Assembly (NCBI GenBank): GCA_016214075.1
Contig: JACRPI010000025.1
Span: forward strand, 1-60,428
Length of the DNA stretch: 60,428 nt
Reading direction: 5' to 3'
Source: Candidatus Woesearchaeota archaeon
GTDB lineage: Archaea > Nanobdellota > Nanobdellia > Woesearchaeales > DSVV01
In this document: piece by piece, positions 1 through 60,428 of the stretch
Numbering within the stretch: position 1 is the stretch's first letter
How the letters are laid out: each line of letters begins with the position of its first letter
Notes under the pieces: model-generated
Told to the model about the DNA's origin: nothing
Seen by the model: only the letters and a program-made list of their open reading frames with translations
Databases searched by the model: none
Program-made: the position numbers and the translations under genes

Positions 1-132
1 TTTGTTAATCCACATCAACAACTCAAAGGGAAAACTCCTGCTGAAGCAGCAGAGATTGATCTCCATTTAGGACAGAACAAGCTTCTTGATCTCATAAGAT
101 GGAGAGCAAAAATGCAGATGACGAAGAGATGA
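1..132 (+). CDS. Transposase, C-terminal fragment (cut by window edge)
   Basis: The reading frame is open from base 1 to a TGA at 130-132. It carries the segment NPHQQLKGKTPAEAAEIDL, the usual tail of archaeal DDE (integrase-core) transposases, where an N-x-x-R/Q-P-H region is followed by GKTPAEAAGI and an LG-x-NK motif. The match fades after about base 100, and the last residues overlap the M23 peptidase gene on the other strand. The insertion therefore probably ended inside, or recombined with, the 3' end of that gene. The rest of the element lies outside the window. The family is inferred from motif resemblance only. Confidence 0.65.
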   Translation, partial: FVNPHQQLKGKTPAEAAEIDLHLGQNKLLDLIRWRAKMQMTKR

Positions 133-1080
133 CAATGTCTTTCCTTTAGGTCCTTTTCCTCCTGAAAGCCCTATTTGTGTTCCCGCAGTAATTTGATCTC
201 CTTCTTTAACAAGTACTTCATCCATGTGAAGATATTGCGTTGTAATTCCATCACCATGCTCAATCGTGACACTGCCCCATCTTTTTGCATCTACATCTAT
301 AACGACACCATTCCCTACACTCAGGACAGGGGTGTGCCATGGCGCTTGAATATCTATACCTCCATGATGCTTTGATCCTTTCCCTCGCGCAACATGCTCT
401 CCACGATATCCAAAACAAGAATTCACGAGTCTCGTATCATATTGCGCAGGCCATATCCTAAACGGTGGTTTTGCAGTGTACTCTACTTGTGGTTCTGCTT
501 CAACACGCGTTGCTTCATCTTTTCCTTCAGTAATATTTTCTTTTATGAGTGTCGTTGTGCTTGCAACTCCTGTTAAACTGAGATGCAGACAACTTCCAAG
601 AAGAAGCATTCCCGCAGGAATTGTCGTGCTATATTTCATTTCTGGCATTTTTTCCGCTGCTGTTTTTCCTGTCATAAAAGAAGCAATGGATAATATTGTT
701 GTGTAGAGAAAAGGCGCATCAGTGACATAAGCAAGGAGAGTTCCTGCAGTTATCGCACTCGCTGTTCGCGCAACTTTTTGGACAATCTCTCGCTGATTTT
801 TTCTTATGTAACTTTCTCTTTGTATCTCGGGGATTAAGAAATCTACAGCTATGCTTGCATAGCGAAGCGCAAAGCTTCCCGCAAGTCCTGCTGCAACTGC
901 TTCTCCTTCTGAGAGCTCTGGAGATGGAGTCTCCATAATTTTAAGACCCAGCGCATACATTGTTGCAGGGATGAGTGATCCAATAGCATAATGCAGTGCT
1001 TCCCAATTTCCGTAGATGAGATCACTTAACTCTCGTCTCGGTTTTATTGTTCTTTCTTTTACTCTTTCTCTTCGTGCCAT
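67..1080 (-). CDS. Membrane-anchored M23 (LytM-type) metallopeptidase
   Basis: A protein of about 338 aa. Four hydrophobic segments lie between residues 30 and 195, followed by a LytM/M23 domain. The zinc ligands are visible as H239-x3-D243 (HHGGID) and H323 in HLHF, with catalytic H321. M23 enzymes cut peptide cross-links in bacterial peptidoglycan. The start at 1080 is chosen because the upstream GH18 gene stops at 1082, giving a 1-nt gap and probably one transcript. In-frame starts further upstream would sit inside that gene. The tail after HLHF does not look like M23 and runs antisense to the transposase remnant, so the last 10 or so residues were probably replaced by insertion. All catalytic residues remain. 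The domain is likely outside the cell. Confidence 0.85.
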   Translation of the reverse strand: MARRERVKERTIKPRRELSDLIYGNWEALHYAIGSLIPATMYALGLKIMETPSPELSEGEAVAAGLAGSFALRYASIAVDFLIPEIQRESYIRKNQREIVQKVARTASAITAGTLLAYVTDAPFLYTTILSIASFMTGKTAAEKMPEMKYSTTIPAGMLLLGSCLHLSLTGVASTTTLIKENITEGKDEATRVEAEPQVEYTAKPPFRIWPAQYDTRLVNSCFGYRGEHVARGKGSKHHGGIDIQAPWHTPVLSVGNGVVIDVDAKRWGSVTIEHGDGITTQYLHMDEVLVKEGDQITAGTQIGLSGGKGPKGKTLSSLRHLHFCSPSYEIKKLVLS

Positions 1081-1081
1081 T

Positions 1082-3370
1082 TTATTGTTGTTTCCATTCC
1101 CCAAACTCATTGTAAATTCCTTTTGTTCCGTGTGTCTGTCTCCAGCCACCCACATTATTCACATTAAGACTGTCAAGCAATTGTAATCTGTCTTCAAATA
1201 CTTTTGAATCCTGTAAATATGCTATTCTATCTGCTGTTTCTATACGCAGTTCTCCATTAGAATATCCTGTTGATTTTGCAGCATCAATATATCTTTGATT
1301 GTTTTGCGCGCTGATTGTTCCCACCGCACTTCCTCCTTTTGTCCAGACATAGCCGTAGAGTGGCATAAGGAAGACAATCTGATCATTCGCGACACGTGCT
1401 TGCGCGTATGCGATAATGTCATCTATTTTGTCATTTGGCAATACTGGAGACGCTCCTCGTCTTCCTTTGTGGAAATCGTATGCCATGATATGTAAGAAAT
1501 CCGCATATTTTGCAAGACCTTGGTAATCATAAAATCCGTGATGTTTGTAGCCCGCTTTTTCACTTCCTTCAAATCGTGGACTTACTGCAACCGCTATTTC
1601 ATATTGGCCTGCAGGAAGTTCTTGACGCAAGCGTCTCATAAACTCTACATACGCAGCGCTACTCTCACTTCCTAAGGAAATTGTTTCTAAATCCACTGCA
1701 ACGCCATCATATCCTTCTTCTTTGATAGCATCTGCGATACGATCCGCAGCAGTGGAAGGATTATCCAAAATTCTCTGTACTAATGATTTTGTGAACGCGC
1801 TGACCATGGGTAATACTTTCACCCCGCGTCCATGCGCTTTTGTAATAATTTTTTCTTCTAGTTTTTCAGAACAGCGTTGTTTGAGACGCAATGTGCTTCT
1901 GTTATCTGCAACAAATTCGTATGTGTGCGGATGCCAGTAATCAACGACAGCAAGCGTTTCTTCTTCCATCTTTCCGCTCCCCAGCGCTTGATTGTAAATG
2001 AAGACATGCTTTTTTCCGTCTCCTGAAACTCGAACAATAGGTGGTTGTGGCTCTTCTGTTTTTTCTCCTTCTTTTTCAAAGGTGAATACATACTCACTTC
2101 CTTTTTCACTTCCAAACCATTTGTGATCTACTTTTTTCTTTCCGTCCCATACTTCAACAAGAAATTTGAAGTCATCTCCAATTTTTTGCGCATCTTTTCC
2201 CGCAAGCGGATTAATCATCGCGGTGTCTGGAACAAACGCGTTTTCAATTCCCGCGTCGTATTCGAAAATTCCTGAGATAACTGCTATCCCATTTTGATCA
2301 ATAGAAAAATCATTTCTTTCGCCAAGATAGATTAAATCGTCGTAAAAATCCTTTGCTCCTGCTTTTGGAACAGTTGGTTGCGCTTCAGTTGAAGGAAGCA
2401 TGAAATATCGAATAGTAAGATCTTTTCCAACATGATTTCCCGCTTTTGTCGCTTTGACGTCAATGGTCATTAATTCGCCATCATTTATTTTTCCATCTTT
2501 GTTGTCGTCGTTTTTGCTTACTATAACCCGCATCCCAATATCATCGTGTCTTGTTGCGTCTGTGGGATATTCTGATGGAATCGCGTTATATCCACAATAA
2601 ACTCCATGCCCAACAATGTAGCTTAACCCTGCAAGCGCCATTGTAGTTCTTCCTGTTCTTTTGAAAAATGCTTTTTTCTCTGTGTCTTTCTTTTCTTTCC
2701 CTATGTTTTTTGTTTTGACTGTTGTTGCGTTCAGAATCTTTTTTCCGACATAATACCCTGCAGCAAGCGCGATTCCAAACATTCCATAATCAGAGAATCT
2801 GTGGATGGTGTCCATGACAAAATCTTTTGAAGCGATTTCTTCTTCGAGATGGAGAAGTTTATGCAATCCAACCGCTGCTCCAACCGCGCCTGTACTATAC
2901 ACTGCTGCAGCTGCTTTGTACCCAAATTTGTTATTGACGTATTCACCAATTCTTCCGACGAGTGTTCCATACGCTATCGCAGCTCCTGTTGCAACACCGC
3001 CTGTAACTAAAGAAGTATCAAGAATTTGCGCGCTTGCTTCTGCACCGCTAACTGTTGCTGCTGTTCCGATCACTACTGCGTCAAGTGTTTGTCTATGGTT
3101 TTTGTAGAATCGTGGAACTCGTTTTTCGCAGAGCTTTTTCTCTCGTGCTACGAGACTTTCGTATATGCTTGTTGTTGCATTATCTGCTTTTTCAGAGAGA
3201 TATTTACCAGCACGTTCAACTTTTGGTGTGGTATACGCTGCAGTCGCGTCTCTTGCGCGGACATATCCTGTTTTGATAGCGCTGCCTATCACTTTCCCTG
3301 CGCTGACAGCATGATCGCGCCAGGTTGGACTTTTCTTTGGAGTTTTCTCTATTCCTTTCTTCTTTACCAT
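1082..3370 (-). CDS. Membrane-anchored GH18 glycosidase (SleL/YaaH-like)
   Basis: A 762-aa protein. A basic cytoplasmic N-terminus is followed by several hydrophobic helices (about residues 100-250), a stretch with an EF-hand/dockerin-like DNKDGKINDGE loop, and a C-terminal GH18 barrel from about residue 460. The GH18 signature DGVAVDLE places the acid-base glutamate at about E562, and MAYDF supplies the conserved strand-6 motif. The fold resembles spore-cortex glucosaminidases of the SleL/YaaH group, which act on peptidoglycan; chitin is another possible substrate. The ATG at 3370 has an A+T box (3401-3409, minus strand) about 33 nt upstream, supporting a nearly leaderless message. The M23 gene follows 1 nt later. 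Confidence 0.85.
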   Translation of the reverse strand: MVKKKGIEKTPKKSPTWRDHAVSAGKVIGSAIKTGYVRARDATAAYTTPKVERAGKYLSEKADNATTSIYESLVAREKKLCEKRVPRFYKNHRQTLDAVVIGTAATVSGAEASAQILDTSLVTGGVATGAAIAYGTLVGRIGEYVNNKFGYKAAAAVYSTGAVGAAVGLHKLLHLEEEIASKDFVMDTIHRFSDYGMFGIALAAGYYVGKKILNATTVKTKNIGKEKKDTEKKAFFKRTGRTTMALAGLSYIVGHGVYCGYNAIPSEYPTDATRHDDIGMRVIVSKNDDNKDGKINDGELMTIDVKATKAGNHVGKDLTIRYFMLPSTEAQPTVPKAGAKDFYDDLIYLGERNDFSIDQNGIAVISGIFEYDAGIENAFVPDTAMINPLAGKDAQKIGDDFKFLVEVWDGKKKVDHKWFGSEKGSEYVFTFEKEGEKTEEPQPPIVRVSGDGKKHVFIYNQALGSGKMEEETLAVVDYWHPHTYEFVADNRSTLRLKQRCSEKLEEKIITKAHGRGVKVLPMVSAFTKSLVQRILDNPSTAADRIADAIKEEGYDGVAVDLETISLGSESSAAYVEFMRRLRQELPAGQYEIAVAVSPRFEGSEKAGYKHHGFYDYQGLAKYADFLHIMAYDFHKGRRGASPVLPNDKIDDIIAYAQARVANDQIVFLMPLYGYVWTKGGSAVGTISAQNNQRYIDAAKSTGYSNGELRIETADRIAYLQDSKVFEDRLQLLDSLNVNNVGGWRQTHGTKGIYNEFGEWKQQ

Positions 3371-3500
3371 TTCTTCACTAATTGGTAGCAAAAGAAGGCT
3401 GTTTATAAATGTTCCTATATTTTTGTCATGATTAAGTGGTTAATTAAGCGCATGTCATTCACTCTTTTTTTACACCATACTCATAAAAAATCTTATTACC

Positions 3501-3685
3501 GAATGGGTTTACTTCGAACCTTCGGTTCGTAGTATTACGAGCATAGCTCGAAATAATACCCCGTAGCTTGCTACGGATTCGATACCCATGAGCCTAATAA
3601 CACAAATTCCGTTAAGAAAATTCGCTAATACCCCGCAGCTTGCTGCGATTGGGATGCCCTGCGAGCGGTGCGTCTGTGTTATTAG
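3501..3685. repeat. Two nested inverted-repeat structures in a 375-nt gene-free gap
   Basis: Between rel and the GH18 gene there is no credible ORF but a series of perfect stems: 3515-3520 with 3524-3529, 3538-3542 with 3546-3550, 3561-3567 with 3570-3576 (CCGTAGC/GCTACGG), and 3634-3639 with 3642-3647. They sit inside two longer pairings, ATGGGT 3503-3508 with ACCCAT 3584-3589 and CTAATAACACA 3593-3603 with TGTGTTATTAG 3675-3685. This makes two multi-branched folds side by side. They could be a structured RNA, a termination zone after rel, or remnants of small mobile elements. Confidence 0.6.
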
Positions 3686-3744
3686 AAAATGTCTCCTCAC
3701 AAATATGAGAATGATCTCTGTTTAGGAACTTAAAACATATTGGA

Positions 3745-5733
3745 CTAATTTACCTTTACATCAAGAACCGCTTTGATCTTTTTGACCGCGTCTTTCAGAT
3801 CTTTTACCTGCGCTTCATCAGGAACATGGATTTTGAGTTTAATAATGACATTATCTTTCTTGTTTTTTGTGTGAATGGAAATGATATTCACTTTCATTGC
3901 TGCCATAAGATTCATGACATCCGCAAGAAGTCCTACTCTGTCATGCACGACAATCATCAATGTTGCCTGCTGCGTTGTTTCTTCCTGTGTCCAGGAAACA
4001 GGAAGCTCTTTTGTGACATCCAACGAGTAAATGTTCGCGCATTCTTTTTTATGAATGGTGATCTTTTTGTCTTTTGTCAGGAAACCTCGAATAGGATCAC
4101 TTCTATGCGGGCTGCAGCATTTGGAGATTTTTACTGGCGCAGGTTTTCCGTCTATGCGAATAAATTTGACAAGTGTCGCTTCGCTGACTTCTTCTTCCTG
4201 TCGCATTCCTTTCTTTGGATCATCTTCTGCTTCTATTTTCAGGCAGCTTCTAATTTTTGATTTTGCTTTTTGTGTTACTGCAAATTTCAACCATTGCCTT
4301 GAGGGTTCAGCGTTCTTTCTCGTTATAATTTCAATGACTTCTCCTGATTTGAGATGATAATCCAACGGCACAATTTTGCCATTCACTTTTGCCTGCGTAC
4401 AATGATCGCCGACATTACTGTGCACCATGTACGCGAAATCAACAGGCGTTGCTTTTACTGGAAGCGAAATAGGATCTCCTTTTGGCGTAAAGACAACAAT
4501 CTCATCTTCGAAAAGATCAACTTTGAGTGTTTCCACAAAATCCTTCGCGTCATCAGACTGCATTTTCCAGTCGAGAATCTGTTTGAGCCACGCGATTCGC
4601 TTGTCGAAAATCTTGTCTCGTTCGTTTCCTGTATATCGCCAGTGCGCAGCGATTCCTTCTTCTGCTTCATTCTGCATTTGCTCTGTGCGAATCTGCACTT
4701 CGATAATTTTTCCATAACTGCTCATCACTGTCGTGTGCAAACTTTGATACCCATTTGATTTTGGAACAGAAATATAATCTTTGAATCGATGTGGCACTGG
4801 TTTCCAGAGATCATGCACAACACCGAGCGCAGCGTAACAATCAGGAATAGATTTTGTGACGACTCGCAGCGCGATAAGGTCATACACCTGATCGAAATCC
4901 AGCTTTTTTTTCTGCATTTTTTTGTAGATGCTGTAGAAATATTTTGCTCGTCCGTAGACTTTTCCCGCTACTTGTTTTTCATTTAATGACTTTTGGACAT
5001 CTTCTATAATCTTCGCTGTCGCTTTTTCTCTTTCTGTTCGCTTTGAGGATATCTTTTGCGAGAGGAATTTGTATACTTCTGGGTTGAGATATCTCAGACA
5101 AAGATCTTCCAGTTCTCCTTTTAGTCTAAAAATGCCTAGCTTGTGTCCAATCGGCGCGTAGATATGCAGTGTCTCTTCAGAAATCCGTTTTTGTTTTTCG
5201 GGACTGCACCATTTTAATGTACGCATATTGTGAAGGCGGTCCGCAAGTTTGATAAGAATGACGCGAATATCTTTTGTTGTCGCGAGCAATACTTTTCGAA
5301 TATTTTCCGCAGTATAATCTTCTTTTGAATCAAAATGAATCGCGCCAATTTTTGTGACTCCTTCGACGAGCATCGCGATTTCGTCTCCAAAATCTTCTTT
5401 GATCTGGGAGAGTTTGACGGGGGTGTCTTCCACAACATCGTGCAGGAGCGCCGCGCAAATTGTCGCTGAATCCGCTTTAAGTGAGATGAGAATTCGCGCG
5501 ACTTCTATCGGATGCGTGATGTATGGTTCTCCGTTTTCTCGTGTCTGTATTTTATGCGCGTCAAAAGCCACTGTAAGCGCTTTTTTGATCAGGCGAAGCT
5601 GCGCTTTATTATTGTACTCCTTTATTTTTTCCGCAAGCTCTTCGTAGATTGTTTCTTGGTCAAGCGTTTTCGCTGTTGCTTTTGTTTCTTCAGCATCTCC
5701 ACTTCCGAGAGCGATATCTATACTTGTTGCCAT
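3745..5733 (-). CDS. rel: Bifunctional (p)ppGpp synthetase/hydrolase, long RelA/SpoT type
   Basis: A 662-aa long-form RSH enzyme, which makes and degrades the alarmone (p)ppGpp. The order is complete. The HD hydrolase domain has H74 and H98-D99-x2-E102-D103. The synthetase contains RFKDYISVPKSNGYQSLH and EVQIRT. A TGS domain follows at about 400-460. A zinc-finger segment (KCCSPHRSDP ... KKECANI) and a C-terminal ACT domain follow. The RFKD loop is the form found in bifunctional Rel/SpoT rather than synthetase-only RelA. RSH proteins are nearly universal in bacteria and rare in archaea, so this is probably a transferred gene. It is divergent from the Ig-like protein gene and has a separate promoter zone. 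Confidence 0.92.
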   Translation of the reverse strand: MATSIDIALGSGDAEETKATAKTLDQETIYEELAEKIKEYNNKAQLRLIKKALTVAFDAHKIQTRENGEPYITHPIEVARILISLKADSATICAALLHDVVEDTPVKLSQIKEDFGDEIAMLVEGVTKIGAIHFDSKEDYTAENIRKVLLATTKDIRVILIKLADRLHNMRTLKWCSPEKQKRISEETLHIYAPIGHKLGIFRLKGELEDLCLRYLNPEVYKFLSQKISSKRTEREKATAKIIEDVQKSLNEKQVAGKVYGRAKYFYSIYKKMQKKKLDFDQVYDLIALRVVTKSIPDCYAALGVVHDLWKPVPHRFKDYISVPKSNGYQSLHTTVMSSYGKIIEVQIRTEQMQNEAEEGIAAHWRYTGNERDKIFDKRIAWLKQILDWKMQSDDAKDFVETLKVDLFEDEIVVFTPKGDPISLPVKATPVDFAYMVHSNVGDHCTQAKVNGKIVPLDYHLKSGEVIEIITRKNAEPSRQWLKFAVTQKAKSKIRSCLKIEAEDDPKKGMRQEEEVSEATLVKFIRIDGKPAPVKISKCCSPHRSDPIRGFLTKDKKITIHKKECANIYSLDVTKELPVSWTQEETTQQATLMIVVHDRVGLLADVMNLMAAMKVNIISIHTKNKKDNVIIKLKIHVPDEAQVKDLKDAVKKIKAVLDVKVN

Positions 5734-5784
5734 AGAGTCTTTTGTAAATCTATTGAGATATATAATATTTTAGTTTTCCAAAGA

Positions 5785-5792
5785 TTTATATA
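5785..5792 (+). promoter_or_regulatory. TATA box of the Ig-like/secreted hydrolase operon
   Basis: TTTATATA lies about 40 nt before the GTG at 5831, and a purine-rich GAGAGGGG stretch is placed as a ribosome site about 5 nt before the start. Together they support the GTG start and a short leader. This promoter lies in the 97-nt divergent gap shared with rel. Confidence 0.5.
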
Positions 5793-5830
5793 GAATAACC
5801 CTCAAAATTACACTCAAAGAGAGGGGATTT

Positions 5831-7129
5831 GTGGTGCGAAACAAAGGACAGGTAACTATTTTCATAATTTTAGGTGTTCTTATTGTACTTTTTGTCGCTC
5901 TTTTTTTTATTTTCACTTCTTTTGAAACGCAAAAACCAGAGACTCAAACACAAGCTGTTGCCTACGCGCTCATCGCGCAGTGTGTTGAAGACGTTGCGAT
6001 TCACGGTATTCCTTTTCTTGCGGCTCGAGGAGGATATTATGAAATTCCTTCTGGCTATCTTGTTTATACTGAAGAATATAATCCTTATTTTACCACTATT
6101 TCTTATTATTACAATGAAGGAGCAATGACTGCTTTGTCTGAAGATGAACTCGCTACACAATTTGAGCTTTTCCTTCTCTCAAGGACAAAAGAATGTTATA
6201 ATTCAACATCTGAATCATCGGATTATTCTTTTAAAGAATTAGGAACAGAAGAAGTGACTGTCTCTTTCACTGATTATGCTGTTGAAATTCTTTATGCTTC
6301 TCACGTCGCTCTTGTTGACGCGACTTCTACAACTTCGATTACTCCTATTGAAATCGCTCTTCCTAGTTCGTATTACACTGCATACACCACTGCATTGGCA
6401 ATTGCTGAAGAACAATCAAGCAAAGGAAATATTTTTTGCATGACCTGTTTGACGAAGTATAAGCAGGGCGCAATTGAAAATGTTTTGACTGAAGAAGTCT
6501 CATCTGATAATTTTTACGCAATTGTCTACACAATCAACTTTACAGAAGAGTCCACTGACGCAACCGCGCTCTTTTCTTTTGCTGGAAAATATGGTCTTGC
6601 TTCTGAAACAGAAAATTTGCGACTTCTTCCTATCGCGGATCAAACTATAGTTATCGGCTATCCTTATGAATACGATGTTTCTGCAACAAAAACAGCTGTT
6701 ACCTTTTCAGACAACAGTGATCTTTTTGACATAAATCCTTCATCTGGAATTATTTCTTTTTATCCTGATGAAGAAAGTGTTGGAACACACCTTATTGAAA
6801 TTACCGCAACAGATTCTGATGGAAATTTTGATTCCACTTCTTTCTATCTTGAAATTAATCCTGTTGTTTCTTTTATTGATCTTTCTTATATCGGCACGCT
6901 TGCGGCTTCAGTGGGGCAATCTTTTAATTATACTGTCTCTCTTACAGAGGAAACAAATAAAACAGTGTATTATTTTGATGATACTACGCTTTTTGATGTT
7001 GGACTTACTTCTGGAAAAGTATTATTTACTCCTGTTACAGGTCAAGAAGGAACATACGATATTACCTTCACTGCGACAACACAAGAGGGGAGCACTGCTG
7101 AAGAATTAATGACGCTGGTGATTTATTAA
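5831..7129 (+). CDS. Membrane-anchored surface protein with cadherin/Ig-like domains
   Basis: A 432-aa protein starting at GTG 5831. An N-terminal KGQVTIFIILGVLIVL hydrophobic stretch resembles the short anchors seen on many Woesearchaeota-type surface proteins. The middle (about 40-260) has no family I recognise. Two tandem beta-sandwich repeats follow at about 265-350 and 350-432, each with the cadherin-like pattern of an F/LFDI/V segment followed by SG-x-I/V-x-F-x-P. Such domains normally mediate adhesion or calcium-dependent contacts. The next gene, the 1229-aa secreted modular hydrolase, begins 1 nt after this stop, so the two are almost certainly co-expressed and may work together at the surface. 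Confidence 0.7.
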   Translation: MVRNKGQVTIFIILGVLIVLFVALFFIFTSFETQKPETQTQAVAYALIAQCVEDVAIHGIPFLAARGGYYEIPSGYLVYTEEYNPYFTTISYYYNEGAMTALSEDELATQFELFLLSRTKECYNSTSESSDYSFKELGTEEVTVSFTDYAVEILYASHVALVDATSTTSITPIEIALPSSYYTAYTTALAIAEEQSSKGNIFCMTCLTKYKQGAIENVLTEEVSSDNFYAIVYTINFTEESTDATALFSFAGKYGLASETENLRLLPIADQTIVIGYPYEYDVSATKTAVTFSDNSDLFDINPSSGIISFYPDEESVGTHLIEITATDSDGNFDSTSFYLEINPVVSFIDLSYIGTLAASVGQSFNYTVSLTEETNKTVYYFDDTTLFDVGLTSGKVLFTPVTGQEGTYDITFTATTQEGSTAEELMTLVIY

Positions 7130-7130
7130 C

Positions 7131-10100
7131 ATGAAACCAAAAATCAATATGACTCCAACCGTTTGTTTTTTCTTCTTTGTTCTTACTTTGCTCGTCTCTC
7201 TTCCCTCTCTTTATGCGGGTGGAAGCACAACACTTTGTACAGATCCCGCAGAGTATGAAGATTGTTTTCAGGACAATCCTTCCATGCAAAATCTTCTCCT
7301 TGTTTCTGATCCAAGCCCTGATGATTTTGAGAAGCTCTTGAACGCGGATAGAACACAGGCTGCTTTGTATTTAACTCGTCGATATGATCCTGAATTTGCA
7401 GCAACGTATGTCGCTTCAACGGATTTTACCACCGCAGACGCAACTTCCGCGCTTGTCGCGGAGCGATTTTTTAGTGAAGATTCTGATAACGTGAATGAAT
7501 ACAAAGGAAAATTTGCTGATTATATGTATCGTCAAGGTGTTGAGATTGGGATTTCCGGGGACATTGAAAAATACAACGTTGATGGAACACTTGTTGGAGA
7601 AAATGGCGCAATCAATCTCAAACAGTTCGCGTCTGATTATGCGTTTGAGGTCAATAGTGACGGAGAGATTGTTCTCATCCCTCGTCACTATCCACAGGAT
7701 TGGTTGATTGAATTTGAAGGAACAATTACACAAAATAGCAACGGCGATATTGCAATGAAGTCTGGCTCTTTCAATGGTTTAGATGTAGAAGACGCGTCAA
7801 GCATTTGGGTTGGGAAAGAAGGAAATATTATTGTTGATGCTGGAGAGTTTGGCGCGCTTGATTTTCAGGGAAGAGGACATGTTATTTATGACCCAGATGA
7901 TCAATCGTACCAACTGAAAGATGCTGTCCTTACTGATTATCCGGATTATAAACTTACAGGAACAATTACTGTTGATGTAGGTTATGTGTATGATGATTTT
8001 TATGTTCCCGCAGGAAAAAAACTTGAAGTGCATCCGAACACAAAAAATGCTGAGAAAGAAGCGCTCAATGAGCAGGCGTATGTCATTAAAGCAAATGGGG
8101 GAAAACAAGTTCTTCTCAACTTGAATACAGAACATTGGTGGGAAAATCCAACTGATTATGTTGTTGAGTGGCTTGAGGCTGCTGAAGATATTGTTTCAGG
8201 GACACCTGAAGACAAAGTAACTATTGATCCAAATAAAGTTGTTATCGCAGAAGCCGCTCCTGCGCTTGAAGGCTACGATCATTCGTATCGTCTTGAAATT
8301 GACGCAGGCGCGCAATACGCATTGCAAAGCGAATCTGGTCCTGAAAATGATAACTTTCTCCCTATTCCCGAAGATGGATCTTATGGAAAAGGAGACTACC
8401 CAAAGAAAGGGACAGCAGATTATGAAGCAATTCAAGTTATTCAAGGAATTGTGGGTACTACTCCTGATGGAAAATATGGTTCTGGGACAAAAGCAGCTGT
8501 TGTTTCCTGGCAAAATAGTTACAATCAGCAAAATAAATTAAATCCAGGTGATCCAGGATATCTTGCTCCTGATGGAAGCTGGGAACAAGAAGATACAACC
8601 GCGTATTTCCAGATGACGTATAATCACGATCAAAATCCTCCTACCCTTGTCTTTGATATGGGAACTCCAGAGAGTGGTGGAGTTGCTGTTGTTCACTTTG
8701 AAGAAACTGGCCTTGATGTGACGACAGCAGGCGATATGAATTTAGAGATAGAAGGACAGAGATTGCAGATTCAAGATGGTGAAGCGGATCGGCAGCTTGC
8801 AGCAATCATAGAATCTGAATTGAGTGTCCCTGTCACGCTTTCGAGTCACGCTCCTTGCGATACTTCTGTAGATATCACTGGTCAAGCAATTGGAAATTCT
8901 TACTGTGAAATATTCTCGACACGCATTGATGATGGAACATACAGTGTCAATGACGCAGTCGTGAGCGGTACTGTTCGCGCATCCTGTCCGCTTTCTCTTG
9001 GTAATATTAATCCTTCAAAATCACAGTGCGCAACGTATGTTACAGATTACGCAAAAGTTGAAGGAGGAATGTACACGACGTATGGCTCTCAGCAGGATAA
9101 TTACGCTGTCTATCTTGGGGAATATGGCAGTAGTTGGCAAATGTCTCATAACATCCAAGGTCATGAAGGAACTTCTCTCTACTGGAAAGAGTCTGCTGGT
9201 GACATGGCATTTAAAGATTCACGACTCGCAGAACAGGTTGACTATAATTATGATAATTTTGAAGAAGGCGATGTTGTTTTCTTTTATTACACGAAAAGTA
9301 CTTTTTTGAAAGAAGCATATGAAGAAGGCACTGATGGAAGACAGGCAACGCACAGCGCTCGTGTTGTTGGAAAAGAATCTGAACAATATACAGTTTCTAC
9401 AGCAGGGACTGATCCTGTTGCGTATCTTCAAAAACAACTTGGAGTGAGCAGTGATTTCCTCAGCGGTTATCCTGTATGGATAAATGGCCAGAGAGCACTT
9501 TACAGCAATGGCGCGTATTATTCTTACGACTCTACGAAAGGTGTTGTGGGAAGTCCAATTGTTCTGAATCAAGGAGATCAGGTTGTTGTTGAAAAAACCA
9601 TGATTGCGCAGATGTATCATGAAGGATCACGAGATAAACAGCCGTTTAAAGTTGTTGATTATGGTACATTCCTTTCAGACAACGCAAAAACTATGTCGCT
9701 TTATGAACATGTTCGACCGGACACGGAAAGAACAGAAGAAGCAGCAACCCGTTTTGCAGGGACAACTGCTGTTGCTGTGGATAATGACGAAGATATTGCT
9801 GACGCGCTTCGCGCTTCAGGAGTTTCTGAAGAAGATCTTCCAGCAATGGTTGAACTGACGAGAGAAATCAATAACGTTCCAAGCAATTGGAAAGGGAATG
9901 GAGATGTTCTTATGCTTCCGAGCGCGAACACCCTTCCTCCAGAAGATACTGTTGTCGTGAATATGGAAAAACGTTGGCTCCCTACTGCAGGAGATATTTA
10001 TGGCGTTGTTGAAGCATCTTCCAAAGAACGGGTACGTGAATATGGTATTCCTCCTGATGATGTAGATGATCTTACTGAAGCAACGATTGCGCTTGGAATG

Positions 10101-10820
10101 ATCGAATCGTATTGGGGTGAAACACAAAGCACTGGTTCTCAAGTGAAGATGGCTGCTGAATCATTCATTGCAGAAACAGGTATAGGAACAAGTCCGACTC
10201 GTTCTTACGGTGTTCTCCAAACACAAGATCAACTTGCGGAAAAAAATGCACAAGAATTAGGTGTTGATGATTACACAGGTCCTGAAGAACTTGTTACTCT
10301 TGAAGGAGGAGTTAAACATGGTCAGCGAAATATTGCGCAGGCGTGGGATAGATACGCTGTTGACCATGATGGAAGAGATCTTCCTTATGAAGAAAAATTA
10401 GGTATGGTCGCTGCCGCGCATCACATGGGTGAAGACGCTCCAATGGTCGCGGCTGTTCAGTCACAACTTTTAGATTTAGGCTATGGTGAAAAAGATAATG
10501 TTGATGGCTTTTATGGGGAAGATACAATTACTACACTTCAGGAATATGCAAAGGATAAAGGAGTCGCATTTGACGCAGAAGCCGCGCGAAATGATTGCGC
10601 GTATCTTCACGCGGATTTAAGCAGTTGCACTTCTGGCGCTCTTGAGAATTCCGCAGTTTATACTTTTGCACGCCAAGACTGGAAACAGACAAAAGGTGAA
10701 GGCAAAGTAGACCCTCCTTACGCGATTGTTCCTCCAAACAATGGATATGTACAAACAGCAATTAAATATTGCGGGCAGATTACCGCTGTTCAAGGAAGAT
10801 GCACTTATTCGGTTAGTTAA
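7131..10820 (+). CDS. Giant secreted modular wall-lytic protein (PG-binding, CHAP/NlpC-like, lysozyme-like)
   Basis: A 1229-aa protein with a Sec signal peptide (residues 1-29, ending LYAGG). A long beta-rich region fills residues 60-420. Two peptidoglycan-binding-1-like units sit at about 430-465 (TPDGKYGSGTKAAVVSWQ) and 1105-1150 (VDGFYGEDTITTLQEYA). Between them is a Cys-His hydrolase-like segment: C633 in SQCATYV, GDVVFFY at about 714, and H741 in THSARVVG, the layout of CHAP/NlpC-P60 amidases. A lysozyme/SLT-like unit has E992 in ALGMIESYWGE and SYGVLQ at 1025-1030. I infer peptidoglycan hydrolysis outside the cell. The overall architecture is unfamiliar to me. It is translated right after the Ig-like membrane protein. 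Confidence 0.7.
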   Translation: MKPKINMTPTVCFFFFVLTLLVSLPSLYAGGSTTLCTDPAEYEDCFQDNPSMQNLLLVSDPSPDDFEKLLNADRTQAALYLTRRYDPEFAATYVASTDFTTADATSALVAERFFSEDSDNVNEYKGKFADYMYRQGVEIGISGDIEKYNVDGTLVGENGAINLKQFASDYAFEVNSDGEIVLIPRHYPQDWLIEFEGTITQNSNGDIAMKSGSFNGLDVEDASSIWVGKEGNIIVDAGEFGALDFQGRGHVIYDPDDQSYQLKDAVLTDYPDYKLTGTITVDVGYVYDDFYVPAGKKLEVHPNTKNAEKEALNEQAYVIKANGGKQVLLNLNTEHWWENPTDYVVEWLEAAEDIVSGTPEDKVTIDPNKVVIAEAAPALEGYDHSYRLEIDAGAQYALQSESGPENDNFLPIPEDGSYGKGDYPKKGTADYEAIQVIQGIVGTTPDGKYGSGTKAAVVSWQNSYNQQNKLNPGDPGYLAPDGSWEQEDTTAYFQMTYNHDQNPPTLVFDMGTPESGGVAVVHFEETGLDVTTAGDMNLEIEGQRLQIQDGEADRQLAAIIESELSVPVTLSSHAPCDTSVDITGQAIGNSYCEIFSTRIDDGTYSVNDAVVSGTVRASCPLSLGNINPSKSQCATYVTDYAKVEGGMYTTYGSQQDNYAVYLGEYGSSWQMSHNIQGHEGTSLYWKESAGDMAFKDSRLAEQVDYNYDNFEEGDVVFFYYTKSTFLKEAYEEGTDGRQATHSARVVGKESEQYTVSTAGTDPVAYLQKQLGVSSDFLSGYPVWINGQRALYSNGAYYSYDSTKGVVGSPIVLNQGDQVVVEKTMIAQMYHEGSRDKQPFKVVDYGTFLSDNAKTMSLYEHVRPDTERTEEAATRFAGTTAVAVDNDEDIADALRASGVSEEDLPAMVELTREINNVPSNWKGNGDVLMLPSANTLPPEDTVVVNMEKRWLPTAGDIYGVVEASSKERVREYGIPPDDVDDLTEATIALGMIESYWGETQSTGSQVKMAAESFIAETGIGTSPTRSYGVLQTQDQLAEKNAQELGVDDYTGPEELVTLEGGVKHGQRNIAQAWDRYAVDHDGRDLPYEEKLGMVAAAHHMGEDAPMVAAVQSQLLDLGYGEKDNVDGFYGEDTITTLQEYAKDKGVAFDAEAARNDCAYLHADLSSCTSGALENSAVYTFARQDWKQTKGEGKVDPPYAIVPPNNGYVQTAIKYCGQITAVQGRCTYSVS

Positions 10821-10836
10821 TGAGTTCATTATAGAA

Positions 10837-11580
10837 TTACAATTTTAAAAGCCAGCAATCTTCCCATCGAAGTCGACCATTTCCTTCTACAAGCGCGTCA
10901 TAAATTTGAAGAACTTCTGGCGCGTAATATTCTGTTTGTTTATTCACAGGAATGTGCGTTGTTCCGCGAAGCACTGCTGTTCTTCCTGCGTTATACGCGG
11001 CAGCAGCAAAAATCTTTGCGTAATACGGATTCTCTGTTTCACTCAGAAAAAATTGATGTTCTCCTGCTAATTGTCGTACTCCTTCATTGATATTCCACGC
11101 AGGATCAAAGCGTGTATCTTTCTCTTTTAGTCCTTCTTCGATAAGTATTTCAAGATCTTGTTTATAAAGCGCCGCCCATTCTTCTGTCGTCTTTCCATTA
11201 TATGTTCTTTCCTTGGACGCTCTCGCTTTTACATAAAAAATATAATTTTCTGTCGTATACGATCCTGACCTTGGCATGAGCTGCATTGGACCAACAGCTC
11301 CTGTTGATGAAATCAAATCTTCCTGAAAATGGGATTCTTTGATCAGAATTGCTTTCGCGAATCGCCAGTCAAGATTATATTCCTTACTTGCATCCTCGAG
11401 AAAAACATCATACTGGCTTTCATTTGGCGCTCGTGGGCAATATGTTGTCATGGTTTCTATTTTGTCAACAACATCTTGAACGGTTGGCACTTGCTTTCTT
11501 TGGTGAGCAATATATGCTGTACTCGCAGAGATTCCTACTAGAAAAGAAAGGAACCCCCATACCATGCTTCTTTTTACCAT
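10837..11580 (-). CDS. Membrane-anchored lytic transglycosylase (SLT/GH23-like)
   Basis: A 247-aa protein with one N-terminal helix (residues 5-25) followed by an external SLT domain. All family marks are present: catalytic E82 in ILIKESHF, GAVGPMQLMP at 94-103, and AYNAG at 195-199. Enzymes of this family cleave the MurNAc-GlcNAc bond of peptidoglycan without hydrolysis. A minus-strand TATA box at 11603-11612 lies about 28 nt before the ATG at 11580, giving a leaderless message. It is convergent with the secreted hydrolase gene (16 nt between ends) and divergent from the kinase gene. The family is overwhelmingly bacterial. Confidence 0.88.
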   Translation of the reverse strand: MVKRSMVWGFLSFLVGISASTAYIAHQRKQVPTVQDVVDKIETMTTYCPRAPNESQYDVFLEDASKEYNLDWRFAKAILIKESHFQEDLISSTGAVGPMQLMPRSGSYTTENYIFYVKARASKERTYNGKTTEEWAALYKQDLEILIEEGLKEKDTRFDPAWNINEGVRQLAGEHQFFLSETENPYYAKIFAAAAYNAGRTAVLRGTTHIPVNKQTEYYAPEVLQIYDALVEGNGRLRWEDCWLLKL

Positions 11581-11602
11581 TTTAGAAAGAACAGAATAAT
11601 CA

Positions 11603-11612
11603 TTTATAAAAG
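11603..11612 (-). promoter_or_regulatory. TATA box for the lytic transglycosylase gene
   Basis: Read on the minus strand this is CTTTTATAAATG-like, centred about 28 nt before the ATG at 11580. It is the expected archaeal spacing for a leaderless transcript. A second box for the plus-strand kinase lies at 11659-11666. Confidence 0.5.
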
Positions 11613-11691
11613 TTACTCCTTATTAGGTACATCAAAAAAGAAGTTCTTTTCCATGAGCTTTATAAAACGAATTTCTCTCCTTCTTGTGATT

Positions 11692-13635
11692 ATGGGTTTA
11701 GAAGAAGAGATACAAATTCCTGACTACAAAATCGTTCAGGAAGCAGGAAGAGGAAATTTTGGCATTGTCTATAAGGCGCGAGAAATTTCGTCTGGACGAG
11801 ATAGGGCAATAAAGATTCTTGATCGCGTTGAAGGGGGCAGAGGAGACGCGGCGTATGCGCTTTTTCGTTCAGAAGGTTTAGAGGAAAACGAATCGCTCGC
11901 AGACGCATTTCAGCATGAAAATCTTGTTCGCTTTTACAGGCAGGGTGTTGTTCTTGAGGGAGATTTTACTGGTCAAAAATTCATTGTTCTGGAATGGGTG
12001 CAAGGAACGACACTGGAGCATGCGTCAGACTTTTCTCCACGAGAAATAGATGGGGTTATCAAACAAATTTGTCATGGCGTTCAGCATATGCATGAGCGTG
12101 GGTATCTTCATAATGATATTCGTGCACCAAACATAATGGTTACTCATTCTCAAACAAAAAAGTCTTCTCTTCTTGCAAAACTGGGTGATTATACACTTGT
12201 GACTCCTTGTGATGAACAGGGCATTGCCTCTGCTGCAGCAAATATTTCTTCACGGACAATTTCGGCTCCGGAATCTATACAGCGTGGGGAATTATCTGCA
12301 AGAACTGATATTTGGGGACTCGGAATTCTGATGTACCAACTGTGGACTGGAGAACATCCATTTCCTCATTCAAGTAAAGATGTGCTTGAAGAAATGGTAC
12401 GTACTCCTGCATCTTATACTGGTTTGGAAATTCGCATTCAACGAAATCCTCAAATTCCGCAAAAATATAAAGCTATTATTCAAAGGTGTCTTTCATATAA
12501 TCCTGATCAGCGTTACCAGTCAGTCACCGCGCTTTTACATGAACTGGAACCCCCAAAAACACGCTTGAGTGTTGGTTCTGTAGTTGGAGGTATTTTTCTC
12601 GCCGCGCTCGGATGTTTGGGCATAAGTACAGGGGGTCTTCTTTATTTTCAAAAACCAGATCCTATTGTTGAAACAAAAACAGAAGTGCAATATATTCCTA
12701 CTGTTTTTTCAGATAATCGAAAAGTCAAGCGCGATCCGCGAATTCAGCAAGGAGTTGATCCAGAGGATGTTTGCAATCATCCTGAAAAATATCATATGGA
12801 TCGAGATCGATATAAAGATCCGTTGGCATATCGTTTTTGTTTAGAATTTGGTGAAGCAAAAAAACTTCTTGACCAAGCGGAATTTGTCGCGGCAGCAAAA
12901 AAACTTGAAGCATTGCAAAAAGACAATCCCTTGCGTTATGAACCCCCCTCTGCGCTTCTTGAGGCATATTATGAGTTAGGCTTAGTTTCTGAGGCTGCTG
13001 AAATAAGAAAATTAGTTGTAACCAAATTCGGAGAGTATAATCCTATGGAATTGGCTCTGTACAGTCAGAAAATAGATCTTTATATTTTAGATGGTCCTAC
13101 TACTGTTGATTTTTTGTCTCGAGATATTTGTACTGTTGGCGTTGTTCAGAAAAACTATCCAGAATGTCCGGAACTTGTTTTAGTTCGTTCGCTTTCTTCA
13201 TCAGATGAAAAAGAGAAGAGATACGCCGCGCTTGTTCGTACGTATTCTCGCTCTTTTTTAGTGCATCGAGAGTATGCTCGCTTTTTGTTTGAGACAAATG
13301 ATTCAGATAAAATCCCTCTCGCGCTTCAGCAGTATGAAGCTGCTGCAAAGCTTGCAAAAAACAGGTATGCCTTTTTTGCTGAAATCACGCACCAGTTTGA
13401 AAAGCGTCGTGATTTTGCGCACGCTTTTGTGTATCAGTACAGAGCAGAAGAAGCATTTCAAGAAGGTTATTCATCAAGTCTTTGGAGTAGTAGAGAATCA
13501 GACGCGCTCCTGGTTAAAATGGGTGGCGTTGGTAAAAATACTTCTTCTTTTACATCAAAAGAAGAAGCGTATCATGTGCTTTCAGAAAAATGCACTGCTG
13601 ATGCGGATTTTGGTTTTGTTCCGTGTTCTTTTTAA
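11692..13635 (+). CDS. Receptor-type Hanks Ser/Thr protein kinase with TM helix and external helical domain
   Basis: A 647-aa protein. The kinase domain (about 10-285) has a GRGNFGIVY loop, AIKIL lysine, HND at about 140-142 in place of HRD, GDY at about 165 in place of DFG, and SAPES for APE. A glycine-rich transmembrane helix follows at about 300-320, then about 300 residues of helical, TPR-like sequence, probably outside the cell. This is the layout of bacterial PknB-like sensors. The ATG at 11692 is preferred over 11653 because TTTATAAA at 11659-11666 sits about 30 nt before it and would lie inside the longer version. It is divergent from the lytic transglycosylase gene. Confidence 0.85.
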   Translation: MGLEEEIQIPDYKIVQEAGRGNFGIVYKAREISSGRDRAIKILDRVEGGRGDAAYALFRSEGLEENESLADAFQHENLVRFYRQGVVLEGDFTGQKFIVLEWVQGTTLEHASDFSPREIDGVIKQICHGVQHMHERGYLHNDIRAPNIMVTHSQTKKSSLLAKLGDYTLVTPCDEQGIASAAANISSRTISAPESIQRGELSARTDIWGLGILMYQLWTGEHPFPHSSKDVLEEMVRTPASYTGLEIRIQRNPQIPQKYKAIIQRCLSYNPDQRYQSVTALLHELEPPKTRLSVGSVVGGIFLAALGCLGISTGGLLYFQKPDPIVETKTEVQYIPTVFSDNRKVKRDPRIQQGVDPEDVCNHPEKYHMDRDRYKDPLAYRFCLEFGEAKKLLDQAEFVAAAKKLEALQKDNPLRYEPPSALLEAYYELGLVSEAAEIRKLVVTKFGEYNPMELALYSQKIDLYILDGPTTVDFLSRDICTVGVVQKNYPECPELVLVRSLSSSDEKEKRYAALVRTYSRSFLVHREYARFLFETNDSDKIPLALQQYEAAAKLAKNRYAFFAEITHQFEKRRDFAHAFVYQYRAEEAFQEGYSSSLWSSRESDALLVKMGGVGKNTSSFTSKEEAYHVLSEKCTADADFGFVPCSF

Positions 13636-13689
13636 TTTTACTAGATTCGATTCATAACCTTTAAATAGAGTACTGGAATTTTCTTTGCT

Positions 13690-13953
13690 ATGGTAAAATA
13701 TACTATTGATCATGATCGTCCCACTTGTATTGGCTGCGCAGCCTGCGAAGCAATTTCCCCAGAATTCTGGGTGATGAGCGAAGATGGCAAATCTGATGTC
13801 AAAGGCGCAAAAATTATTAAAGAAGGCGATGAAATTAAGCAAGAACTTCTTGATATTGAAGAAAAAGATTTCCAGACAAATAAAGACGCCGCTGACGCGT
13901 GTCCAGTGAATTGCATTCATATTTTAGATGAAAATAAGAAAAGAATTATTTGA
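13690..13953 (+). CDS. Ferredoxin, single [4Fe-4S] cluster
   Basis: An 87-aa acidic protein. Cluster ligands are C13, C16 and C19 in CIGCAAC and C71 in ACPVNC, with an extra C75. This spacing gives one [4Fe-4S] cluster with the second site lost, as in many archaeal and Thermotoga-type ferredoxins. It acts as a soluble electron carrier, and its partners are not shown by the neighbourhood. CTTTAAATA at about 13660 sits 30 nt before the ATG. The gene is monocistronic and followed by a dispersed inverted-repeat element. Confidence 0.9.
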   Translation: MVKYTIDHDRPTCIGCAACEAISPEFWVMSEDGKSDVKGAKIIKEGDEIKQELLDIEEKDFQTNKDAADACPVNCIHILDENKKRII

Positions 13954-14020
13954 TTTATTTGCATTAATTCTTTTTTTCTGTAATTATTCTTTTCTGTTTA
14001 ATACATTAATTCCTAGTAAA

Positions 14021-14176
14021 GACCCCAATGCTCCTTTGGAGCATTGGGTCCCCCTGACAATAAAGTAGTATGGCGATTACAGATGATACTAGGCAACGAC
14101 AAACTCCAAAACACGCACCTGCAAAAGTAAAAATGTCAGGGGGACCCGTTGCAACGCGAAGCATTGCAATGGGGTA
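14021..14176. repeat. Dispersed hairpin-ended element, family 1, copy A (complete)
   Basis: A 156-bp unit. The left hairpin (14021-14049) is joined to CCCCTGACA (14051-14059), then an interior with GGCGATTA and CACGCACC, then TGTCAGGGGG (14134-14143) joined to a right hairpin (14144-14175). The two ends are inverted repeats of each other. The same ends recur near 26.7, 28.7 and 50.8 kb with different stem sequences. It lies between two convergent gene ends. A 65-codon frame across it is not believable. Confidence 0.8.
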
Positions 14177-14230
14177 TTATGAAAAACGTGTTAAGAAAAT
14201 TACAACAATTAACCTCATTAACAAAAAGAA

Positions 14231-14797
14231 TTATTCTTGCGTTTCTTCTTCGCTGACAAGCAAATAACACACTTCTTTCTTTTCTTCATTCTCTAAATTA
14301 TCGCAGTAGCTGGTATCATTATTGATTTGCGCCATGTCTTTATAGAAAATATTTTCACAGCGTTCAACATCTGGCGCTTCACTGCATTTCTCTGAAGAAC
14401 TTGATTGGACTGCTGCTTCCGCGGCAACATGAACAAGACATGTTTGTTGTACTGCTTCTTCAGTGAGCATCATGCACTTTTCTTTATTTAATTGCTCAAC
14501 CGCTTCTGTCGCAAGCAATGTTTGTTCACAGTCCTGTCTCAACGTCTGGCTTACGATTCGCGCACAACTTTTTGTGTCTGCTTCCTGTAACGCCTTGACA
14601 TAATACGCGGAGTTCAAACAATTTTCTTCACAGCTACTACACTGTTCGACACATGACGCGTATGATTCATACTCTACAGAAGTTGCGTCAATCCCCACAG
14701 GAACTTCAATTTGTTCTTCTGCGCCAAACCATGCACAACTTGCAAGAAATATTGTCATGAATAAAAATGCTCCAAAATAAAATATTCTCTTTTTCAT
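14231..14797 (-). CDS. Cysteine-rich putative lipoprotein
   Basis: A 188-aa protein of unknown function. A signal sequence ends at LASCAW, which resembles a lipobox. The mature part is acidic and unusually rich in cysteine for a cytoplasmic archaeal protein, with pairs such as CVEQCSSCEENC and later singles spaced 15-25 residues apart. This suggests disulfide bonding outside the cell. A TATATATA stretch at about 14819-14826 lies about 25-30 nt before the ATG on the minus strand. I recognise no family. Confidence 0.6.
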   Translation of the reverse strand: MKKRIFYFGAFLFMTIFLASCAWFGAEEQIEVPVGIDATSVEYESYASCVEQCSSCEENCLNSAYYVKALQEADTKSCARIVSQTLRQDCEQTLLATEAVEQLNKEKCMMLTEEAVQQTCLVHVAAEAAVQSSSSEKCSEAPDVERCENIFYKDMAQINNDTSYCDNLENEEKKEVCYLLVSEEETQE

Positions 14798-14909
14798 ATG
14801 TTTTTTTGATGTTTGGCACTATATATACTTTTTGTTGGGAGCTCCCTAAACATTTATAAAGAAGTAATTTGTTTCCCTTATTATTCAACTTTATACGGAG
14901 GAGTTATAT

Positions 14910-15095
14910 ATGAAAGCACCACGAGTAACATCCAGCAAATTCGTTAAGATTCGCTGTCCTAAATGCAAGAATGAGCAAATTACCTTTGGCAAAAGCGCGA
15001 CCAGCGTGAAATGCCTTGTTTGCGCAAAACCACTTGTTGAACCATCCGGCGGTAAATCGCACATTAAAGCACGGATTCTCGAAGTTCTCGAGTAA
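14910..15095 (+). CDS. rps27e: Ribosomal protein eS27
   Basis: A 61-aa zinc-ribbon protein of the small ribosomal subunit, with C16-x2-C19 and C35-x2-C38 ligands and the family phrase FVKIRCPKC. It is the first gene of an archaeal translation operon (eS27, aIF2-alpha, nop10, PAC2). GGAGGAG at about 14897 is a clear ribosome site, and a CATTTATAAAG promoter element lies near 14850. Length and motifs match the family fully. Confidence 0.95.
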   Translation: MKAPRVTSSKFVKIRCPKCKNEQITFGKSATSVKCLVCAKPLVEPSGGKSHIKARILEVLE

Positions 15096-15111
15096 GAGGT
15101 TTTAGAATACC

Positions 15112-15912
15112 ATGTTTTATCGACGCACTGGATATCCTGAAGAAGGAGAACTTGTTCTTTGTACTGTCACAAAAGTACAGTCCCACTCTGTCTTCGCGCG
15201 ATTAGACGAATACGATAAATCCGGCATGATTCACATCAGTGAAGTTTCTCCTGGTCGTATTCGAAACATTCGTGATTTTGTCAAAGAAGATAAAGTTGTC
15301 GTGTGCGTTATTCTTCGCGTGAATCGTGAACGCGGCTTTATTGATCTTTCTCTCCGTCGAGTCAACGACAACCAAAAGCGAAAGAAAATTGAAGAAGTAA
15401 AACAGGAGCAGAAAGCAGAAAAAGTTATCGAAACTATCGCTGAACAGCTTAAGAAAAAACCAGAACAGCTCTATTTTGAAATATACACTCCTCTTTCTAA
15501 ACAATATACCTATCTTCATCAGTGCTTTCAGGACGTCGCGACAGGTCAAATTACTCTTGAAGATGTTGGTGTTCCTAGCCAGTACATCAAAACACTTCAT
15601 GAATTTATCGAACAGCGCTTTAAGCCTAAAGAAGTGTATGTTGGCGGAAAATTATTCTTACAGAGTTACGCTTCTGGTGGCGTGGAGATTGTGAAAACAG
15701 CGCTTCTCGCGGGTCTTGCGACAGACAAAGAACACGTGACGCTTTCTTATCTTGGCGCTGGAAACTTTAACATTCTTGTGCGCAGTGAAGAATACAAAAG
15801 CGCGGAACAAATTCTCACAAAACTTATCACTACAGTTGAAGCTTCTGTTCCAAAAGGAAAAGGAATTGTGACTTTTACTCGTGAAGAGAAAAAAGCAGCC
15901 GCTGCTGTTTAA
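15112..15912 (+). CDS. eif2a: Translation initiation factor aIF2 subunit alpha
   Basis: A 266-aa protein, the normal length. An N-terminal S1 RNA-binding domain (1-85: EGELVLCTV ... SGMIHISEV ... GFIDLSLRRV) is followed by a helical domain and an alpha-beta C-terminal domain. It is part of the aIF2 trimer that brings Met-tRNAi to the small subunit. It starts 16 nt after eS27 with an AGAGG ribosome site, in the same order as in other archaea. Confidence 0.95.
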   Translation: MFYRRTGYPEEGELVLCTVTKVQSHSVFARLDEYDKSGMIHISEVSPGRIRNIRDFVKEDKVVVCVILRVNRERGFIDLSLRRVNDNQKRKKIEEVKQEQKAEKVIETIAEQLKKKPEQLYFEIYTPLSKQYTYLHQCFQDVATGQITLEDVGVPSQYIKTLHEFIEQRFKPKEVYVGGKLFLQSYASGGVEIVKTALLAGLATDKEHVTLSYLGAGNFNILVRSEEYKSAEQILTKLITTVEASVPKGKGIVTFTREEKKAAAAV

Positions 15913-15984
15913 TTTTTCGTCTTTCTGTTCATCCTCACAGTATTTACCCATACCTTTATATTATTGTAGTTCTTCTTTCCTCTC

Positions 15985-16161
15985 ATGGCAAAACATATTA
16001 TGTACTGTAGTGCATGCAAAACGTATACAATGAAATCACTCTGCACTTGCGGCGCAAAGACTGGTGAACGAAAACCCGCGAAATATTCTCCTGATGACAA
16101 ATACGCGCAATATCGAAGAGAAGTAAAATCTGAGCAACGGAAAAAAGAGGGATTGGTATGA
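15985..16161 (+). CDS. nop10: H/ACA RNP protein Nop10
   Basis: A 58-aa protein. C8-x2-C11 and C20-x-C22 form the zinc site, and the motif KYSPDDKYAQYRRE is the family core. Nop10 supports Cbf5 in the H/ACA pseudouridylation particle. A CTTTATATT element about 32 nt upstream could give it its own start, although it also lies in the eS27 operon. Its TGA overlaps the ATG of the PAC2 gene by 4 nt (ATGA), which implies translational coupling. Confidence 0.95.
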   Translation: MAKHIMYCSACKTYTMKSLCTCGAKTGERKPAKYSPDDKYAQYRREVKSEQRKKEGLV

Positions 16162-17012
16162 GTACACCTTCAATCAAAAAAGCAAGCACAAAAGAGATAA
16201 AAGCAGAGAACGCTCCAGAGATAGTTTTTTATCCAAAAGAGCCGTGGCAGTTTCAATCCTTTGAAAGCAAAGCTCCTGTTCTTAACAAGCCGTATCTTAT
16301 TGTTGGTCTTCCCGGCATTGGGAATGTAGGAAAGATTGTTGTTGATTTTCTTATTGACGAATTAAAAGCAAAAAAATTGTACGAAATTAATTCGTACCAT
16401 TTTCCAAACACCGTCTTTGTGACAGAAGAAAATCTTGTTGAACTTCCTTCCATTGAATTGTATTACAAAAAAGGCTCTGGAAAAATGCCAGATCTTCTTT
16501 TGCTGTCTGGTGATGTCCAGCCAACAGAACAAGAAGCATGCTATCAATTCTGCGACATTGTTCTTGATTTGTTTACCACAATGAACGGAAAACAAATCAT
16601 CACTCTTGGAGGTATTGGTTTGCAGGAAGCGCCAGAAAATCCTAAAGTATTTTGCACAGGAGCAACAAAAGAAACAACCGCTTCTTTTGTGAAAGGAACT
16701 TCCTTGAATCCAAATATTTTTGGTGTTGTTGGCGCGTTTGTCGGTGTCGCTGGTGTTCTTGTTGGCCTCGCAGGCAAAAGAAAAATAGACGCAGTTTCTC
16801 TTCTCGCGGAAACGCTCGCGCATCCGTATTACATTGGCATGAAAGGCAGCAAGGAGATTCTCACTGTTCTAAACAAAAAGTTTGCGCTTCAGGTGAACGC
16901 GGACAAACTGGACAAAGAAATCAAAGAGTTTGAACGAGAACTGATGCAAACAGCAGAGCAGATGGAAGAATCTTCGAAGCAGACTCCTTCACGGCAGTCT
17001 TATATTGGTTAA
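16158..17012 (+). CDS. PAC2-family proteasome assembly chaperone homologue
   Basis: A 284-aa protein. The PAC2 core shows LIVGLPGIGNVGKIVVDFLI near the N-terminus and GGIGLQ in the middle, then a C-terminal coiled helix. Archaeal PbaA/PAC2-like proteins bind the C-termini of proteasome partners or form rings of unclear role. It is commonly found beside nop10 and aIF2-alpha in archaea, and overlaps nop10 here by 4 nt. The family call is firm; the precise task is not known. Confidence 0.88.
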   Translation: MSTPSIKKASTKEIKAENAPEIVFYPKEPWQFQSFESKAPVLNKPYLIVGLPGIGNVGKIVVDFLIDELKAKKLYEINSYHFPNTVFVTEENLVELPSIELYYKKGSGKMPDLLLLSGDVQPTEQEACYQFCDIVLDLFTTMNGKQIITLGGIGLQEAPENPKVFCTGATKETTASFVKGTSLNPNIFGVVGAFVGVAGVLVGLAGKRKIDAVSLLAETLAHPYYIGMKGSKEILTVLNKKFALQVNADKLDKEIKEFERELMQTAEQMEESSKQTPSRQSYIG

Positions 17013-17030
17013 ACCTGTTTGAGGTGTCTC

Positions 17031-18278
17031 ATGAAACACGTTATTATTGTGGGAGGAGGGTTTGCTGGCGTTTACACCGCGAAATTACTTCTTCGTCAAT
17101 CTCGTGGAAAGCCTATTCATGTGACACTTATCAGCGAACACAATTATTTTCTCTTTACACCGATGCTTCATGAAATCGCGACAGGAAGTATTTCTCGCGA
17201 TAACGCAGTGACTGCGATTAATCAAATCTTATCGAATCCTCGTTTTACTTTTATCAAAGCGCAAGCAACTACTGTTGATACAAAGAAAAAACTCGTGCAT
17301 ACAGATACCTGTTCTCGCTCGTATGATATACTTGTTCTCGCGACTGGTTCTTCTGCAAACTATTTTGGAACTCCTGGCGCTTTAGAGCATACTATCGCAC
17401 TTCGCGATCTTTCCAGCGCGTATAAAATAAGGAATAAAATTATTGCGCAAATTGAACGTGCTGATGTTGAGGAAAATCCAAAAAAAAGATCGCAGTTATT
17501 GACCTTTATGATTGTTGGCGCTGGAGCGACAGGCGTTGAAGTCGCCGGAGAGCTTGCGCAGTTTATTCGAACCATTCTTTCTTCAGATCATCGCCGCATT
17601 GATCCAAAAGATGTTACGATTCTTCTTGTGCATCGAAACAAAGAAATTCTCAACATGCTCCCTTCTTATTACTCTCAAAAATGCGCTGCGGAACTGCAGA
17701 AACTCGGGGTGACACTTGTTTTGGAACGCGAGATTAAAAAAGTTGGAGAAGGATATGTTGTTGATCAGCATCACAAAAAAATTGAAGCGGGAACTATTTT
17801 TTGGGCAGTTGGCTTTACGCCAAACACGCTTCCTCTTGACGGTAAAAAACTTCCTGTTTATCCTGTGAGCTCTTCTTTACAAGTTGTGGAAAGTGGCAAT
17901 GTGCATAAGAACATTTTTGCACTTGGTGATTGCGCTTTCATTGATAAAGGAGATGGACAGCGTGTTCCGATGCTTGCGCAGGTTGCTGTGCAGCAGGCAG
18001 TTGTTGTTTCCAGAAATGTTCTTGCTATCTTAGGTTTTGGTTCTTTGAAGGAATATCGTTTTGGACTTCAGGGTTTTCTTCTCAGCGTTGGTGATTATTT
18101 CGCAGTTGCTGGGATCAATATTCTTGGGAGGACGATTTATTTCTCAGGATTTTTCGCGTGGATGTTTTGGAGAACAATGTATTTATCAAAGTTGATTGGG
18201 TTTGGCAACAAAGTTCGTGTCGCGGTGGATTGGACATTGAATTTCTTTTATCCACGAGATACAAGTGAGATTGAATAA
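17031..18278 (+). CDS. ndh: NADH dehydrogenase type II (NDH-2)-like flavoprotein
   Basis: A 415-aa protein. The FAD site is VGGGFAGVY at the N-terminus and the NADH site is VGAGATGVEVAGEL at about 165. LGDCA near 300 contacts FAD. A hydrophobic or amphipathic tail (about 360-410) should hold it on the inner membrane face. It would transfer electrons from NADH to quinone, or to another acceptor if no quinone is made. The ATG at 17031 is chosen because GAGGTG at 17020-17025 precedes it. It follows PAC2 by 18 nt and is probably in the same operon. Confidence 0.88.
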   Translation: MKHVIIVGGGFAGVYTAKLLLRQSRGKPIHVTLISEHNYFLFTPMLHEIATGSISRDNAVTAINQILSNPRFTFIKAQATTVDTKKKLVHTDTCSRSYDILVLATGSSANYFGTPGALEHTIALRDLSSAYKIRNKIIAQIERADVEENPKKRSQLLTFMIVGAGATGVEVAGELAQFIRTILSSDHRRIDPKDVTILLVHRNKEILNMLPSYYSQKCAAELQKLGVTLVLEREIKKVGEGYVVDQHHKKIEAGTIFWAVGFTPNTLPLDGKKLPVYPVSSSLQVVESGNVHKNIFALGDCAFIDKGDGQRVPMLAQVAVQQAVVVSRNVLAILGFGSLKEYRFGLQGFLLSVGDYFAVAGINILGRTIYFSGFFAWMFWRTMYLSKLIGFGNKVRVAVDWTLNFFYPRDTSEIE

Positions 18279-18365
18279 AGGTTCTTAGACCTTGTTTATT
18301 CTTCGTTTATGTTTACTATGTGTTTTCAGTTCTGATTGAATCACTTCGTCAATTTCAATAGACTC

Positions 18366-18644
18366 TTATTTAAACCATTTTTTGGCATTCGGTCTACGAT
18401 GAGGGCAACCTGGCCAACAACAAGGTCTATGCTTTCCTTTAAGAAGATCTACAGATAAACGTTCTATATGCTCTTTTCTTGTTTCAGGTTTCTTCACAAT
18501 TGTAATCCAACATATCCACTCGTTGCGTGCGAGAGGGGTAAGAACTTTCCATTTTTCTAGAACATCCTGATTCGAAATTAAAGCTTTTCTTAAATCAGCA
18601 GGTACTTCGTGAACTACACCAATGGAGTTTTCTTTTTTCGCCAT
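18366..18644 (-). CDS. YdeI/OmpD-associated-like small protein
   Basis: A 92-aa protein resembling the C-terminal part of the YdeI/OmpD family: VPADLRKAL ... W ... LTPLARNEWICWI ... KKPETRKEHIERL. In bacteria these are small soluble proteins linked to peptide or bacteriocin resistance, without a known mechanism. A cysteine/histidine-rich tail (CCWPGCPHRRP) could bind a metal. This is a bacterial-type gene, alone on its strand. Confidence 0.7.
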   Translation of the reverse strand: MAKKENSIGVVHEVPADLRKALISNQDVLEKWKVLTPLARNEWICWITIVKKPETRKEHIERLSVDLLKGKHRPCCWPGCPHRRPNAKKWFK

Positions 18645-18712
18645 ATTTTCTTCTATGAGTTATGGAATAAACACCCCAATAATATAAATACTCTTCTATT
18701 TCCTTGCTACTC

Positions 18713-19636
18713 CTACCCCAAATCCTCATCCATTTTTTTCTTCTTAAATCGTATTCGAGAAATATCCAACGCTTTATCACAATCTTCACAACAAATCACT
18801 AAATGATGGCCATTATTTCGCTCGTCATTGACCACTCGTTTTGTCTTGACATTGCAGAAATCACAATGCGAAATTATTTTTTCATCAGGAACTTCCTGCT
18901 CTTCTTTTACTTGTAATCCTTCTTCAAACCCTATCTGCATTCTGTCGTCAAACACAAAGCAGGTTCCTTTGAAATGTCCGTCGGGATATTGATTGCAGTA
19001 GTTGTAAATGCCCCCTTCAATTTGATAGACCTTTTTGAATCCTTTTTTTTTGAACAACGCAGACGCTTTTTCACAACGGATGCCGCCAGTACAATACAAA
19101 ATTACTTTCTTGTCTTTCAATTCTTCATACTGATCGACGATTGACGGGAGTTCTCTGAAAAACTCAATCTTCGGCGTTACTGCGTTTTCAAATCTTCCTA
19201 CTTTTGCTTCTACTTCATTTCGCACATCAAAGAAAACGACAGAATTATCCTTCTTTCCTTGTTCGACAAGTTTGTTGACATCAGCCGGTTTGAGATGGAT
19301 TCCTCCTTTTTCTGGATCAAGTCCTTCCACTCCTAACGCAACAATTTCTTTTCGGCTGCGAATTTGGAGTTTCTTGAATGGAATGCAGCTGACGGGCTGT
19401 TCTTTAAACCAAAGATTGCTGAACTCTTGCTTTTGTTGCATATATTTCTTGTACGCTTCTGTTGCTTCTGGAGTTCCTGCGCAAGTGCCGTTGATTCCTT
19501 CTTCTGCGATAAGAATTCTTCCCAAAAGTTTCTGTTCTTCGCAAAACGCTTTCATTTCTGCGACAACCACAGTAGGATCTGCAAGCTTGACGTACTTGTA
19601 AAAGAGCAGGACTTTGAATGGTTGTTTTATCTCCAT
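18713..19636 (-). CDS. trhO: tRNA uridine hydroxylase, rhodanese family
   Basis: A 307-aa protein, the normal length for TrhO (YceA/UPF0176). An N-terminal acylphosphatase-like domain (GRILIAEEGINGTCAGT) is followed by a rhodanese domain (FFDVRNEVEAKVGRF, active loop CTGGIRCEKA) and a C-terminal domain with GTCFVFDDR and two CxxC pairs (CDFC, CCEDC). TrhO makes 5-hydroxyuridine at tRNA position 34 using oxygen. It is mostly bacterial, so its presence here suggests transfer. A minus-strand CTATAAAAG box lies about 28 nt before the ATG. Confidence 0.92.
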   Translation of the reverse strand: MEIKQPFKVLLFYKYVKLADPTVVVAEMKAFCEEQKLLGRILIAEEGINGTCAGTPEATEAYKKYMQQKQEFSNLWFKEQPVSCIPFKKLQIRSRKEIVALGVEGLDPEKGGIHLKPADVNKLVEQGKKDNSVVFFDVRNEVEAKVGRFENAVTPKIEFFRELPSIVDQYEELKDKKVILYCTGGIRCEKASALFKKKGFKKVYQIEGGIYNYCNQYPDGHFKGTCFVFDDRMQIGFEEGLQVKEEQEVPDEKIISHCDFCNVKTKRVVNDERNNGHHLVICCEDCDKALDISRIRFKKKKMDEDLG

Positions 19637-19691
19637 TCTTTAAAGAATTGCTGATTTGCTTTTATAGTTTGTGAGAAAAATAAAATACTAT

Positions 19692-20333
19692 TTATTCAAC
19701 AACAAATTCAATCGTAAAATTGCTCGCGATAGAATCAGCTTGATTTTCATACGATGTTGGATCATAACTCTCTTTGATTAATGGCATCAATGAAACACCA
19801 TACGTTTCTGCGGTGAACGCATTTGTAATATCCATACTAAATCGTTCAGTTCCTTCTTCGACAAAGACATTGATGTCAGCTAATCGCTCGCCAAATGGTT
19901 CTTCATACGCATCCAAAACATTGTATGTGACTGTTTTCGGTTGCCATGGAACAAGAATTTGATACGCATTCAATGCAATATCTGCTTCTGCACCATCATA
20001 GGATGATCGTCTTGTGATTGCAGCATCAAATGACAATGTTGCTTGTGTTATTTGATACCCACTTATTGCGTCTGTATTACATTGAACTAATGCTGCTTCA
20101 ACACCGTCTGCAGATGATCCAATATGCACCTCTTGGCCATAATAATTTTCATCTGGAGAAGCTTCTCGTGTTCGAACAGCATCGAGTGTTCCATCTGTAC
20201 TAGTACATATGTAGGATTCTAAGCGTGGTACAGAATCTCCTGTATCAAAACCAGTATCTTCATTCCCTATTTTTACCTGCCCTTCCCGGCATCCCAGAAG
20301 CACTATTGCTGCAAGAGATAATTGTTTCTTCAT
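19692..20333 (-). CDS. Putative surface lipoprotein, DNRLRE-like
   Basis: A 213-aa protein with a short signal peptide ending in VLLGC, a good lipobox. The mature part has a beta-rich pattern: ITQATLSFDAAI, then LVPWQPKTVTYNVLDA, then FSMDITNAF. This resembles the DNRLRE family of cell-surface domains, but the match is loose. It is probably anchored outside the membrane. Nothing in the neighbourhood fixes a role. Confidence 0.55.
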   Translation of the reverse strand: MKKQLSLAAIVLLGCREGQVKIGNEDTGFDTGDSVPRLESYICTSTDGTLDAVRTREASPDENYYGQEVHIGSSADGVEAALVQCNTDAISGYQITQATLSFDAAITRRSSYDGAEADIALNAYQILVPWQPKTVTYNVLDAYEEPFGERLADINVFVEEGTERFSMDITNAFTAETYGVSLMPLIKESYDPTSYENQADSIASNFTIEFVVE

Positions 20334-20451
20334 TTTCTTAGGAATATCCTCATCATATTTAAATATTTCTATTTTTATTACTACTTAGTGAGTTATAATC
20401 TTTCTTCTTTTTGAGTACCTCTTGGTAGTACAAAAACCGAAAAGTATATAA

Positions 20452-20551
20452 ATAAGTGAATTTCACATTTCTTACTCGAAAGCAGTGAATTTAACAAAAA
20501 TTTAAAGAGATTACGACGATAACGAAAATATAGCGATTACGGTGATAACAT
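20452..20551 (+). promoter_or_regulatory. Promoter and repeat-containing leader of the 43-aa ORF
   Basis: AGTATATAAAT at about 20452 would start transcription near 20482, leaving a leader of about 70 nt, long for this window. The leader holds the repeat GATTACGACGATAAC, then GATTACGGTGATAAC, and GATTACGACGAAAG just inside the coding region, each about 22 nt apart. GGTGAT just before the ATG at 20552 can serve as the ribosome site. The repeat may be a protein or RNA binding site. Confidence 0.4.
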
Positions 20552-20683
20552 ATGGATTACGACGAAAGTGACATGGAAGTCCTCAGTGACATGGGTTCCC
20601 AGCGAGAGCGAAAGAACTTGCGCACGATCCTCAACAGAGGAAAAATGGACAAATTTGAACTTGATGATTTCTTGGGGAATTAG
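20552..20683 (+). CDS. Small acidic ORF, 43 aa
   Basis: ATG 20552 to TAG 20681-20683, preceded by GGTGAT 5 nt upstream. The product is acidic at the start (MDYDESDMEVLSDMG) with a basic middle (RERKNLRTILNRGK). The next gene starts 8 nt later, which supports co-translation. No family is recognised. It could be a small regulator or partner of the 186-aa protein. Confidence 0.45.
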   Translation: MDYDESDMEVLSDMGSQRERKNLRTILNRGKMDKFELDDFLGN

Positions 20684-20691
20684 GTTATTTT

Positions 20692-21252
20692 ATGACAAAT
20701 TCCCCTTTTTCCATTGATGCATTACTTTTGCACATGGACGCGTATTGTTCTTCTCGAAATGTACGCGCTTCTGATCCTCGTGTTCGTTATGAACTCAAGG
20801 AAATTGGTGTTCATTATGTTATTGATCAGATGGAACTTGAACCACAAGAAAAGACTGATCTTAAAACAATAATGAGCAGAAGAATTTGTTTAGAACAAGC
20901 ATTAGCAACAGAGACTATTCCTAACTCTTATTTACGGCAAGTTATTGAAGGATTTCCAGAAGATCTCCGTGGCCTTGATATTGTCCAGGATTATCTTCGC
21001 GCTTCTCAACTTCTTCCAGATCTTTCAGGAGGCAGAGCTCCTTGTCCTGTGAAATATGATGAGCGTTTATCCATGATTGTAGTTCGTCAAGAGGGGATTA
21101 GGTCTATTGTTCAAGCAGGTATTGACGTAACTGGACCTCCTCTTCGTGTTCTTTTGCATAACCAAGAGCGTGTTTCTCTGTTTAACGTAGGTGGTGAAGC
21201 AGTAAGAGAATATTTAGACGCAAGTTTAGTTCTTCCAAGGGGAAATGCGTAA
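20692..21252 (+). CDS. Uncharacterised 186-aa protein
   Basis: A soluble, mainly helical protein with no signal peptide, membrane helix or catalytic motif that I can name. It starts 8 nt after the 43-aa ORF and is probably translated from the same message. The C-terminal third is beta-rich (RLSMIVVRQEGIRSIVQAG). Codon use looks like that of its neighbours. Confidence 0.6.
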   Translation: MTNSPFSIDALLLHMDAYCSSRNVRASDPRVRYELKEIGVHYVIDQMELEPQEKTDLKTIMSRRICLEQALATETIPNSYLRQVIEGFPEDLRGLDIVQDYLRASQLLPDLSGGRAPCPVKYDERLSMIVVRQEGIRSIVQAGIDVTGPPLRVLLHNQERVSLFNVGGEAVREYLDASLVLPRGNA

Positions 21253-21310
21253 TTTCTTTTTCAATTTTCTTTCACACACTTTATATATTTCCTGTTGACT
21301 TTTTCCAATC

Positions 21311-22504
21311 ATGAATCTTACTGAAAAACAAAAACAACGCGGATTTTGGCTTTTATTCCTTGCGCTCTTTATCGACTTGCTTGGTTTCGGCATCATGATC
21401 CCATTGCTGCCTTTTTACGCGGAAAGTCTTGGCGCGAGCGCGTTTGTTGTCGCTCTTCTTATGTCCGTTTACAGCCTCGCGCAATTTCTCTTCGCTCCAC
21501 TTTGGGGGAGATTGTCTGATCGTTATGGACGACGTCCAATCATTATGATCGGATTAATTGGAACGAGCGTTTCGTTTATCTTATTCGGTTTCGCGTCAAC
21601 GCTCTTCTTGCTTTTTTTCTCACGTTTGCTTGGTGGTGTTTTAACAGCCGCAACACTTCCGACTTCTCAAGCGTATGTCGCGGACATTACTTCTGAAAAA
21701 GAACGCGCGAAAAAGTTTGGGTTGCTCGGCGCAGCGTTTGGTCTTGGCTTTATGTTTGGTCCCGCAATCGGCGGTTTGCTTTCTGTGTATGGCTATTCTG
21801 TTCCCGCGTTTTTCGCAGCAGGGCTTGCATTCCTTAATTTTGTTGGCGCATGGTTCTGGCTTCCTGAATCTTTCAAACCAACAACGACAGAAATTAAAAG
21901 TTATCATCTTATCGACTTTAAAGGAATGTGGAAAAGTATTACGCATGAACATATTGGTGTTCTTGTGATCATTGGCGCATTAATCGCGCTTGGCTTTTCG
22001 CAATTGCAAGGGATGTACGCACTCTTCGCAGAACAACGCTTTGGCTTGGGGCCTGCAAGCGTGGGAATAATTCTCTTTGTTGTTGGAGTCGTGAGTGTTG
22101 TTGTCCAAGGCGCAGTTGTTGGTAGAGTTGTTGCTTGGATAGGTGAGATTAAAACCATTATTCTTGGAACACTTATTCTTGGTTTGAGTTATACTATGAT
22201 TGGTTTGTCTTCTTCAACGACGATGCTCTATATTTTTACCGGCATTAACGCCGCTGGCTTCGCGCTTTCATGGCCTTCTCTCAACGCATTGATTTCAGAG
22301 AGAACACACAAAGACGAACAAGGAACAATGCTTGGTCTTGCGCAAAGCTGGGGCGCTCTCTCTCGCGTTCTTGGTCCGCCATTCGCGGGAATTTTATTTG
22401 GGTTTTCAATCGCGTTGCCTTTTTTTACAGGAGCATTCTTCATGCTCTGCGCAATGCTTATGGCATTGAAGAATTATAAAATTTATGTCAAAGCTGCTGC
22501 GTAG
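21311..22504 (+). CDS. MFS drug-efflux-type transporter
   Basis: A 397-aa protein with twelve predicted membrane helices. Motif A is GRLSDRYGRRPIIM after helix 2, and the 7-TM half boundary is near residue 195. The N-terminus (GFWLLFLALFIDLLGFGIMIPLLP) is like TetA/MdtG drug:proton antiporters. Substrate cannot be told. CTTTATATATT at about 21280 lies 30 nt upstream of the ATG. Monocistronic. Confidence 0.88.
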   Translation: MNLTEKQKQRGFWLLFLALFIDLLGFGIMIPLLPFYAESLGASAFVVALLMSVYSLAQFLFAPLWGRLSDRYGRRPIIMIGLIGTSVSFILFGFASTLFLLFFSRLLGGVLTAATLPTSQAYVADITSEKERAKKFGLLGAAFGLGFMFGPAIGGLLSVYGYSVPAFFAAGLAFLNFVGAWFWLPESFKPTTTEIKSYHLIDFKGMWKSITHEHIGVLVIIGALIALGFSQLQGMYALFAEQRFGLGPASVGIILFVVGVVSVVVQGAVVGRVVAWIGEIKTIILGTLILGLSYTMIGLSSSTTMLYIFTGINAAGFALSWPSLNALISERTHKDEQGTMLGLAQSWGALSRVLGPPFAGILFGFSIALPFFTGAFFMLCAMLMALKNYKIYVKAAA

Positions 22505-22537
22505 AAATCCTTTTGAACAGAGAATCCAACACTTATT

Positions 22538-23326
22538 TTACTCTTTATATTTCGCGATCTCGTACAGGCGTTCTGTTCTTCTCGCAATATCCGCGATTTC
22601 TTCATCGCTGATGATTATTGGGCTTTCTTTCTTCTGGTTATTTTCTTTTTTCCGTATATATTCTTTTTTTCCCTGCTCATCATCATCTTTTTCATCATCC
22701 ACCATTCTATACTCCCGCAATGTTTTTGCGGCATGATATGTTTTCTTTCTCATTATTGTCATGACATTTTCAACTCTCGCGTGAAGATGCGTGCCTTCTT
22801 CCCACCTGTTTTCTTCTTTGGCGATAATGGTGTTGTAAAATAATCCCTTCAGCCAGACAAAATCATTTGTCATCCGCGCTTCTGGCTCTGTTCTTGTCAA
22901 AAACAAAAGTTCGCCCCCTTCTCTATCATAAAATCCCCTGCCGTCCGCGTTCGGACTGGTGATAAACCATACTTCATAATTGACGCCTGCTTTGTCGTAC
23001 CTGATCAAAAGCTGCCGCGCGATCTTTGTATATCCCTGAGGGCCGCTCCACGCGTCTTTTCTTAACACGCCTTCCTCTTCATAAAATACGTCCACGTCTG
23101 TTCTGCCGCCGAGCGCATCACTTTCTTTGTGCGTTTCAGAATAACAAAACAAGGAAGAATTTCTGGTTATCCGCCTGCCATCGTCAAGAATAATATCCCT
23201 TGTGACATCCGGACAAACCCTTTCTTCGAGGGGTAGATTCCGAATCGAAAAATCCTCTGCCAACGCTCCTGACGCAAGCAGCATTCCCACTATTCCTACT
23301 CCCGCAATGCCGTGTTTTCGTTTCAT
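22538..23326 (-). CDS. Secreted protein with charged C-terminal tail
   Basis: A 262-aa protein. The signal peptide is clear (GVGIVGMLLASGALAE). The next 170 residues form a beta-rich domain with a cysteine pair (VCPDV, LFCYSE) and WFITSPNADGRGFYDREGG. The tail (about 195-262) is highly charged and probably helical (DDEKDDDEQGKKEY ...). I do not recognise the family; similar EpsI-like or exosortase-linked domains are possible but unsupported. A minus-strand TATATAAATA stretch lies about 30 nt upstream. Confidence 0.6.
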   Translation of the reverse strand: MKRKHGIAGVGIVGMLLASGALAEDFSIRNLPLEERVCPDVTRDIILDDGRRITRNSSLFCYSETHKESDALGGRTDVDVFYEEEGVLRKDAWSGPQGYTKIARQLLIRYDKAGVNYEVWFITSPNADGRGFYDREGGELLFLTRTEPEARMTNDFVWLKGLFYNTIIAKEENRWEEGTHLHARVENVMTIMRKKTYHAAKTLREYRMVDDEKDDDEQGKKEYIRKKENNQKKESPIIISDEEIADIARRTERLYEIAKYKE

Positions 23327-23424
23327 ATTGTCTTGGAAGCAGCACTTTATTTATATATTTTCTTGTGTTCACTCCTCATTAGTGGTTCTTAATCCTTTTA
23401 TACTCTTCCTGTTCTTTATTGAAC

Positions 23425-24111
23425 ATGGTTTACCCTTTAGCGAAATTATTCTTCCCTCTTCTGCGATCGCTCTTTGTTCGCAACTGTACTGGTTTAGAAC
23501 ATATTCCTAAAAAAGGACCTTTTATTATCGCTTCTAATCACCAAAGTCACATTGATGGTCTTCTTATTGGAAGTTCTGTAGTTGAGAAAACAAATAAAAA
23601 AATTCATTTTCTCGCGAAAAAAGAATTTACTTCTTACTTTGGAAGCGCAGTTGAGAGGATTATTTATGAGAAATGGGCAAGCGTTCTCTTTGTTGAAGAA
23701 GAAGGGACAAAAAAACGTGGGCAACACGCGCTTCAACAAGCATCAGCACTTCTTGACGCAGGAGAACTGGTTGGAATTTTTCCAGAAGGAAAAAGGACTT
23801 ACGACGGTTCTCTTCTTGAAGGTAGAACAGGAATTGTTCGTATCGTGCTTGGCGCAAAAAAGGCAAAAACAATTCCAATTATTCCTGTTGGCATACAAAA
23901 CGCTGATCTCATGCTGCCTCGAAACATGATGATTCCACGCATCTGGAAAGCTCGTGCGGTACTCTCTTTTGGCAAACCTTTTTATCTTACTGCGTATCAA
24001 AAGAAATTTATGACAAAAAAAACTGCGACAAAAAAAATGCTTCGTGCCGCAACAACTCTTGTCATGAAAAAAATCGCACAACTGGCACGGAGGTCATATT
24101 CTTATGCCTAA
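23425..24111 (+). CDS. plsC: PlsC-type 1-acylglycerol-3-phosphate acyltransferase homologue
   Basis: A 228-aa protein with the acyltransferase block I NHQSHID (H39 and D44) and block III FPEGKRT, plus a hydrophobic N-terminus for membrane contact. PlsC enzymes put acyl chains on glycerol phosphates, a bacterial step because archaeal lipids are ether-linked. ATG 23425 is preferred to the upstream TTG at 23419 since a TTTTATAC box lies about 28 nt before it. It overlaps the next gene by 8 nt, an acyl-adenylate ligase, so the pair likely activates and transfers one acyl group. Confidence 0.85.
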   Translation: MVYPLAKLFFPLLRSLFVRNCTGLEHIPKKGPFIIASNHQSHIDGLLIGSSVVEKTNKKIHFLAKKEFTSYFGSAVERIIYEKWASVLFVEEEGTKKRGQHALQQASALLDAGELVGIFPEGKRTYDGSLLEGRTGIVRIVLGAKKAKTIPIIPVGIQNADLMLPRNMMIPRIWKARAVLSFGKPFYLTAYQKKFMTKKTATKKMLRAATTLVMKKIAQLARRSYSYA

Positions 24112-25543
24112 ATCGTTATTTTCAATTCCGTGGGAAAAAATGATTTCTTTTTCTTTGCGTAAACAAACCGCTCTTCAGAATAAAAAATTGCAACACATGA
24201 TGCGCTTATTTCCTCACGCGCCATATTATGCCGCGTTTTTTCAGGCGCATACTATTAACTCGCGAGCTATTACTTCCACAAATGATCTTCTTAAAGTTCC
24301 TTTCACAACCAAAGAAGATCTTGTCGCGACTGTGGAACGCCCTGAAAAAGCAAGCGCGTTTGTGCTTAATCCCGCACAAAAATTACATACGCTTCCTCAT
24401 GTGAATGGATTTCGTTTGTTCTTCTCCTCTATACTGAAACAAGAACTTATGAAAGAGTTTAAACCTATTCATGTTCATTTCACGTCAGGCAGAAGCGCGA
24501 TGAGTGTTCCTGTCCTCTACACACAGCATGATCTTTTATATCTTCAGGAAGCAAGCAGAAGAATGCTTCTTCATCTCAAGATTCCTCGCACTGTTCGTGT
24601 TCTCAATGTCTTCCCGTATGCACCGCATCTTGCGTTTTGGCAGGCAGTGTACGCGACAAATTATCTCGGAGTTTTTGGCATTCATACAGGTGGTGGCAAA
24701 GGTATGGGAACTAAAAAAATTCTAGATGTTCTCGAACATATGCGTGCTGAAGTGATCATAGGAATGCCTTCTTATGTTTATCATCTTCTTTCGATTGCTG
24801 CGGAAGAAAAGCGTGATCTTGCATTTCTACGTTATGTTATTTTAGGTGGAGAAGCGGTGACACTTGCGTATAAAGAAAAACTAAAAAAACTTCTTGATCG
24901 CTGTGGTTCTCGCCTTCCTCTTGTTTATTCAACATACGCGTTCACAGAAGGAAAAGTCAGTTGGACGCAATGCCATGAAGAAAGTGGGTATCATCTCTAT
25001 CCTGACATGGAGTTTATTGAAATTGTTGATCCCCAAGGAAATCGTGTGCCAGATGGGCAGACTGGGGAGATTGTTTATACGGGGCTTGACTTTCGCGGCA
25101 CTGTTTTCCTGCGCTATAAAACAGGAGACATAGGACGATTGCAAGTTGGTTCATGTCCTTATTGCGGCGCAAAGACTCCTCGCTTAGATCCCGCGATTAC
25201 AAGAAGCAGTGAAATTACTTCGCTTCAACTGACGAAAATAAAAGGGTCTCTTGTGGATCTCAACGCGGTGCACGCGCTGCTTTCTTCGCTCTCTTTTGTT
25301 GATGAATGGCAGGCGGTGCTTCAGAAAAAGAAGCAGTTTGATCTTGACGAACTTGTTGTTCATGTCGCTCCTCACGCTCGAGAAAATCATACTTTTGTCA
25401 AGAACGAGCTTATCCGGCAAATGCAGGCGCACTTTCACATCACTCCTTCTGTTGTTTTCACGACAAAGCAAAAACTCGTCGAAAGTCTTGGTTTGGAGAC
25501 TCATTTGAAAGAAAAAAGGATTCTGGACAAAAGAAAAGAATAA
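24104..25543 (+). CDS. PaaK/F390-synthetase-like adenylate-forming ligase
   Basis: A 479-aa member of the ANL superfamily nearest to phenylacetate-CoA ligase and coenzyme F390 synthetase. Visible marks are FTSGRSAMSVP (phosphate loop), YSTYAFTEGK, and YKTGDIG for the hinge aspartate. A zinc-ribbon CPYCGAKTPR follows the hinge. It would activate a carboxylic acid as AMP ester for transfer to CoA, a carrier or a lipid. The gene starts inside the acyltransferase gene (8-nt overlap), implying coupled expression and a shared acyl substrate. Substrate not predictable. Confidence 0.82.
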   Translation: MPKSLFSIPWEKMISFSLRKQTALQNKKLQHMMRLFPHAPYYAAFFQAHTINSRAITSTNDLLKVPFTTKEDLVATVERPEKASAFVLNPAQKLHTLPHVNGFRLFFSSILKQELMKEFKPIHVHFTSGRSAMSVPVLYTQHDLLYLQEASRRMLLHLKIPRTVRVLNVFPYAPHLAFWQAVYATNYLGVFGIHTGGGKGMGTKKILDVLEHMRAEVIIGMPSYVYHLLSIAAEEKRDLAFLRYVILGGEAVTLAYKEKLKKLLDRCGSRLPLVYSTYAFTEGKVSWTQCHEESGYHLYPDMEFIEIVDPQGNRVPDGQTGEIVYTGLDFRGTVFLRYKTGDIGRLQVGSCPYCGAKTPRLDPAITRSSEITSLQLTKIKGSLVDLNAVHALLSSLSFVDEWQAVLQKKKQFDLDELVVHVAPHARENHTFVKNELIRQMQAHFHITPSVVFTTKQKLVESLGLETHLKEKRILDKRKE

Positions 25544-25569
25544 GAAAAAATAAATTGAATAAAAAAAAA

Positions 25570-26421
25570 TTAACTTAAGGCAATCTGTTCTGCCCCAACA
25601 CCGAGTATACTCAATGTTCTTGTTTTCTGATTGTTTGTTTCATCTGTTTCCACGACTGTTTCGCTGTAATCAAGCGTTATTGCCGCTGTTATCGTTTTGC
25701 TTGTACTGCCTGCAATGACATCATCAATCCATTTGCTGTCTATACTTGTCTCTATAGCGATACTTTCTGTTGCCCCTGCTTTTATTGTTTGGGTCACGGT
25801 AAATGGAGCGCCTATACTTCCTCCTGTTCCGTCATCGTTCTGCCACTCTATTTCCACATAAAGATCATCAAGCGTTGCGTCAAGCGAGCCGCTGTTTTTT
25901 ACTCTTGTGTAAAAGTCAACTGCGCCGTCGCTGGTGTCCACAGTCATTGACGCGTCGCTGACTTCAAAGTCTACTGCGGCTGCGCAGATCGCGCTATTGC
26001 ATATTTCTCCCCTCGCGCAATCTATGAATTCCTGATTGACCGCTCCTGAATCTTCCTGACCATATAGAGAAAGCTTGCTTTTATCTGTCACACAATAATA
26101 TTCTTTGACAGTAGCTGTATCATAACACGAGTCTGTATGTGATTTTACCTCCTTTGTTGAGGAGCTCAGCCATTCTCCTTTTGTCGTTCCTTTCGTGTAT
26201 TCATCCAGACCCCCATCGCTGTCTGTGCATTTGTTGGATGCCGTCGTTATTGGACCGGCTGTTGATTTATTTGCTGTTGTGTTTATCATTCCTTTCGCCG
26301 CGATCGCCTGTCCGGAGATATCGTTGTCTCCAAGCGTTCCCCCTGTGAACATGGTTAATAATCCAATTACCGCAACAACCGCCACTATCATTACAATCCA
26401 ACTTTCTTTAGAAACTGCCAT
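25570..26421 (-). CDS. CARDB-domain surface protein
   Basis: A 283-aa protein with one N-terminal hydrophobic helix (residues 8-28). A cysteine-containing linker domain follows (CTDSDGGLDEY ... CYDTATVKEYYCVTD ... CARGEICNSAIC). A C-terminal CARDB-type beta sandwich (about 150-275) has VKNSGSLDATLDD and the closing TDETNNQKTRTL. Such proteins are common on DPANN surfaces and probably adhesive. A GAGGCGATG ribosome site precedes the ATG on the minus strand. Confidence 0.72.
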   Translation of the reverse strand: MAVSKESWIVMIVAVVAVIGLLTMFTGGTLGDNDISGQAIAAKGMINTTANKSTAGPITTASNKCTDSDGGLDEYTKGTTKGEWLSSSTKEVKSHTDSCYDTATVKEYYCVTDKSKLSLYGQEDSGAVNQEFIDCARGEICNSAICAAAVDFEVSDASMTVDTSDGAVDFYTRVKNSGSLDATLDDLYVEIEWQNDDGTGGSIGAPFTVTQTIKAGATESIAIETSIDSKWIDDVIAGSTSKTITAAITLDYSETVVETDETNNQKTRTLSILGVGAEQIALS

Positions 26422-26654
26422 TTTTCATCGCCTCTTTTTTTATTATTAAAACATGAATATTTTATTATCAACACATGAACAGTGATTTTTTTTGCTTTAC
26501 TTCTATTTATATCTTATTATTCTTGGTGCCATCCGATCAAGCATGTGAAATCACAACTTTCCATAAGAAATAGAGATATTGTCTTCGACATTTTCAGAGT
26601 TTTGTTTTTTCACAATTTAATAATAAAATTATTTAGGGATTCTCAAGGACTGTA

Positions 26655-26781
26655 GGGCGATTCTTTATTGTGAGGTGATACACGCACCAGCAAGATCTTT
26701 TACTGTCAGGGGGACCCATGAACCGAAGTATCGAACGAAAGAGAAAAAAATTTGGAAGAGAAATTCGGTGAATGGGGTTAT
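26655..26781. repeat. Family 1 element, copy B (rearranged)
   Basis: The interior GGGCGATTCTTTATTG is followed at once by CACGCACCAG (26681-26690) and TGTCAGGGGGACCC (26704-26717). The right hairpin pairs ACCCATGAACCGAA with TTCGGTGAATGGGGT across a loop of about 40 nt. The left hairpin is missing, so this copy has lost one end. The rest of the 490-nt gap (26422-26912) is AT-rich and holds the promoters of the two divergent genes; I see nothing else in it. Confidence 0.7.
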
Positions 26782-26912
26782 TTTTAATCTTCATTTCATA
26801 AGGAAGAAAAGAATTGTCATATCACTCGAAAGATCGGATGGCACTATTCCTGCGCTCTATTGAAGAACTGCGTGAATACTTTTTTATACTTGCATTTTTT
26901 ATTTATTGTTTC

Positions 26913-27518
26913 ATGCTCACGAAAAAACAGCTTGCAATACAGCTTTCCAAACTCGCTGTGTTTGAAAAACCAAAACTGAAACTGGAACAATACCCTACTG
27001 ATTCTGAAGTCGCTTCCATCATATTGTGGGACGCACTCATGAAAGGCGACATTGTCGGCAAAAAAGTCGCGGATCTCGGCGCGGGAACAGGAATTTTAGG
27101 AATTGGCGCGTTATTGCTTGGCGCAGAACAGGTGTATTTTATCGAGAAAGATTCAGATGCTGTTGCGATTCTTCGTCAGAATCTTCTTCCACTTCGTCTT
27201 GAGAATTATACGCTTCTTCAGATGGATGTTTCTGAATTTCAAGATCATGTTGACACTGTATTTCAAAATCCGCCGTTTGGGACAAAGCAAGCGCACGCGG
27301 ACAAACCATTTATGGAAAAAGCGTTTTCTCTTGCAAAGATTGTGTATAGTTTTCATAAAACAACGACTGACGCGTTTGTTCGCGCGATCGCAGGGGATTA
27401 TTTTTTTTCTATTGCTGAAGTGTATCATTTCGCGTTTCCTTTACGACAAACGCAATCGTATCATCGAAAGAAATTAGAAAGAATTGAAGTGACGTGTTAT
27501 CGGTTGGTGAAAAGGTAG
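26913..27518 (+). CDS. METTL5-type adenine-N6 RNA methyltransferase
   Basis: A 201-aa Rossmann methyltransferase. Motif I is VADLGAGTGILGIGALLLGA (residues 52-71), the acidic loop FIEKDSDAV follows, and the catalytic NPPF is at 119-122 followed by GTKQAHADKPF. This pattern is that of archaeal METTL5-like enzymes that methylate adenine in small-subunit rRNA. The ATG at 26913 is chosen because TTTTTATACT at 26881-26890 lies about 28 nt before it. The frame is open further upstream but without a signal. Confidence 0.85.
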   Translation: MLTKKQLAIQLSKLAVFEKPKLKLEQYPTDSEVASIILWDALMKGDIVGKKVADLGAGTGILGIGALLLGAEQVYFIEKDSDAVAILRQNLLPLRLENYTLLQMDVSEFQDHVDTVFQNPPFGTKQAHADKPFMEKAFSLAKIVYSFHKTTTDAFVRAIAGDYFFSIAEVYHFAFPLRQTQSYHRKKLERIEVTCYRLVKR

Positions 27519-27570
27519 TCTCGCGTTCTAAGACAAAACATTTTTAATGTTCATTGCCTTCATTCTTCTT

Positions 27571-27891
27571 ATGTCAAAAAGAGGTCGTCCTGTTCAATCT
27601 GCAATCAGACAAAACATGATTGAGCTTTTGCACCATCTTGGCGAAGGATATGGGTATCAACTTTCTCTGTTGTACAATCAAATTTTTCCAAAATGTACGA
27701 TGCGGAGCATTCATTATCATTTGAAAAAAGGTTTGGAGACGCAGGAATTCGCTGTCAAAAGAATGGTGAAAGAAGAAGGAACGTATTCCTGGGGGGGCAA
27801 CGCGGAGAAAATTTATTATAGGCTCGGCGAAAACGCGAAACCAAAAATGGATGACAGAGTCAGATTGTTTTTTGAGAAAAAACAAGTTTAA
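27571..27891 (+). CDS. Small winged-helix-like DPANN conserved protein
   Basis: A 106-aa basic protein beginning MSKRGRPVQSAIRQNMIELL, with GYGYQLSLLYNQIFP and RSIHYHLKKGLETQEF. It reads as a winged helix-turn-helix and resembles small proteins often seen in Nanoarchaeota-type genomes, there annotated as hypothetical. The start at 27571 is 30 nt after TTTTTAATG, fitting a leaderless message. It ends 2 nt before the end of the convergent SpoU gene. Confidence 0.7.
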   Translation: MSKRGRPVQSAIRQNMIELLHHLGEGYGYQLSLLYNQIFPKCTMRSIHYHLKKGLETQEFAVKRMVKEEGTYSWGGNAEKIYYRLGENAKPKMDDRVRLFFEKKQV

Positions 27892-27892
27892 T

Positions 27893-28600
27893 TTAGAGCA
27901 TCTTCTTCAGAAATCCAATGAGCGCAAACGCTTCTCGTTTTGTTAATGTGCTTTTGCCGATCATTCTTCTCCAGACTTTTCGCTGCGTTTCACGTTTACT
28001 CTCACTTCTGAAGTCTTTCTTTTCAAGAACCTGATCAAGAACACGCATAATGATGACTTTATCTTCCGCAGTCGCTTTCTTGAACTTTTCACTCATTTTT
28101 TGAGTGCCTAACTTCTTGGTGATTTCATACAAGAAGATAGAGACTGCGTGGCTGAGGTTGAGGGTGAAGTAGCTGTGGTGCGCGGGGATTGTCGCGACAA
28201 AATCGCATTTCTCGATTTCTTCGTTGAACAAGCCGTGTCCTTCTCTGCCGAACACAAGCCCAACTTTCACTTTTGGATCTTTTATGAGCTTGTTTTCTTC
28301 AAGATGCTGGCTAAGCTCTTCTGGAGTGATTGGTGAACGGGGAATATTGTAGTCTGTTCCTGTCCGCGCTGTTGTCGCGATGAGATAGTCGAATGTTTCC
28401 AACGCTTTTTCTGTTTCTATTTTCGCGTTTTTTAAGATTGGTTCTGCTTCATGTTTTGCTCTTATGAGCGCGTCAATATCATCTTTGCTGCATTTTGGAT
28501 TGATGAGAAGGAGGTCTTTGAACCCAAAATTCGCCATGACTCTGCACACTGCGCCGAGATTATGGCCATGTTCTGTTCCGATGAGGATGATCGTGAGCAT
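27893..28600 (-). CDS. SpoU/TrmJ-like RNA 2'-O-methyltransferase
   Basis: A 235-aa SPOUT enzyme. Motif 1 is HGHNLGAVCRVMANFGF, motif 2 is VGLVFGREGHGL and motif 3 is LNLSHAVSIFLYE, forming the knot that binds SAM. TrmJ methylates tRNA position 32 ribose in archaea and bacteria. The C-terminal helical extension (about 165-235) also fits TrmJ. It is followed upstream by a family 1 repeat. Confidence 0.88.
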   Translation of the reverse strand: MLTIILIGTEHGHNLGAVCRVMANFGFKDLLLINPKCSKDDIDALIRAKHEAEPILKNAKIETEKALETFDYLIATTARTGTDYNIPRSPITPEELSQHLEENKLIKDPKVKVGLVFGREGHGLFNEEIEKCDFVATIPAHHSYFTLNLSHAVSIFLYEITKKLGTQKMSEKFKKATAEDKVIIMRVLDQVLEKKDFRSESKRETQRKVWRRMIGKSTLTKREAFALIGFLKKML

Positions 28601-28687
28601 GATTGTTTGTTTTGTCTTGTTTCTTATATATCTTCGCTTCTTTTCATGTGTTCTGGTATTTGGTGTTATGAAAATATTATTTTATTA

Positions 28688-28775
28688 ACACCCCATTGCG
28701 CCTTTTTTGGCGCAATGGGTCCCCCTGACAGTTTTCCTTTTGCTGGTGCGTGTTTTTTCTTGCTTGGCGATTCTT
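28688..28775. repeat. Family 1 element, copy C (one end intact)
   Basis: The hairpin pairs CCCCATTGCGCC with GGCGCAATGGG (28691-28719) and is followed by CCCCCTGACAG (28721-28731), then TGCTGGTGCGTG (28741-28752). This is the right end in reverse orientation. TTGGCGATT near 28764-28772 is a remnant of the interior, and the second hairpin is absent. Confidence 0.72.
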
Positions 28776-29124
28776 CAACTCTCACTTTTGCTTCTTTTTC
28801 TGCTTAAATGTTTTTAGAAATTTGAGCTTTTCTTCTATTTTCTCTCTTTATTTCCTATTCTTCTTTGTTTTTCTACTTTTTTAGAATTAGTTTGGTCTTC
28901 ATTATTTCGACTTTGTTAAATATTATTGTTTATTGTTGTCTTAATAATTTAGTAGATATTATCTCGTATCTTGTAATAATTTTCTTTATTCTTGTCGTCT
29001 TTTTGCTTTGTTCCTTTTTTCTAAAAAGTGAGGTTTGAAAAATAGTGATATCTTGGATTTAAAAAATTTAGGTTCTGATTAAAAGTTCTGCGTTAGAATT
29101 AAGTGAGAAGGTTGTGCTTTTTGA
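28776..29124. other. AT-rich gene-free stretch
   Basis: No credible ORF. A segment at about 28909-28965 (CGACTTTGTTAAAT ... TTAATAATTTAGTAG) resembles one at 35072-35120 in another gene-free gap. Otherwise I see only T-rich tracts. Confidence 0.4.
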
Positions 29125-30531
29125 TTAAATATTTTGCTTTTTAATTTGGTTTATTTGGGTGCTTAATAAAGGAGATAGGTTTAAAACACTGTAATATGAT
29201 CCCATGCGCACTATATATTTCGTATGCACTGGTTCTATATCTCCATATATAGGAAATTCTCCGCTTGCTGTTGGGGTAATTGGAAGACATTCTTCTCTTT
29301 GCACTTGCTCTGATTGTCTGTTCATTTCTTGTTCGTACCACGCTTCAACAATGGTAGGTGTTTCAGGCATTTTGATATTATTGACAGGTTCTTCACGCCT
29401 GAGATTGGACCATTCTCTTCTCTCCCTTTCTTCTTTTTTCTCGTCCAACAATGCTTGCATATAAAGCAATTCCTTCTCATGCGGTGTGTAATAGGTGAGA
29501 CACTCGCCCTGTTCGCTTTCCAACGCCCGATGCGTTTCTATCGCAGTCATTTCCGCTGCCGCGTCGTACGCTTCTCCTTTTGTGTATGTTTCCAGGTGTT
29601 CTGTTGTTTGTTTTATGTCATACGCGACATTTCCCACTATCTCTTCTAACATTTCCGGACGTTCAATTTCAAGGTATCGTCTATATAGTTCATCAGAAGG
29701 TAAATGCTCAGGAATTGGATTCCATAAAAATGTGATTGGCGAGGTGACATAGTCCCAGCCGCGGACTTGTTCTTCATGTTCTACAACATGGCTGCCAAAT
29801 TGCGTGCTTGCGTGCGCATATACAGGAGCTTCATATACTGCTTCATTATAAAATTGGAGAATCAGCGATTCAACGCGTTGTCTTTCTTCTCTCGTCAGCG
29901 TTTCTCCTTCTCTGACATATACTTGTGTTTTTTCTGAATATCTGCTAAATCGAAAATCAACTATCTTCCCTTCTGTCGCTCGATTGAGATCAAATTCATA
30001 TCGCTTTTGGATATCTTCGTCAACTTCAGTTCTCCGCGCTAGTCCTCGACCTTTGCCGCAGGTATGCCTGACAAAAAGACCTGTTTTTTTCTTCGCTTTT
30101 CTCAATTGTGTTTTCTGTTCGTCACTGAATCCTTGAGGAACGCCGTTATATTCTATCAGTTCAGCGCCATCTTGCGTCCAGCTACGCCAGTCTCCATGAC
30201 CCGCGACAACAATGTCGCTGATACGCTCGTCTATCAAAACGTTTATGATATCTTCTTTTGTCGCGGGATCAAAAACCCGCGCACGCTTGCCAAACGCGGT
30301 TTCCACTCGATGCACATAGAGTTCTGTCGCTCCAGGAAAATAGCGAAGTGGGTCGTAGAATTGATGGGGCGCTGAAATAAGAATAGCAAGCTTATCTGTT
30401 TCAGGATCCTGAAGTTCCGCTGCTTTCTTTTCGAAATACCAGCAGGATGCTCCATAAGTAATTGCGCTTACGCCAACAAGAGGGCTCAGAAAAGCACTAA
30501 CTCTTTTTACCAGCTTGAACAATTTTACCAT
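29125..30531 (-). CDS. Membrane-anchored protein with caspase-like His/Cys spacing
   Basis: A 468-aa protein of unknown family. One N-terminal helix (about 12-32) is followed by an alpha-beta domain: DKLAILISAP strand, then DIVVAGHGDW with H112, then TGLFVRHTCGKGRG with C158. His-Gly at the end of one strand and Cys at the end of the next, 46 residues apart, is the arrangement of caspase/CHAT/gingipain peptidases. The C-terminal half is charged and helical (KEKKEERERREW-like). The protease idea is inference; no substrate or partner is visible. Confidence 0.6.
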   Translation of the reverse strand: MVKLFKLVKRVSAFLSPLVGVSAITYGASCWYFEKKAAELQDPETDKLAILISAPHQFYDPLRYFPGATELYVHRVETAFGKRARVFDPATKEDIINVLIDERISDIVVAGHGDWRSWTQDGAELIEYNGVPQGFSDEQKTQLRKAKKKTGLFVRHTCGKGRGLARRTEVDEDIQKRYEFDLNRATEGKIVDFRFSRYSEKTQVYVREGETLTREERQRVESLILQFYNEAVYEAPVYAHASTQFGSHVVEHEEQVRGWDYVTSPITFLWNPIPEHLPSDELYRRYLEIERPEMLEEIVGNVAYDIKQTTEHLETYTKGEAYDAAAEMTAIETHRALESEQGECLTYYTPHEKELLYMQALLDEKKEERERREWSNLRREEPVNNIKMPETPTIVEAWYEQEMNRQSEQVQREECLPITPTASGEFPIYGDIEPVHTKYIVRMGSYYSVLNLSPLLSTQINQIKKQNI

Positions 30532-30599
30532 TGGGGAGAGATGTATTCATCTCTTTAAAAAATTTTAGTGGAGAAATGTATGATTTTCTCACTTTAGAA

Positions 30600-30845
30600 T
30601 CAGTTATATAATCTCTTTATTCGTTCTGTGTGAAGCTTCTTTTGTTCTTCTTTTATCTTTTTTAGATCATCTAACATCGCCTGCCCTTCTTCTTCTGAAA
30701 TGATTCCAAAAAAATCTGAGAGAGGACGTCTATGTTTTTGATGGCATACTCTTATTATTTCCTCTGAAAAACTTTCATCTTCGTATTTTGCTTCACACAG
30801 GACGTTGTATGCTTTTTCTGTAATTGTCAATTCTTTTGTTGCCAT
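30600..30845 (-). CDS. Orphan VapB-like (DUF217) antitoxin
   Basis: An 81-aa protein. The N-terminus ATKELTITEKAYNVLCEAKYEDESFSEEI is the archaeal VapB/DUF217 pattern of a ribbon-helix-helix antitoxin. The charged C-terminal helix (DDLKKIKEEQKKLHTERIKRL) would normally wrap a PIN toxin. No VapC lies within reach on this strand, so it is either an orphan or acts on a distant partner. Confidence 0.7.
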   Translation of the reverse strand: MATKELTITEKAYNVLCEAKYEDESFSEEIIRVCHQKHRRPLSDFFGIISEEEGQAMLDDLKKIKEEQKKLHTERIKRLYN

Positions 30846-30947
30846 ACTTTTACTTTACATCTTCTTGTATTTTATTGTTTTGGTTTTTGACTTCTATAAT
30901 GATGAAAAAACAAAACATTTAGATAGTAAATAATACGCTGTTGATTT

Positions 30948-31079
30948 ATGAAAAAAGAAAAAGATGTTGTTGAAAAAGCGTTTGGAATCTGGTCAAATAT
31001 GAAAGAGATTGGAGTCGTGTATGTCGATCGAATGCGAAAAGAATCGGAGAGAAATACATTTCAGCAGAAAAATATATAA
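30948..31079 (+). CDS. Short 43-aa ORF, possible antitoxin tail fragment
   Basis: ATG 30948 to TAA 31077. The sequence (VEKAFGIWSNMKEIG followed by YVDRMRKESERN) resembles the C-terminal toxin-binding part of VapB/AbrB antitoxins but lacks any DNA-binding half. It may be a remnant, since it is surrounded by antitoxin genes. Its last codons overlap the TATA box of the next gene. Confidence 0.35.
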   Translation: MKKEKDVVEKAFGIWSNMKEIGVVYVDRMRKESERNTFQQKNI

Positions 31080-31102
31080 GCATCTCCACCTAAAAGACTT
31101 CT

Positions 31103-31240
31103 ATGCAACAAGAAATGATAACAATTCCAAAAGAAGAGTACGTAAAACTCAAGAAGATTGAAAAAGCAGATAATGCTCTATTAGATGATATAGCACATGG
31201 TATAAAAGACATTCTCCAAGGTAAAATAAAAGAAGTTTAA
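31103..31240 (+). CDS. RelB-like antitoxin of a convergent pair
   Basis: A 45-aa protein: MITIPKEEYVKLKKIEKAD, then LLDDIAHGIKDILQGKIKEV. This is the usual form of small archaeal antitoxins that pair with RelE. AAATATATAAG at about 31070 lies 30 nt upstream. Its TAA (31238-31240) overlaps the stop of the toxin gene, which comes in from the other strand. Too short for most ORF callers. Confidence 0.72.
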   Translation: MQQEMITIPKEEYVKLKKIEKADNALLDDIAHGIKDILQGKIKEV

Positions 31241-31551
31241 AGTGGACCTAATAATTTCTCTAACATTTCTTTGTATACATCTAAATGTTTTTTGATAAGA
31301 TCAATGTCATCTTGTTGTGCTTTTTTATCAGTGATTGTAATAAGAAAGACTGCTTGATGTTCTTCGTAGACGAGAAACAAAAGCCTTTTTCCATCAAACT
31401 TCTTTTCACGAAAGAAGATGTAGCCCAATGGTTTTCCACCATATGGTTCTTGTTTGAGCTCTTGTTCAAATTCTGCTACTCTCTTTTGCTCTGCCTTTTC
31501 TAATTTATCATACTTTTTTTCATACCATTCTGTTCTGAAGACGCGAAACAT
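31237..31551 (-). CDS. RelE/ParE-type toxin
   Basis: A 104-aa protein of the RelE fold: FRTEWYEKKYDKLEKAEQKRV helix pair, YGGKPLGYIFFREKKFDGKRLLFLVYEE beta sheet, then LITITDKKAQQDDI. Members cut mRNA at the ribosome or block gyrase. It has its own TATA box on the minus strand (31572-31580), about 25 nt before the ATG. It meets the antitoxin gene tail to tail with a 4-nt overlap, instead of the usual co-directional operon. Confidence 0.82.
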   Translation of the reverse strand: MFRVFRTEWYEKKYDKLEKAEQKRVAEFEQELKQEPYGGKPLGYIFFREKKFDGKRLLFLVYEEHQAVFLITITDKKAQQDDIDLIKKHLDVYKEMLEKLLGPL

Positions 31552-32056
31552 AGACTCATCATCAATTTGATTCTATAAAAATTTATCTGCAACTTTATGC
31601 AATCATTAAAAATTTGTTTTCTCCTAAAACCCTTGCATTTGTTCTTCCCATTCGTCATAATCCCTTACATGCCTCACTGAACTATCTTATTTGTACGACT
31701 TTTGCCCTCTTTCAACTCATGAACCCTGCTTCTCCACTTCGCGCTTCTCAAACTGTTTTGTCGGGATGATTTCCAAAAACCGGGGGTGTTTCGGGATTAT
31801 CTTGAATAGCCGGGATTATCTCCAAATTTGGCGATTTGTTGCAATAGTGCTTAATCGTCATTTTCTCGAATAGAAAAAGAACTGCATCTTTTAGGCATTT
31901 TTTTGGCATTTTCTTGCTTACTTTGGTATTCAGAAATTCTTTTTTGAAATTTTTTTATGTAATCAAGCGCATTGAAAAGATTTAGGTATTGATTGAAGGT
32001 TTTGTTTGTTTCAAGTAAAAAAATTTATATACTTCTGTCTACTTGTAAGTGGTAAA
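31552..32056. other. Gene-free stretch with a short direct repeat
   Basis: Apart from the toxin promoter at 31572-31580 and the TATA box of the next gene at 32024-32031, I see no gene. Three related words occur at 31761 (TCGGGATGATTTCCAAA), 31791 (TCGGGATTATCTTGAA) and 31810 (CCGGGATTATCTCCAAA), spaced 30 and 19 nt. They could be binding sites. A 60-codon frame through them has no coding character. Confidence 0.4.
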
Positions 32057-33094
32057 ATGGTCAAATTATGGTATCCAGAACAAGCAACGGAATTTCGTGA
32101 TCGCTATGTTCACTCTCCGCTTCCTTTGAATCAGATAATCAGTGCACCTTATGTTAGAGACACTGCGCAGCAGCTTGCTGCTTTCCCATTACTTCAAGCT
32201 CTTACGATAGCTGAATATGCACTCACTCAACCAGTTTCTCACGATGATAAAAAGAAAATTTCTGATCTCGAAGGAAAAATGCTTGAGCTTATGTGTTCTG
32301 GAGATAGAGAAGAGTTTCAGGGCATTGAAAAATATGCTTGCAGAGTAGTTGATCCTACTAACTCTGAATATATGTTTCACGCATTAAATTCTGTCGCAAC
32401 ATGTTATTCAAGAGAAAAACGCGCAGGCATTATCAACCGTCTTCTTGAAGACATTGCAATAGGTGGAACATTTATTTTCTTTTTAGAAAAAGACGATGTG
32501 CCTGTTGTTTATAACAAGCTTTTTGTCACTAATACTCCTGACCGTGGTCTTGTTTTGTTTTATGATGCTATCGAAAATGGAAATGTCCAGGCAAACGCTG
32601 TTAAAGATTGGAAAACTGTTGGGAAGATGGATCAGCTTGCTGCTTCTCTTGCCTATGCAGCTTTCTTTGCCCGCACTCTTAACATAACTGCGTTGGGGCT
32701 TGCAGACAGAGAACTCGATGAAGCTGGCTCTTTACTTGGATGCGGTAATTCTTATTTATTGCCAAAAGGACATCGTAAAGTTGGATATCCTACTCATCCA
32801 GATAACAAAGGAGAGGTTGTCTATCAAAATCGTCTTTATGGTCGTGGTGGAGATAAATATAGGGTCTTAGAAACAGCGCATTTCCAAACAGATGTTCGCC
32901 TTGTTTCAAAATTTTTTGAGGTTTATGAAACACTTGCTCGTCACGAATTCAAGCCGGAGTCAAAGCATTACAATGCACGGGTCCAATTTATACGTTTAGC
33001 ATATGACGCTATTTCTCTACTCCATGCATCAGACACAGAAACTCGTGAGCGTGTTCGTGAAGCGAAAGAAAGAATTTTTGCTTCGATTCCTTAA
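32057..33094 (+). CDS. Uncharacterised 345-aa soluble protein
   Basis: No signal peptide or membrane helix. The middle contains GGTFIFFLEKDDVPVVYNK and the motif GLADRELDEAGSLLGCGNSYLLPKGHRK, which resembles no family I can name. ATG 32057 is preferred to 32006 because AATTTATATAC at 32022-32031 lies about 30 nt upstream, inside the longer form. Monocistronic. Confidence 0.62.
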   Translation: MVKLWYPEQATEFRDRYVHSPLPLNQIISAPYVRDTAQQLAAFPLLQALTIAEYALTQPVSHDDKKKISDLEGKMLELMCSGDREEFQGIEKYACRVVDPTNSEYMFHALNSVATCYSREKRAGIINRLLEDIAIGGTFIFFLEKDDVPVVYNKLFVTNTPDRGLVLFYDAIENGNVQANAVKDWKTVGKMDQLAASLAYAAFFARTLNITALGLADRELDEAGSLLGCGNSYLLPKGHRKVGYPTHPDNKGEVVYQNRLYGRGGDKYRVLETAHFQTDVRLVSKFFEVYETLARHEFKPESKHYNARVQFIRLAYDAISLLHASDTETRERVREAKERIFASIP

Positions 33095-33194
33095 TCTTTA
33101 ATCATTTCTTAAATCATTTCATTGCGTTGTCGAAATTATTATATACTCCATTCTTCCAAAATGCACATATCTTATTTATCTGAGGTGAACATCA

Positions 33195-33824
33195 ATGGCA
33201 ACGCCACAATTTATTTTACGACACGCAGAACCAACAATGAATCCAAGCAGCGATGAACTCGCAAACACGATTATCCATCGTATGGGTTTAATGCCGAGAA
33301 AAAAAGGCTCGACGGAAAAGATGCATCGTGTGCTTCTTGAACTTTACGAAAAAGCAAAAGTCGCAAGCAGAGATAAAACACCAACCGCCGCAATTATGAC
33401 TGTAGAAGAAATGGCGTTACACGCGGGAATTTCACGGCAAACCATGTACGACTATATCAAACGATGGGTTGACACGGAATTTATCACAAAAACCAGCTAT
33501 ATTGGCTCAGATCAAAAGGTTGTCGTGGGGTATAAGTTGAATGGTCCTACTCTCGAATCCGCGTTTGAAAAAACACGAACGCGCGTGCACAATAATCTTG
33601 ATTTGACCGCGAAGTATGTGCAGGAATTACAGCGCATTGTGAAGAACGAGAAAATCAGCAAACGGTTTGAAGGAAAAGAACAAAAGAAAGAAGAACCAGA
33701 ACATGTGTTTACGAACATCGTTCCTTCTGAAAAACATTCAGAAGAAACTCTTGAAACAGAAGCGCCTGAGAACACTGTTCCAGATGTTGAAGAACAATCT
33801 GGTCCGCAAGACTATGTGGGTTGA
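33195..33824 (+). CDS. Winged-helix/HTH transcriptional regulator
   Basis: A 209-aa protein. A helix-turn-helix is plain at about residues 72-95 (MTVEEMALHAGISRQTMYDYIKRWV), preceded by a helical dimer-like region. The C-terminal 60 residues are acidic and probably disordered. The promoter ATTATATACTC lies near 33138, and GAGGTGAAC at 33182 is the ribosome site. Target genes unknown; similar regulators appear widespread in related DPANN genomes. Confidence 0.75.
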   Translation: MATPQFILRHAEPTMNPSSDELANTIIHRMGLMPRKKGSTEKMHRVLLELYEKAKVASRDKTPTAAIMTVEEMALHAGISRQTMYDYIKRWVDTEFITKTSYIGSDQKVVVGYKLNGPTLESAFEKTRTRVHNNLDLTAKYVQELQRIVKNEKISKRFEGKEQKKEEPEHVFTNIVPSEKHSEETLETEAPENTVPDVEEQSGPQDYVG

Positions 33825-33950
33825 TTTGTTTAAATTTTATATAAATTATAATGTCTGATTAATTATATGTTGGTTGTTTTGATTAAAACTTTTAATTTAT
33901 TTCTTATTTTAGGGAAAAGTATATAAGACACCTCCTGGCTTTTTCTAAAT

Positions 33951-34955
33951 ATGGATCAAGAAACACCGCTTTATCTTCGTTTGCCTGCTGAACATGATAA
34001 ATCGCGCGCCCCTTTAACAAGCGATACCATCGTTATTCCTCTTGGCGAAGCGGATAATCACGTCCTTCCTCCTGATGCAAGAGAAGTAGTTGTTCCTCTT
34101 CCTCCTCGTCGAGAAGTTTCACTTGAGGAAATTGCAGCGCATGATCATTTTTATTTCTTAAAACTCCACGGGCAAATAGGTATGGGTGGGCTTGCGGCTG
34201 TTTATCGAATGCATGATAGCCTTGAGCAAGGGTTTGCGTTGAAGGTTCCATTACGAGTCACACCAAAAACATATGATCATTTTGCTTTAGAAGCGCACCT
34301 TCTCCGAGGACTCCGTCGAGCTTCCGCTCTTGTTCCGGAGTTAGTTTCGCATGGTGTTGCCGCAGATTTTCCTTATTTACTTATGGATGATTTAGGGCTC
34401 GATTTTCTCCAGAATCCACACATCCATCACACTACGGAGGGAAGCGTTGAGAAAGTAACACGTGTCGCTCTTGCTGTTTGTGATACTCTTATGGCATTGC
34501 ACGCTCTTGGCTATCGTCATAATGACGTGAAACCCGCAAATATTCACTACGCGCTCTCAGGTCATATTCATCTTCTTGATTTTGCTTCCGCAACTCCTTT
34601 AGATTTGGGACTTGATACACAAGCATTTAGTCCTTTGTATCTCGCACCAGAACGGGTTACTGATGATTTTCCAGTAAATGAAAAAGTTGATGTTTTTGGT
34701 TTAGGAGTCACTCTCTATGAACTTCTCGCATATCATCCTCCTTTTATGACAGTACAAGATCCCCGCACTATTCCAGGTCTTCGCGAACACGTTCACCTCG
34801 TTAAAACAGGCGGATATATGCCGTTATGTGGTTATTCACCACGACTTACTTCTCTTGTTTGCGCAATGATGGCATACGATCCTTCTCATCGTCCATCGCT
34901 TCCTGTTGTTCGTCAAGTATTGCACGAAACTCGCAAAGAATATTTTGATCAATAA
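33951..34955 (+). CDS. Cytoplasmic Hanks-type Ser/Thr protein kinase
   Basis: A 334-aa protein. A proline-rich N-terminal 65 residues precede the kinase domain: GMGGLAAVY loop (76-85), ALKV lysine, H190-N191-D192-VKPAN catalytic loop, LLD210-FA for DFG, and LAPER for APE. Aspartates and lysine needed for catalysis are present. No membrane helix, unlike the 11.7-kb kinase, although both share HND in place of HRD. AGTATATAAG at about 33917 lies 33 nt upstream. Partners not visible. Confidence 0.85.
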   Translation: MDQETPLYLRLPAEHDKSRAPLTSDTIVIPLGEADNHVLPPDAREVVVPLPPRREVSLEEIAAHDHFYFLKLHGQIGMGGLAAVYRMHDSLEQGFALKVPLRVTPKTYDHFALEAHLLRGLRRASALVPELVSHGVAADFPYLLMDDLGLDFLQNPHIHHTTEGSVEKVTRVALAVCDTLMALHALGYRHNDVKPANIHYALSGHIHLLDFASATPLDLGLDTQAFSPLYLAPERVTDDFPVNEKVDVFGLGVTLYELLAYHPPFMTVQDPRTIPGLREHVHLVKTGGYMPLCGYSPRLTSLVCAMMAYDPSHRPSLPVVRQVLHETRKEYFDQ

Positions 34956-35440
34956 TTCTTTTTGCTGTTTAATACGTTTCTCAAAAGCATTTTTTCTTTC
35001 AAAACTTTCTATTTTTGATTAAATGTTTTAAGTTGAATTTATTTAAGATATTTGAATTATCTCGACATCATATTGTTAAATTGTTTTTTATTGTCGTAAT
35101 AATTTAGTTAACTATAATTTAGAATGTTGTTTTTATTATATCTTATTTGATTCTACATTATCCGGACAAACTTCTTTAGAAAAAGAGAGTATTTTTTAGA
35201 GCAAATTTGCGCAAAGTCACAAAAAAGAGGAAAGCGAGTAATATTTCTCGAATGTTTTAAGCGCAAATCTAAGGAAAAGTGAGAGTTTGAGTTATTTTTT
35301 GACAAATTTTTCTTAAAAGAATTTTTTGCTTTCTTCAATTTTTTAGGCATTATGAAAAAATATACGCAAAGTGAGGGTTTTTGTGAGAATACGCTTTTGT
35401 TTTCCAAAAACATATAAATCAACAGGTTTCATTTCTTTTT
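34956..35440. other. AT-rich gene-free stretch
   Basis: I find no credible gene. The segment 35072-35120 (CGACATCATATTGTTAAAT ... GTCGTAATAATTTAGTT) resembles 28909-28965. An 89-codon minus frame at 35153-35422 has lysine/phenylalanine composition typical of AT-rich noise. AACATATAAATC at about 35409 is the TATA box for the next gene. Confidence 0.4.
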
Positions 35441-35890
35441 GTGACTTCAAAACAACTTCGCCACAAAGATATTGAGCCGTTGCTTGCTGCCTACAAGATT
35501 TCTGTTTCTAAACAAGATCACTTGGAATTGCGGAATGAAAAAGTTGTGTACATTAATCATCAGCCCGCATTTTTTTATTATGAAAACAAACTTGTGCCGA
35601 CACTGCATCATCTTTTGAAAGAATCATCGCTTTTGAAGAAGATAGTTGTTGATATGGGAGCTGTCAAATTTGTGGTAGGGGGCGCGGATATCATGCGGCC
35701 AGGGATTGTCTCTATCGAAAGTGAGATTTCCTCTGGTGATTTTGTTGTGGTTGTTGATGTGAACAATAAGAAACCACTCGCTGTGGGGATTGCACTGTTT
35801 GGTTCTTCTGAAATGCAAGAAATGAAAACAGGGAAAGTGATTAAGAATATTCATTATGTTGGCGATGATGTTTGGAAGAATGGAATGTAA
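35441..35890 (+). CDS. PUA-domain protein, MCT-1-like
   Basis: A 149-aa protein, starting at GTG 35441. An N-terminal DUF1947-like domain is followed by a PUA RNA-binding domain from about 70: VVDMGAVKFVVGGADIMRPGI and the closing GKVIKNIHYVGDDVWK. The eukaryotic homologue MCT-1 binds the 40S subunit and helps initiation and recycling. Archaeal copies are thought to act in translation or RNA modification. Confidence 0.85.
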   Translation: MTSKQLRHKDIEPLLAAYKISVSKQDHLELRNEKVVYINHQPAFFYYENKLVPTLHHLLKESSLLKKIVVDMGAVKFVVGGADIMRPGIVSIESEISSGDFVVVVDVNNKKPLAVGIALFGSSEMQEMKTGKVIKNIHYVGDDVWKNGM

Positions 35891-35903
35891 TTTTTTTCTC
35901 TTC

Positions 35904-36647
35904 TTATCTCATTTCAATTGGAGCATGCGTTACCGCACTCCTATAGTGCTCTCGCGCAAGTGCTGCGAAATTTTTCATGATTCTTGCAGTATAAGGACTT
36001 TCTGCAAAGGTTGCATTGGTTGCATCATACTCTGGGTAATATCCTAATCTAAAACGAACATCCGCAAGATCCATTTCTGGATGAAATTGAACCGCATACA
36101 CATGCTGTCCCATACGAAACGCTTGAACACGACATGTTGGATTTTGCGCAAGAAATTGCGCTCCTTTAGGGATTCTTTTTATCGCGTCGTAATGCCCTGT
36201 TTGCGCGCTAAATACTTTTGGCACTCCTCTATATAATGGATCACGCATCGCTGCATCTGTCAAAACAATAGCAACAGTTCCAACTTCTTTGCATTCTCCT
36301 TTTTGGTAAAATGGAACTTCATACGCATCCGCGAAAAGATGAAGACCAAGGCAAATGAATAAGGATGGAGTATCTGTTCGTACAATTTCTCTGATTAATC
36401 CTTCTGTGTGTTGCCTTGCTCTTTCAACTAACTCTCCTCCATCAGAAACATATAACTCTCCTGACCCTCCAAAGATGAATCCAGCATATTGATCGAGGGG
36501 GATTTTGGAACAGTCTCTTTCCAACGCATTGTAGGCGACAATATCTGCTAGTTCTCCTACTTTCTCTCTGCAATTTCTTTCTTCATCTGCTCTGACTACT
36601 CGAATTGTTCTGAATTGGAGCAATGCGATTGATGGAATGGCTGTCAT
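35904..36647 (-). CDS. Class-I glutamine amidotransferase-like protein
   Basis: A 247-aa protein with a GATase1 fold: nucleophile C99 in LFICLGLHLFA, and H189-P-E191 in QFHPEMD. The usual G-x-C-x-G-x-Q loop is altered to C-L-G-L-H. Free-standing proteins of this kind include GuaA-N relatives and peptidases of the GATase1 class; no synthetase partner gene is adjacent. ATG at 36647 is used over the TTG at 36650. Confidence 0.78.
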   Translation of the reverse strand: MTAIPSIALLQFRTIRVVRADEERNCREKVGELADIVAYNALERDCSKIPLDQYAGFIFGGSGELYVSDGGELVERARQHTEGLIREIVRTDTPSLFICLGLHLFADAYEVPFYQKGECKEVGTVAIVLTDAAMRDPLYRGVPKVFSAQTGHYDAIKRIPKGAQFLAQNPTCRVQAFRMGQHVYAVQFHPEMDLADVRFRLGYYPEYDATNATFAESPYTARIMKNFAALAREHYRSAVTHAPIEMR

Positions 36648-36737
36648 CAAATTTCGTTTATTTTTTCTTTTTTTAAAGGTGTTTGTTTTGGTTCTTTCTG
36701 TTAGATTCGAAGATATGTAGCGATTAATGTTCTATGA

Positions 36738-36836
36738 TCCGCCGCAGCTGGCGGCCTACGGACAAATTCTACGAGAATTTGTCCTACGGGGCACCCCGTA
36801 AGGGACAACCCCCTCCCCGTCGGCGCCAGCGGCGGA
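36738..36836. ncRNA. Branched inverted-repeat structure 1 of a palindromic run
   Basis: The outer stem TCCGCCGC (36738-36745) pairs with GCGGCGGA (36829-36836). Inside are GACAAATTCT/AGAATTTGTC (36761-36770 with 36774-36783) and TACGGGG/CCCCGTA (36785-36791 with 36794-36800). It is GC-rich against an AT-rich background. It may be a structured RNA or the remnant of a small element; transcription is unproven. No gene lies in 36648-37307. Confidence 0.4.
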
Positions 36837-36858
36837 TTTTGCTAGAAACCAAAAAATA

Positions 36859-36966
36859 GCAACATGGCCAGACGGAGCGAACGAGGTTGCCTTACGCAGT
36901 GAGGTGTTCTCGTTCGCGAAGTAGGGCTTGGAACGAAGTGACAAGACCGTCTGTGCCATTGTTGTC
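36859..36966. repeat. Family 2 hairpin element, copy 1
   Basis: The ends ACATGGCCAGACGG (36862-36875) and CCGTCTGTGCCATTGTTG (36947-36964) pair with one bulge. Inside, GCGAACGAG pairs with CTCGTTCGC (36877-36917 region), followed by GAAGTAGGGC. The reverse strand of 59283-59409 has the same ends and the same GAAGTAGG word after a stem of different sequence. Confidence 0.7.
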
Positions 36967-36976
36967 GTTATGAAAA

Positions 36977-37184
36977 ATCGGCGCAAAACCTTGCACTATT
37001 TCAAATCTGCGATTTGTAATATGCTCAAAACTCGTTTTGCGCATTTAGTGCGAGGATGTAGCGCCGAGATTCCGCAAGCGCCGATTTTACATCCCACGGA
37101 AGCGCCACCACTCGTTTGCGAACCGTAAAACCTCGCTCTTTAGAGCGAGGATAGGTGAGCAATAACGTAAGTGGCGCTTCCGTG
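36977..37184. ncRNA. Branched inverted-repeat structures 3 and 4
   Basis: Structure 3: ATCGGCGC (36977-36984) with GCGCCGAT (37078-37085), enclosing GCGCAAAAC/GTTTTGCGC (36981-36989 with 37034-37042). These overlapping pairings could be alternative folds. Structure 4: CACGGAAGCGCCAC (37095-37108) with GTGGCGCTTCCGTG (37171-37184), a perfect 14-bp stem, enclosing CCTCGCTC/GAGCGAGG (37131-37138 with 37143-37150). No coding frame here is convincing. Confidence 0.4.
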
Positions 37185-37307
37185 TTATTTTTTGCTTAAC
37201 CCTCAAAATATCATTTCGTATCTCTTGTCTTTATCCAAAACTTTATATATTCGGAGAGCGATAAAATTGTTATTCAGTATCATAATAATAAAATCTGAGG
37301 TGGAAGT

Positions 37308-37667
37308 ATGGGAATGAGAAGAGTTGGAACAGCATTTTTTACAGTTGGATTAGTATTAGCAGTCCTTATGGGCGCATTGAGTGATCTTTTTATCATGCCA
37401 GTTATTACCGCATTCTTTTGGGTGCTTTTTGTCTTTGGATTGATTGCAGGTTTCTTGAATACAGCAAAAGAAGATGCTGAAGATGTTTTGTACACCGCAG
37501 CGGTTGTCCTTCTTGCTTGCATAGCGGCATCAGAACTCGGTCGAGTTTCTCCAAATCTGTTTGGTAACTTTGTTGTCGGCGCGGCAAAAGGCGTTATCGC
37601 ATTCATCTTCCCAGCAGCACTCATCGTTGGCGCAAAACGAATTTGGGATTTGGGGACAGGATTTTAG
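37308..37667 (+). CDS. Small membrane protein, four helices
   Basis: A 119-aa protein that is nearly all hydrophobic, with about four membrane helices and short loops containing TAKEDAEDV. GAGGTGGAAG ends 2 nt before the ATG and CTTTATATATTC near 37242 is the promoter. Function unknown; similar short proteins are common in DPANN genomes. Confidence 0.7.
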   Translation: MGMRRVGTAFFTVGLVLAVLMGALSDLFIMPVITAFFWVLFVFGLIAGFLNTAKEDAEDVLYTAAVVLLACIAASELGRVSPNLFGNFVVGAAKGVIAFIFPAALIVGAKRIWDLGTGF

Positions 37668-37744
37668 ATGAAGTCTTTTCTCTTTCTTTTTTCTTTTCTT
37701 CTTAACGATAAATATATAAGAATCTTCATCCCATACTTATTTAC

Positions 37745-37984
37745 ATGAGCAAAAAAGAATCAACGCACTTAGCGCATGTGCGTACGCATCTTGCCAATGA
37801 GCGAACATTTCTTTCTTACATTAGAACCGCGCTCGCGTTCATCGCAGCGGGCTTGGCAATCATACGTTTTTTACCTACGCACTTTATAGATGCGTTACTG
37901 CTTATTGCTTTAGGTCTGAGCTTCCTTCTTTTTGGCTTATGGCGTTATGGAAAATATAAACAACACATTAATCATATTCATTGA
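37745..37984 (+). CDS. DUF202 family membrane protein
   Basis: A 79-aa protein: the DUF202 phrase HLANERTFLSYIRTALAFIAAGLA, then a second helix FIDALLLIALGLSFLLFGLWRY. The family has two to three helices and is linked in yeast to the VTC polyphosphate complex as a fused domain. Function in archaea is unknown. AAATATATAAG near 37710 is the promoter. Confidence 0.88.
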   Translation: MSKKESTHLAHVRTHLANERTFLSYIRTALAFIAAGLAIIRFLPTHFIDALLLIALGLSFLLFGLWRYGKYKQHINHIH

Positions 37985-37992
37985 ATTCTTCA

Positions 37993-38604
37993 TTAATAAT
38001 TCATAAACGTTATTTCTGCCTTTGCCATGTTTTTATTGAACTCATGCTCTGGCTTTTTTGCTTTTACTCTATAAATTAACGTGTCCATTCCGTTCCAGAA
38101 CAAGAACCAGCCTGCAGGTTCAAGAAGGATAATTAAAAAATTAGTTAGAATCTTCTCAACCCCACGCGAAAGGAGGATTGTCGCAATGATCATAAGGAAG
38201 ATACCAATTCCCGTAAATCGTATTCCATGCATAATCAGTTCTTTTCTTTCCTGTTTGACTATATTCATTTTATGGTGGAAATATTCTTGCAGTCGTTTTT
38301 TAATGATTGCTTCCTGCTGCGCGCTTCTTATCCTTGTTGGAACAAGAAAGCGGATTTCTATCTTTCCTGTTTTTTTACTTCTCATCGCTTTCACAAGTTC
38401 ATTAAGAAAGTCGTCAGAGATTGCTCGTTGACTGTATGGTCGCGGATCAAAATCTGAGAAAATATCGTCATATGTGTCAATCCAAAGGCTGATTTCTGAA
38501 AGTTTGAGGAGCTTTTCTTTTTCTTCGCCCGCGAGCGTGCTTTGTACTTCACGTTTTGGTTTTTGTTTTTCTTCAGTTATTTTTTCTTGTTTTTGTTCGG
38601 GCAT
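37993..38604 (-). CDS. Conserved two-helix membrane protein
   Basis: A 203-aa protein. A charged N-terminal half has the phrase FSDFDPRPYSQRAISDDFLNE, which I associate with a family of uncharacterised proteins shared by bacteria and archaea. Two membrane helices follow at about 128-145 and 152-175. Both ends face the cytoplasm by charge. Role unknown. Confidence 0.65.
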   Translation of the reverse strand: MPEQKQEKITEEKQKPKREVQSTLAGEEKEKLLKLSEISLWIDTYDDIFSDFDPRPYSQRAISDDFLNELVKAMRSKKTGKIEIRFLVPTRIRSAQQEAIIKKRLQEYFHHKMNIVKQERKELIMHGIRFTGIGIFLMIIATILLSRGVEKILTNFLIILLEPAGWFLFWNGMDTLIYRVKAKKPEHEFNKNMAKAEITFMNY

Positions 38605-38664
38605 GTACTTTTTAGAGGAGTTCTTGTTTTTAAGTCTTTAGTTTTTCTCTAGAAGGAGCTTAGA

Positions 38665-39045
38665 TTACTTCTTTTCAACAAATTCCAACGAACAGGAATT
38701 AATGCAATATCGTTTCCCACTTTTTGCTGGACCATCATCGAAAACATGACCAAGATGTCCGCCACACTTTTTACAGGTGACTTCGATTCTACGCATGCCA
38801 TGGCTGTTGTCTTCTGTGAGGTTTATATTTTCTTTATTCTGGGGATCGGAAAAACTCGGCCAGCCTGTGCCGCTGTCGAATTTGGTGTCTGACGCAAAGA
38901 GTTCCGCGCCGCAGTCTGCGCATTTGTACATTCCTTTCTTTTTGTTATCCCAATATTCTCCCGTGAACGCAGGTTCTGTGCCTTTTTCTCTGAGAACGTG
39001 ATATTGTTCTGGCGTGAGTTTTTTTTGACTTTGTTGTTTTGTCAT
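38665..39045 (-). CDS. msrB: Methionine-R-sulfoxide reductase B
   Basis: A 126-aa enzyme that repairs the R form of methionine sulfoxide. Zinc pairs CADC and CKKC, the segment DSGTGWPSF, and the catalytic cysteine in [11 protein letters not shown] are all present. ATG 39045 sits 1 nt after the stop of the Fur-like gene, so the two form an operon. Longer versions would overlap that gene for 66 nt and are not preferred. Probably under the control of the regulator it follows. Confidence 0.93.
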
Positions 39046-39046
39046 G

Positions 39047-39472
39047 TTATCTTCTACATTTCTGACATAATCCTGTTGCTTCAAGTTTGATCTGGGAGAC
39101 AGAATATCCATACTTTTTTGCGATCTGTTTTTTCATTTCATCTATTTTTTCCCACAAAAAGTCAATCACCGCGCCGCACTTGCCGCAGATTAAATGGTGG
39201 TGCACTCCTTTTTCTGTTGTTTCATAATGATGGTGCTCTTCTTCCAAATGCAATTCATGCACAATGCCCGCTTTTTTGAACTCATGCAGCGTTCTGTAGA
39301 TGGTGGAAAGATTAATTTTTGGATCTTTTTTTCTTGCAAGCGCGTAGAGCTCATCGACATGAAGATGTCCAGGATTTTGCTGTATGATTTCAAATAAAAG
39401 AATACGTTGCGGGGTGAGCCGTTCGACACCTAGCTTTTTTTTGATTTCCGCCGCTTGTTGTTTATTGATCAT
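39047..39472 (-). CDS. Fur/PerR-family metalloregulator
   Basis: A 141-aa protein. The winged helix (about 15-85, [24 protein letters not shown] ... [17 protein letters not shown]) is followed by a His-rich metal site ([24 protein letters not shown]) and a second zinc pair CQKC at the end. Fur-type repressors sense iron, zinc or peroxide. Linkage to msrB favours a PerR-like oxidative role. The start at 39472 (MINKQQ) avoids overlap with lonB, which ends at 39496. Confidence 0.9.
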
Positions 39473-39495
39473 GTTGCTTTGTTTTTTTTGCTTGC

Positions 39496-41376
39496 TTACT
39501 TTTTCATTTGCTTGAGTTTTTTCAGAATTTTCTCGTTTCCTTTCCAATCGAGTGCTTCTTTGACGACATCATAGACACAGACGACCGGAACAATTTGCAC
39601 TTTTTCAAGGTCTGTTTTGTCCAAGCGAATATCTTTGAGATTTGCTACTGGAACAAGGACTTTCTTTATGCCACACTCTACTGCCGCATGAACTTTTTCA
39701 GAAATTCCGTCGACAGGAAGCGCGTCTCCGCGAACAGATAACCCTCCTGTAATCGCGACATCTTGTTTGACAGGAATATACTGCATTGTTGAGATGAGCG
39801 CTGTCGCAATCGCAAGCGATGACGTGTCGCTTCCAGAAATCTTATACGCAGTGAGAAACTGGACATAATAGATGTATTTTTGTTTTGTGCCGAAGAACAT
39901 TTCGAGGACCGCAAGAACGTTTTGTGTTGCCTGCTTTGTGCTCTCGCTCACATCTCCTGTGACACGAATTGTTGACGCTTCTGTTGTTGGCGTTGCCTGC
40001 GTTTCAATAGGCAGAACAATGCCAGAAACGCCTTCCTGCGATCCTGTTGTCGCAAGACAATTGACACGACCTTTGCTTGTTCCTTTTGTGAGAATAATTT
40101 CATACGATTTTCTGTCCTCTATTTCTTTATCCGCGATTTGATGCTCGAGTGTTCTCGAGATGTCATACGCCGCGGTGACGTGTTTTTTTGTGACCAGTTG
40201 TGCGTGCTCCGCAACTGCGATGTCTCCTGCTGCTCTGATCAAACCACCGAGGTCTCTGAGTTTTAAGGTGAGGTATCCATTCTTGTTCGCTCGTCTTCTC
40301 GCTTCTTCTATGATTTCAAGCACCGCCTCTTTATTGAAATGAGGAATTTTTTTGTCTTTGACAATTTCCTGCGCGACGAATCGCGCGAGCTTCATTCTGT
40401 TTTCTACACTATCTGCCATGCGTTCATTCATGAACACTTCATAACCATAGCCACGAATTCTGCTTCTCAACGCAGGATGCATGTCCCTGATATTATCCAT
40501 GTTTCCCGCAGCGACCAAAATAAATCCGCACGAAACAAGATCTGTGCGCACCATCGCGCCCGCTGAAAATTCGCTTTGTCCTGTTATAGGATATTTTCCT
40601 TCCTGTAATGCGGTGAGAAGTTCTTGTTGCGTGTCTATCTTTAATGTTCCTATTTCATCAATGAACAAAACCCCTTGGTGTGCTTTGTGAATTAATCCCG
40701 CGACTACTCGTTCATGCGCAGGTGTTCCTAATCCCCCTGATTGATATGGATCGTGAAGAATGTCTCCCAAGAGCGCTCCTGCGTGCGCTCCTGTCCCGTC
40801 GAAAAAAGGAACTTGTTCTCGCTGGCTGTTGTCCACCAAGAGTTTTGGCGGCGCGCTTTCTCCTGTTTTTTCTGTTGTTTTCATTCCAAAGAAGAGGAAC
40901 GCGAGGAGAAGCATGGACGTGATGAGTGAGGCAGCGAAAATAATCGCGCCCACTGTGTAGCCATGCAATGTGCCAAAATAATATAATGTCCACCACGGAA
41001 AAATAATGCCCATGATCGCAACGAAGATCAAGAAGAATTTTTTCCCTGTAAAGAATTCCTGTTTTCTCGCGATTGTTTTTTCGACAATCTCTTTTCCTTT
41101 TCCCGCAGCGACTGCTTTTATTATTGGATGATGCGTGTCTGCTGTGTTCGCATACGCAAGAATGTCATTGAGATTTTCTTTTGGCAATAATTCCGCGAGC
41201 GCCATTCCTAACAAGGATTTTCCTGTCCCTGGTTCTCCTATTAAGAGGACGTGTCGCTTCTGTTGGCTTGCTTTTTTTATGACTTCAACTGCTTGTTCCT
41301 GACCAATGACTTGATCAACTACTCGCTTTGGTATTTCTATGTCCGCTGTTGATTCAAAGGAAAATTCATTCTGCAT
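39496..41376 (-). CDS. lonB: Archaeal membrane-bound Lon protease
   Basis: A 626-aa LonB: AAA+ domain with Walker A GEPGTGKS (47-54), an insertion containing two membrane helices (about 113-165), Walker B GVLFIDEIGTL, then the Ser-Lys protease domain with the active serine in GSDTSSLA and lysine in ECGIKKVLVP. It degrades misfolded and membrane proteins from the cytoplasmic face and is typical of archaea. It lies 23 nt upstream of the Fur gene on the same strand, so the three genes may share a stress-linked transcript. Confidence 0.95.
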   Translation of the reverse strand: MQNEFSFESTADIEIPKRVVDQVIGQEQAVEVIKKASQQKRHVLLIGEPGTGKSLLGMALAELLPKENLNDILAYANTADTHHPIIKAVAAGKGKEIVEKTIARKQEFFTGKKFFLIFVAIMGIIFPWWTLYYFGTLHGYTVGAIIFAASLITSMLLLAFLFFGMKTTEKTGESAPPKLLVDNSQREQVPFFDGTGAHAGALLGDILHDPYQSGGLGTPAHERVVAGLIHKAHQGVLFIDEIGTLKIDTQQELLTALQEGKYPITGQSEFSAGAMVRTDLVSCGFILVAAGNMDNIRDMHPALRSRIRGYGYEVFMNERMADSVENRMKLARFVAQEIVKDKKIPHFNKEAVLEIIEEARRRANKNGYLTLKLRDLGGLIRAAGDIAVAEHAQLVTKKHVTAAYDISRTLEHQIADKEIEDRKSYEIILTKGTSKGRVNCLATTGSQEGVSGIVLPIETQATPTTEASTIRVTGDVSESTKQATQNVLAVLEMFFGTKQKYIYYVQFLTAYKISGSDTSSLAIATALISTMQYIPVKQDVAITGGLSVRGDALPVDGISEKVHAAVECGIKKVLVPVANLKDIRLDKTDLEKVQIVPVVCVYDVVKEALDWKGNEKILKKLKQMKK

Positions 41377-41416
41377 GAAGTAAATTAATCACTGGATGTT
41401 AATAAATGTTGCCTTA

Positions 41417-41477
41417 TTGCAAAACTATTGCAACAAAGCTTTATATAGGAGTTATTCTTACTGCAAATAATTGGCAA
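41417..41477 (+). promoter_or_regulatory. Promoter flanked by two TTGCAA-type dyads
   Basis: CTTTATATAG at 41439-41448 is a strong TATA box. TTGCAAAACTATTGCAA (41417-41433) sits just upstream and TGCAAATAATTGGCAA (41462-41477) covers the expected start of transcription. Paired dyads on both sides of an archaeal TATA box are typical for a repressor operator. The gene downstream carries metal-binding features, which suggests a metal-responsive regulator. Confidence 0.5.
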
Positions 41478-41533
41478 TAAGATTAGTTGTTTTTAGAATT
41501 GAGAATGTTTTAAGAATTGAGGAGGCAAAACAC

Positions 41534-42640
41534 ATGAGACAGTTTATTTCAACAGTATTAATTGTTTTTTTGTTGCTCATAAGCAGTGTTGCGGCAGAGT
41601 ACACTATAGATCTTTCCACAACTCCTGAGCAGATTACTGCGCGGGATAATCCATTTGCCCACTACGATGATTTGGGCGCATTACCCCAGCTTACTGTCGC
41701 AGTTTTGGATAGTTCTGGTATGGCTGTTCAAGACATGACGATCACTGTAACGGTGACGCATGTTGACAATCTTATTTTACCTTCTGGATTTCCATGGGTT
41801 CAAGGAAAGGAATTACTTTCTATTACTTCTTACGAAGAAGATGGTGTTTTAACCGTAGAAGGTTTATTATTCCCCCTTCGCGGAGCGTATACTGTCGATG
41901 TCACTGTTCTTGACAGCACTGCTAATCAACGGAAAGAACAATTTACCATCTCTGTTGCTGAACCATTCAGCCAATCAACACTTAACGGGATTATCTTTGT
42001 TGCTGTGCTTACTGTATTTGGATTCATTGTCGGTCTTGTCTTTGGAAAAGATCTTTTGAACGCAAAGAAAGCACAAGGAAAAGGATTTGGCATGTTTATG
42101 TTGCTTGTTCTGCTTGCAGTTCCATTCGCGTTTGCGCACAGTGACGCGGAAATTGAAGAAACAGGCATTGTGCATTATGAAGATGAACAAGTTACTTTTT
42201 ACACAAACCCTGAAGTTCCTGACATTGGAACAAAGACACAGTTTACTATTGAAGCAAAAGATGAAAACGGGATGCCTGTTGATAACGCGGTGCTGCACGT
42301 TGAACTCGCGAACGAAGAAGAAGGATTTGTTGTTTTAGATACTGACATCTTTTCTCAAACGGGTGTCTTTACTTTCCAGTATGGTATTTTTGATGGCGCT
42401 CCGCACATTGCGAGCATCACGATTTCGCCGACAGAAGCATCTTCCACGCAGTTTGCAGTCATTGAACGAGAGTATCCATTCGCAGGAGAAGCGCATAGTC
42501 CACCAATTACGGCGAAGCTTATCGCGACATTTGTGATGCTTTTAGCGATGCTTGTTGGATTTGGACTCGGTGTTCTTGTTCGAAAAATGAGTATGAAAAA
42601 CTGTGCTGATGGCACATGTTCAGGTGATCACGATGAATAA
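41534..42640 (+). CDS. Secreted/membrane beta-sandwich protein with metal-binding tail
   Basis: A 368-aa protein. The start at 41534 has a GGAGG site 9 nt upstream and begins a clean signal peptide (MRQFISTVLIVFLLLISSVAAE). Two Ig/YtkA-like beta domains (about 25-145 and 195-310) are separated by a membrane helix (about 150-170) and an internal signal-like helix ending FAFAHSD. A final helix is followed by CADGTCSGDHDE, a likely metal ligand set. It overlaps the CbtB-like gene by 8 nt. Probably part of a metal uptake or handling system; family assignment is weak. Confidence 0.62.
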   Translation: MRQFISTVLIVFLLLISSVAAEYTIDLSTTPEQITARDNPFAHYDDLGALPQLTVAVLDSSGMAVQDMTITVTVTHVDNLILPSGFPWVQGKELLSITSYEEDGVLTVEGLLFPLRGAYTVDVTVLDSTANQRKEQFTISVAEPFSQSTLNGIIFVAVLTVFGFIVGLVFGKDLLNAKKAQGKGFGMFMLLVLLAVPFAFAHSDAEIEETGIVHYEDEQVTFYTNPEVPDIGTKTQFTIEAKDENGMPVDNAVLHVELANEEEGFVVLDTDIFSQTGVFTFQYGIFDGAPHIASITISPTEASSTQFAVIEREYPFAGEAHSPPITAKLIATFVMLLAMLVGFGLGVLVRKMSMKNCADGTCSGDHDE

Positions 42641-42818
42641 AGAAAAATACGTCAATGTTTTTGGCTATCAAGTCAAATTACGCGCTGTAACAATGGTCGC
42701 GATTATCTTTGTTTTGGCATTGTTGTTTTGTTGGTTGTTGCTTTTTAGTCCATGGCCGGCAATCCACGATCCAACACACTGGATTAGACATAGTTTAGGA
42801 TTCGTTCCTTGTCATTAG
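42633..42818 (+). CDS. CbtB-like cobalt transporter subunit
   Basis: A 61-aa protein: one membrane helix (about 17-37) followed by IHDPTHWIRHSLGFVPCH. This matches the CbtB C-terminal signature HD-x2-H-x2-RH-x-LGF-PCH, in which histidines and cysteine bind the metal. CbtB normally works with CbtA, which is not in this window. It overlaps the upstream gene by 8 nt, so its expression is coupled. Confidence 0.65.
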   Translation: MNKEKYVNVFGYQVKLRAVTMVAIIFVLALLFCWLLLFSPWPAIHDPTHWIRHSLGFVPCH

Positions 42819-42861
42819 GTTTTTTGTTTTCTTTTTTTCTTATTTCTCTTTTTGTCCTTTC

Positions 42862-43464
42862 TTATGCTTTAAACTTCAACGGATAAAATGGATTCAGCGG
42901 ATTCGCTCTATTCTTCTCATCAAATATTTCTTGAGAAAAAGAAACTTCTTTTGTTTCTTTGAAGAGGAGAATTGTCGCGGTCAGCATAATATTGCCAAGC
43001 ATGAGATGCGATTTGTATTTTACTGCCTGTTCTTTGACTATCATTGCTTCAATCTCTTTCTTCTTTTGCTCGTACTCTTTCATGAGATTGTTCAATGATT
43101 TATTCTCGCTCTCTTCTGTTTTCCAGTCTTTCTTTTGGATAGCTTGTTCGTAGCTGCTGAGCCAGCTGTCCAGTCGCTTCATGAGATGTTCTACTTCTTG
43201 CAATTTGTGGTATATGTCTTTGTTTTGGAATAATAAGAAGAATAAGCGAATGTTCATTGTTCGTAGACTATTTTTATTGCCTTCTCGTATTTTTGCGCAG
43301 TAGCGAAGCTGGCCGTCGATTGTCTCTTGTATTCTTTCTTCTTTATTTTCCTGCTTTTGTTTCTTTTCTAAGAGCGCTTTCTTTTGCTTGTCCAACTGCT
43401 CTTTTCTTTTTCTTTGGCTTTTGCTGCCATCAAAGATTTGCTTGAGGGTTTGTTGATAGTCCAT
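42862..43464 (-). CDS. Coiled-coil protein of unknown function
   Basis: A 200-aa, lysine/glutamate-rich protein with long coiled-coil stretches (about 20-60 and 85-145) and no membrane helix clear enough to call. Composition is unlike its neighbours. I recognise no family. Confidence 0.55.
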   Translation of the reverse strand: MDYQQTLKQIFDGSKSQRKRKEQLDKQKKALLEKKQKQENKEERIQETIDGQLRYCAKIREGNKNSLRTMNIRLFFLLFQNKDIYHKLQEVEHLMKRLDSWLSSYEQAIQKKDWKTEESENKSLNNLMKEYEQKKKEIEAMIVKEQAVKYKSHLMLGNIMLTATILLFKETKEVSFSQEIFDEKNRANPLNPFYPLKFKA

Positions 43465-43546
43465 TTTAGTTCTATTTCATTTGCTTTTTTTATTTGATTA
43501 CTTATTTATACCATTATTTTAATAAATAATTACATGCGTTTGTGTA

Positions 43547-43609
43547 ATAGGTCTTTGCTGAGCGATTCTTTCTGCAGCTTGTGTGTATCTTGTCTAAAGG
43601 AAGACCTAT
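43547..43609. repeat. Inverted repeat at the end of the SprT-like gene
   Basis: ATAGGTCTT (43547-43555) and AAGACCTAT (43601-43609) form a perfect 9-bp stem around 45 nt. The right arm overlaps the last codon and stop of the minus-strand protease gene, so it may form in its 3' end and shape termination or stability. Confidence 0.4.
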
Positions 43610-44343
43610 TTAAAAAAATTTCTGATTAATGCTTGAAATGTTCTTGGTTGTCGAATTATTTGTTGTTGTCTTCCTGTTGGATTTCTTCTTCTTGCAAGGT
43701 AATGCGGGATTTCTCTCTCCAATTCTGCTGCTCTCGGAAATTTCGCTTCATCTGCCTTGAACGCGGTACTGTGATGTAATGATCTTCCGTTCGTGTGCGT
43801 GAACTTATGCTTTTTGTGAAGCATTTCATGATAGAGCACATATTCCATATATTCTTCTGGCGCACTTTCGAGATATTTGCTCAGCATAATTGTATCACTG
43901 CCATACTCATAATGCCCGAGCTTTGCTTTCGCGTAATTTCCCCACTTGAGGCTTGGCTGTTCTAAGACGCCATCAAAGAATTGCTCGTTAATTTTGTTGA
44001 ATTTTTCTACGAGCATTGGAGATTCCGCTATTTTAGGAATCGCAATATGAACATTTTTGAGGAATTTGTTGTACAAATCCATATTATTGGTCATTATTTT
44101 TTTATCGCCTTTTCTTTTGAATATCTTTATTAATAAGGATTGGATCAATCCAATTTGCATTTCTTGCGAAACTTGTTTCCATTCTTTGCTCATTCGAATT
44201 TCTATCATGTTGCTTCGCAGCCGAATGTTCGCGTTAAAGCCGTTAAACTGCGCAGTGTATTTTATTGTAGGTATATAGGAGAATGGTCGTTCTGGGTAGA
44301 TTTCTTTGAACGCTTTTTCGATGAGGTGGTTATTGTTTTCCAT
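43606..44343 (-). CDS. SprT-like zinc metalloprotease
   Basis: A 245-aa protein. H172-E-M-L-H176 forms the HExxH zinc site, and a third ligand could be His in THTNGRSLHH. The phrase VEKFNKINEQFFDGVLEQPSLKWG upstream is characteristic of SprT/Spartan-type proteases, which cut DNA-protein cross-links in eukaryotes. A C-terminal basic tail may bind nucleic acid. An operator-like dyad lies just before the start. Confidence 0.78.
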   Translation of the reverse strand: MENNNHLIEKAFKEIYPERPFSYIPTIKYTAQFNGFNANIRLRSNMIEIRMSKEWKQVSQEMQIGLIQSLLIKIFKRKGDKKIMTNNMDLYNKFLKNVHIAIPKIAESPMLVEKFNKINEQFFDGVLEQPSLKWGNYAKAKLGHYEYGSDTIMLSKYLESAPEEYMEYVLYHEMLHKKHKFTHTNGRSLHHSTAFKADEAKFPRAAELEREIPHYLARRRNPTGRQQQIIRQPRTFQALIRNFFK

Positions 44344-44360
44344 GCTATTCTCTTTTGTTT

Positions 44361-44381
44361 AAGGTAACATTTTGTGACCTT
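44361..44381 (-). promoter_or_regulatory. Operator-like dyad before the SprT-like gene
   Basis: AAGGTAACATTTTGTGACCTT is a near-perfect palindrome (one mismatch per arm) 18 nt before the ATG at 44343, next to CTTTAAGG, which could be the TATA box. A repressor bound here would block transcription. Confidence 0.45.
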
Positions 44382-44574
44382 AAAGCTTTATCTCTTTAAT
44401 AGTAAAGAATGGTCTTCCATATTCAGCGGTTAAGTCAGATTTGTTTTAAATAGCTTCTGTTTTGGTGTTGACAAAATGTATACTCTCAATTTTACGGGGT
44501 ATTCATTTTATAGTAACTCCAAAGTGATAAATAATTGGGAAAATTTATAAGATATGCGTGAAATCATACTCTCT

Positions 44575-45288
44575 ATGAACAGAAGTACTTTTTTGAAGAC
44601 AGTGGGAAAAGCTACTGTTGTGTTAGGCAGTGTTTTCTATTTCCCTCATCTCGTTGTTGGCAGTTCAAATGCTTCTCATCTTGAAGAATACTGTTTTCCT
44701 ATTTCTCCTCACAAATCAGTCGCAATGCGCGCAGTTGATACTACTCCTGAGAAATTTGTCAGAGATACTCCAGGTGTTGAAGCCGCAATTAATGGTTTAT
44801 ATTATGATTCTGATAATCAGAGTGAGGGAATTGCTTATCTCGCTAATAATTGGCATTTTGCTACTGAAAAGCCAGCGCATACAAGAGGATATTTTAGTGT
44901 TAATAGAGAAGGAAATAAAATAGATGTGGCAGAGTCTTTAGAAGGTGGTCTTACTGATTATTTTTTAGTTCTAGGAACACATCCATTATTAGTAACAGAA
45001 GGAAAAGTTCATGCTCAATCACTTGAAGAAAGATATGCTGGAAGAACTGCTTATAGGTCTGCAATTGGAACAAAAACAGGGAAAGACATCTGCTTTGCGG
45101 TTTCAACAGATCAAATTTTCATCAGGGAATGGGCAGACCGATTAAAGAAAGCAGGATATACTGGAGCGCTGAATCTCGATGGCGGTCCACTTTCACAAAT
45201 GGCAATTCGAGCAAAAGATGGTGTTGTTTCTGTCAAAGGCAATGGAACTGAAAACACAAAGTTGGTTATTTTTTCATACACTCGTTAG
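44575..45288 (+). CDS. Phosphodiester glycosidase (NAGPA) domain protein, exported
   Basis: A 237-aa protein. A signal or anchor segment (FLKTVGKATVVLGSVFYFPHL) is followed by the NAGPA/DUF2233 core: TAYRSAIGTKTGKDICFAVS and the terminal LNLDGGPLSQMAI, the family's phosphate-binding loop. NAGPA removes GlcNAc from GlcNAc-phosphate diesters; bacterial relatives act on surface polymers. ATG 44575 is preferred over 44554 because TTTATAAG at 44544-44551 lies about 28 nt upstream. Could trim surface glycans. Confidence 0.78.
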   Translation: MNRSTFLKTVGKATVVLGSVFYFPHLVVGSSNASHLEEYCFPISPHKSVAMRAVDTTPEKFVRDTPGVEAAINGLYYDSDNQSEGIAYLANNWHFATEKPAHTRGYFSVNREGNKIDVAESLEGGLTDYFLVLGTHPLLVTEGKVHAQSLEERYAGRTAYRSAIGTKTGKDICFAVSTDQIFIREWADRLKKAGYTGALNLDGGPLSQMAIRAKDGVVSVKGNGTENTKLVIFSYTR

Positions 45289-45322
45289 GAAAAATTAAAC
45301 GAACATCAATAGCAGCATTTTT

Positions 45323-46420
45323 TTACGCTTCATATCTCAAAAGCGCGGCAACTTTGCCCATATCCCGTAATTGAACACCTTCTCTTGTGTCTGTAGAAAT
45401 AATCTTCACTGTTGTTCCCAACTTTTCTGCTTCTGTTTCAAAGTCTTCAATTTGTTTGTCTTCCAGCGCTTCAGAAAGAAGAAGCGTATCTACAGCTCCC
45501 ATTTTGAGCACTCGCGTGACTTCTGCTTCTCCATAGCTGACCATTCCTGGTTTTGTATTCAGAAGTTCAAAAAAAGTTCCCATGACTTTCTTTTCATCCG
45601 CAAGCTCTTCCGCCGCAAGCAAATCCTGGCTTTTATCAACAAGCTCTTGAACTCCGAACTCTTCAGTATAACTCAAATCTTTAATTCCAAGAATTTTCTT
45701 TTTCAAGTCGTTGTTGAGGTAATCATAATTGAGGAAATCATATTTTGTTGGACCTGGGCCGCCAACAATAATCCCTTTCAAATTGGTGTGCATTGGGAGG
45801 AATTGCTCTTTCGCGTAATCCGCGACTTTTTTGAAATGATCTTTCACCGCAAGCTCTCTATTTCTTTCGAAACGCGCAGCAGACTGTCCTCCAGCTTTGA
45901 ATTTTCCAGGAACTTCTGAATGTGTTTTGACAAGGTGCGTGATTTTCTTTCCACGAAGCAACGCGAGATTCGCGTCTCTTCTATCCAACACAATAAGACC
46001 ATACACTTCTTTGATATCACAAAGTTCCATAAGTGGTTCAAGAATAAACTGTTTATCGCAGCGGTAAATACGAACATTGAGTGGTTCTGGGGGTTCAAAA
46101 CTCCATACTCGTACGTCACTTTGTCCTTCTCGCTCCGCGACGTTTCCAGAAAACGCGGCAAGTCCATTCTTTGGCGTTTGCGTGAAAAGCTTAAGATGCT
46201 GGACCATTCGCTCTAACGCGTCTTGGACGTTTTTTCTTGTTGACGTTGATTTGATGTTTGACGCAGTGCCTTGCTCTTGCGCTAAATGTTGGATAATTTT
46301 AATGATGTCATATCCTTCCGGGATGTAGACTGTTACTAATTCTGTATGTCTGCCCCTATATGTTTCGAGTTCTTTTACTAATTTTCTGATGTGAAATCTA
46401 TCTGTTGCGCTAAGGGTCAT
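45323..46420 (-). CDS. prf1: Peptide chain release factor aRF1
   Basis: A 365-aa eRF1-type factor. Stop-codon recognition motif NIKS is at 55-58 and the catalytic GGQ at 177-179. The C-terminal domain that meets aRF3/ABCE1 is present but compact, making the protein shorter than the usual 410 residues. It ends translation at all three stop codons. Confidence 0.95.
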   Translation of the reverse strand: MTLSATDRFHIRKLVKELETYRGRHTELVTVYIPEGYDIIKIIQHLAQEQGTASNIKSTSTRKNVQDALERMVQHLKLFTQTPKNGLAAFSGNVAEREGQSDVRVWSFEPPEPLNVRIYRCDKQFILEPLMELCDIKEVYGLIVLDRRDANLALLRGKKITHLVKTHSEVPGKFKAGGQSAARFERNRELAVKDHFKKVADYAKEQFLPMHTNLKGIIVGGPGPTKYDFLNYDYLNNDLKKKILGIKDLSYTEEFGVQELVDKSQDLLAAEELADEKKVMGTFFELLNTKPGMVSYGEAEVTRVLKMGAVDTLLLSEALEDKQIEDFETEAEKLGTTVKIISTDTREGVQLRDMGKVAALLRYEA

Positions 46421-46542
46421 AGTACTGAAAAGAGGCGAGTTCTTTATAAATTTTTGTTTGGATACTGTCTTGTTTACGCCCCTTCTTGCTTCTTTCTCTT
46501 TGCTTCACAAGCTATTTAAACAGAACAAAAGTTGCTTTGCGT

Positions 46543-47694
46543 ATGATAGAAAAGTCCATCGAAATAACACACCAGCATCTTGAAAAAATACCTTCTCACA
46601 AAACAGATGTCCAACTCTACAAACTCTTTGGACCAAATGGTTCTCAAATTACCCGTTATCTTGCTTCAACACCAGAAACTCGAGCAATCTGCAATCAACC
46701 AGAAATATTTGGCATGGAATTCACCGAAAAACTGCACACTGCCATTAGAAAAACACTCGAAGTGCTGCCTGAAGTAGAACAATTCAAACAATGGCCAGAT
46801 TATGAAACCAACGTTATTTCTATTTTGCGTGGCGGCTTGAATTTTGGAATCCGTGAAGCGCTCGCGAAAGCATATGGCTACAATAAACATTCCACGACGT
46901 ATCTCATTTCCCAGCGAACAAAAGATCCTTTGACCAACAAATGGTCCGCTGAAGTACAGACGTACAAAAAAATTACGATTCCTAAAGTGGTTAATTTCTT
47001 TTTAGGCGATGTCATTGGCACAGGAACAAGTTTACGAGAAGCGCTTGCCGCGCTTGACAAAGTTATTGAGCAAGTTAATGTTCGGACTGTGAAACGGTTT
47101 ACTGTCATGACCTTTGGCTGCTATCGCGCGGAAAAAGTGCTTGAGGAATACGACGCGCAGCTGCGAAAAAAATTTCCAGATTATCAGGGAACAACGATTA
47201 TCTATTTTGAAGGCAAATTTAAACTTGTGAACAATGAAATCGCTTCTGGCATTCGACTTACTGATTCAGGAACTGATTTTCTGCGTAGAGACTGCATCTT
47301 GACTCCAGAATTTGCGCTCAGTCAATATGAACAGGTGTATTTCCCTCTTGAGCGTTGTACTATTTATGACGCGGGAAGCAGAGCGTTTGATATTTTGCTT
47401 TACAAAAAAGAATTGCAGGAATATTGGGCAAGGATGCTTAGCGAAGCAAACAATGGATATACATTGTTTGACGCGCTTCAAGAACGATATCCGGATCTTT
47501 ATGATTCTAAGGAATCGTTTATTGAAGAAAAGAAAAGATTGTGGCATGGCATTTCTGACAGCATGTTGCAGCAGATGTGGCTTGGCTATGAACAGCGTTG
47601 GAATCCTGCGTTTATTGAGTACGCGAAATCTCCTGAAGCGTTGAAGAAGATTTGTATCTTGCGTCTTGAGATGATTCAGAATCATGAATGCTGA
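46543..47694 (+). CDS. Phosphoribosyltransferase-like protein
   Basis: A 383-aa protein. The PRPP-binding loop is recognised as FFLGDVIGTGTSLREAL (153-169) and the first loop as SILRGGLNFGIREAL (93-107). The usual DD pair is replaced by GD, so catalysis may differ. The C-terminal 150 residues are unfamiliar. ATG 46543 is chosen since CTATTTAAAC lies 30 nt upstream. Substrate unknown; regulatory PRTases are possible. Confidence 0.7.
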   Translation: MIEKSIEITHQHLEKIPSHKTDVQLYKLFGPNGSQITRYLASTPETRAICNQPEIFGMEFTEKLHTAIRKTLEVLPEVEQFKQWPDYETNVISILRGGLNFGIREALAKAYGYNKHSTTYLISQRTKDPLTNKWSAEVQTYKKITIPKVVNFFLGDVIGTGTSLREALAALDKVIEQVNVRTVKRFTVMTFGCYRAEKVLEEYDAQLRKKFPDYQGTTIIYFEGKFKLVNNEIASGIRLTDSGTDFLRRDCILTPEFALSQYEQVYFPLERCTIYDAGSRAFDILLYKKELQEYWARMLSEANNGYTLFDALQERYPDLYDSKESFIEEKKRLWHGISDSMLQQMWLGYEQRWNPAFIEYAKSPEALKKICILRLEMIQNHEC

Positions 47695-47721
47695 AGCTCC
47701 TCTTCTTCATGGTGATTAGGA

Positions 47722-48015
47722 TTATTCTAGTTTTGCGTTGTAAAGATAAGCAAACCCCTGTACAATTGGTTTACCTACTTCATAAGCAACTTTACATAAA
47801 CCAACACTGACTAAAGCAGTTCCAATAAGCGTTACTCTATCCGGATCAGTGAATCCCGTTGTATCTGCTAAACAATTTTCTAACGATTGGTATAATGGAC
47901 TCCCTTCTGATTCAACTAATTTTTGATGTAAATAAGTTCCAGCATTCCAATATGCTGCAGTTATCGGAACCATTGCAGATCCAATACTTGCTATTACTCT
48001 TGTTACATTATTCAT
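47722..48015 (-). CDS. Small membrane protein
   Basis: A 97-aa protein with two hydrophobic helices (about 5-25 and 60-80). No recognised family. A minus-strand TTTATAAAG box about 25 nt before the ATG supports expression. Confidence 0.5.
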   Translation of the reverse strand: MNNVTRVIASIGSAMVPITAAYWNAGTYLHQKLVESEGSPLYQSLENCLADTTGFTDPDRVTLIGTALVSVGLCKVAYEVGKPIVQGFAYLYNAKLE

Positions 48016-48178
48016 AACTTTGAGAATGAACCTTTCTTTATAAACATTTTCTTTAATTACTCTTTAATGATAATTAATTTCTTAAAATTTAGTACCTTCT
48101 TCTGTTTTAGCAAAAAAATCTCCACAAACTTTATATACTTCTTCATGCTTAATGCTTCATGAATCATGAGGTGAAGCT

Positions 48179-48412
48179 ATGTTAGCGACAATAAGCAAAG
48201 GGCAGCAAATTACCATTCCTGCGATAATCAGAGACGCGTTTGATCTTCATGTAGGAAGCAAAGTAGAGATTGAGAAAGTAGGGAATAAGATAGTCATTAC
48301 TCCTGCTGGCGAAGAGCTTGAGCGTCTGTTTGAGCTTGCAAAGAAGATAAAACCAAAACATAAAATGAGTGTGGAACAAATGGAAGAACTTAATGAGAGA
48401 ATGTTCCGATGA
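48179..48412 (+). CDS. vapB: AbrB/SpoVT-type antitoxin (VapB)
   Basis: A 77-aa protein. The swapped-hairpin DNA-binding domain reads ATISKGQQITIPAIIRDAF ... GSKVEIEKVGNKIVITP, followed by a toxin-binding helix with KKIKPKHKMSVEQMEELNERMF. GAGGTGAAG precedes the ATG and CTTTATATAC near 48129 is the promoter. It overlaps vapC by 4 nt (ATGA). Confidence 0.9.
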   Translation: MLATISKGQQITIPAIIRDAFDLHVGSKVEIEKVGNKIVITPAGEELERLFELAKKIKPKHKMSVEQMEELNERMFR

Positions 48413-48786
48413 AATTTATTGATAGTAATATTATTGCATATGCATTTTATGAAAATGAATTGCAGAGACAATGCCAAAATGCAGTGAGAGAAGGAGGAAT
48501 AATTAATGCTCTTGTTCTTGCTGAAGCTTTTAATATTATTGAATATCATTCCTCGAGAACATATGCAACTCAAGTAATCAGAAGTCTTCTCAAATCTTCA
48601 CTTCACATAATTCCTGTAGATGTTAATGTTATATTTGAAACAATAAAACAAGCAGAGAAGCAAAAAGAACTCCGATTCATAGACTTACTTCACTTTACAA
48701 CAGCATTGCAATATAATTGTGAAGCTATTCTTAGTTATGACAAAGATTTTGATAGAAAGGTAATCCCGAGAGAAGAACCAACATGA
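48409..48786 (+). CDS. vapC: PIN-domain toxin (VapC)
   Basis: A 125-aa PIN nuclease. The acidic residues are in FIDSN (D5), LAEAFN, FIDLLHF and SYDKDFD. VapC toxins cut tRNA or rRNA when freed from VapB. The start overlaps the antitoxin by 4 nt and its stop overlaps the next gene by 4 nt, so three genes may be translated together. Confidence 0.9.
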   Translation: MKFIDSNIIAYAFYENELQRQCQNAVREGGIINALVLAEAFNIIEYHSSRTYATQVIRSLLKSSLHIIPVDVNVIFETIKQAEKQKELRFIDLLHFTTALQYNCEAILSYDKDFDRKVIPREEPT

Positions 48787-49277
48787 ACATAAAAAAATGG
48801 TTTCAAACACGACAGCTTTGGCTTCGTTGGGGAATTATTGGCGCGTCTCTTTGTATTTTCCTTTTCTTGTTTTATCTCTTCGCGTATTTTCCGATGTATC
48901 GTTTCTTTTTTGAACAAGAAGAATCAAACGCGGTACTCATCCTTCCTACAATAACAGGACATATATTTCCGATTCTTTCTCATTTTATTGTTGAAGGATC
49001 TTCTTTGACCAGCCAATTTTGTCCTTCTACTGAGGAACATTGTGTATACTGGATGGCTCAAGAGATTGCTGTTGAGGAGAATAGAGAATGCGTTCCATGG
49101 ATCTCAGAAGGAGTTTCAGGATGCTGCGCTCAATTAGAAATGAGTCCAGTCGCTGCGTGCGCAGACCGTGTGGAGATGAGTGTCTCGCTTGGAATGAGTG
49201 CGCTTTTAGTCTTTGTCTATTTTGTTCTTGGCGCGGGAATTGGGTTTGTTGTTCAGAAGAGATGGAAGAAGAAATGA
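48783..49277 (+). CDS. Two-helix membrane protein with cysteine-rich loop
   Basis: A 164-aa protein. One helix near the N-terminus (about 17-42) and one near the end (about 138-158) enclose an external loop with cysteines (FCPSTEEHCVY, ECVPWISEGVSGCCAQL, AACADRV). ATG overlaps the vapC stop (ATGA). Function unknown; linkage to a TA pair may be accidental or mark an accessory part. Confidence 0.6.
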   Translation: MNIKKWFQTRQLWLRWGIIGASLCIFLFLFYLFAYFPMYRFFFEQEESNAVLILPTITGHIFPILSHFIVEGSSLTSQFCPSTEEHCVYWMAQEIAVEENRECVPWISEGVSGCCAQLEMSPVAACADRVEMSVSLGMSALLVFVYFVLGAGIGFVVQKRWKKK

Positions 49278-49299
49278 TATTTTTTCTATTATGATTACC

Positions 49300-49935
49300 C
49301 TAATACCCCTTCTTTGTTTTTGTGAAAAACGCGGAAAACTGGCGAAAAATCGTCCAGCAATATCCTTCTGTTTCTAATCTGCGTGAAGATGTTCTGATAT
49401 AACTGTTGGTGATGTATTTCATTCTTCCTTTCTTCTTTAATTTTAGAATTAGATCTGTATCTTCCGCAAGATGTCGTGATTCATCATAGCCTGTGAACAT
49501 ACTTGCTTTGCAGAAGAGCATTCCTGAAGCCGCAAGAAAGAAATGTCTGAAAAAGTTTCCGACACTCCACAGAACTTTTGCTTTCCACAAATTTTCTAGG
49601 GACCTTGTTTTTGTGACACCACCAACATATCCGTTCTTGATTGCTTTCTGTATTTCAGTGAGGAGATTTGATGCAATAGTACTATCTGCGTCTAAAAAAA
49701 CAAGAACATCTTCTTTTGCTTTATTCGCGCCATAATTTCGTGCAGCGGAGACATTTTTCTTTTTTATTTCAAATACTTTTTTTGTATATTTTTTTGCAAT
49801 GGTTGGTGTTTTATCTGTGCAGCTATCGCAGACAACAATGATCTCATAATCTGAAAATGGTTGCTGTTTGATGCTTTGCAAGCATGCTGCAATGTATTCT
49901 TCTTCATTGTGTGCGGGTATGATGATGGAAAGCAT
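49300..49935 (-). CDS. Family 2 glycosyltransferase
   Basis: A 211-aa GT-A enzyme: SIIIPAHNEEEYIAACL, VVCDSCTDKT and the metal-binding VFLDADS. LAEDTDLILKLKKKGRMKY matches the acceptor-side ED motif. There is no membrane helix long enough to be certain. It transfers sugar from an NDP donor to an unknown acceptor, probably a surface glycan or lipid carrier. Confidence 0.88.
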   Translation of the reverse strand: MLSIIIPAHNEEEYIAACLQSIKQQPFSDYEIIVVCDSCTDKTPTIAKKYTKKVFEIKKKNVSAARNYGANKAKEDVLVFLDADSTIASNLLTEIQKAIKNGYVGGVTKTRSLENLWKAKVLWSVGNFFRHFFLAASGMLFCKASMFTGYDESRHLAEDTDLILKLKKKGRMKYITNSYIRTSSRRLETEGYCWTIFRQFSAFFTKTKKGY

Positions 49936-50019
49936 ACCTTCATGGTATTCTTTCTCTTTTTAATGATTTGCGATGAACTGTAAGATAATTATATAAATGG
50001 GGTATCGTTCCATTTTCTT

Positions 50020-50655
50020 ATGACAAACACCCTCCTCAATGATCTCCGCTGGAGATACGCGACAAAACAATTTGATCCAACGAAAAAAGTTTCTGAACAG
50101 GATCTTCAGGAACTCCTTGAAGCGCTTCGCCTCTCTGCTTCTTCTTTTGGCCTACAGCCATGGAAATTTCTTGTGGTGACTGACGCAACGCTGCGAAAAG
50201 AATTACAGCAGCACGCATGGAATCAATCGCAAGTAGTTGACGCTTCTCATCTTCTTGTTTTTTGCGCGCGAACAGATGTCAATGAATCTTACGTCAAAAA
50301 ATATGTGGAAACGCTTGCATCTACTCGGAAAATTCCTGTTGATTCCTTGAAAGGATATCAAGACATGATGCTTGGTTTTGTCGCGCACAAAGATAAAGCT
50401 GCACTTATTGAATGGGCAAAATTGCAAGTTTACATTGCGCTTGGTAATTTATTGACTGTTTGTAGCTATAAACGAATCGATACCTGTCCCATGGAAGGTT
50501 TTGACGCAACTGCTTTTGACAAAATATTGGGGCTTGAAAAAATGCATTTGACTACCGCAGTTCTTTGTCCTATTGGCTATCGTTCTGCAGATGATACATA
50601 CGCTGCTGCAGCGAAAGTACGATTTGGAATGGATGAGGTTGTAGTAAGGAAATAA
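50020..50655 (+). CDS. Nitroreductase-family FMN oxidoreductase
   Basis: A 211-aa enzyme. RYATKQFDPTKKVS at the N-terminus and SASSFGLQPWKFLVV are NfsB/YdgI-like FMN contacts, and EGFDATAFDKILGL precedes the C-terminal domain-swap. It reduces nitro compounds, quinones or flavins with NAD(P)H. AATTATATAAATG at about 49988 lies about 25 nt before the ATG. Followed by a family 1 repeat. Confidence 0.88.
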   Translation: MTNTLLNDLRWRYATKQFDPTKKVSEQDLQELLEALRLSASSFGLQPWKFLVVTDATLRKELQQHAWNQSQVVDASHLLVFCARTDVNESYVKKYVETLASTRKIPVDSLKGYQDMMLGFVAHKDKAALIEWAKLQVYIALGNLLTVCSYKRIDTCPMEGFDATAFDKILGLEKMHLTTAVLCPIGYRSADDTYAAAAKVRFGMDEVVVRK

Positions 50656-50720
50656 CTTTTCATCTTTTTGTTTTCTTGATTGGGGATTGTCATTCTTTTT
50701 TTGATTAAATCAATTATAAT

Positions 50721-50886
50721 GACCCCATTGCACTTCGTGCAATGGGTCCCCCTGACATTTTTTCCTTTGTTAGGCGAATATGAAAAGTTAGTGCGTGTTC
50801 TCGTGTTTGTTGTTCCTCAGTAGCTTTTAATCGCCCTATTGCTTTATTGTCAGGGGGACCCATTCCGGCAATGCCGGAATGGGGTT
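50721..50886. repeat. Family 1 element, copy D (complete, inverted)
   Basis: A 166-bp unit in reverse orientation to copy A. The left hairpin (GACCCCATTGCAC/GTGCAATGGGTC, 50721-50747) is joined to CCCCTGACA, and TGTCAGGGGG (50848-50857) to the right hairpin (ACCCATTCCGGC/GCCGGAATGGGG, 50858-50884). Interior words TAATCGCC and AGTGCGTG match copy A on the other strand. The rest of the 330-nt gap holds only AT-rich promoter DNA. Confidence 0.8.
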
Positions 50887-50985
50887 ATTATTATTCTCTT
50901 TGTGATTTAGAAAAAGAATTAAAATATCTCTCTGCGATCTGATACTTTCGAAAGGTTTATATCCTTCTTTTTCCCGAATACTCTC

Positions 50986-53232
50986 ATGAAAAGGAAATTT
51001 CTTGTTTCTCTCATTGTTTTATTCTTTATTCTTATTTTTTCTTCCCCCTCTGCCTTCGCAGAAGCTGAAGAAGTCTTCTCTGATAGTGTTCTCGAAGATG
51101 ATACTTTTGAACTTGACGGTGAAACGTATACTGTGCATGAATACGCGGATTACACTGGCGTTCGCATTAGTTCAAACAAATATGGAAGCATTCTCATTGA
51201 TGAAGAAGGCGGCACAGCAATAAAAGGACCATACACCTTTACGCTTGATTCTATCACACAAGATGGAAGCGATATGACCTTTGAAATTACTGTGGAAAAA
51301 GAACAGTCTTCTGTCAGCGTGAGCAAGGAAGCGAGCGCGACAAGCGCGAACATTGGTGATGAAATTGAAATCACGGTCACTATTTCCAATGAAGGAGATG
51401 ATTCTGTCTCTGTTACCTATTCTGAAGATCTTCCTTCAACTGTTGATATTCAGGGAACACCGGAGATTACCAAAGGAACTTCCACCTCTTCACAAAAATC
51501 AACAATAGCTGATGTTTATTGGAATGGTGTTCTCTATAAAAGTGAGTCTGCTACTATTGTTTATACTATTGTCATTGATGATTATCCTTCTTCCGGATCG
51601 GACATTACTTTAGATGACGTTACTTTTACTTATGAAGATGACACTGGCGAATATGAAGATACTGTCGATTCTTTGACTATAAGCCTTACAGATCCTGTCG
51701 CGGTTTCCTTTACTCTTGAATCCGATGAAGACGCGATTTCTCTTGGAACAGAGATGGAATACACAGTCACTCTCTCTAATAATCTTGACCGCGCAATTAC
51801 TGTTGATTCTTTTGTTTTGACACTTCCTTCTACAGTGAGTGTTTCCTATATTGATACGCAACTTAACGAACAAGATGATGGGACATATAATTGGACAGGG
51901 TCTTTAAGCAGCTACGGAGATCAATCATTTTCTGTCTTTATTATTCCAGAAAGTGGTGGAACTCATACATTGGACGCATCCGCAGATTATAGTTATACCT
52001 ATTCTGGCTCCGACGCGCAATCGTATTCAGCTTCTGAAAGTACTTCTTTTAGTATCGATGTTGCTGATGTTATTCCAATAATTACGCTGAGCAGCGAAAC
52101 ATTTGATGGTGGCGAACCGATTATCATCTATTATTATGTGAATAATTCTGATACTGAAATAAGTTATTCTAACGTTGCTATTACTCTTACCTCAGATCCT
52201 TCTGATTTATTTTCTGTTATTCACTATGTCGCGTCGCTCCCAAAAAATACAAAAACGCTTATCAAAAAACAGAATTTTACCGCGCCTTATTCTGACACCG
52301 CGTTAGAATATGAAGTGACGATGGCAGGAGATCTTGGTGGTGGAAGCACGTTTGAAGAATCAGAAACTATTTCGATTAACGCCGCGACGTTTACCGCGCC
52401 ATATGGTCTTTCTTATACTGTTGAGGGCTATGATGAAGAAAATACAAACATGACCCTTGTTTTATCGCTTCTGACGACCATGGCAGATAAACCAACAAGA
52501 CTCGCGGTTGTTCACACCGCTGATCCTGATTACAAGAAAACTGTTTCTTTAACAACAGACGCGATTGATGAACTCTTCGCGACGCAAGAACCGTATAGTA
52601 CCTCATGGAGTATTCCTGTCGCCGCGTTTACAGACGAAGAAGTCACCCTCGATATTCAATTGCAGTATACTATCAATGATATTGATTATATCAAATCCCT
52701 CTCTGAAACCATTCCTGTGTATCAAGAACCTGAAGTGGAAGAAGAGATCAATGAAACAATTTCCAATGAAACTATTTCTAACACTACTGAAGAAATTTCT
52801 GAGGAAATAAACACGACCGAAATAAACGAAACAGAAGTAAACGCAACAGAAGAAGTGATTATAACAGGAGAAGAAGAACATAGTTCTCGAAAATGGGTTG
52901 GATTTCTCCTTATCTTAGGGGGTTTGGGTGTTGCTGGCTTTAGTTTACGCTATTTTATCATGAAACAGCAAAAAGCGTCCGCGATCAAGAAATCTATTCA
53001 AAGCATGACAAAGAACAGCACGACACAGGAGAAAGTTGCCAGTATTTTTGAAAAAGCGAAGGAAATTATTATTCACGATGTTCCGAGTCCTGTGGAAGGG
53101 TATGAAAAACTCGAGAGTTTTATTCGCCATAGTTTTAGCCAAGGAAAAAACAATGAAGAGATTAAGAAAATTCTTGCGGCAAAAGGCTGGATGGAAGAAA
53201 TCGTGGAGAGTTATTTGCGGCGCTTTAAGTGA
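50986..53232 (+). CDS. Large surface protein with Ig/CARDB-like repeats and TM anchor
   Basis: A 748-aa protein. Signal peptide 1-25 (FLVSLIVLFFILIFSSPSAFA), then about four beta-sandwich units of DUF11/CARDB type (about 105-225, 225-345, 350-460, 465-575), a Thr/Glu/Asn-rich stalk (about 580-630), one membrane helix (about 637-660) and a cytoplasmic tail. The tail ends in EEIKKILAAKGWMEEIVESYL, a helical word I associate with other DPANN membrane proteins. Many N-x-S/T sites occur. Likely a structural or adhesive surface protein. Confidence 0.75.
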   Translation: MKRKFLVSLIVLFFILIFSSPSAFAEAEEVFSDSVLEDDTFELDGETYTVHEYADYTGVRISSNKYGSILIDEEGGTAIKGPYTFTLDSITQDGSDMTFEITVEKEQSSVSVSKEASATSANIGDEIEITVTISNEGDDSVSVTYSEDLPSTVDIQGTPEITKGTSTSSQKSTIADVYWNGVLYKSESATIVYTIVIDDYPSSGSDITLDDVTFTYEDDTGEYEDTVDSLTISLTDPVAVSFTLESDEDAISLGTEMEYTVTLSNNLDRAITVDSFVLTLPSTVSVSYIDTQLNEQDDGTYNWTGSLSSYGDQSFSVFIIPESGGTHTLDASADYSYTYSGSDAQSYSASESTSFSIDVADVIPIITLSSETFDGGEPIIIYYYVNNSDTEISYSNVAITLTSDPSDLFSVIHYVASLPKNTKTLIKKQNFTAPYSDTALEYEVTMAGDLGGGSTFEESETISINAATFTAPYGLSYTVEGYDEENTNMTLVLSLLTTMADKPTRLAVVHTADPDYKKTVSLTTDAIDELFATQEPYSTSWSIPVAAFTDEEVTLDIQLQYTINDIDYIKSLSETIPVYQEPEVEEEINETISNETISNTTEEISEEINTTEINETEVNATEEVIITGEEEHSSRKWVGFLLILGGLGVAGFSLRYFIMKQQKASAIKKSIQSMTKNSTTQEKVASIFEKAKEIIIHDVPSPVEGYEKLESFIRHSFSQGKNNEEIKKILAAKGWMEEIVESYLRRFK

Positions 53233-53305
53233 TTCTTGTGTTTAATGGTGTGATAAGGTAAGATGTTCCGTAAAACTTAAAAAGGGTTATGGAAGAATAG
53301 AGAAA

Positions 53306-53758
53306 ATGAGTGATAAATTATCAGATTATCAACGACCAAGAGCGCCTCCTGTTATTGACGCATGGGACGCAGGTGAGCCTGACGCAAATGCTCCTTGTCT
53401 TTTTGCAAATGGATTTACGCTTATTGAAGAATATCCAGAAGCACCTCAACACCCTTATCTTGTTTTAGCTCCACTCATGGGAACAAATGGGAGTCATCAT
53501 TTTGGTGTTGGTCTTTATCTTACTCCTCACACGTCTCGTCACGTCTTACGTCATCCTTCTGAAGATCGAGATGTTGGACAACTCGTTGACGCTCTTGCAC
53601 AGCATATTGCTTCTGCTCGATTTACCACTGACATTCTTGAAATAAAGACTGAGACTCCTCTTCATATTTATGTTGTAGATCCTGCATGGAGACCGGTTGC
53701 AGAACGATTTGTCGCGGAATATGGAAGATCTTCTTCTGAAGTTGTTTATTCTAAATAA
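53306..53758 (+). CDS. Uncharacterised 150-aa protein
   Basis: Soluble, no signal peptide. It has a proline-rich start and an alpha-beta core (HPYLVLAPLMGTNGSHHFGVGLYLTP ... LHIYVVDPAWRPVAERFV). I recognise no family. ACTTAAAAAG about 30 nt upstream could be its promoter. Codon use fits the neighbours. Confidence 0.55.
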   Translation: MSDKLSDYQRPRAPPVIDAWDAGEPDANAPCLFANGFTLIEEYPEAPQHPYLVLAPLMGTNGSHHFGVGLYLTPHTSRHVLRHPSEDRDVGQLVDALAQHIASARFTTDILEIKTETPLHIYVVDPAWRPVAERFVAEYGRSSSEVVYSK

Positions 53759-53781
53759 ACCTATTTAAAATAAGAGAAAAA

Positions 53782-54357
53782 TTATCTGTCAACAAAAATA
53801 TGATACTTTTCATTGCCTTCTAATTCAGAAACAATTCTTTTGACGACTGTTTTTTCTGGATCTGGCATGAGTTTGACTCGTGTTTTGATGTCCGCGAAAT
53901 TCTCAAACGGTTTTTCTTCGCGCGCTTCAATAATTTCCCACATGTGCTTTTTTCCAAGTCCTGGCAAAAGCTCAAGCTGATGCATTCTTGTGGAAAGCGG
54001 CTGCGCTTTATTGAAAAATTCAATGAACTTTGTTTGATTGGTGTGGACAATTTCTTTGATGACAAACTCAAGTTCTTGTTTCGCGGTTCCAGTGAGTTTG
54101 TGCATAGGAAGTCTTCCTACAATATGCTGGATCTCATCTCGCTTGTCTGGTCCAATATATAATTCCTGCATAAGTTTTAATGTGGTTCCTTTTTTTGGAA
54201 CAAGCTCTAAGAGTGTAAAGTGATCTTTTCCCACTGCCTGCACAATCGCTGTTTTCTTGTGTGTTGGTCGGGGATCTAAGGGATAGCCGTTTGGCAGGAA
54301 ATCTAAGACTAATACTTTTTCTTCTCTGATACTTGCTTCTCTTTGCATTTGTTCCAT
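53782..54357 (-). CDS. DUF655 helix-hairpin-helix protein
   Basis: A 191-aa archaeal protein. The N-terminal beta domain (EEKVLVLDFLPNGYPLDPRP) is the DUF655 start, and a helix-hairpin-helix (LELLPGLGKKHMWEIIEAREEKPF) near 130-155 points to nucleic-acid binding. It is found across archaea, often near translation or rRNA genes; the role is not established. A second ATG at 54348 is possible. Confidence 0.88.
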   Translation of the reverse strand: MEQMQREASIREEKVLVLDFLPNGYPLDPRPTHKKTAIVQAVGKDHFTLLELVPKKGTTLKLMQELYIGPDKRDEIQHIVGRLPMHKLTGTAKQELEFVIKEIVHTNQTKFIEFFNKAQPLSTRMHQLELLPGLGKKHMWEIIEAREEKPFENFADIKTRVKLMPDPEKTVVKRIVSELEGNEKYHIFVDR

Positions 54358-54457
54358 AGTTTCACGTTTAGTTAGGATGTAGTCTATTCAGTCCCCCAAC
54401 TCCTTAAATCTCTATTTATGTTGTGGTAGAACTATATAAAACTTTTGAAACAATTAG

Positions 54458-54692
54458 AAAAAGGATTACCGGCTCCCTGCTGGGTTGTTTGGGGGGTGGG
54501 GTCAATGAGAATTGAGAACTTTCATTGATCCAACAGAGAGCCTGTATCACCATGACGAAGTTGCTGAGTTACACAACCTCTTAGCTATATTTATGTACAA
54601 AGATGTATATAAATGTTACGAAAATGTATACTAGTTTGGTGAGTTTGGAGTTCTCGAGCATGCTGTTCTTCACTTTAGAGTGGTTTTTTTTT
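54458..54692 (+). ncRNA. Candidate structured non-coding RNA
   Basis: The 345-nt gap between 54358 and 54704 has no gene. ACTATATAAAAC at 54431-54441 is a good TATA box and would start RNA near 54460. The region then turns G-rich (GTTTGGGGGGTGGGG) and can fold: GGCTC (54471) with GAGCC (54538), enclosing GGTCAATGA with TCATTGATC, followed by GTTG/CAAC around 54560. CACTTTAGAGTGG and a run of nine T (54671-54692) could end transcription. It does not match RNase P, SRP or tRNA signatures I know. Confidence 0.35.
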
Positions 54693-54704
54693 GAAGTTCT
54701 GTTC

Positions 54705-56015
54705 TTACGCAATCTGTTTCAGAGAAATAGGAATTTCTTTTTTTAGTCGTTCTGCGTAATGCACTGCGATTTCTTCTGCTGTTTTTTGCCGCAGTTCTGT
54801 TCCTTTTTCCCATCCTTTTTTCTTTGCATACAAAAGAATCTCATCAGAAAGTGTTTTTTGTTCAGCAAGCGTTCTCGCAAATGGTCTTAAGATACGTCTG
54901 TTTTTCCTTTTCATATCTTTTTCCGCGAACTTGAGCACTGCTTTACAATAAGTTTGCATATATTTGTTTTCGATTCCTTCATACGCTGAATGCACCTGCA
55001 ATGTTTTGTGAATAAAACGTTCTGGTGGAACAAACAACTTTTCGTCTTCCACTGTAAATGGTTTTTTTATTCCTACGTCGCTTGGAACAATCTCTAAATT
55101 TTCATCAGAAACTCTTTTTACTGTTGCTTTTATCAACGCAGCAGCTGCGATAAAATGCGCGGGATAATTCATATCCATGCCCCGCTGTTCCAATGTTCCT
55201 AACTTATTTATTTTTACAGGATTCCACGCAGTGTCTAAAAATGATCCGTAGTGCGAGAGCGTTCTTATGTTCATGCCTACCTCTAAGATATTCTTTTTCC
55301 AATCATGATATTTTTCTTCGATCATTTCAATGACTTCAAAAATAGAGTGCTTATAGCCAGGCAATTGCCCGAACTCTTCATAATGATGATACAGTGATTG
55401 CGCGCATTTGAGCGCGGGGCTTCCTCTATACACTAACATTCTAGAATCTTTCGCAAGATGCTTTCCCTGATAAAAAGGAGAAGACTGCATAAATGTCGTG
55501 AGCGCAGGATCCATGGCAATCATTGTGTTGTAGCCGTTGAGCAGCGCATGCTCGTGTTTGAGATCAAGGAATTGAAGCAGCGAAATGTTTTTAACTAAAG
55601 GAAGGTTAAACGGAAGTTCATAATGACAATGAAATCCGACACATCTTCCCGCTATTAAAAATCTTTTTTCTCCAAAAAGCTCGCTTTTTATTTTATATTT
55701 TTTATCTGTTCGCATCAAGGGTGTCATTTTTCCCGGATATGTCGCAAGCGGGAGTAACGAAAGATGATGCTTTTCCGCTGTTTCCTGAACCTTTTCCATA
55801 TTTTGCAGAAGAAGAAGCGCTGTTTTTGTGACAAACTCATGGGGTGGCGCTTTGATTTCAATCATATCATGGCTGCACTCTTGCACGATGTGCTCTTTCA
55901 TGCTCTGTTTTTTGTGAAGCTCCTTTAACACAACATCCGCTTCATTGGCGATTTTTCCTTTATTATTTATTAGAAAAAGTTCTGTTTCCAATCCTATTCG
56001 CAGTACTGATTTCAT
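54705..56015 (-). CDS. GCS2-family carboxylate-amine ligase
   Basis: A 436-aa protein of the glutamate-cysteine ligase type 2 fold: IGLETELFLI, then HDMIEIKAPP, FHCHYELPF, and RGMDMNYP. Relatives (YbdK, GshA-type, archaeal GCS2) join glutamate to amines such as cysteine using ATP. A redox-thiol role would suit MsrB and nitroreductase in this genome, but the substrate is unproven. Confidence 0.82.
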   Translation of the reverse strand: MKSVLRIGLETELFLINNKGKIANEADVVLKELHKKQSMKEHIVQECSHDMIEIKAPPHEFVTKTALLLLQNMEKVQETAEKHHLSLLPLATYPGKMTPLMRTDKKYKIKSELFGEKRFLIAGRCVGFHCHYELPFNLPLVKNISLLQFLDLKHEHALLNGYNTMIAMDPALTTFMQSSPFYQGKHLAKDSRMLVYRGSPALKCAQSLYHHYEEFGQLPGYKHSIFEVIEMIEEKYHDWKKNILEVGMNIRTLSHYGSFLDTAWNPVKINKLGTLEQRGMDMNYPAHFIAAAALIKATVKRVSDENLEIVPSDVGIKKPFTVEDEKLFVPPERFIHKTLQVHSAYEGIENKYMQTYCKAVLKFAEKDMKRKNRRILRPFARTLAEQKTLSDEILLYAKKKGWEKGTELRQKTAEEIAVHYAERLKKEIPISLKQIA

Positions 56016-56077
56016 GTTTTTCTTTTCTTATTTCTTTTCTCTTATTTAAGTACTTATGTTTTCTTGCTTTTTCCGTT

Positions 56078-56710
56078 TTAATACCCGTAGAATGTAAATC
56101 GGTCTTCTTCACACATCAACGCGTAGAGTCCGTTTGGCGCGCGTTGCCTGAATATAAAAAAAGAATTTATGTCTTGTTCTGAAAATAAACACTGTTTGTA
56201 CGGATGGGTATGTAGTGAGACAAGTGTTTCTGTAGGACACCCTGTCGAAACAACTCTATGCACGGATTGGCTATACATATGCGGAATTTCCATCTCTGAA
56301 AGGACGTATGTTTTTTCTGTTGTTGTTTCATTATCTGTTGTTTGTGTTTTTGTTTCTCTCACATTCCCAAAAAAGCACGCGGCAAACTCATAGCGTTGAT
56401 GAGCAACATAATACTCGAGAAGCTCATGATATACTTCTTTCTCGAAAATGACTTTTGTTTGGTTTCCTATCGCAAGGGTGAAGTTTTCATCTACTTCTGC
56501 GCTGACCATCTGTCCTTCAAAGATCTGCAGCATATACGGACCAACGCCGAGATAGGTTAATGACAAGTAGACGAGAAAAATGCCGACAATGAAAAGAAAC
56601 ACTCTTTTGAGGACGCGAGAGAATTTGGATTCTTCTGTTGTATCATTCTCTATGTCGTTCTGGATCGCTGCGTGCATGTGGTCTTCTTCGTCCTGCTTAT
56701 TTTTCTGCAT
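56078..56710 (-). CDS. Membrane-anchored JAMM/MPN+ metalloprotease
   Basis: A 210-aa protein. A basic cytoplasmic N-terminus, one membrane helix (about 36-58), then an external JAB domain: E108, H167-x-H169-x7-S177-x2-D180, which is the complete JAMM zinc motif. JAMM enzymes usually remove ubiquitin-like tags in the cytoplasm, so an external one is unusual. ATG 56710 is chosen because a minus-strand ATATAAA (56733-56739) lies about 25 nt upstream. Divergent from the CNNM gene. Confidence 0.78.
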   Translation of the reverse strand: MQKNKQDEEDHMHAAIQNDIENDTTEESKFSRVLKRVFLFIVGIFLVYLSLTYLGVGPYMLQIFEGQMVSAEVDENFTLAIGNQTKVIFEKEVYHELLEYYVAHQRYEFAACFFGNVRETKTQTTDNETTTEKTYVLSEMEIPHMYSQSVHRVVSTGCPTETLVSLHTHPYKQCLFSEQDINSFFIFRQRAPNGLYALMCEEDRFTFYGY

Positions 56711-56757
56711 GCAAAATTCAAAAGAAAGAGGGTTTATATGTTTTTGTTCTCGCAATC

Positions 56758-56766
56758 TTTATATAT
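56758..56766 (+). promoter_or_regulatory. TATA box of the CNNM-ThpR-Bud32 operon
   Basis: TTTATATAT lies about 28 nt before ATG 56788 and would be inside the coding region if earlier in-frame starts were used. It fixes the start of the CNNM gene. Confidence 0.55.
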
Positions 56767-56787
56767 AATCAGCATTCGCTATATGTG

Positions 56788-58023
56788 ATGATAATCGAAA
56801 TTGTTGTTTTTTTCTTCTTTGTGGCGCTCTCCGCGTTCTCATCATGCGCAGAAACCGCATTCATGGCGGTAAGTAGTTTGAAAGTAGAGACATTGGCAAA
56901 AGAGAAAGTCAAGGGAGCGCAAACACTGCTCCATCTTAAACAAAAACCAAGAGAATTTATTATTACCATTCTTATTGGCAATAATATTGTGAATGCTGCA
57001 GCTGCTTCTCTCGCAACTGTTCTCGCGACATCTTTATTCGATAGTAATGGTGTTGTTATCGCGACAGGGATTACAGCTTTTATTATTCTTACATTTGGGG
57101 AGATTATTCCTAAAAGCTTCGCGACAAGCCATGCGGAACCTATTGCGCTGTTTCTTGCGCCTATGGGAATCATCGCAATTAAAGTACTTTATCCTTTTGT
57201 CATCATATTTGAATGGCTTACCAAGCTCTTTCTCAAAATGTTTGGTGGTCATAAAGCAGCGCCCCTTTACTCTGAATCGGAACTGCGAACGCTTGTTGAG
57301 CTCGGTGTCCGAGAAAACAGACTTGGCAATACAGAAAAGGTATTTATTGAAGGGATTCTTGATTTTAAACAAAATGTAGTGAAAGATGTTATGACGCCAA
57401 AACGGCGTATGTTTTCCCTCGATGAAAATCTTACTGTCGAAGCTGCTGTCCATGAAATCAACAAGCGCGAGCATACAAGAACACCTATTTATTCTGGCTC
57501 AAAAGAAAATATTGTTGGCATTGTGTATCTGAAGGATTTGCTTCAGGCGCTTGCGGAACACAAACAAGAAGTGAAAATACGCGAGATCGCGAAAAAACCC
57601 CTTTTTGTTGAGGAAAATTATCCTATCAAACGTTTGTTTAAAGAATTGAAAGGACGACACGTGCATATCGCGATTGCGCTCAACAAAAAGCGAGAATTAA
57701 AAGGACTTGTCACTATGGAAGACATTATTGAAGAGATTGTTGGCGACATCTTTGATGAAAAAGATATTTCTCCTACTTTAATCAAGCGTATCAAAAAGAA
57801 CATAATCATTGTTCATGGGGATACAGAGATTGAAGACATTAACGCGTTCTTTAACATTAGACTTCCTTACGATCAAAAAATAAACACGCTCAACCAGTTC
57901 CTTGAGACATTGAAGAAGAAAGAATGGCAGGAAGGAATGAAAGTTCGCTTTAATGAATTGACTTTTATTATTCGCGAAGTTGAGGAGAAGAAACCTGTTA
58001 AAATTTTTATTGAGAAGAAATAA
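56788..58023 (+). CDS. CNNM/CorC-family metal transport protein
   Basis: A 411-aa protein: DUF21 membrane domain (about 1-165; FSSCAETAFMAVSSLKVE and GEIIPKSFATSHAE), two CBS domains (about 200-320; DVMTPKRRMFSLDENLT and VTMEDIIEEIVGDIFDE), and a C-terminal CorC/HlyC domain. Family members export magnesium or sodium. CBS domains bind ATP. It is first in an operon with ThpR 14 nt downstream. Confidence 0.9.
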   Translation: MIIEIVVFFFFVALSAFSSCAETAFMAVSSLKVETLAKEKVKGAQTLLHLKQKPREFIITILIGNNIVNAAAASLATVLATSLFDSNGVVIATGITAFIILTFGEIIPKSFATSHAEPIALFLAPMGIIAIKVLYPFVIIFEWLTKLFLKMFGGHKAAPLYSESELRTLVELGVRENRLGNTEKVFIEGILDFKQNVVKDVMTPKRRMFSLDENLTVEAAVHEINKREHTRTPIYSGSKENIVGIVYLKDLLQALAEHKQEVKIREIAKKPLFVEENYPIKRLFKELKGRHVHIAIALNKKRELKGLVTMEDIIEEIVGDIFDEKDISPTLIKRIKKNIIIVHGDTEIEDINAFFNIRLPYDQKINTLNQFLETLKKKEWQEGMKVRFNELTFIIREVEEKKPVKIFIEKK

Positions 58024-58037
58024 ATTTATTCTATCCC

Positions 58038-58613
58038 ATGGAAAAAGAAGAAGAAGAGAAATCGAAGAAAATCCGCTGCTTTATCGCAGTTGAACTTCCT
58101 TCTGAAATACAGGAAAAAATGGCGCCACTGCTTTCCGAATTACAGATGCGGGGAGTAAAACCGGTTGCTCTTGAAAATATTCATGTGACACTGAAATTTC
58201 TTGGCTATGTCTCGCATAATACGCTTTTGAAGGTAAAAGAAGCGCTTTCTCGTGTTTCGTTGCTTGCTTTTTCTTTTTCTGTTAAGGAGATGGGGTGTTT
58301 TCCTACTGAGAAAAGGCCTCGTGTTGTGTGGGTTGGCTGCGAAAGCGTTGCGCTCCAACAATTGGGCGATGAGATCAACACGCTTCTCGCGCCTTTGTTT
58401 CCAAAAGAGACATTTACTGCGCATTTGACGCTTGCTCGGGTTAAGGATATGAAGGATGTGGAGACACGCGAAAAGATACAACACTTTATCACAAAACATA
58501 AGAATGATTTGTTTGGAACAATAAAATGTACACATTTTTTGCTCAAAGAAAGCCAGCTTCGAAAAAGTGGTCCAATCTACTCCACTCTTGAAACATTTTC
58601 CCTGCGTGCGTGA
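58038..58613 (+). CDS. thpR: RNA 2',3'-cyclic phosphodiesterase (2'-5' RNA ligase family)
   Basis: A 191-aa 2H phosphoesterase. Two HxTx motifs are visible: HVTLKFLG (about 53) and HLTLARV (about 134). RCFIAVELP is the family start. ThpR opens 2',3'-cyclic phosphates on RNA or ligates tRNA halves in vitro. Lies between CNNM and bud32; the latter begins 4 nt after its stop. Confidence 0.92.
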   Translation: MEKEEEEKSKKIRCFIAVELPSEIQEKMAPLLSELQMRGVKPVALENIHVTLKFLGYVSHNTLLKVKEALSRVSLLAFSFSVKEMGCFPTEKRPRVVWVGCESVALQQLGDEINTLLAPLFPKETFTAHLTLARVKDMKDVETREKIQHFITKHKNDLFGTIKCTHFLLKESQLRKSGPIYSTLETFSLRA

Positions 58614-58617
58614 TGGT

Positions 58618-59252
58618 ATGCGAAAGAAAACAAAAAAAATAACAAAGACTCTAAAGTCAATAAAAAAAACTGCAAAGAAGAATAAGAAAAAGCCTGTCAA
58701 ACAACGCGCGAAAAAAGTTCTCGCGATTGGCGCTGAAGCAGTGCTTACTCTGCATAAGCATAAGGGAGTTGCTCATGTTGAAGTTCGCGAACGCGTCGCG
58801 AAGCGAAAGTGCTTGATAAACTCAAGGAGTTAGGTTTTACGCCAAAGGTTCTGTTTTCTGATGAGGAGGAGATTATCGAAATCGAGTATTTGCATGGCAA
58901 GAAACTTGCTGATTCTCTTGAACAAACAGATTGTGTCGCGATTGGAAAAGAAATTGGCAAAAAAATACGACAAATTCATGACGCAGGAATTATTCATGGC
59001 GATCTGACGACATCAAACATGATTCTTGTTTCCAATATTGTTTATTTCATTGATTTTGGGTTGAGTTTTTTCTCACAAAAGAGAGAAGATAAAGCTGTGG
59101 ATCTTCATGTTCTCGAAGAAGCGCTGGAAAGCAAGCATCATACGGTGAGCAGAAAAGTATTTGCCGCAGTGAAAGAAGCGTATGGTGATCAAGAAGTGTT
59201 ACAACGATTATTGGAAGTGGAGTTAAGGGGAAGGAATAAAAAGGGGTCGTGA
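58618..59252 (+). pseudogene. bud32: KEOPS kinase Bud32, apparent frameshift with N-lobe loss
   Basis: Two frames are needed. The first (ATG 58618) has a basic extension and the Bud32 word GAEA (58729-58740), then runs out at an early stop. The second frame opens at 58782 after a TGA and holds RTRREAKVLDKL, IIHGDLTTSNMI, YFIDFGLSF and EDKAVDL, all typical of Bud32. About 15 residues that should lie between, including the usual K/YR-x2-x-LD stretch, are missing. Bud32 is a KEOPS subunit for tRNA t6A. The lesion is either a true mutation or a sequence error. GTG 58809 could start a truncated protein. Confidence 0.75.
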
Positions 59253-59282
59253 ATATTCATTATTTATTCTTGATGAACACAA

Positions 59283-59409
59283 AGCCAACAACAACAATGG
59301 CACAGACGGACAACTTTTTGGCTTTCTTATCCTTACCTCTGCCAAAAAGCTTGTCCTACTTCGTAAAATTTGTTTCACCAATTTTACTCCGTCTCGCCAT
59401 GTTGTTGGC
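59283..59409. repeat. Family 2 hairpin element, copy 2
   Basis: The ends GCCAACAACAACAATGGC (59283-59300) plus ACAGACGG and CCGTCTCGCCATGTTGTTGGC (59389-59409) pair. Inside, GTAAAATT/AATTTTAC (59363-59370 with 59380-59387) and a second long stem around GCCAAAAAG form a branched fold. On the minus strand this reads the same GAAGTAGG word as copy 1 at 36.9 kb. A 75-codon frame across it is not convincing. Confidence 0.72.
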
Positions 59410-59482
59410 TTGCGGTAATAAAGTTCAAAGTAGTTTAATTATGTACTTCACCTCAAAAATCCAGAAAAAACTCTAAGAAAAT

Positions 59483-60220
59483 CTATTGAGCTGCCGCTTC
59501 TGCAGCTTGCTGTGGCGCTTCAGAACGAACTGGCGGCCGTCGTGGCGCTCTATTCTGAGAACCCTGCATGATCTGTTCGACATTAATCGATGGATGCGGC
59601 AACGCAGTGACTTTCGCGGTTGGTTTTGTGATGTGCATCATGCGGATTTCGCTTGCTCTAATTGGATACACATGCCGAACTGCTTCTCGGACACCTGCTT
59701 GTAATTTTCCAGTGACTGCGTCTTTGAAAACTGTATCGTAATCATTCTGTGAAACATACGTCGCGATAAACGCAATCGCGTATCTGCGCAACGCGGTTAA
59801 TGTCGATCTGTTTGTTTCATACGCTGTTAAGAGGAATGGTTTCATCGCGAGTTTCACGCCGTCTTTTGTTTCGCAAATAAAGGACGCGTCAACACGTTCT
59901 CGTCCTCTTCGAACAAGGCGTTTAATAGAAGCTGGAGCAATATCATACGCAACTGCCTTTGTTTGGCCTTTGCCTTCCGCGACATTGTCTACTGCGAATG
60001 TGACGGTGATATGCTGTTTTTTCATATCTCCTGTAAGACTCATAAGGCTTAATCCGATTGTTTTACCCATTGTTTGTTTCGCGTCTTCAACAAGTGTTTC
60101 TCCAATAACTGCTTTCCCAAATACTTCAGGCGCAACTATCTGGAACCATGCTTTCTTTTTTTTAGAGATTGGTGCTTTCTTCTTGACAATTGGTTTTTTT
60201 GACTCTTTTTCGTCAGCCAT
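59483..60220 (-). CDS. rps3ae: Ribosomal protein eS1 (S3Ae)
   Basis: A 245-aa small-subunit protein near the mRNA exit. AWFQIVAPEVFGKAVIGET, the GKTIGLSLMSLTGD segment and VRRGRERVDASF are family marks. The C-terminal tail (residues about 215-245) is alanine/proline-rich and longer than in many archaea. Monocistronic on the minus strand. Confidence 0.94.
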   Translation of the reverse strand: MADEKESKKPIVKKKAPISKKKKAWFQIVAPEVFGKAVIGETLVEDAKQTMGKTIGLSLMSLTGDMKKQHITVTFAVDNVAEGKGQTKAVAYDIAPASIKRLVRRGRERVDASFICETKDGVKLAMKPFLLTAYETNRSTLTALRRYAIAFIATYVSQNDYDTVFKDAVTGKLQAGVREAVRHVYPIRASEIRMMHITKPTAKVTALPHPSINVEQIMQGSQNRAPRRPPVRSEAPQQAAEAAAQ

Positions 60221-60353
60221 AGCTTTGTGAATTAACTGCTTGTTTATAAATGTTTTTAATTTGTTTGTGGTTACGAAAACTACAAACAGGACATTGTCTA
60301 TTTAGCGTCATCTATATATATTAGTTAATTCTTAGGTTGTTTTGGTGATTTTT

Positions 60354-60428
60354 ATGGACATTCAATGTTTGAACTGTAAATCCAGTGATATTGCTAAAAA
60401 AGGTTATAGAAAAAATAAGTTAGGAAAA
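60354..60428 (+). CDS. Transposase, N-terminal fragment (cut by window edge)
   Basis: ATG 60354 opens 25 codons to the window end: CLNCKSSDIAKKGYRKNKLGK. This is the zinc-ribbon start of archaeal IS transposases, where C-x2-C is followed by KKG-x-R-x-N. A TATATATA box at about 60312 and an inverted repeat TGTTTGT/ACAAACA near 60262-60289 may mark its left end. The fragment at base 1 could come from the same family. Confidence 0.6.
   Translation, partial: MDIQCLNCKSSDIAKKGYRKNKLGK

Follow-up and report, generated by a model that had tools for sequence, protein, structure and literature searches.

The most interesting part of the window analysed here (the whole 60,428 nt stretch of DNA, which constitutes a complete contig, C25, of genome G000) is not the four wall-lytic enzymes as such, but an order-wide two-gene module. 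On sequence evidence, the first gene of this module encodes a pilin-like protein bearing a class III signal, and the second a large exported protein (hereafter the giant) whose C-terminal tips are swapped between relatives. Of the wall-lytic arsenal described in the first-pass annotation, the GH18, SLT and giant genes are intact and lie on an archaeal contig, whilst the M23 gene is broken. Wall-cutting enzymes occur here together with a recurring pilin-like/giant pair, which suggests that the cell may attack bacteria or hold on to them by such a device. We lean, with modest confidence, towards a set of surface and secreted enzymes, belonging to a tiny groundwater-type archaeon of the Woesearchaeota, which would act on bacterial peptidoglycan in contact-dependent attachment, breaching or feeding. 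A broader formulation is offered tentatively: a polymorphic surface device of the Woesearchaeales, with a pilin-like base, a stalk with exchangeable tips and, often, a convergent exported enzyme, in which the tips and partners of some lineages, that of the window among them, might act on bacterial murein as a contact weapon or anchor. Wall-active enzymes in a cell unable to make murein, along with the recurring module, provide a concrete and testable link from uncultured archaea to bacteria.

The relevant features of the window are as follows.

1–139, no strand: end of an insertion sequence (IS), terminal GACATTGTC; nine identical genome copies of 1–112
67–1155, minus: 5′ part of the IS-cut M23-SLT gene (PF01551, E = 1.3e-19)
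140–149, no strand: probable target-site duplication CTAAAGGAAA, also found at C35:139–148 beside the opposite IS end
1082–3391, minus: GH18 protein with YdhD, YaaH and SleL as its closest solved structures (Pfam, PDB match, synteny in G001:C98)
3745–5733, minus: full-length RelA/SpoT (HD, synthetase, TGS, ACT), a conserved neighbour of the GH18/M23-SLT genes
5831–7129, plus: opening gene of the module, a pilin-like protein with a class III signal and repeats of Ig-like type (KGQVTIFIILG signal, alignment; He_PIG)
7131–10820, plus: giant (1229 aa), with signal sequence, beta-rich N-terminal stalk, two PG-binding-like stretches and variable tip (homologs, Pfam)
8376–8700, plus: first PG_binding_1-like stretch of the giant, aa 416–523 (PF01471, E = 0.0026; weak, below cut-off)
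8943–9416, plus: C633/H741 domain of the giant, CHAP/NlpC-like by motif only (alignment of four homologs)
9816–10499, plus: lysozyme/GH23-like region of the giant with E992 (alignment; relatives match SLT/DUF1615)
10440–10568, plus: C-terminal PG_binding_1 of the giant, aa 1104–1146 (31.7 bits, cut-off 23)
10837–11580, minus: SLT lytic transglycosylase with E82, convergent to the giant (PF01464, E = 1.4e-15; same place in G002)
60290–60428, no strand: opposite end of the same kind of IS (139/139 match to the second IS end)

An ORF check placed the reading frames named in the first-pass annotation where it had put them. Rfam and tRNA scans of the window returned no match.

The pilin-like/giant module

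Pilin-like proteins that align to the window gene were found in 80 of the 81 genomes searched. The neighbourhoods of the best stand-alone matches were inspected, with 51 of these in loci outside the query build and 47 possessing a neighbour. A module was scored when the next gene encoded at least 600 aa, shared the strand and was no more than 150 bases away; this applies to 31 of the 47 cases (38 at 400 aa). For the other genes of these loci the figure is 8 of 290 (Fisher p = 9e-25, a value that is optimistic given the related genomes and overlapping windows). A hydrophobic N-terminus is present in 36 of the 38 downstream proteins of at least 400 aa, compared with 169 of 424 ORFs in general. 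The gene convergent to the giant encodes a wall-active protein in a number of genomes, namely an SLT (window, G002), a YkuD L,D-transpeptidase (G005, G006, G010, G113), an Amidase_3 (G088) or a C92 peptidase (G240), with other convergent neighbours being unrelated or without assigned function. A general tie of L,D-transpeptidases to the module was considered and rejected, as most of their genes are not near it: in the 99-genome set, 16 further YkuD loci lie elsewhere.

Amongst 54 module giants, Pfam identifies PG_binding_1 in seven, making it the commonest family, followed by LysM in three, SLT in two, DUF1615 in two and Peptidase_C25 in one. Murein-type parts are thus a minority, most module giants having no wall-active domain that can be recognised, and the role of the module as such may lie elsewhere than in murein. 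A full-length homolog of the window giant (42 %) occurs only in G002, with the G001 homolog having no C633/H741 region; the N-terminal part, beta-rich by sequence, forms a family present in 13 of 288 relatives' genomes. Beyond this common part, the C-termini carry C633/H741-type and lysozyme-like regions in the window, G002, G091 and G088; the tip in G001 is lysozyme-like with no clear Cys-His region, and a second copy of the giant in G270 ends in an HExxH-type region. By eye, a His-Cys caspase-like stretch can be seen in the giant of G237. The exchangeable tip types that we propose are lysozyme-like, Cys-His, and protease- or C25-like.

The tip of the window giant

The first-pass annotation read the giant as a modular hydrolase with PG-binding repeats and two catalytic sites, a description borne out for the C-terminal PG_binding_1 domain and in part for E992, which is kept in four of five homologs. 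The lysozyme-like domain of the window giant itself has no profile match, and although SYGVLQ is present, the AYNAG motif has degenerated to AHHMG. Relatives of this GH23-like region match DUF1615 (2.4e-5) and SLT (8e-4), and a PDB search using their alignment retrieves Slt-type transglycosylases at an E-value of about 0.45. A LysM-like stretch was noted by eye ahead of the region. For the second proposed site, C633 and H741 are conserved in all four aligned homologs, but the region yields no convincing Pfam, PHROG or PDB profile match, with the PDB profile search using its alignment returning nothing. AlphaFold2 models of the C-terminal half (single sequence, pLDDT 34) and of the C633/H741 region (two sequences, pLDDT 33) were unusable. 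The putative lysozyme-like domain is argued for through relatives, and the candidate CHAP site through conservation; the evidence in the window protein for the giant as a catalytic enzyme is thin.

These observations bear upon the possibility that the giant serves adhesion rather than lysis, being a murein-binding stalk in which enzyme-like folds have decayed to binding, such that only the SLT and GH18 proteins would cut. The degenerate AHHMG, the loss or shift of the catalytic Glu in the G002 giant and the prevalence of PG_binding_1 amongst module giants are in keeping with this, whilst the retention of E992 in most homologs, and of C633/H741 in every one aligned, speaks against decay. On balance we regard pure adhesion as rather unlikely.

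Enzymes beside the module

The stand-alone SLT gene bears out its earlier assignment, as PF01464 scores 57 bits and the GH23/SLT motifs (catalytic Glu, GxMQLMP and AYNAG) are all present, as E82, GPMQLMP and an AYNAG at residue 195. Its closest PDB match is of the MltC type (5e-7). In the equivalent SLT of G002 the catalytic Glu is shifted by one residue or lost.

The GH18 assignment is likewise sustained (PF00704, E = 5e-18; 66 bits, cut-off 29.6), with the barrel and the catalytic Glu of DxxxxDxE found within the motif DGVAVDLE. The residue previously given as E562 corresponds to E569 in the TTG-started ORF, for which the true start may be M8 (3370). The closest structure in the PDB is 3cz8 (YdhD; 4e-20); YaaH and SleL (4s3k, 4s3j) are further matches, and the catalytic Glu falls in register in the alignment. 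Family knowledge of these spore cortex-type enzymes, the nearest solved relatives, favours a predicted murein glycosidase rather than a chitinase. Unlike SleL/YaaH and YdhD, the archaeal protein has its own long N-terminal region, and Pfam finds no LysM in the protein.

The M23 gene has a different fate. Counting the window itself, the genome holds nine copies of window positions 1–112 at 100 % identity; in the other eight copies fetched, the unique flanks all begin at exactly the same base, GACATTGTC. The genuine M23 coding part spans about 140–1080, with a start at M26, and the ORF crosses the IS boundary at about residue 339, so that its last ~22 codons, including the HxH motif read as HLHF, are IS DNA. 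Accordingly, of the complete M23 motif reported earlier, H239/D243 are genuine (H264/D268 of the ORF), but H321/H323 come from the IS end beyond CTAAAGGAAA, and the LytM-type zinc-ligand set (H…D, HxH and closing strand) is incomplete in the window ORF. By blastp, this ORF is 50 % identical, up to the break, to a 606-aa M23-SLT protein of G001, and the fused protein is intact in both sister genomes, G001 and G002. Contig C35 starts with the opposite IS end, and next to it stand the ten bases CTAAAGGAAA which also border the IS in the window; the ORF of C35 matches the remainder of the fused M23-SLT of G001, G002 and a paralog on C11, and the SLT domain of the cut gene and the true HLHF lie at the start of C35. 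From homology, terminal repeats and the repeated ten bases we infer that C25 and C35 hold the two halves of one gene. By these sequence criteria, the window M23 gene is broken by an IS and is not a working enzyme in G000; other M23 genes lie on C11 and C13. More generally, an IS end at a contig edge can supply an apparent catalytic motif.

Target of the enzymes

The G000 genome, 98 % complete, contains no Glycos_transf_4 protein (MraY/WecA) and no FtsW/RodA, and its sole Mur-ligase-like protein is FolC. Due to this, use on a wall of its own is unlikely, and the murein of another organism is the most natural target; we predict that bacterial murein is the likely substrate. FtsW/RodA is absent from all 99 order relatives, of which 46 possess M23 and 62 SLT. 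The premise of the first-pass annotation that archaea do not make murein holds for G000 in that MraY and FtsW/RodA are missing, but is not absolute, as one relative of the order (G015) has MurA, B, C, E, F, MraY and MurG. Its further suggestion of use on bacterial neighbours agrees with bacterial murein as the target, although killing, feeding and attachment are indistinguishable by sequence.

An alternative by analogy with transglycosylases of bacterial pili and conjugation is that the enzymes might remodel the cell's own envelope (S-layer glycan or a GlcNAc polymer) for the passage of surface appendages. It draws on the repeated fusion of M23, SLT and YkuD to pilin-type N-termini in relatives, or their presence within pilin-gene clusters, as well as on the Mur genes of G015. 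Against it stand the missing MraY and FtsW/RodA of G000, along with the general observation that murein is the substrate of those M23, SLT and L,D-transpeptidase enzymes that have been characterised, and we consider it improbable.

More doubtful still is a scavenging role, in which wall debris from dead bacteria would supply amino sugars and peptides and no living cell would be targeted. A GH18 of the SleL/YdhD type together with an SLT would release small muropeptides, and scavenging lifestyles have been proposed for these archaea (PMC9723730), but the enzymes look cell-bound rather than freely secreted. The earlier description of all four proteins as exported or membrane-anchored is clear for the giant, and also for the pilin-like protein; for GH18, M23 and SLT it relies on weakly hydrophobic N-termini, with no segment of the three passing a hydrophobic-segment cut of 1.6 Kyte-Doolittle.

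In the contact-dependent action on bacteria that we favour, the pilin-like protein would leave the cell by the class III route of archaeal pilins, and plausibly serves as the surface anchor or display partner of the giant. The stalk of the giant would hold out a tip for binding, and perhaps for cutting, the murein of any bacterium in contact with it, whilst the SLT and GH18 proteins would thin the glycan locally, the outcome being attachment to, breaching of, or feeding on the bacterium.

Archaeal origin of the contig

The genome to which the window belongs comprises 46 contigs (1.62 Mb; 1 % contaminated), and C25 itself encodes aIF2-alpha, LonB with an archaeal lid domain and S3Ae. The nearest relatives of the giant are found in Candidatus Woesearchaeota archaeon nzgw46 (JAHFMP010000043.1) and NC_groundwater_1851 (JACRKI010000180.1), with match positions that are those of G002:C30 and G001:C153, respectively. 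The gene order in G002 is pilin-like, giant and convergent SLT, and that in G001 pilin-like, giant and kinase. Similarly, the order Rel-GH18-M23/SLT recurs in G001, where the GH18 gene is syntenic on C98, and Rel-M23/SLT in G002; in the latter an elongation-factor-type GTPase gene adjoins M23-SLT/Rel and a MetG-like gene adjoins the giant. By gene content, the organism is an archaeon of the Woesearchaeota type. Bacterial contamination, which had been named as grounds for abandoning the original proposal, is hardly credible and was rejected: the enzyme families are typically bacterial and the full-length giant is found in just one other genome, but archaeal genes share the contig with the wall genes and two independent Woesearchaeota MAGs retain the same gene order, keeping wall genes beside archaeal ones.

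Relation to described systems

The window is best read as pointing to attack on bacteria or attachment to them, a proposal that has already been made in print for Woesearchaeota. Castelle et al. (2021; PMC8204110) propose that Pace- and Woesearchaeota use large proteins resembling murein transglycosylases on bacterial hosts, and Vigneron et al. (2022; PMC9723730) link GH23 to predation on bacteria in Woesearchaeota ('vampiristic'), adding a pore-forming toxin. In 2025, peptidoglycan hydrolases of a haloarchaeon were shown to kill bacteria, and the same study names Nanoarchaeota as a group rich in such enzymes (Strock et al., PMC12352652). A literature search combining Woesearchaeota, pilin and peptidoglycan found no paper in the collection searched, and the pilin-like/giant module with exchangeable tips, as drawn from sequence, looks like a new variation on the published theme.

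Compared by description only, the window giant resembles fam00969 (PMC8204110) in being a large exported Woesearchaeon protein with a lysozyme-like part and the same proposed role. It differs in the weakness of that part, and the available text on the family mentions neither a pilin-like partner nor variable tips nor a convergent enzyme. The Woesearchaeota GH23 proteins of Vigneron et al. (PMC9723730) are similarly read as serving predation on bacteria, with the accessible part of that account describing no GH18, M23-SLT or pilin-like module. As in Strock et al. (PMC12352652), the window enzymes are archaeal and come from M23, PG_binding_1 and other families. The examples tested there were haloarchaeon M23-PG_binding_1 proteins, whereas in the window PG-binding and enzyme families are mostly on separate proteins that look cell-bound. 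In terms of the modular archaeal hydrolases of that study, with PG-binding and catalytic domains on one protein, the giant combines PG_binding_1 with a putative catalytic domain.

Genes flanking the wall-enzyme genes

The window also encodes a kinase, and in the relative G001 a protein similar to this kinase directly follows the giant exported protein (locus L049, 6603-8213).

11653-13635, Ser/Thr kinase, PknB-like, single membrane segment

A full-length RelA/SpoT of bacterial type, here in an archaeon, is encoded at 3745-5733 (TIGR00691 match, 692 bits); it adjoins the wall-enzyme genes, an arrangement that is kept in G001 and a second relative, G002.

Pilin-type N-termini and murein precursor genes

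In several loci, a pilin-type (class III-like) N-terminus precedes fused M23 and/or SLT domains, and these fusion proteins have in common a 'G.KQ...GE..L.YID' stretch.

L054 9093-10880 (contig C11 of the window's own genome, G000), M23 and/or SLT fusion
L061 1171-3864 (G002, contig C5), M23 and/or SLT fusion
L009, L010, L016, L023, L032 and L043, further such fusions

The C11 and G002 fusion genes sit within a cluster of pilin-like genes, and a cluster of the same kind in the relative G082 (L171) contains a YkuD protein. On G000 contig C5, a gene whose product contains a histone-deacetylase domain and has a Tat-like start (L131, 4775-5875) is convergent to another pilin-like/large-protein pair.

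The order relative G015 encodes MurA, MurB, MurG, MraY, MurC, MurE and MurF, the MurF ORF also carrying an M23 domain at its C-terminal end.

L057 (G015, contig C2) 2417-12196, Mur genes
L058 (G015, contig C7) 9031-10473, Mur genes

Together these genes make up most of a pathway for murein precursors, and the genome that carries them was binned among Woesearchaeales. A search of that genome found FtsW/RodA to be absent.

Contig edges

The assembly is broken by a high-copy insertion sequence, also present on G000 contigs C5, C29, C31, C32, C34, C36, C39 and C41.

1-139 and 60290-60428, insertion sequence at the window ends

Its protein has a zinc-ribbon-like N-terminus and the C-terminus PHQQLKGKTPAEAA.
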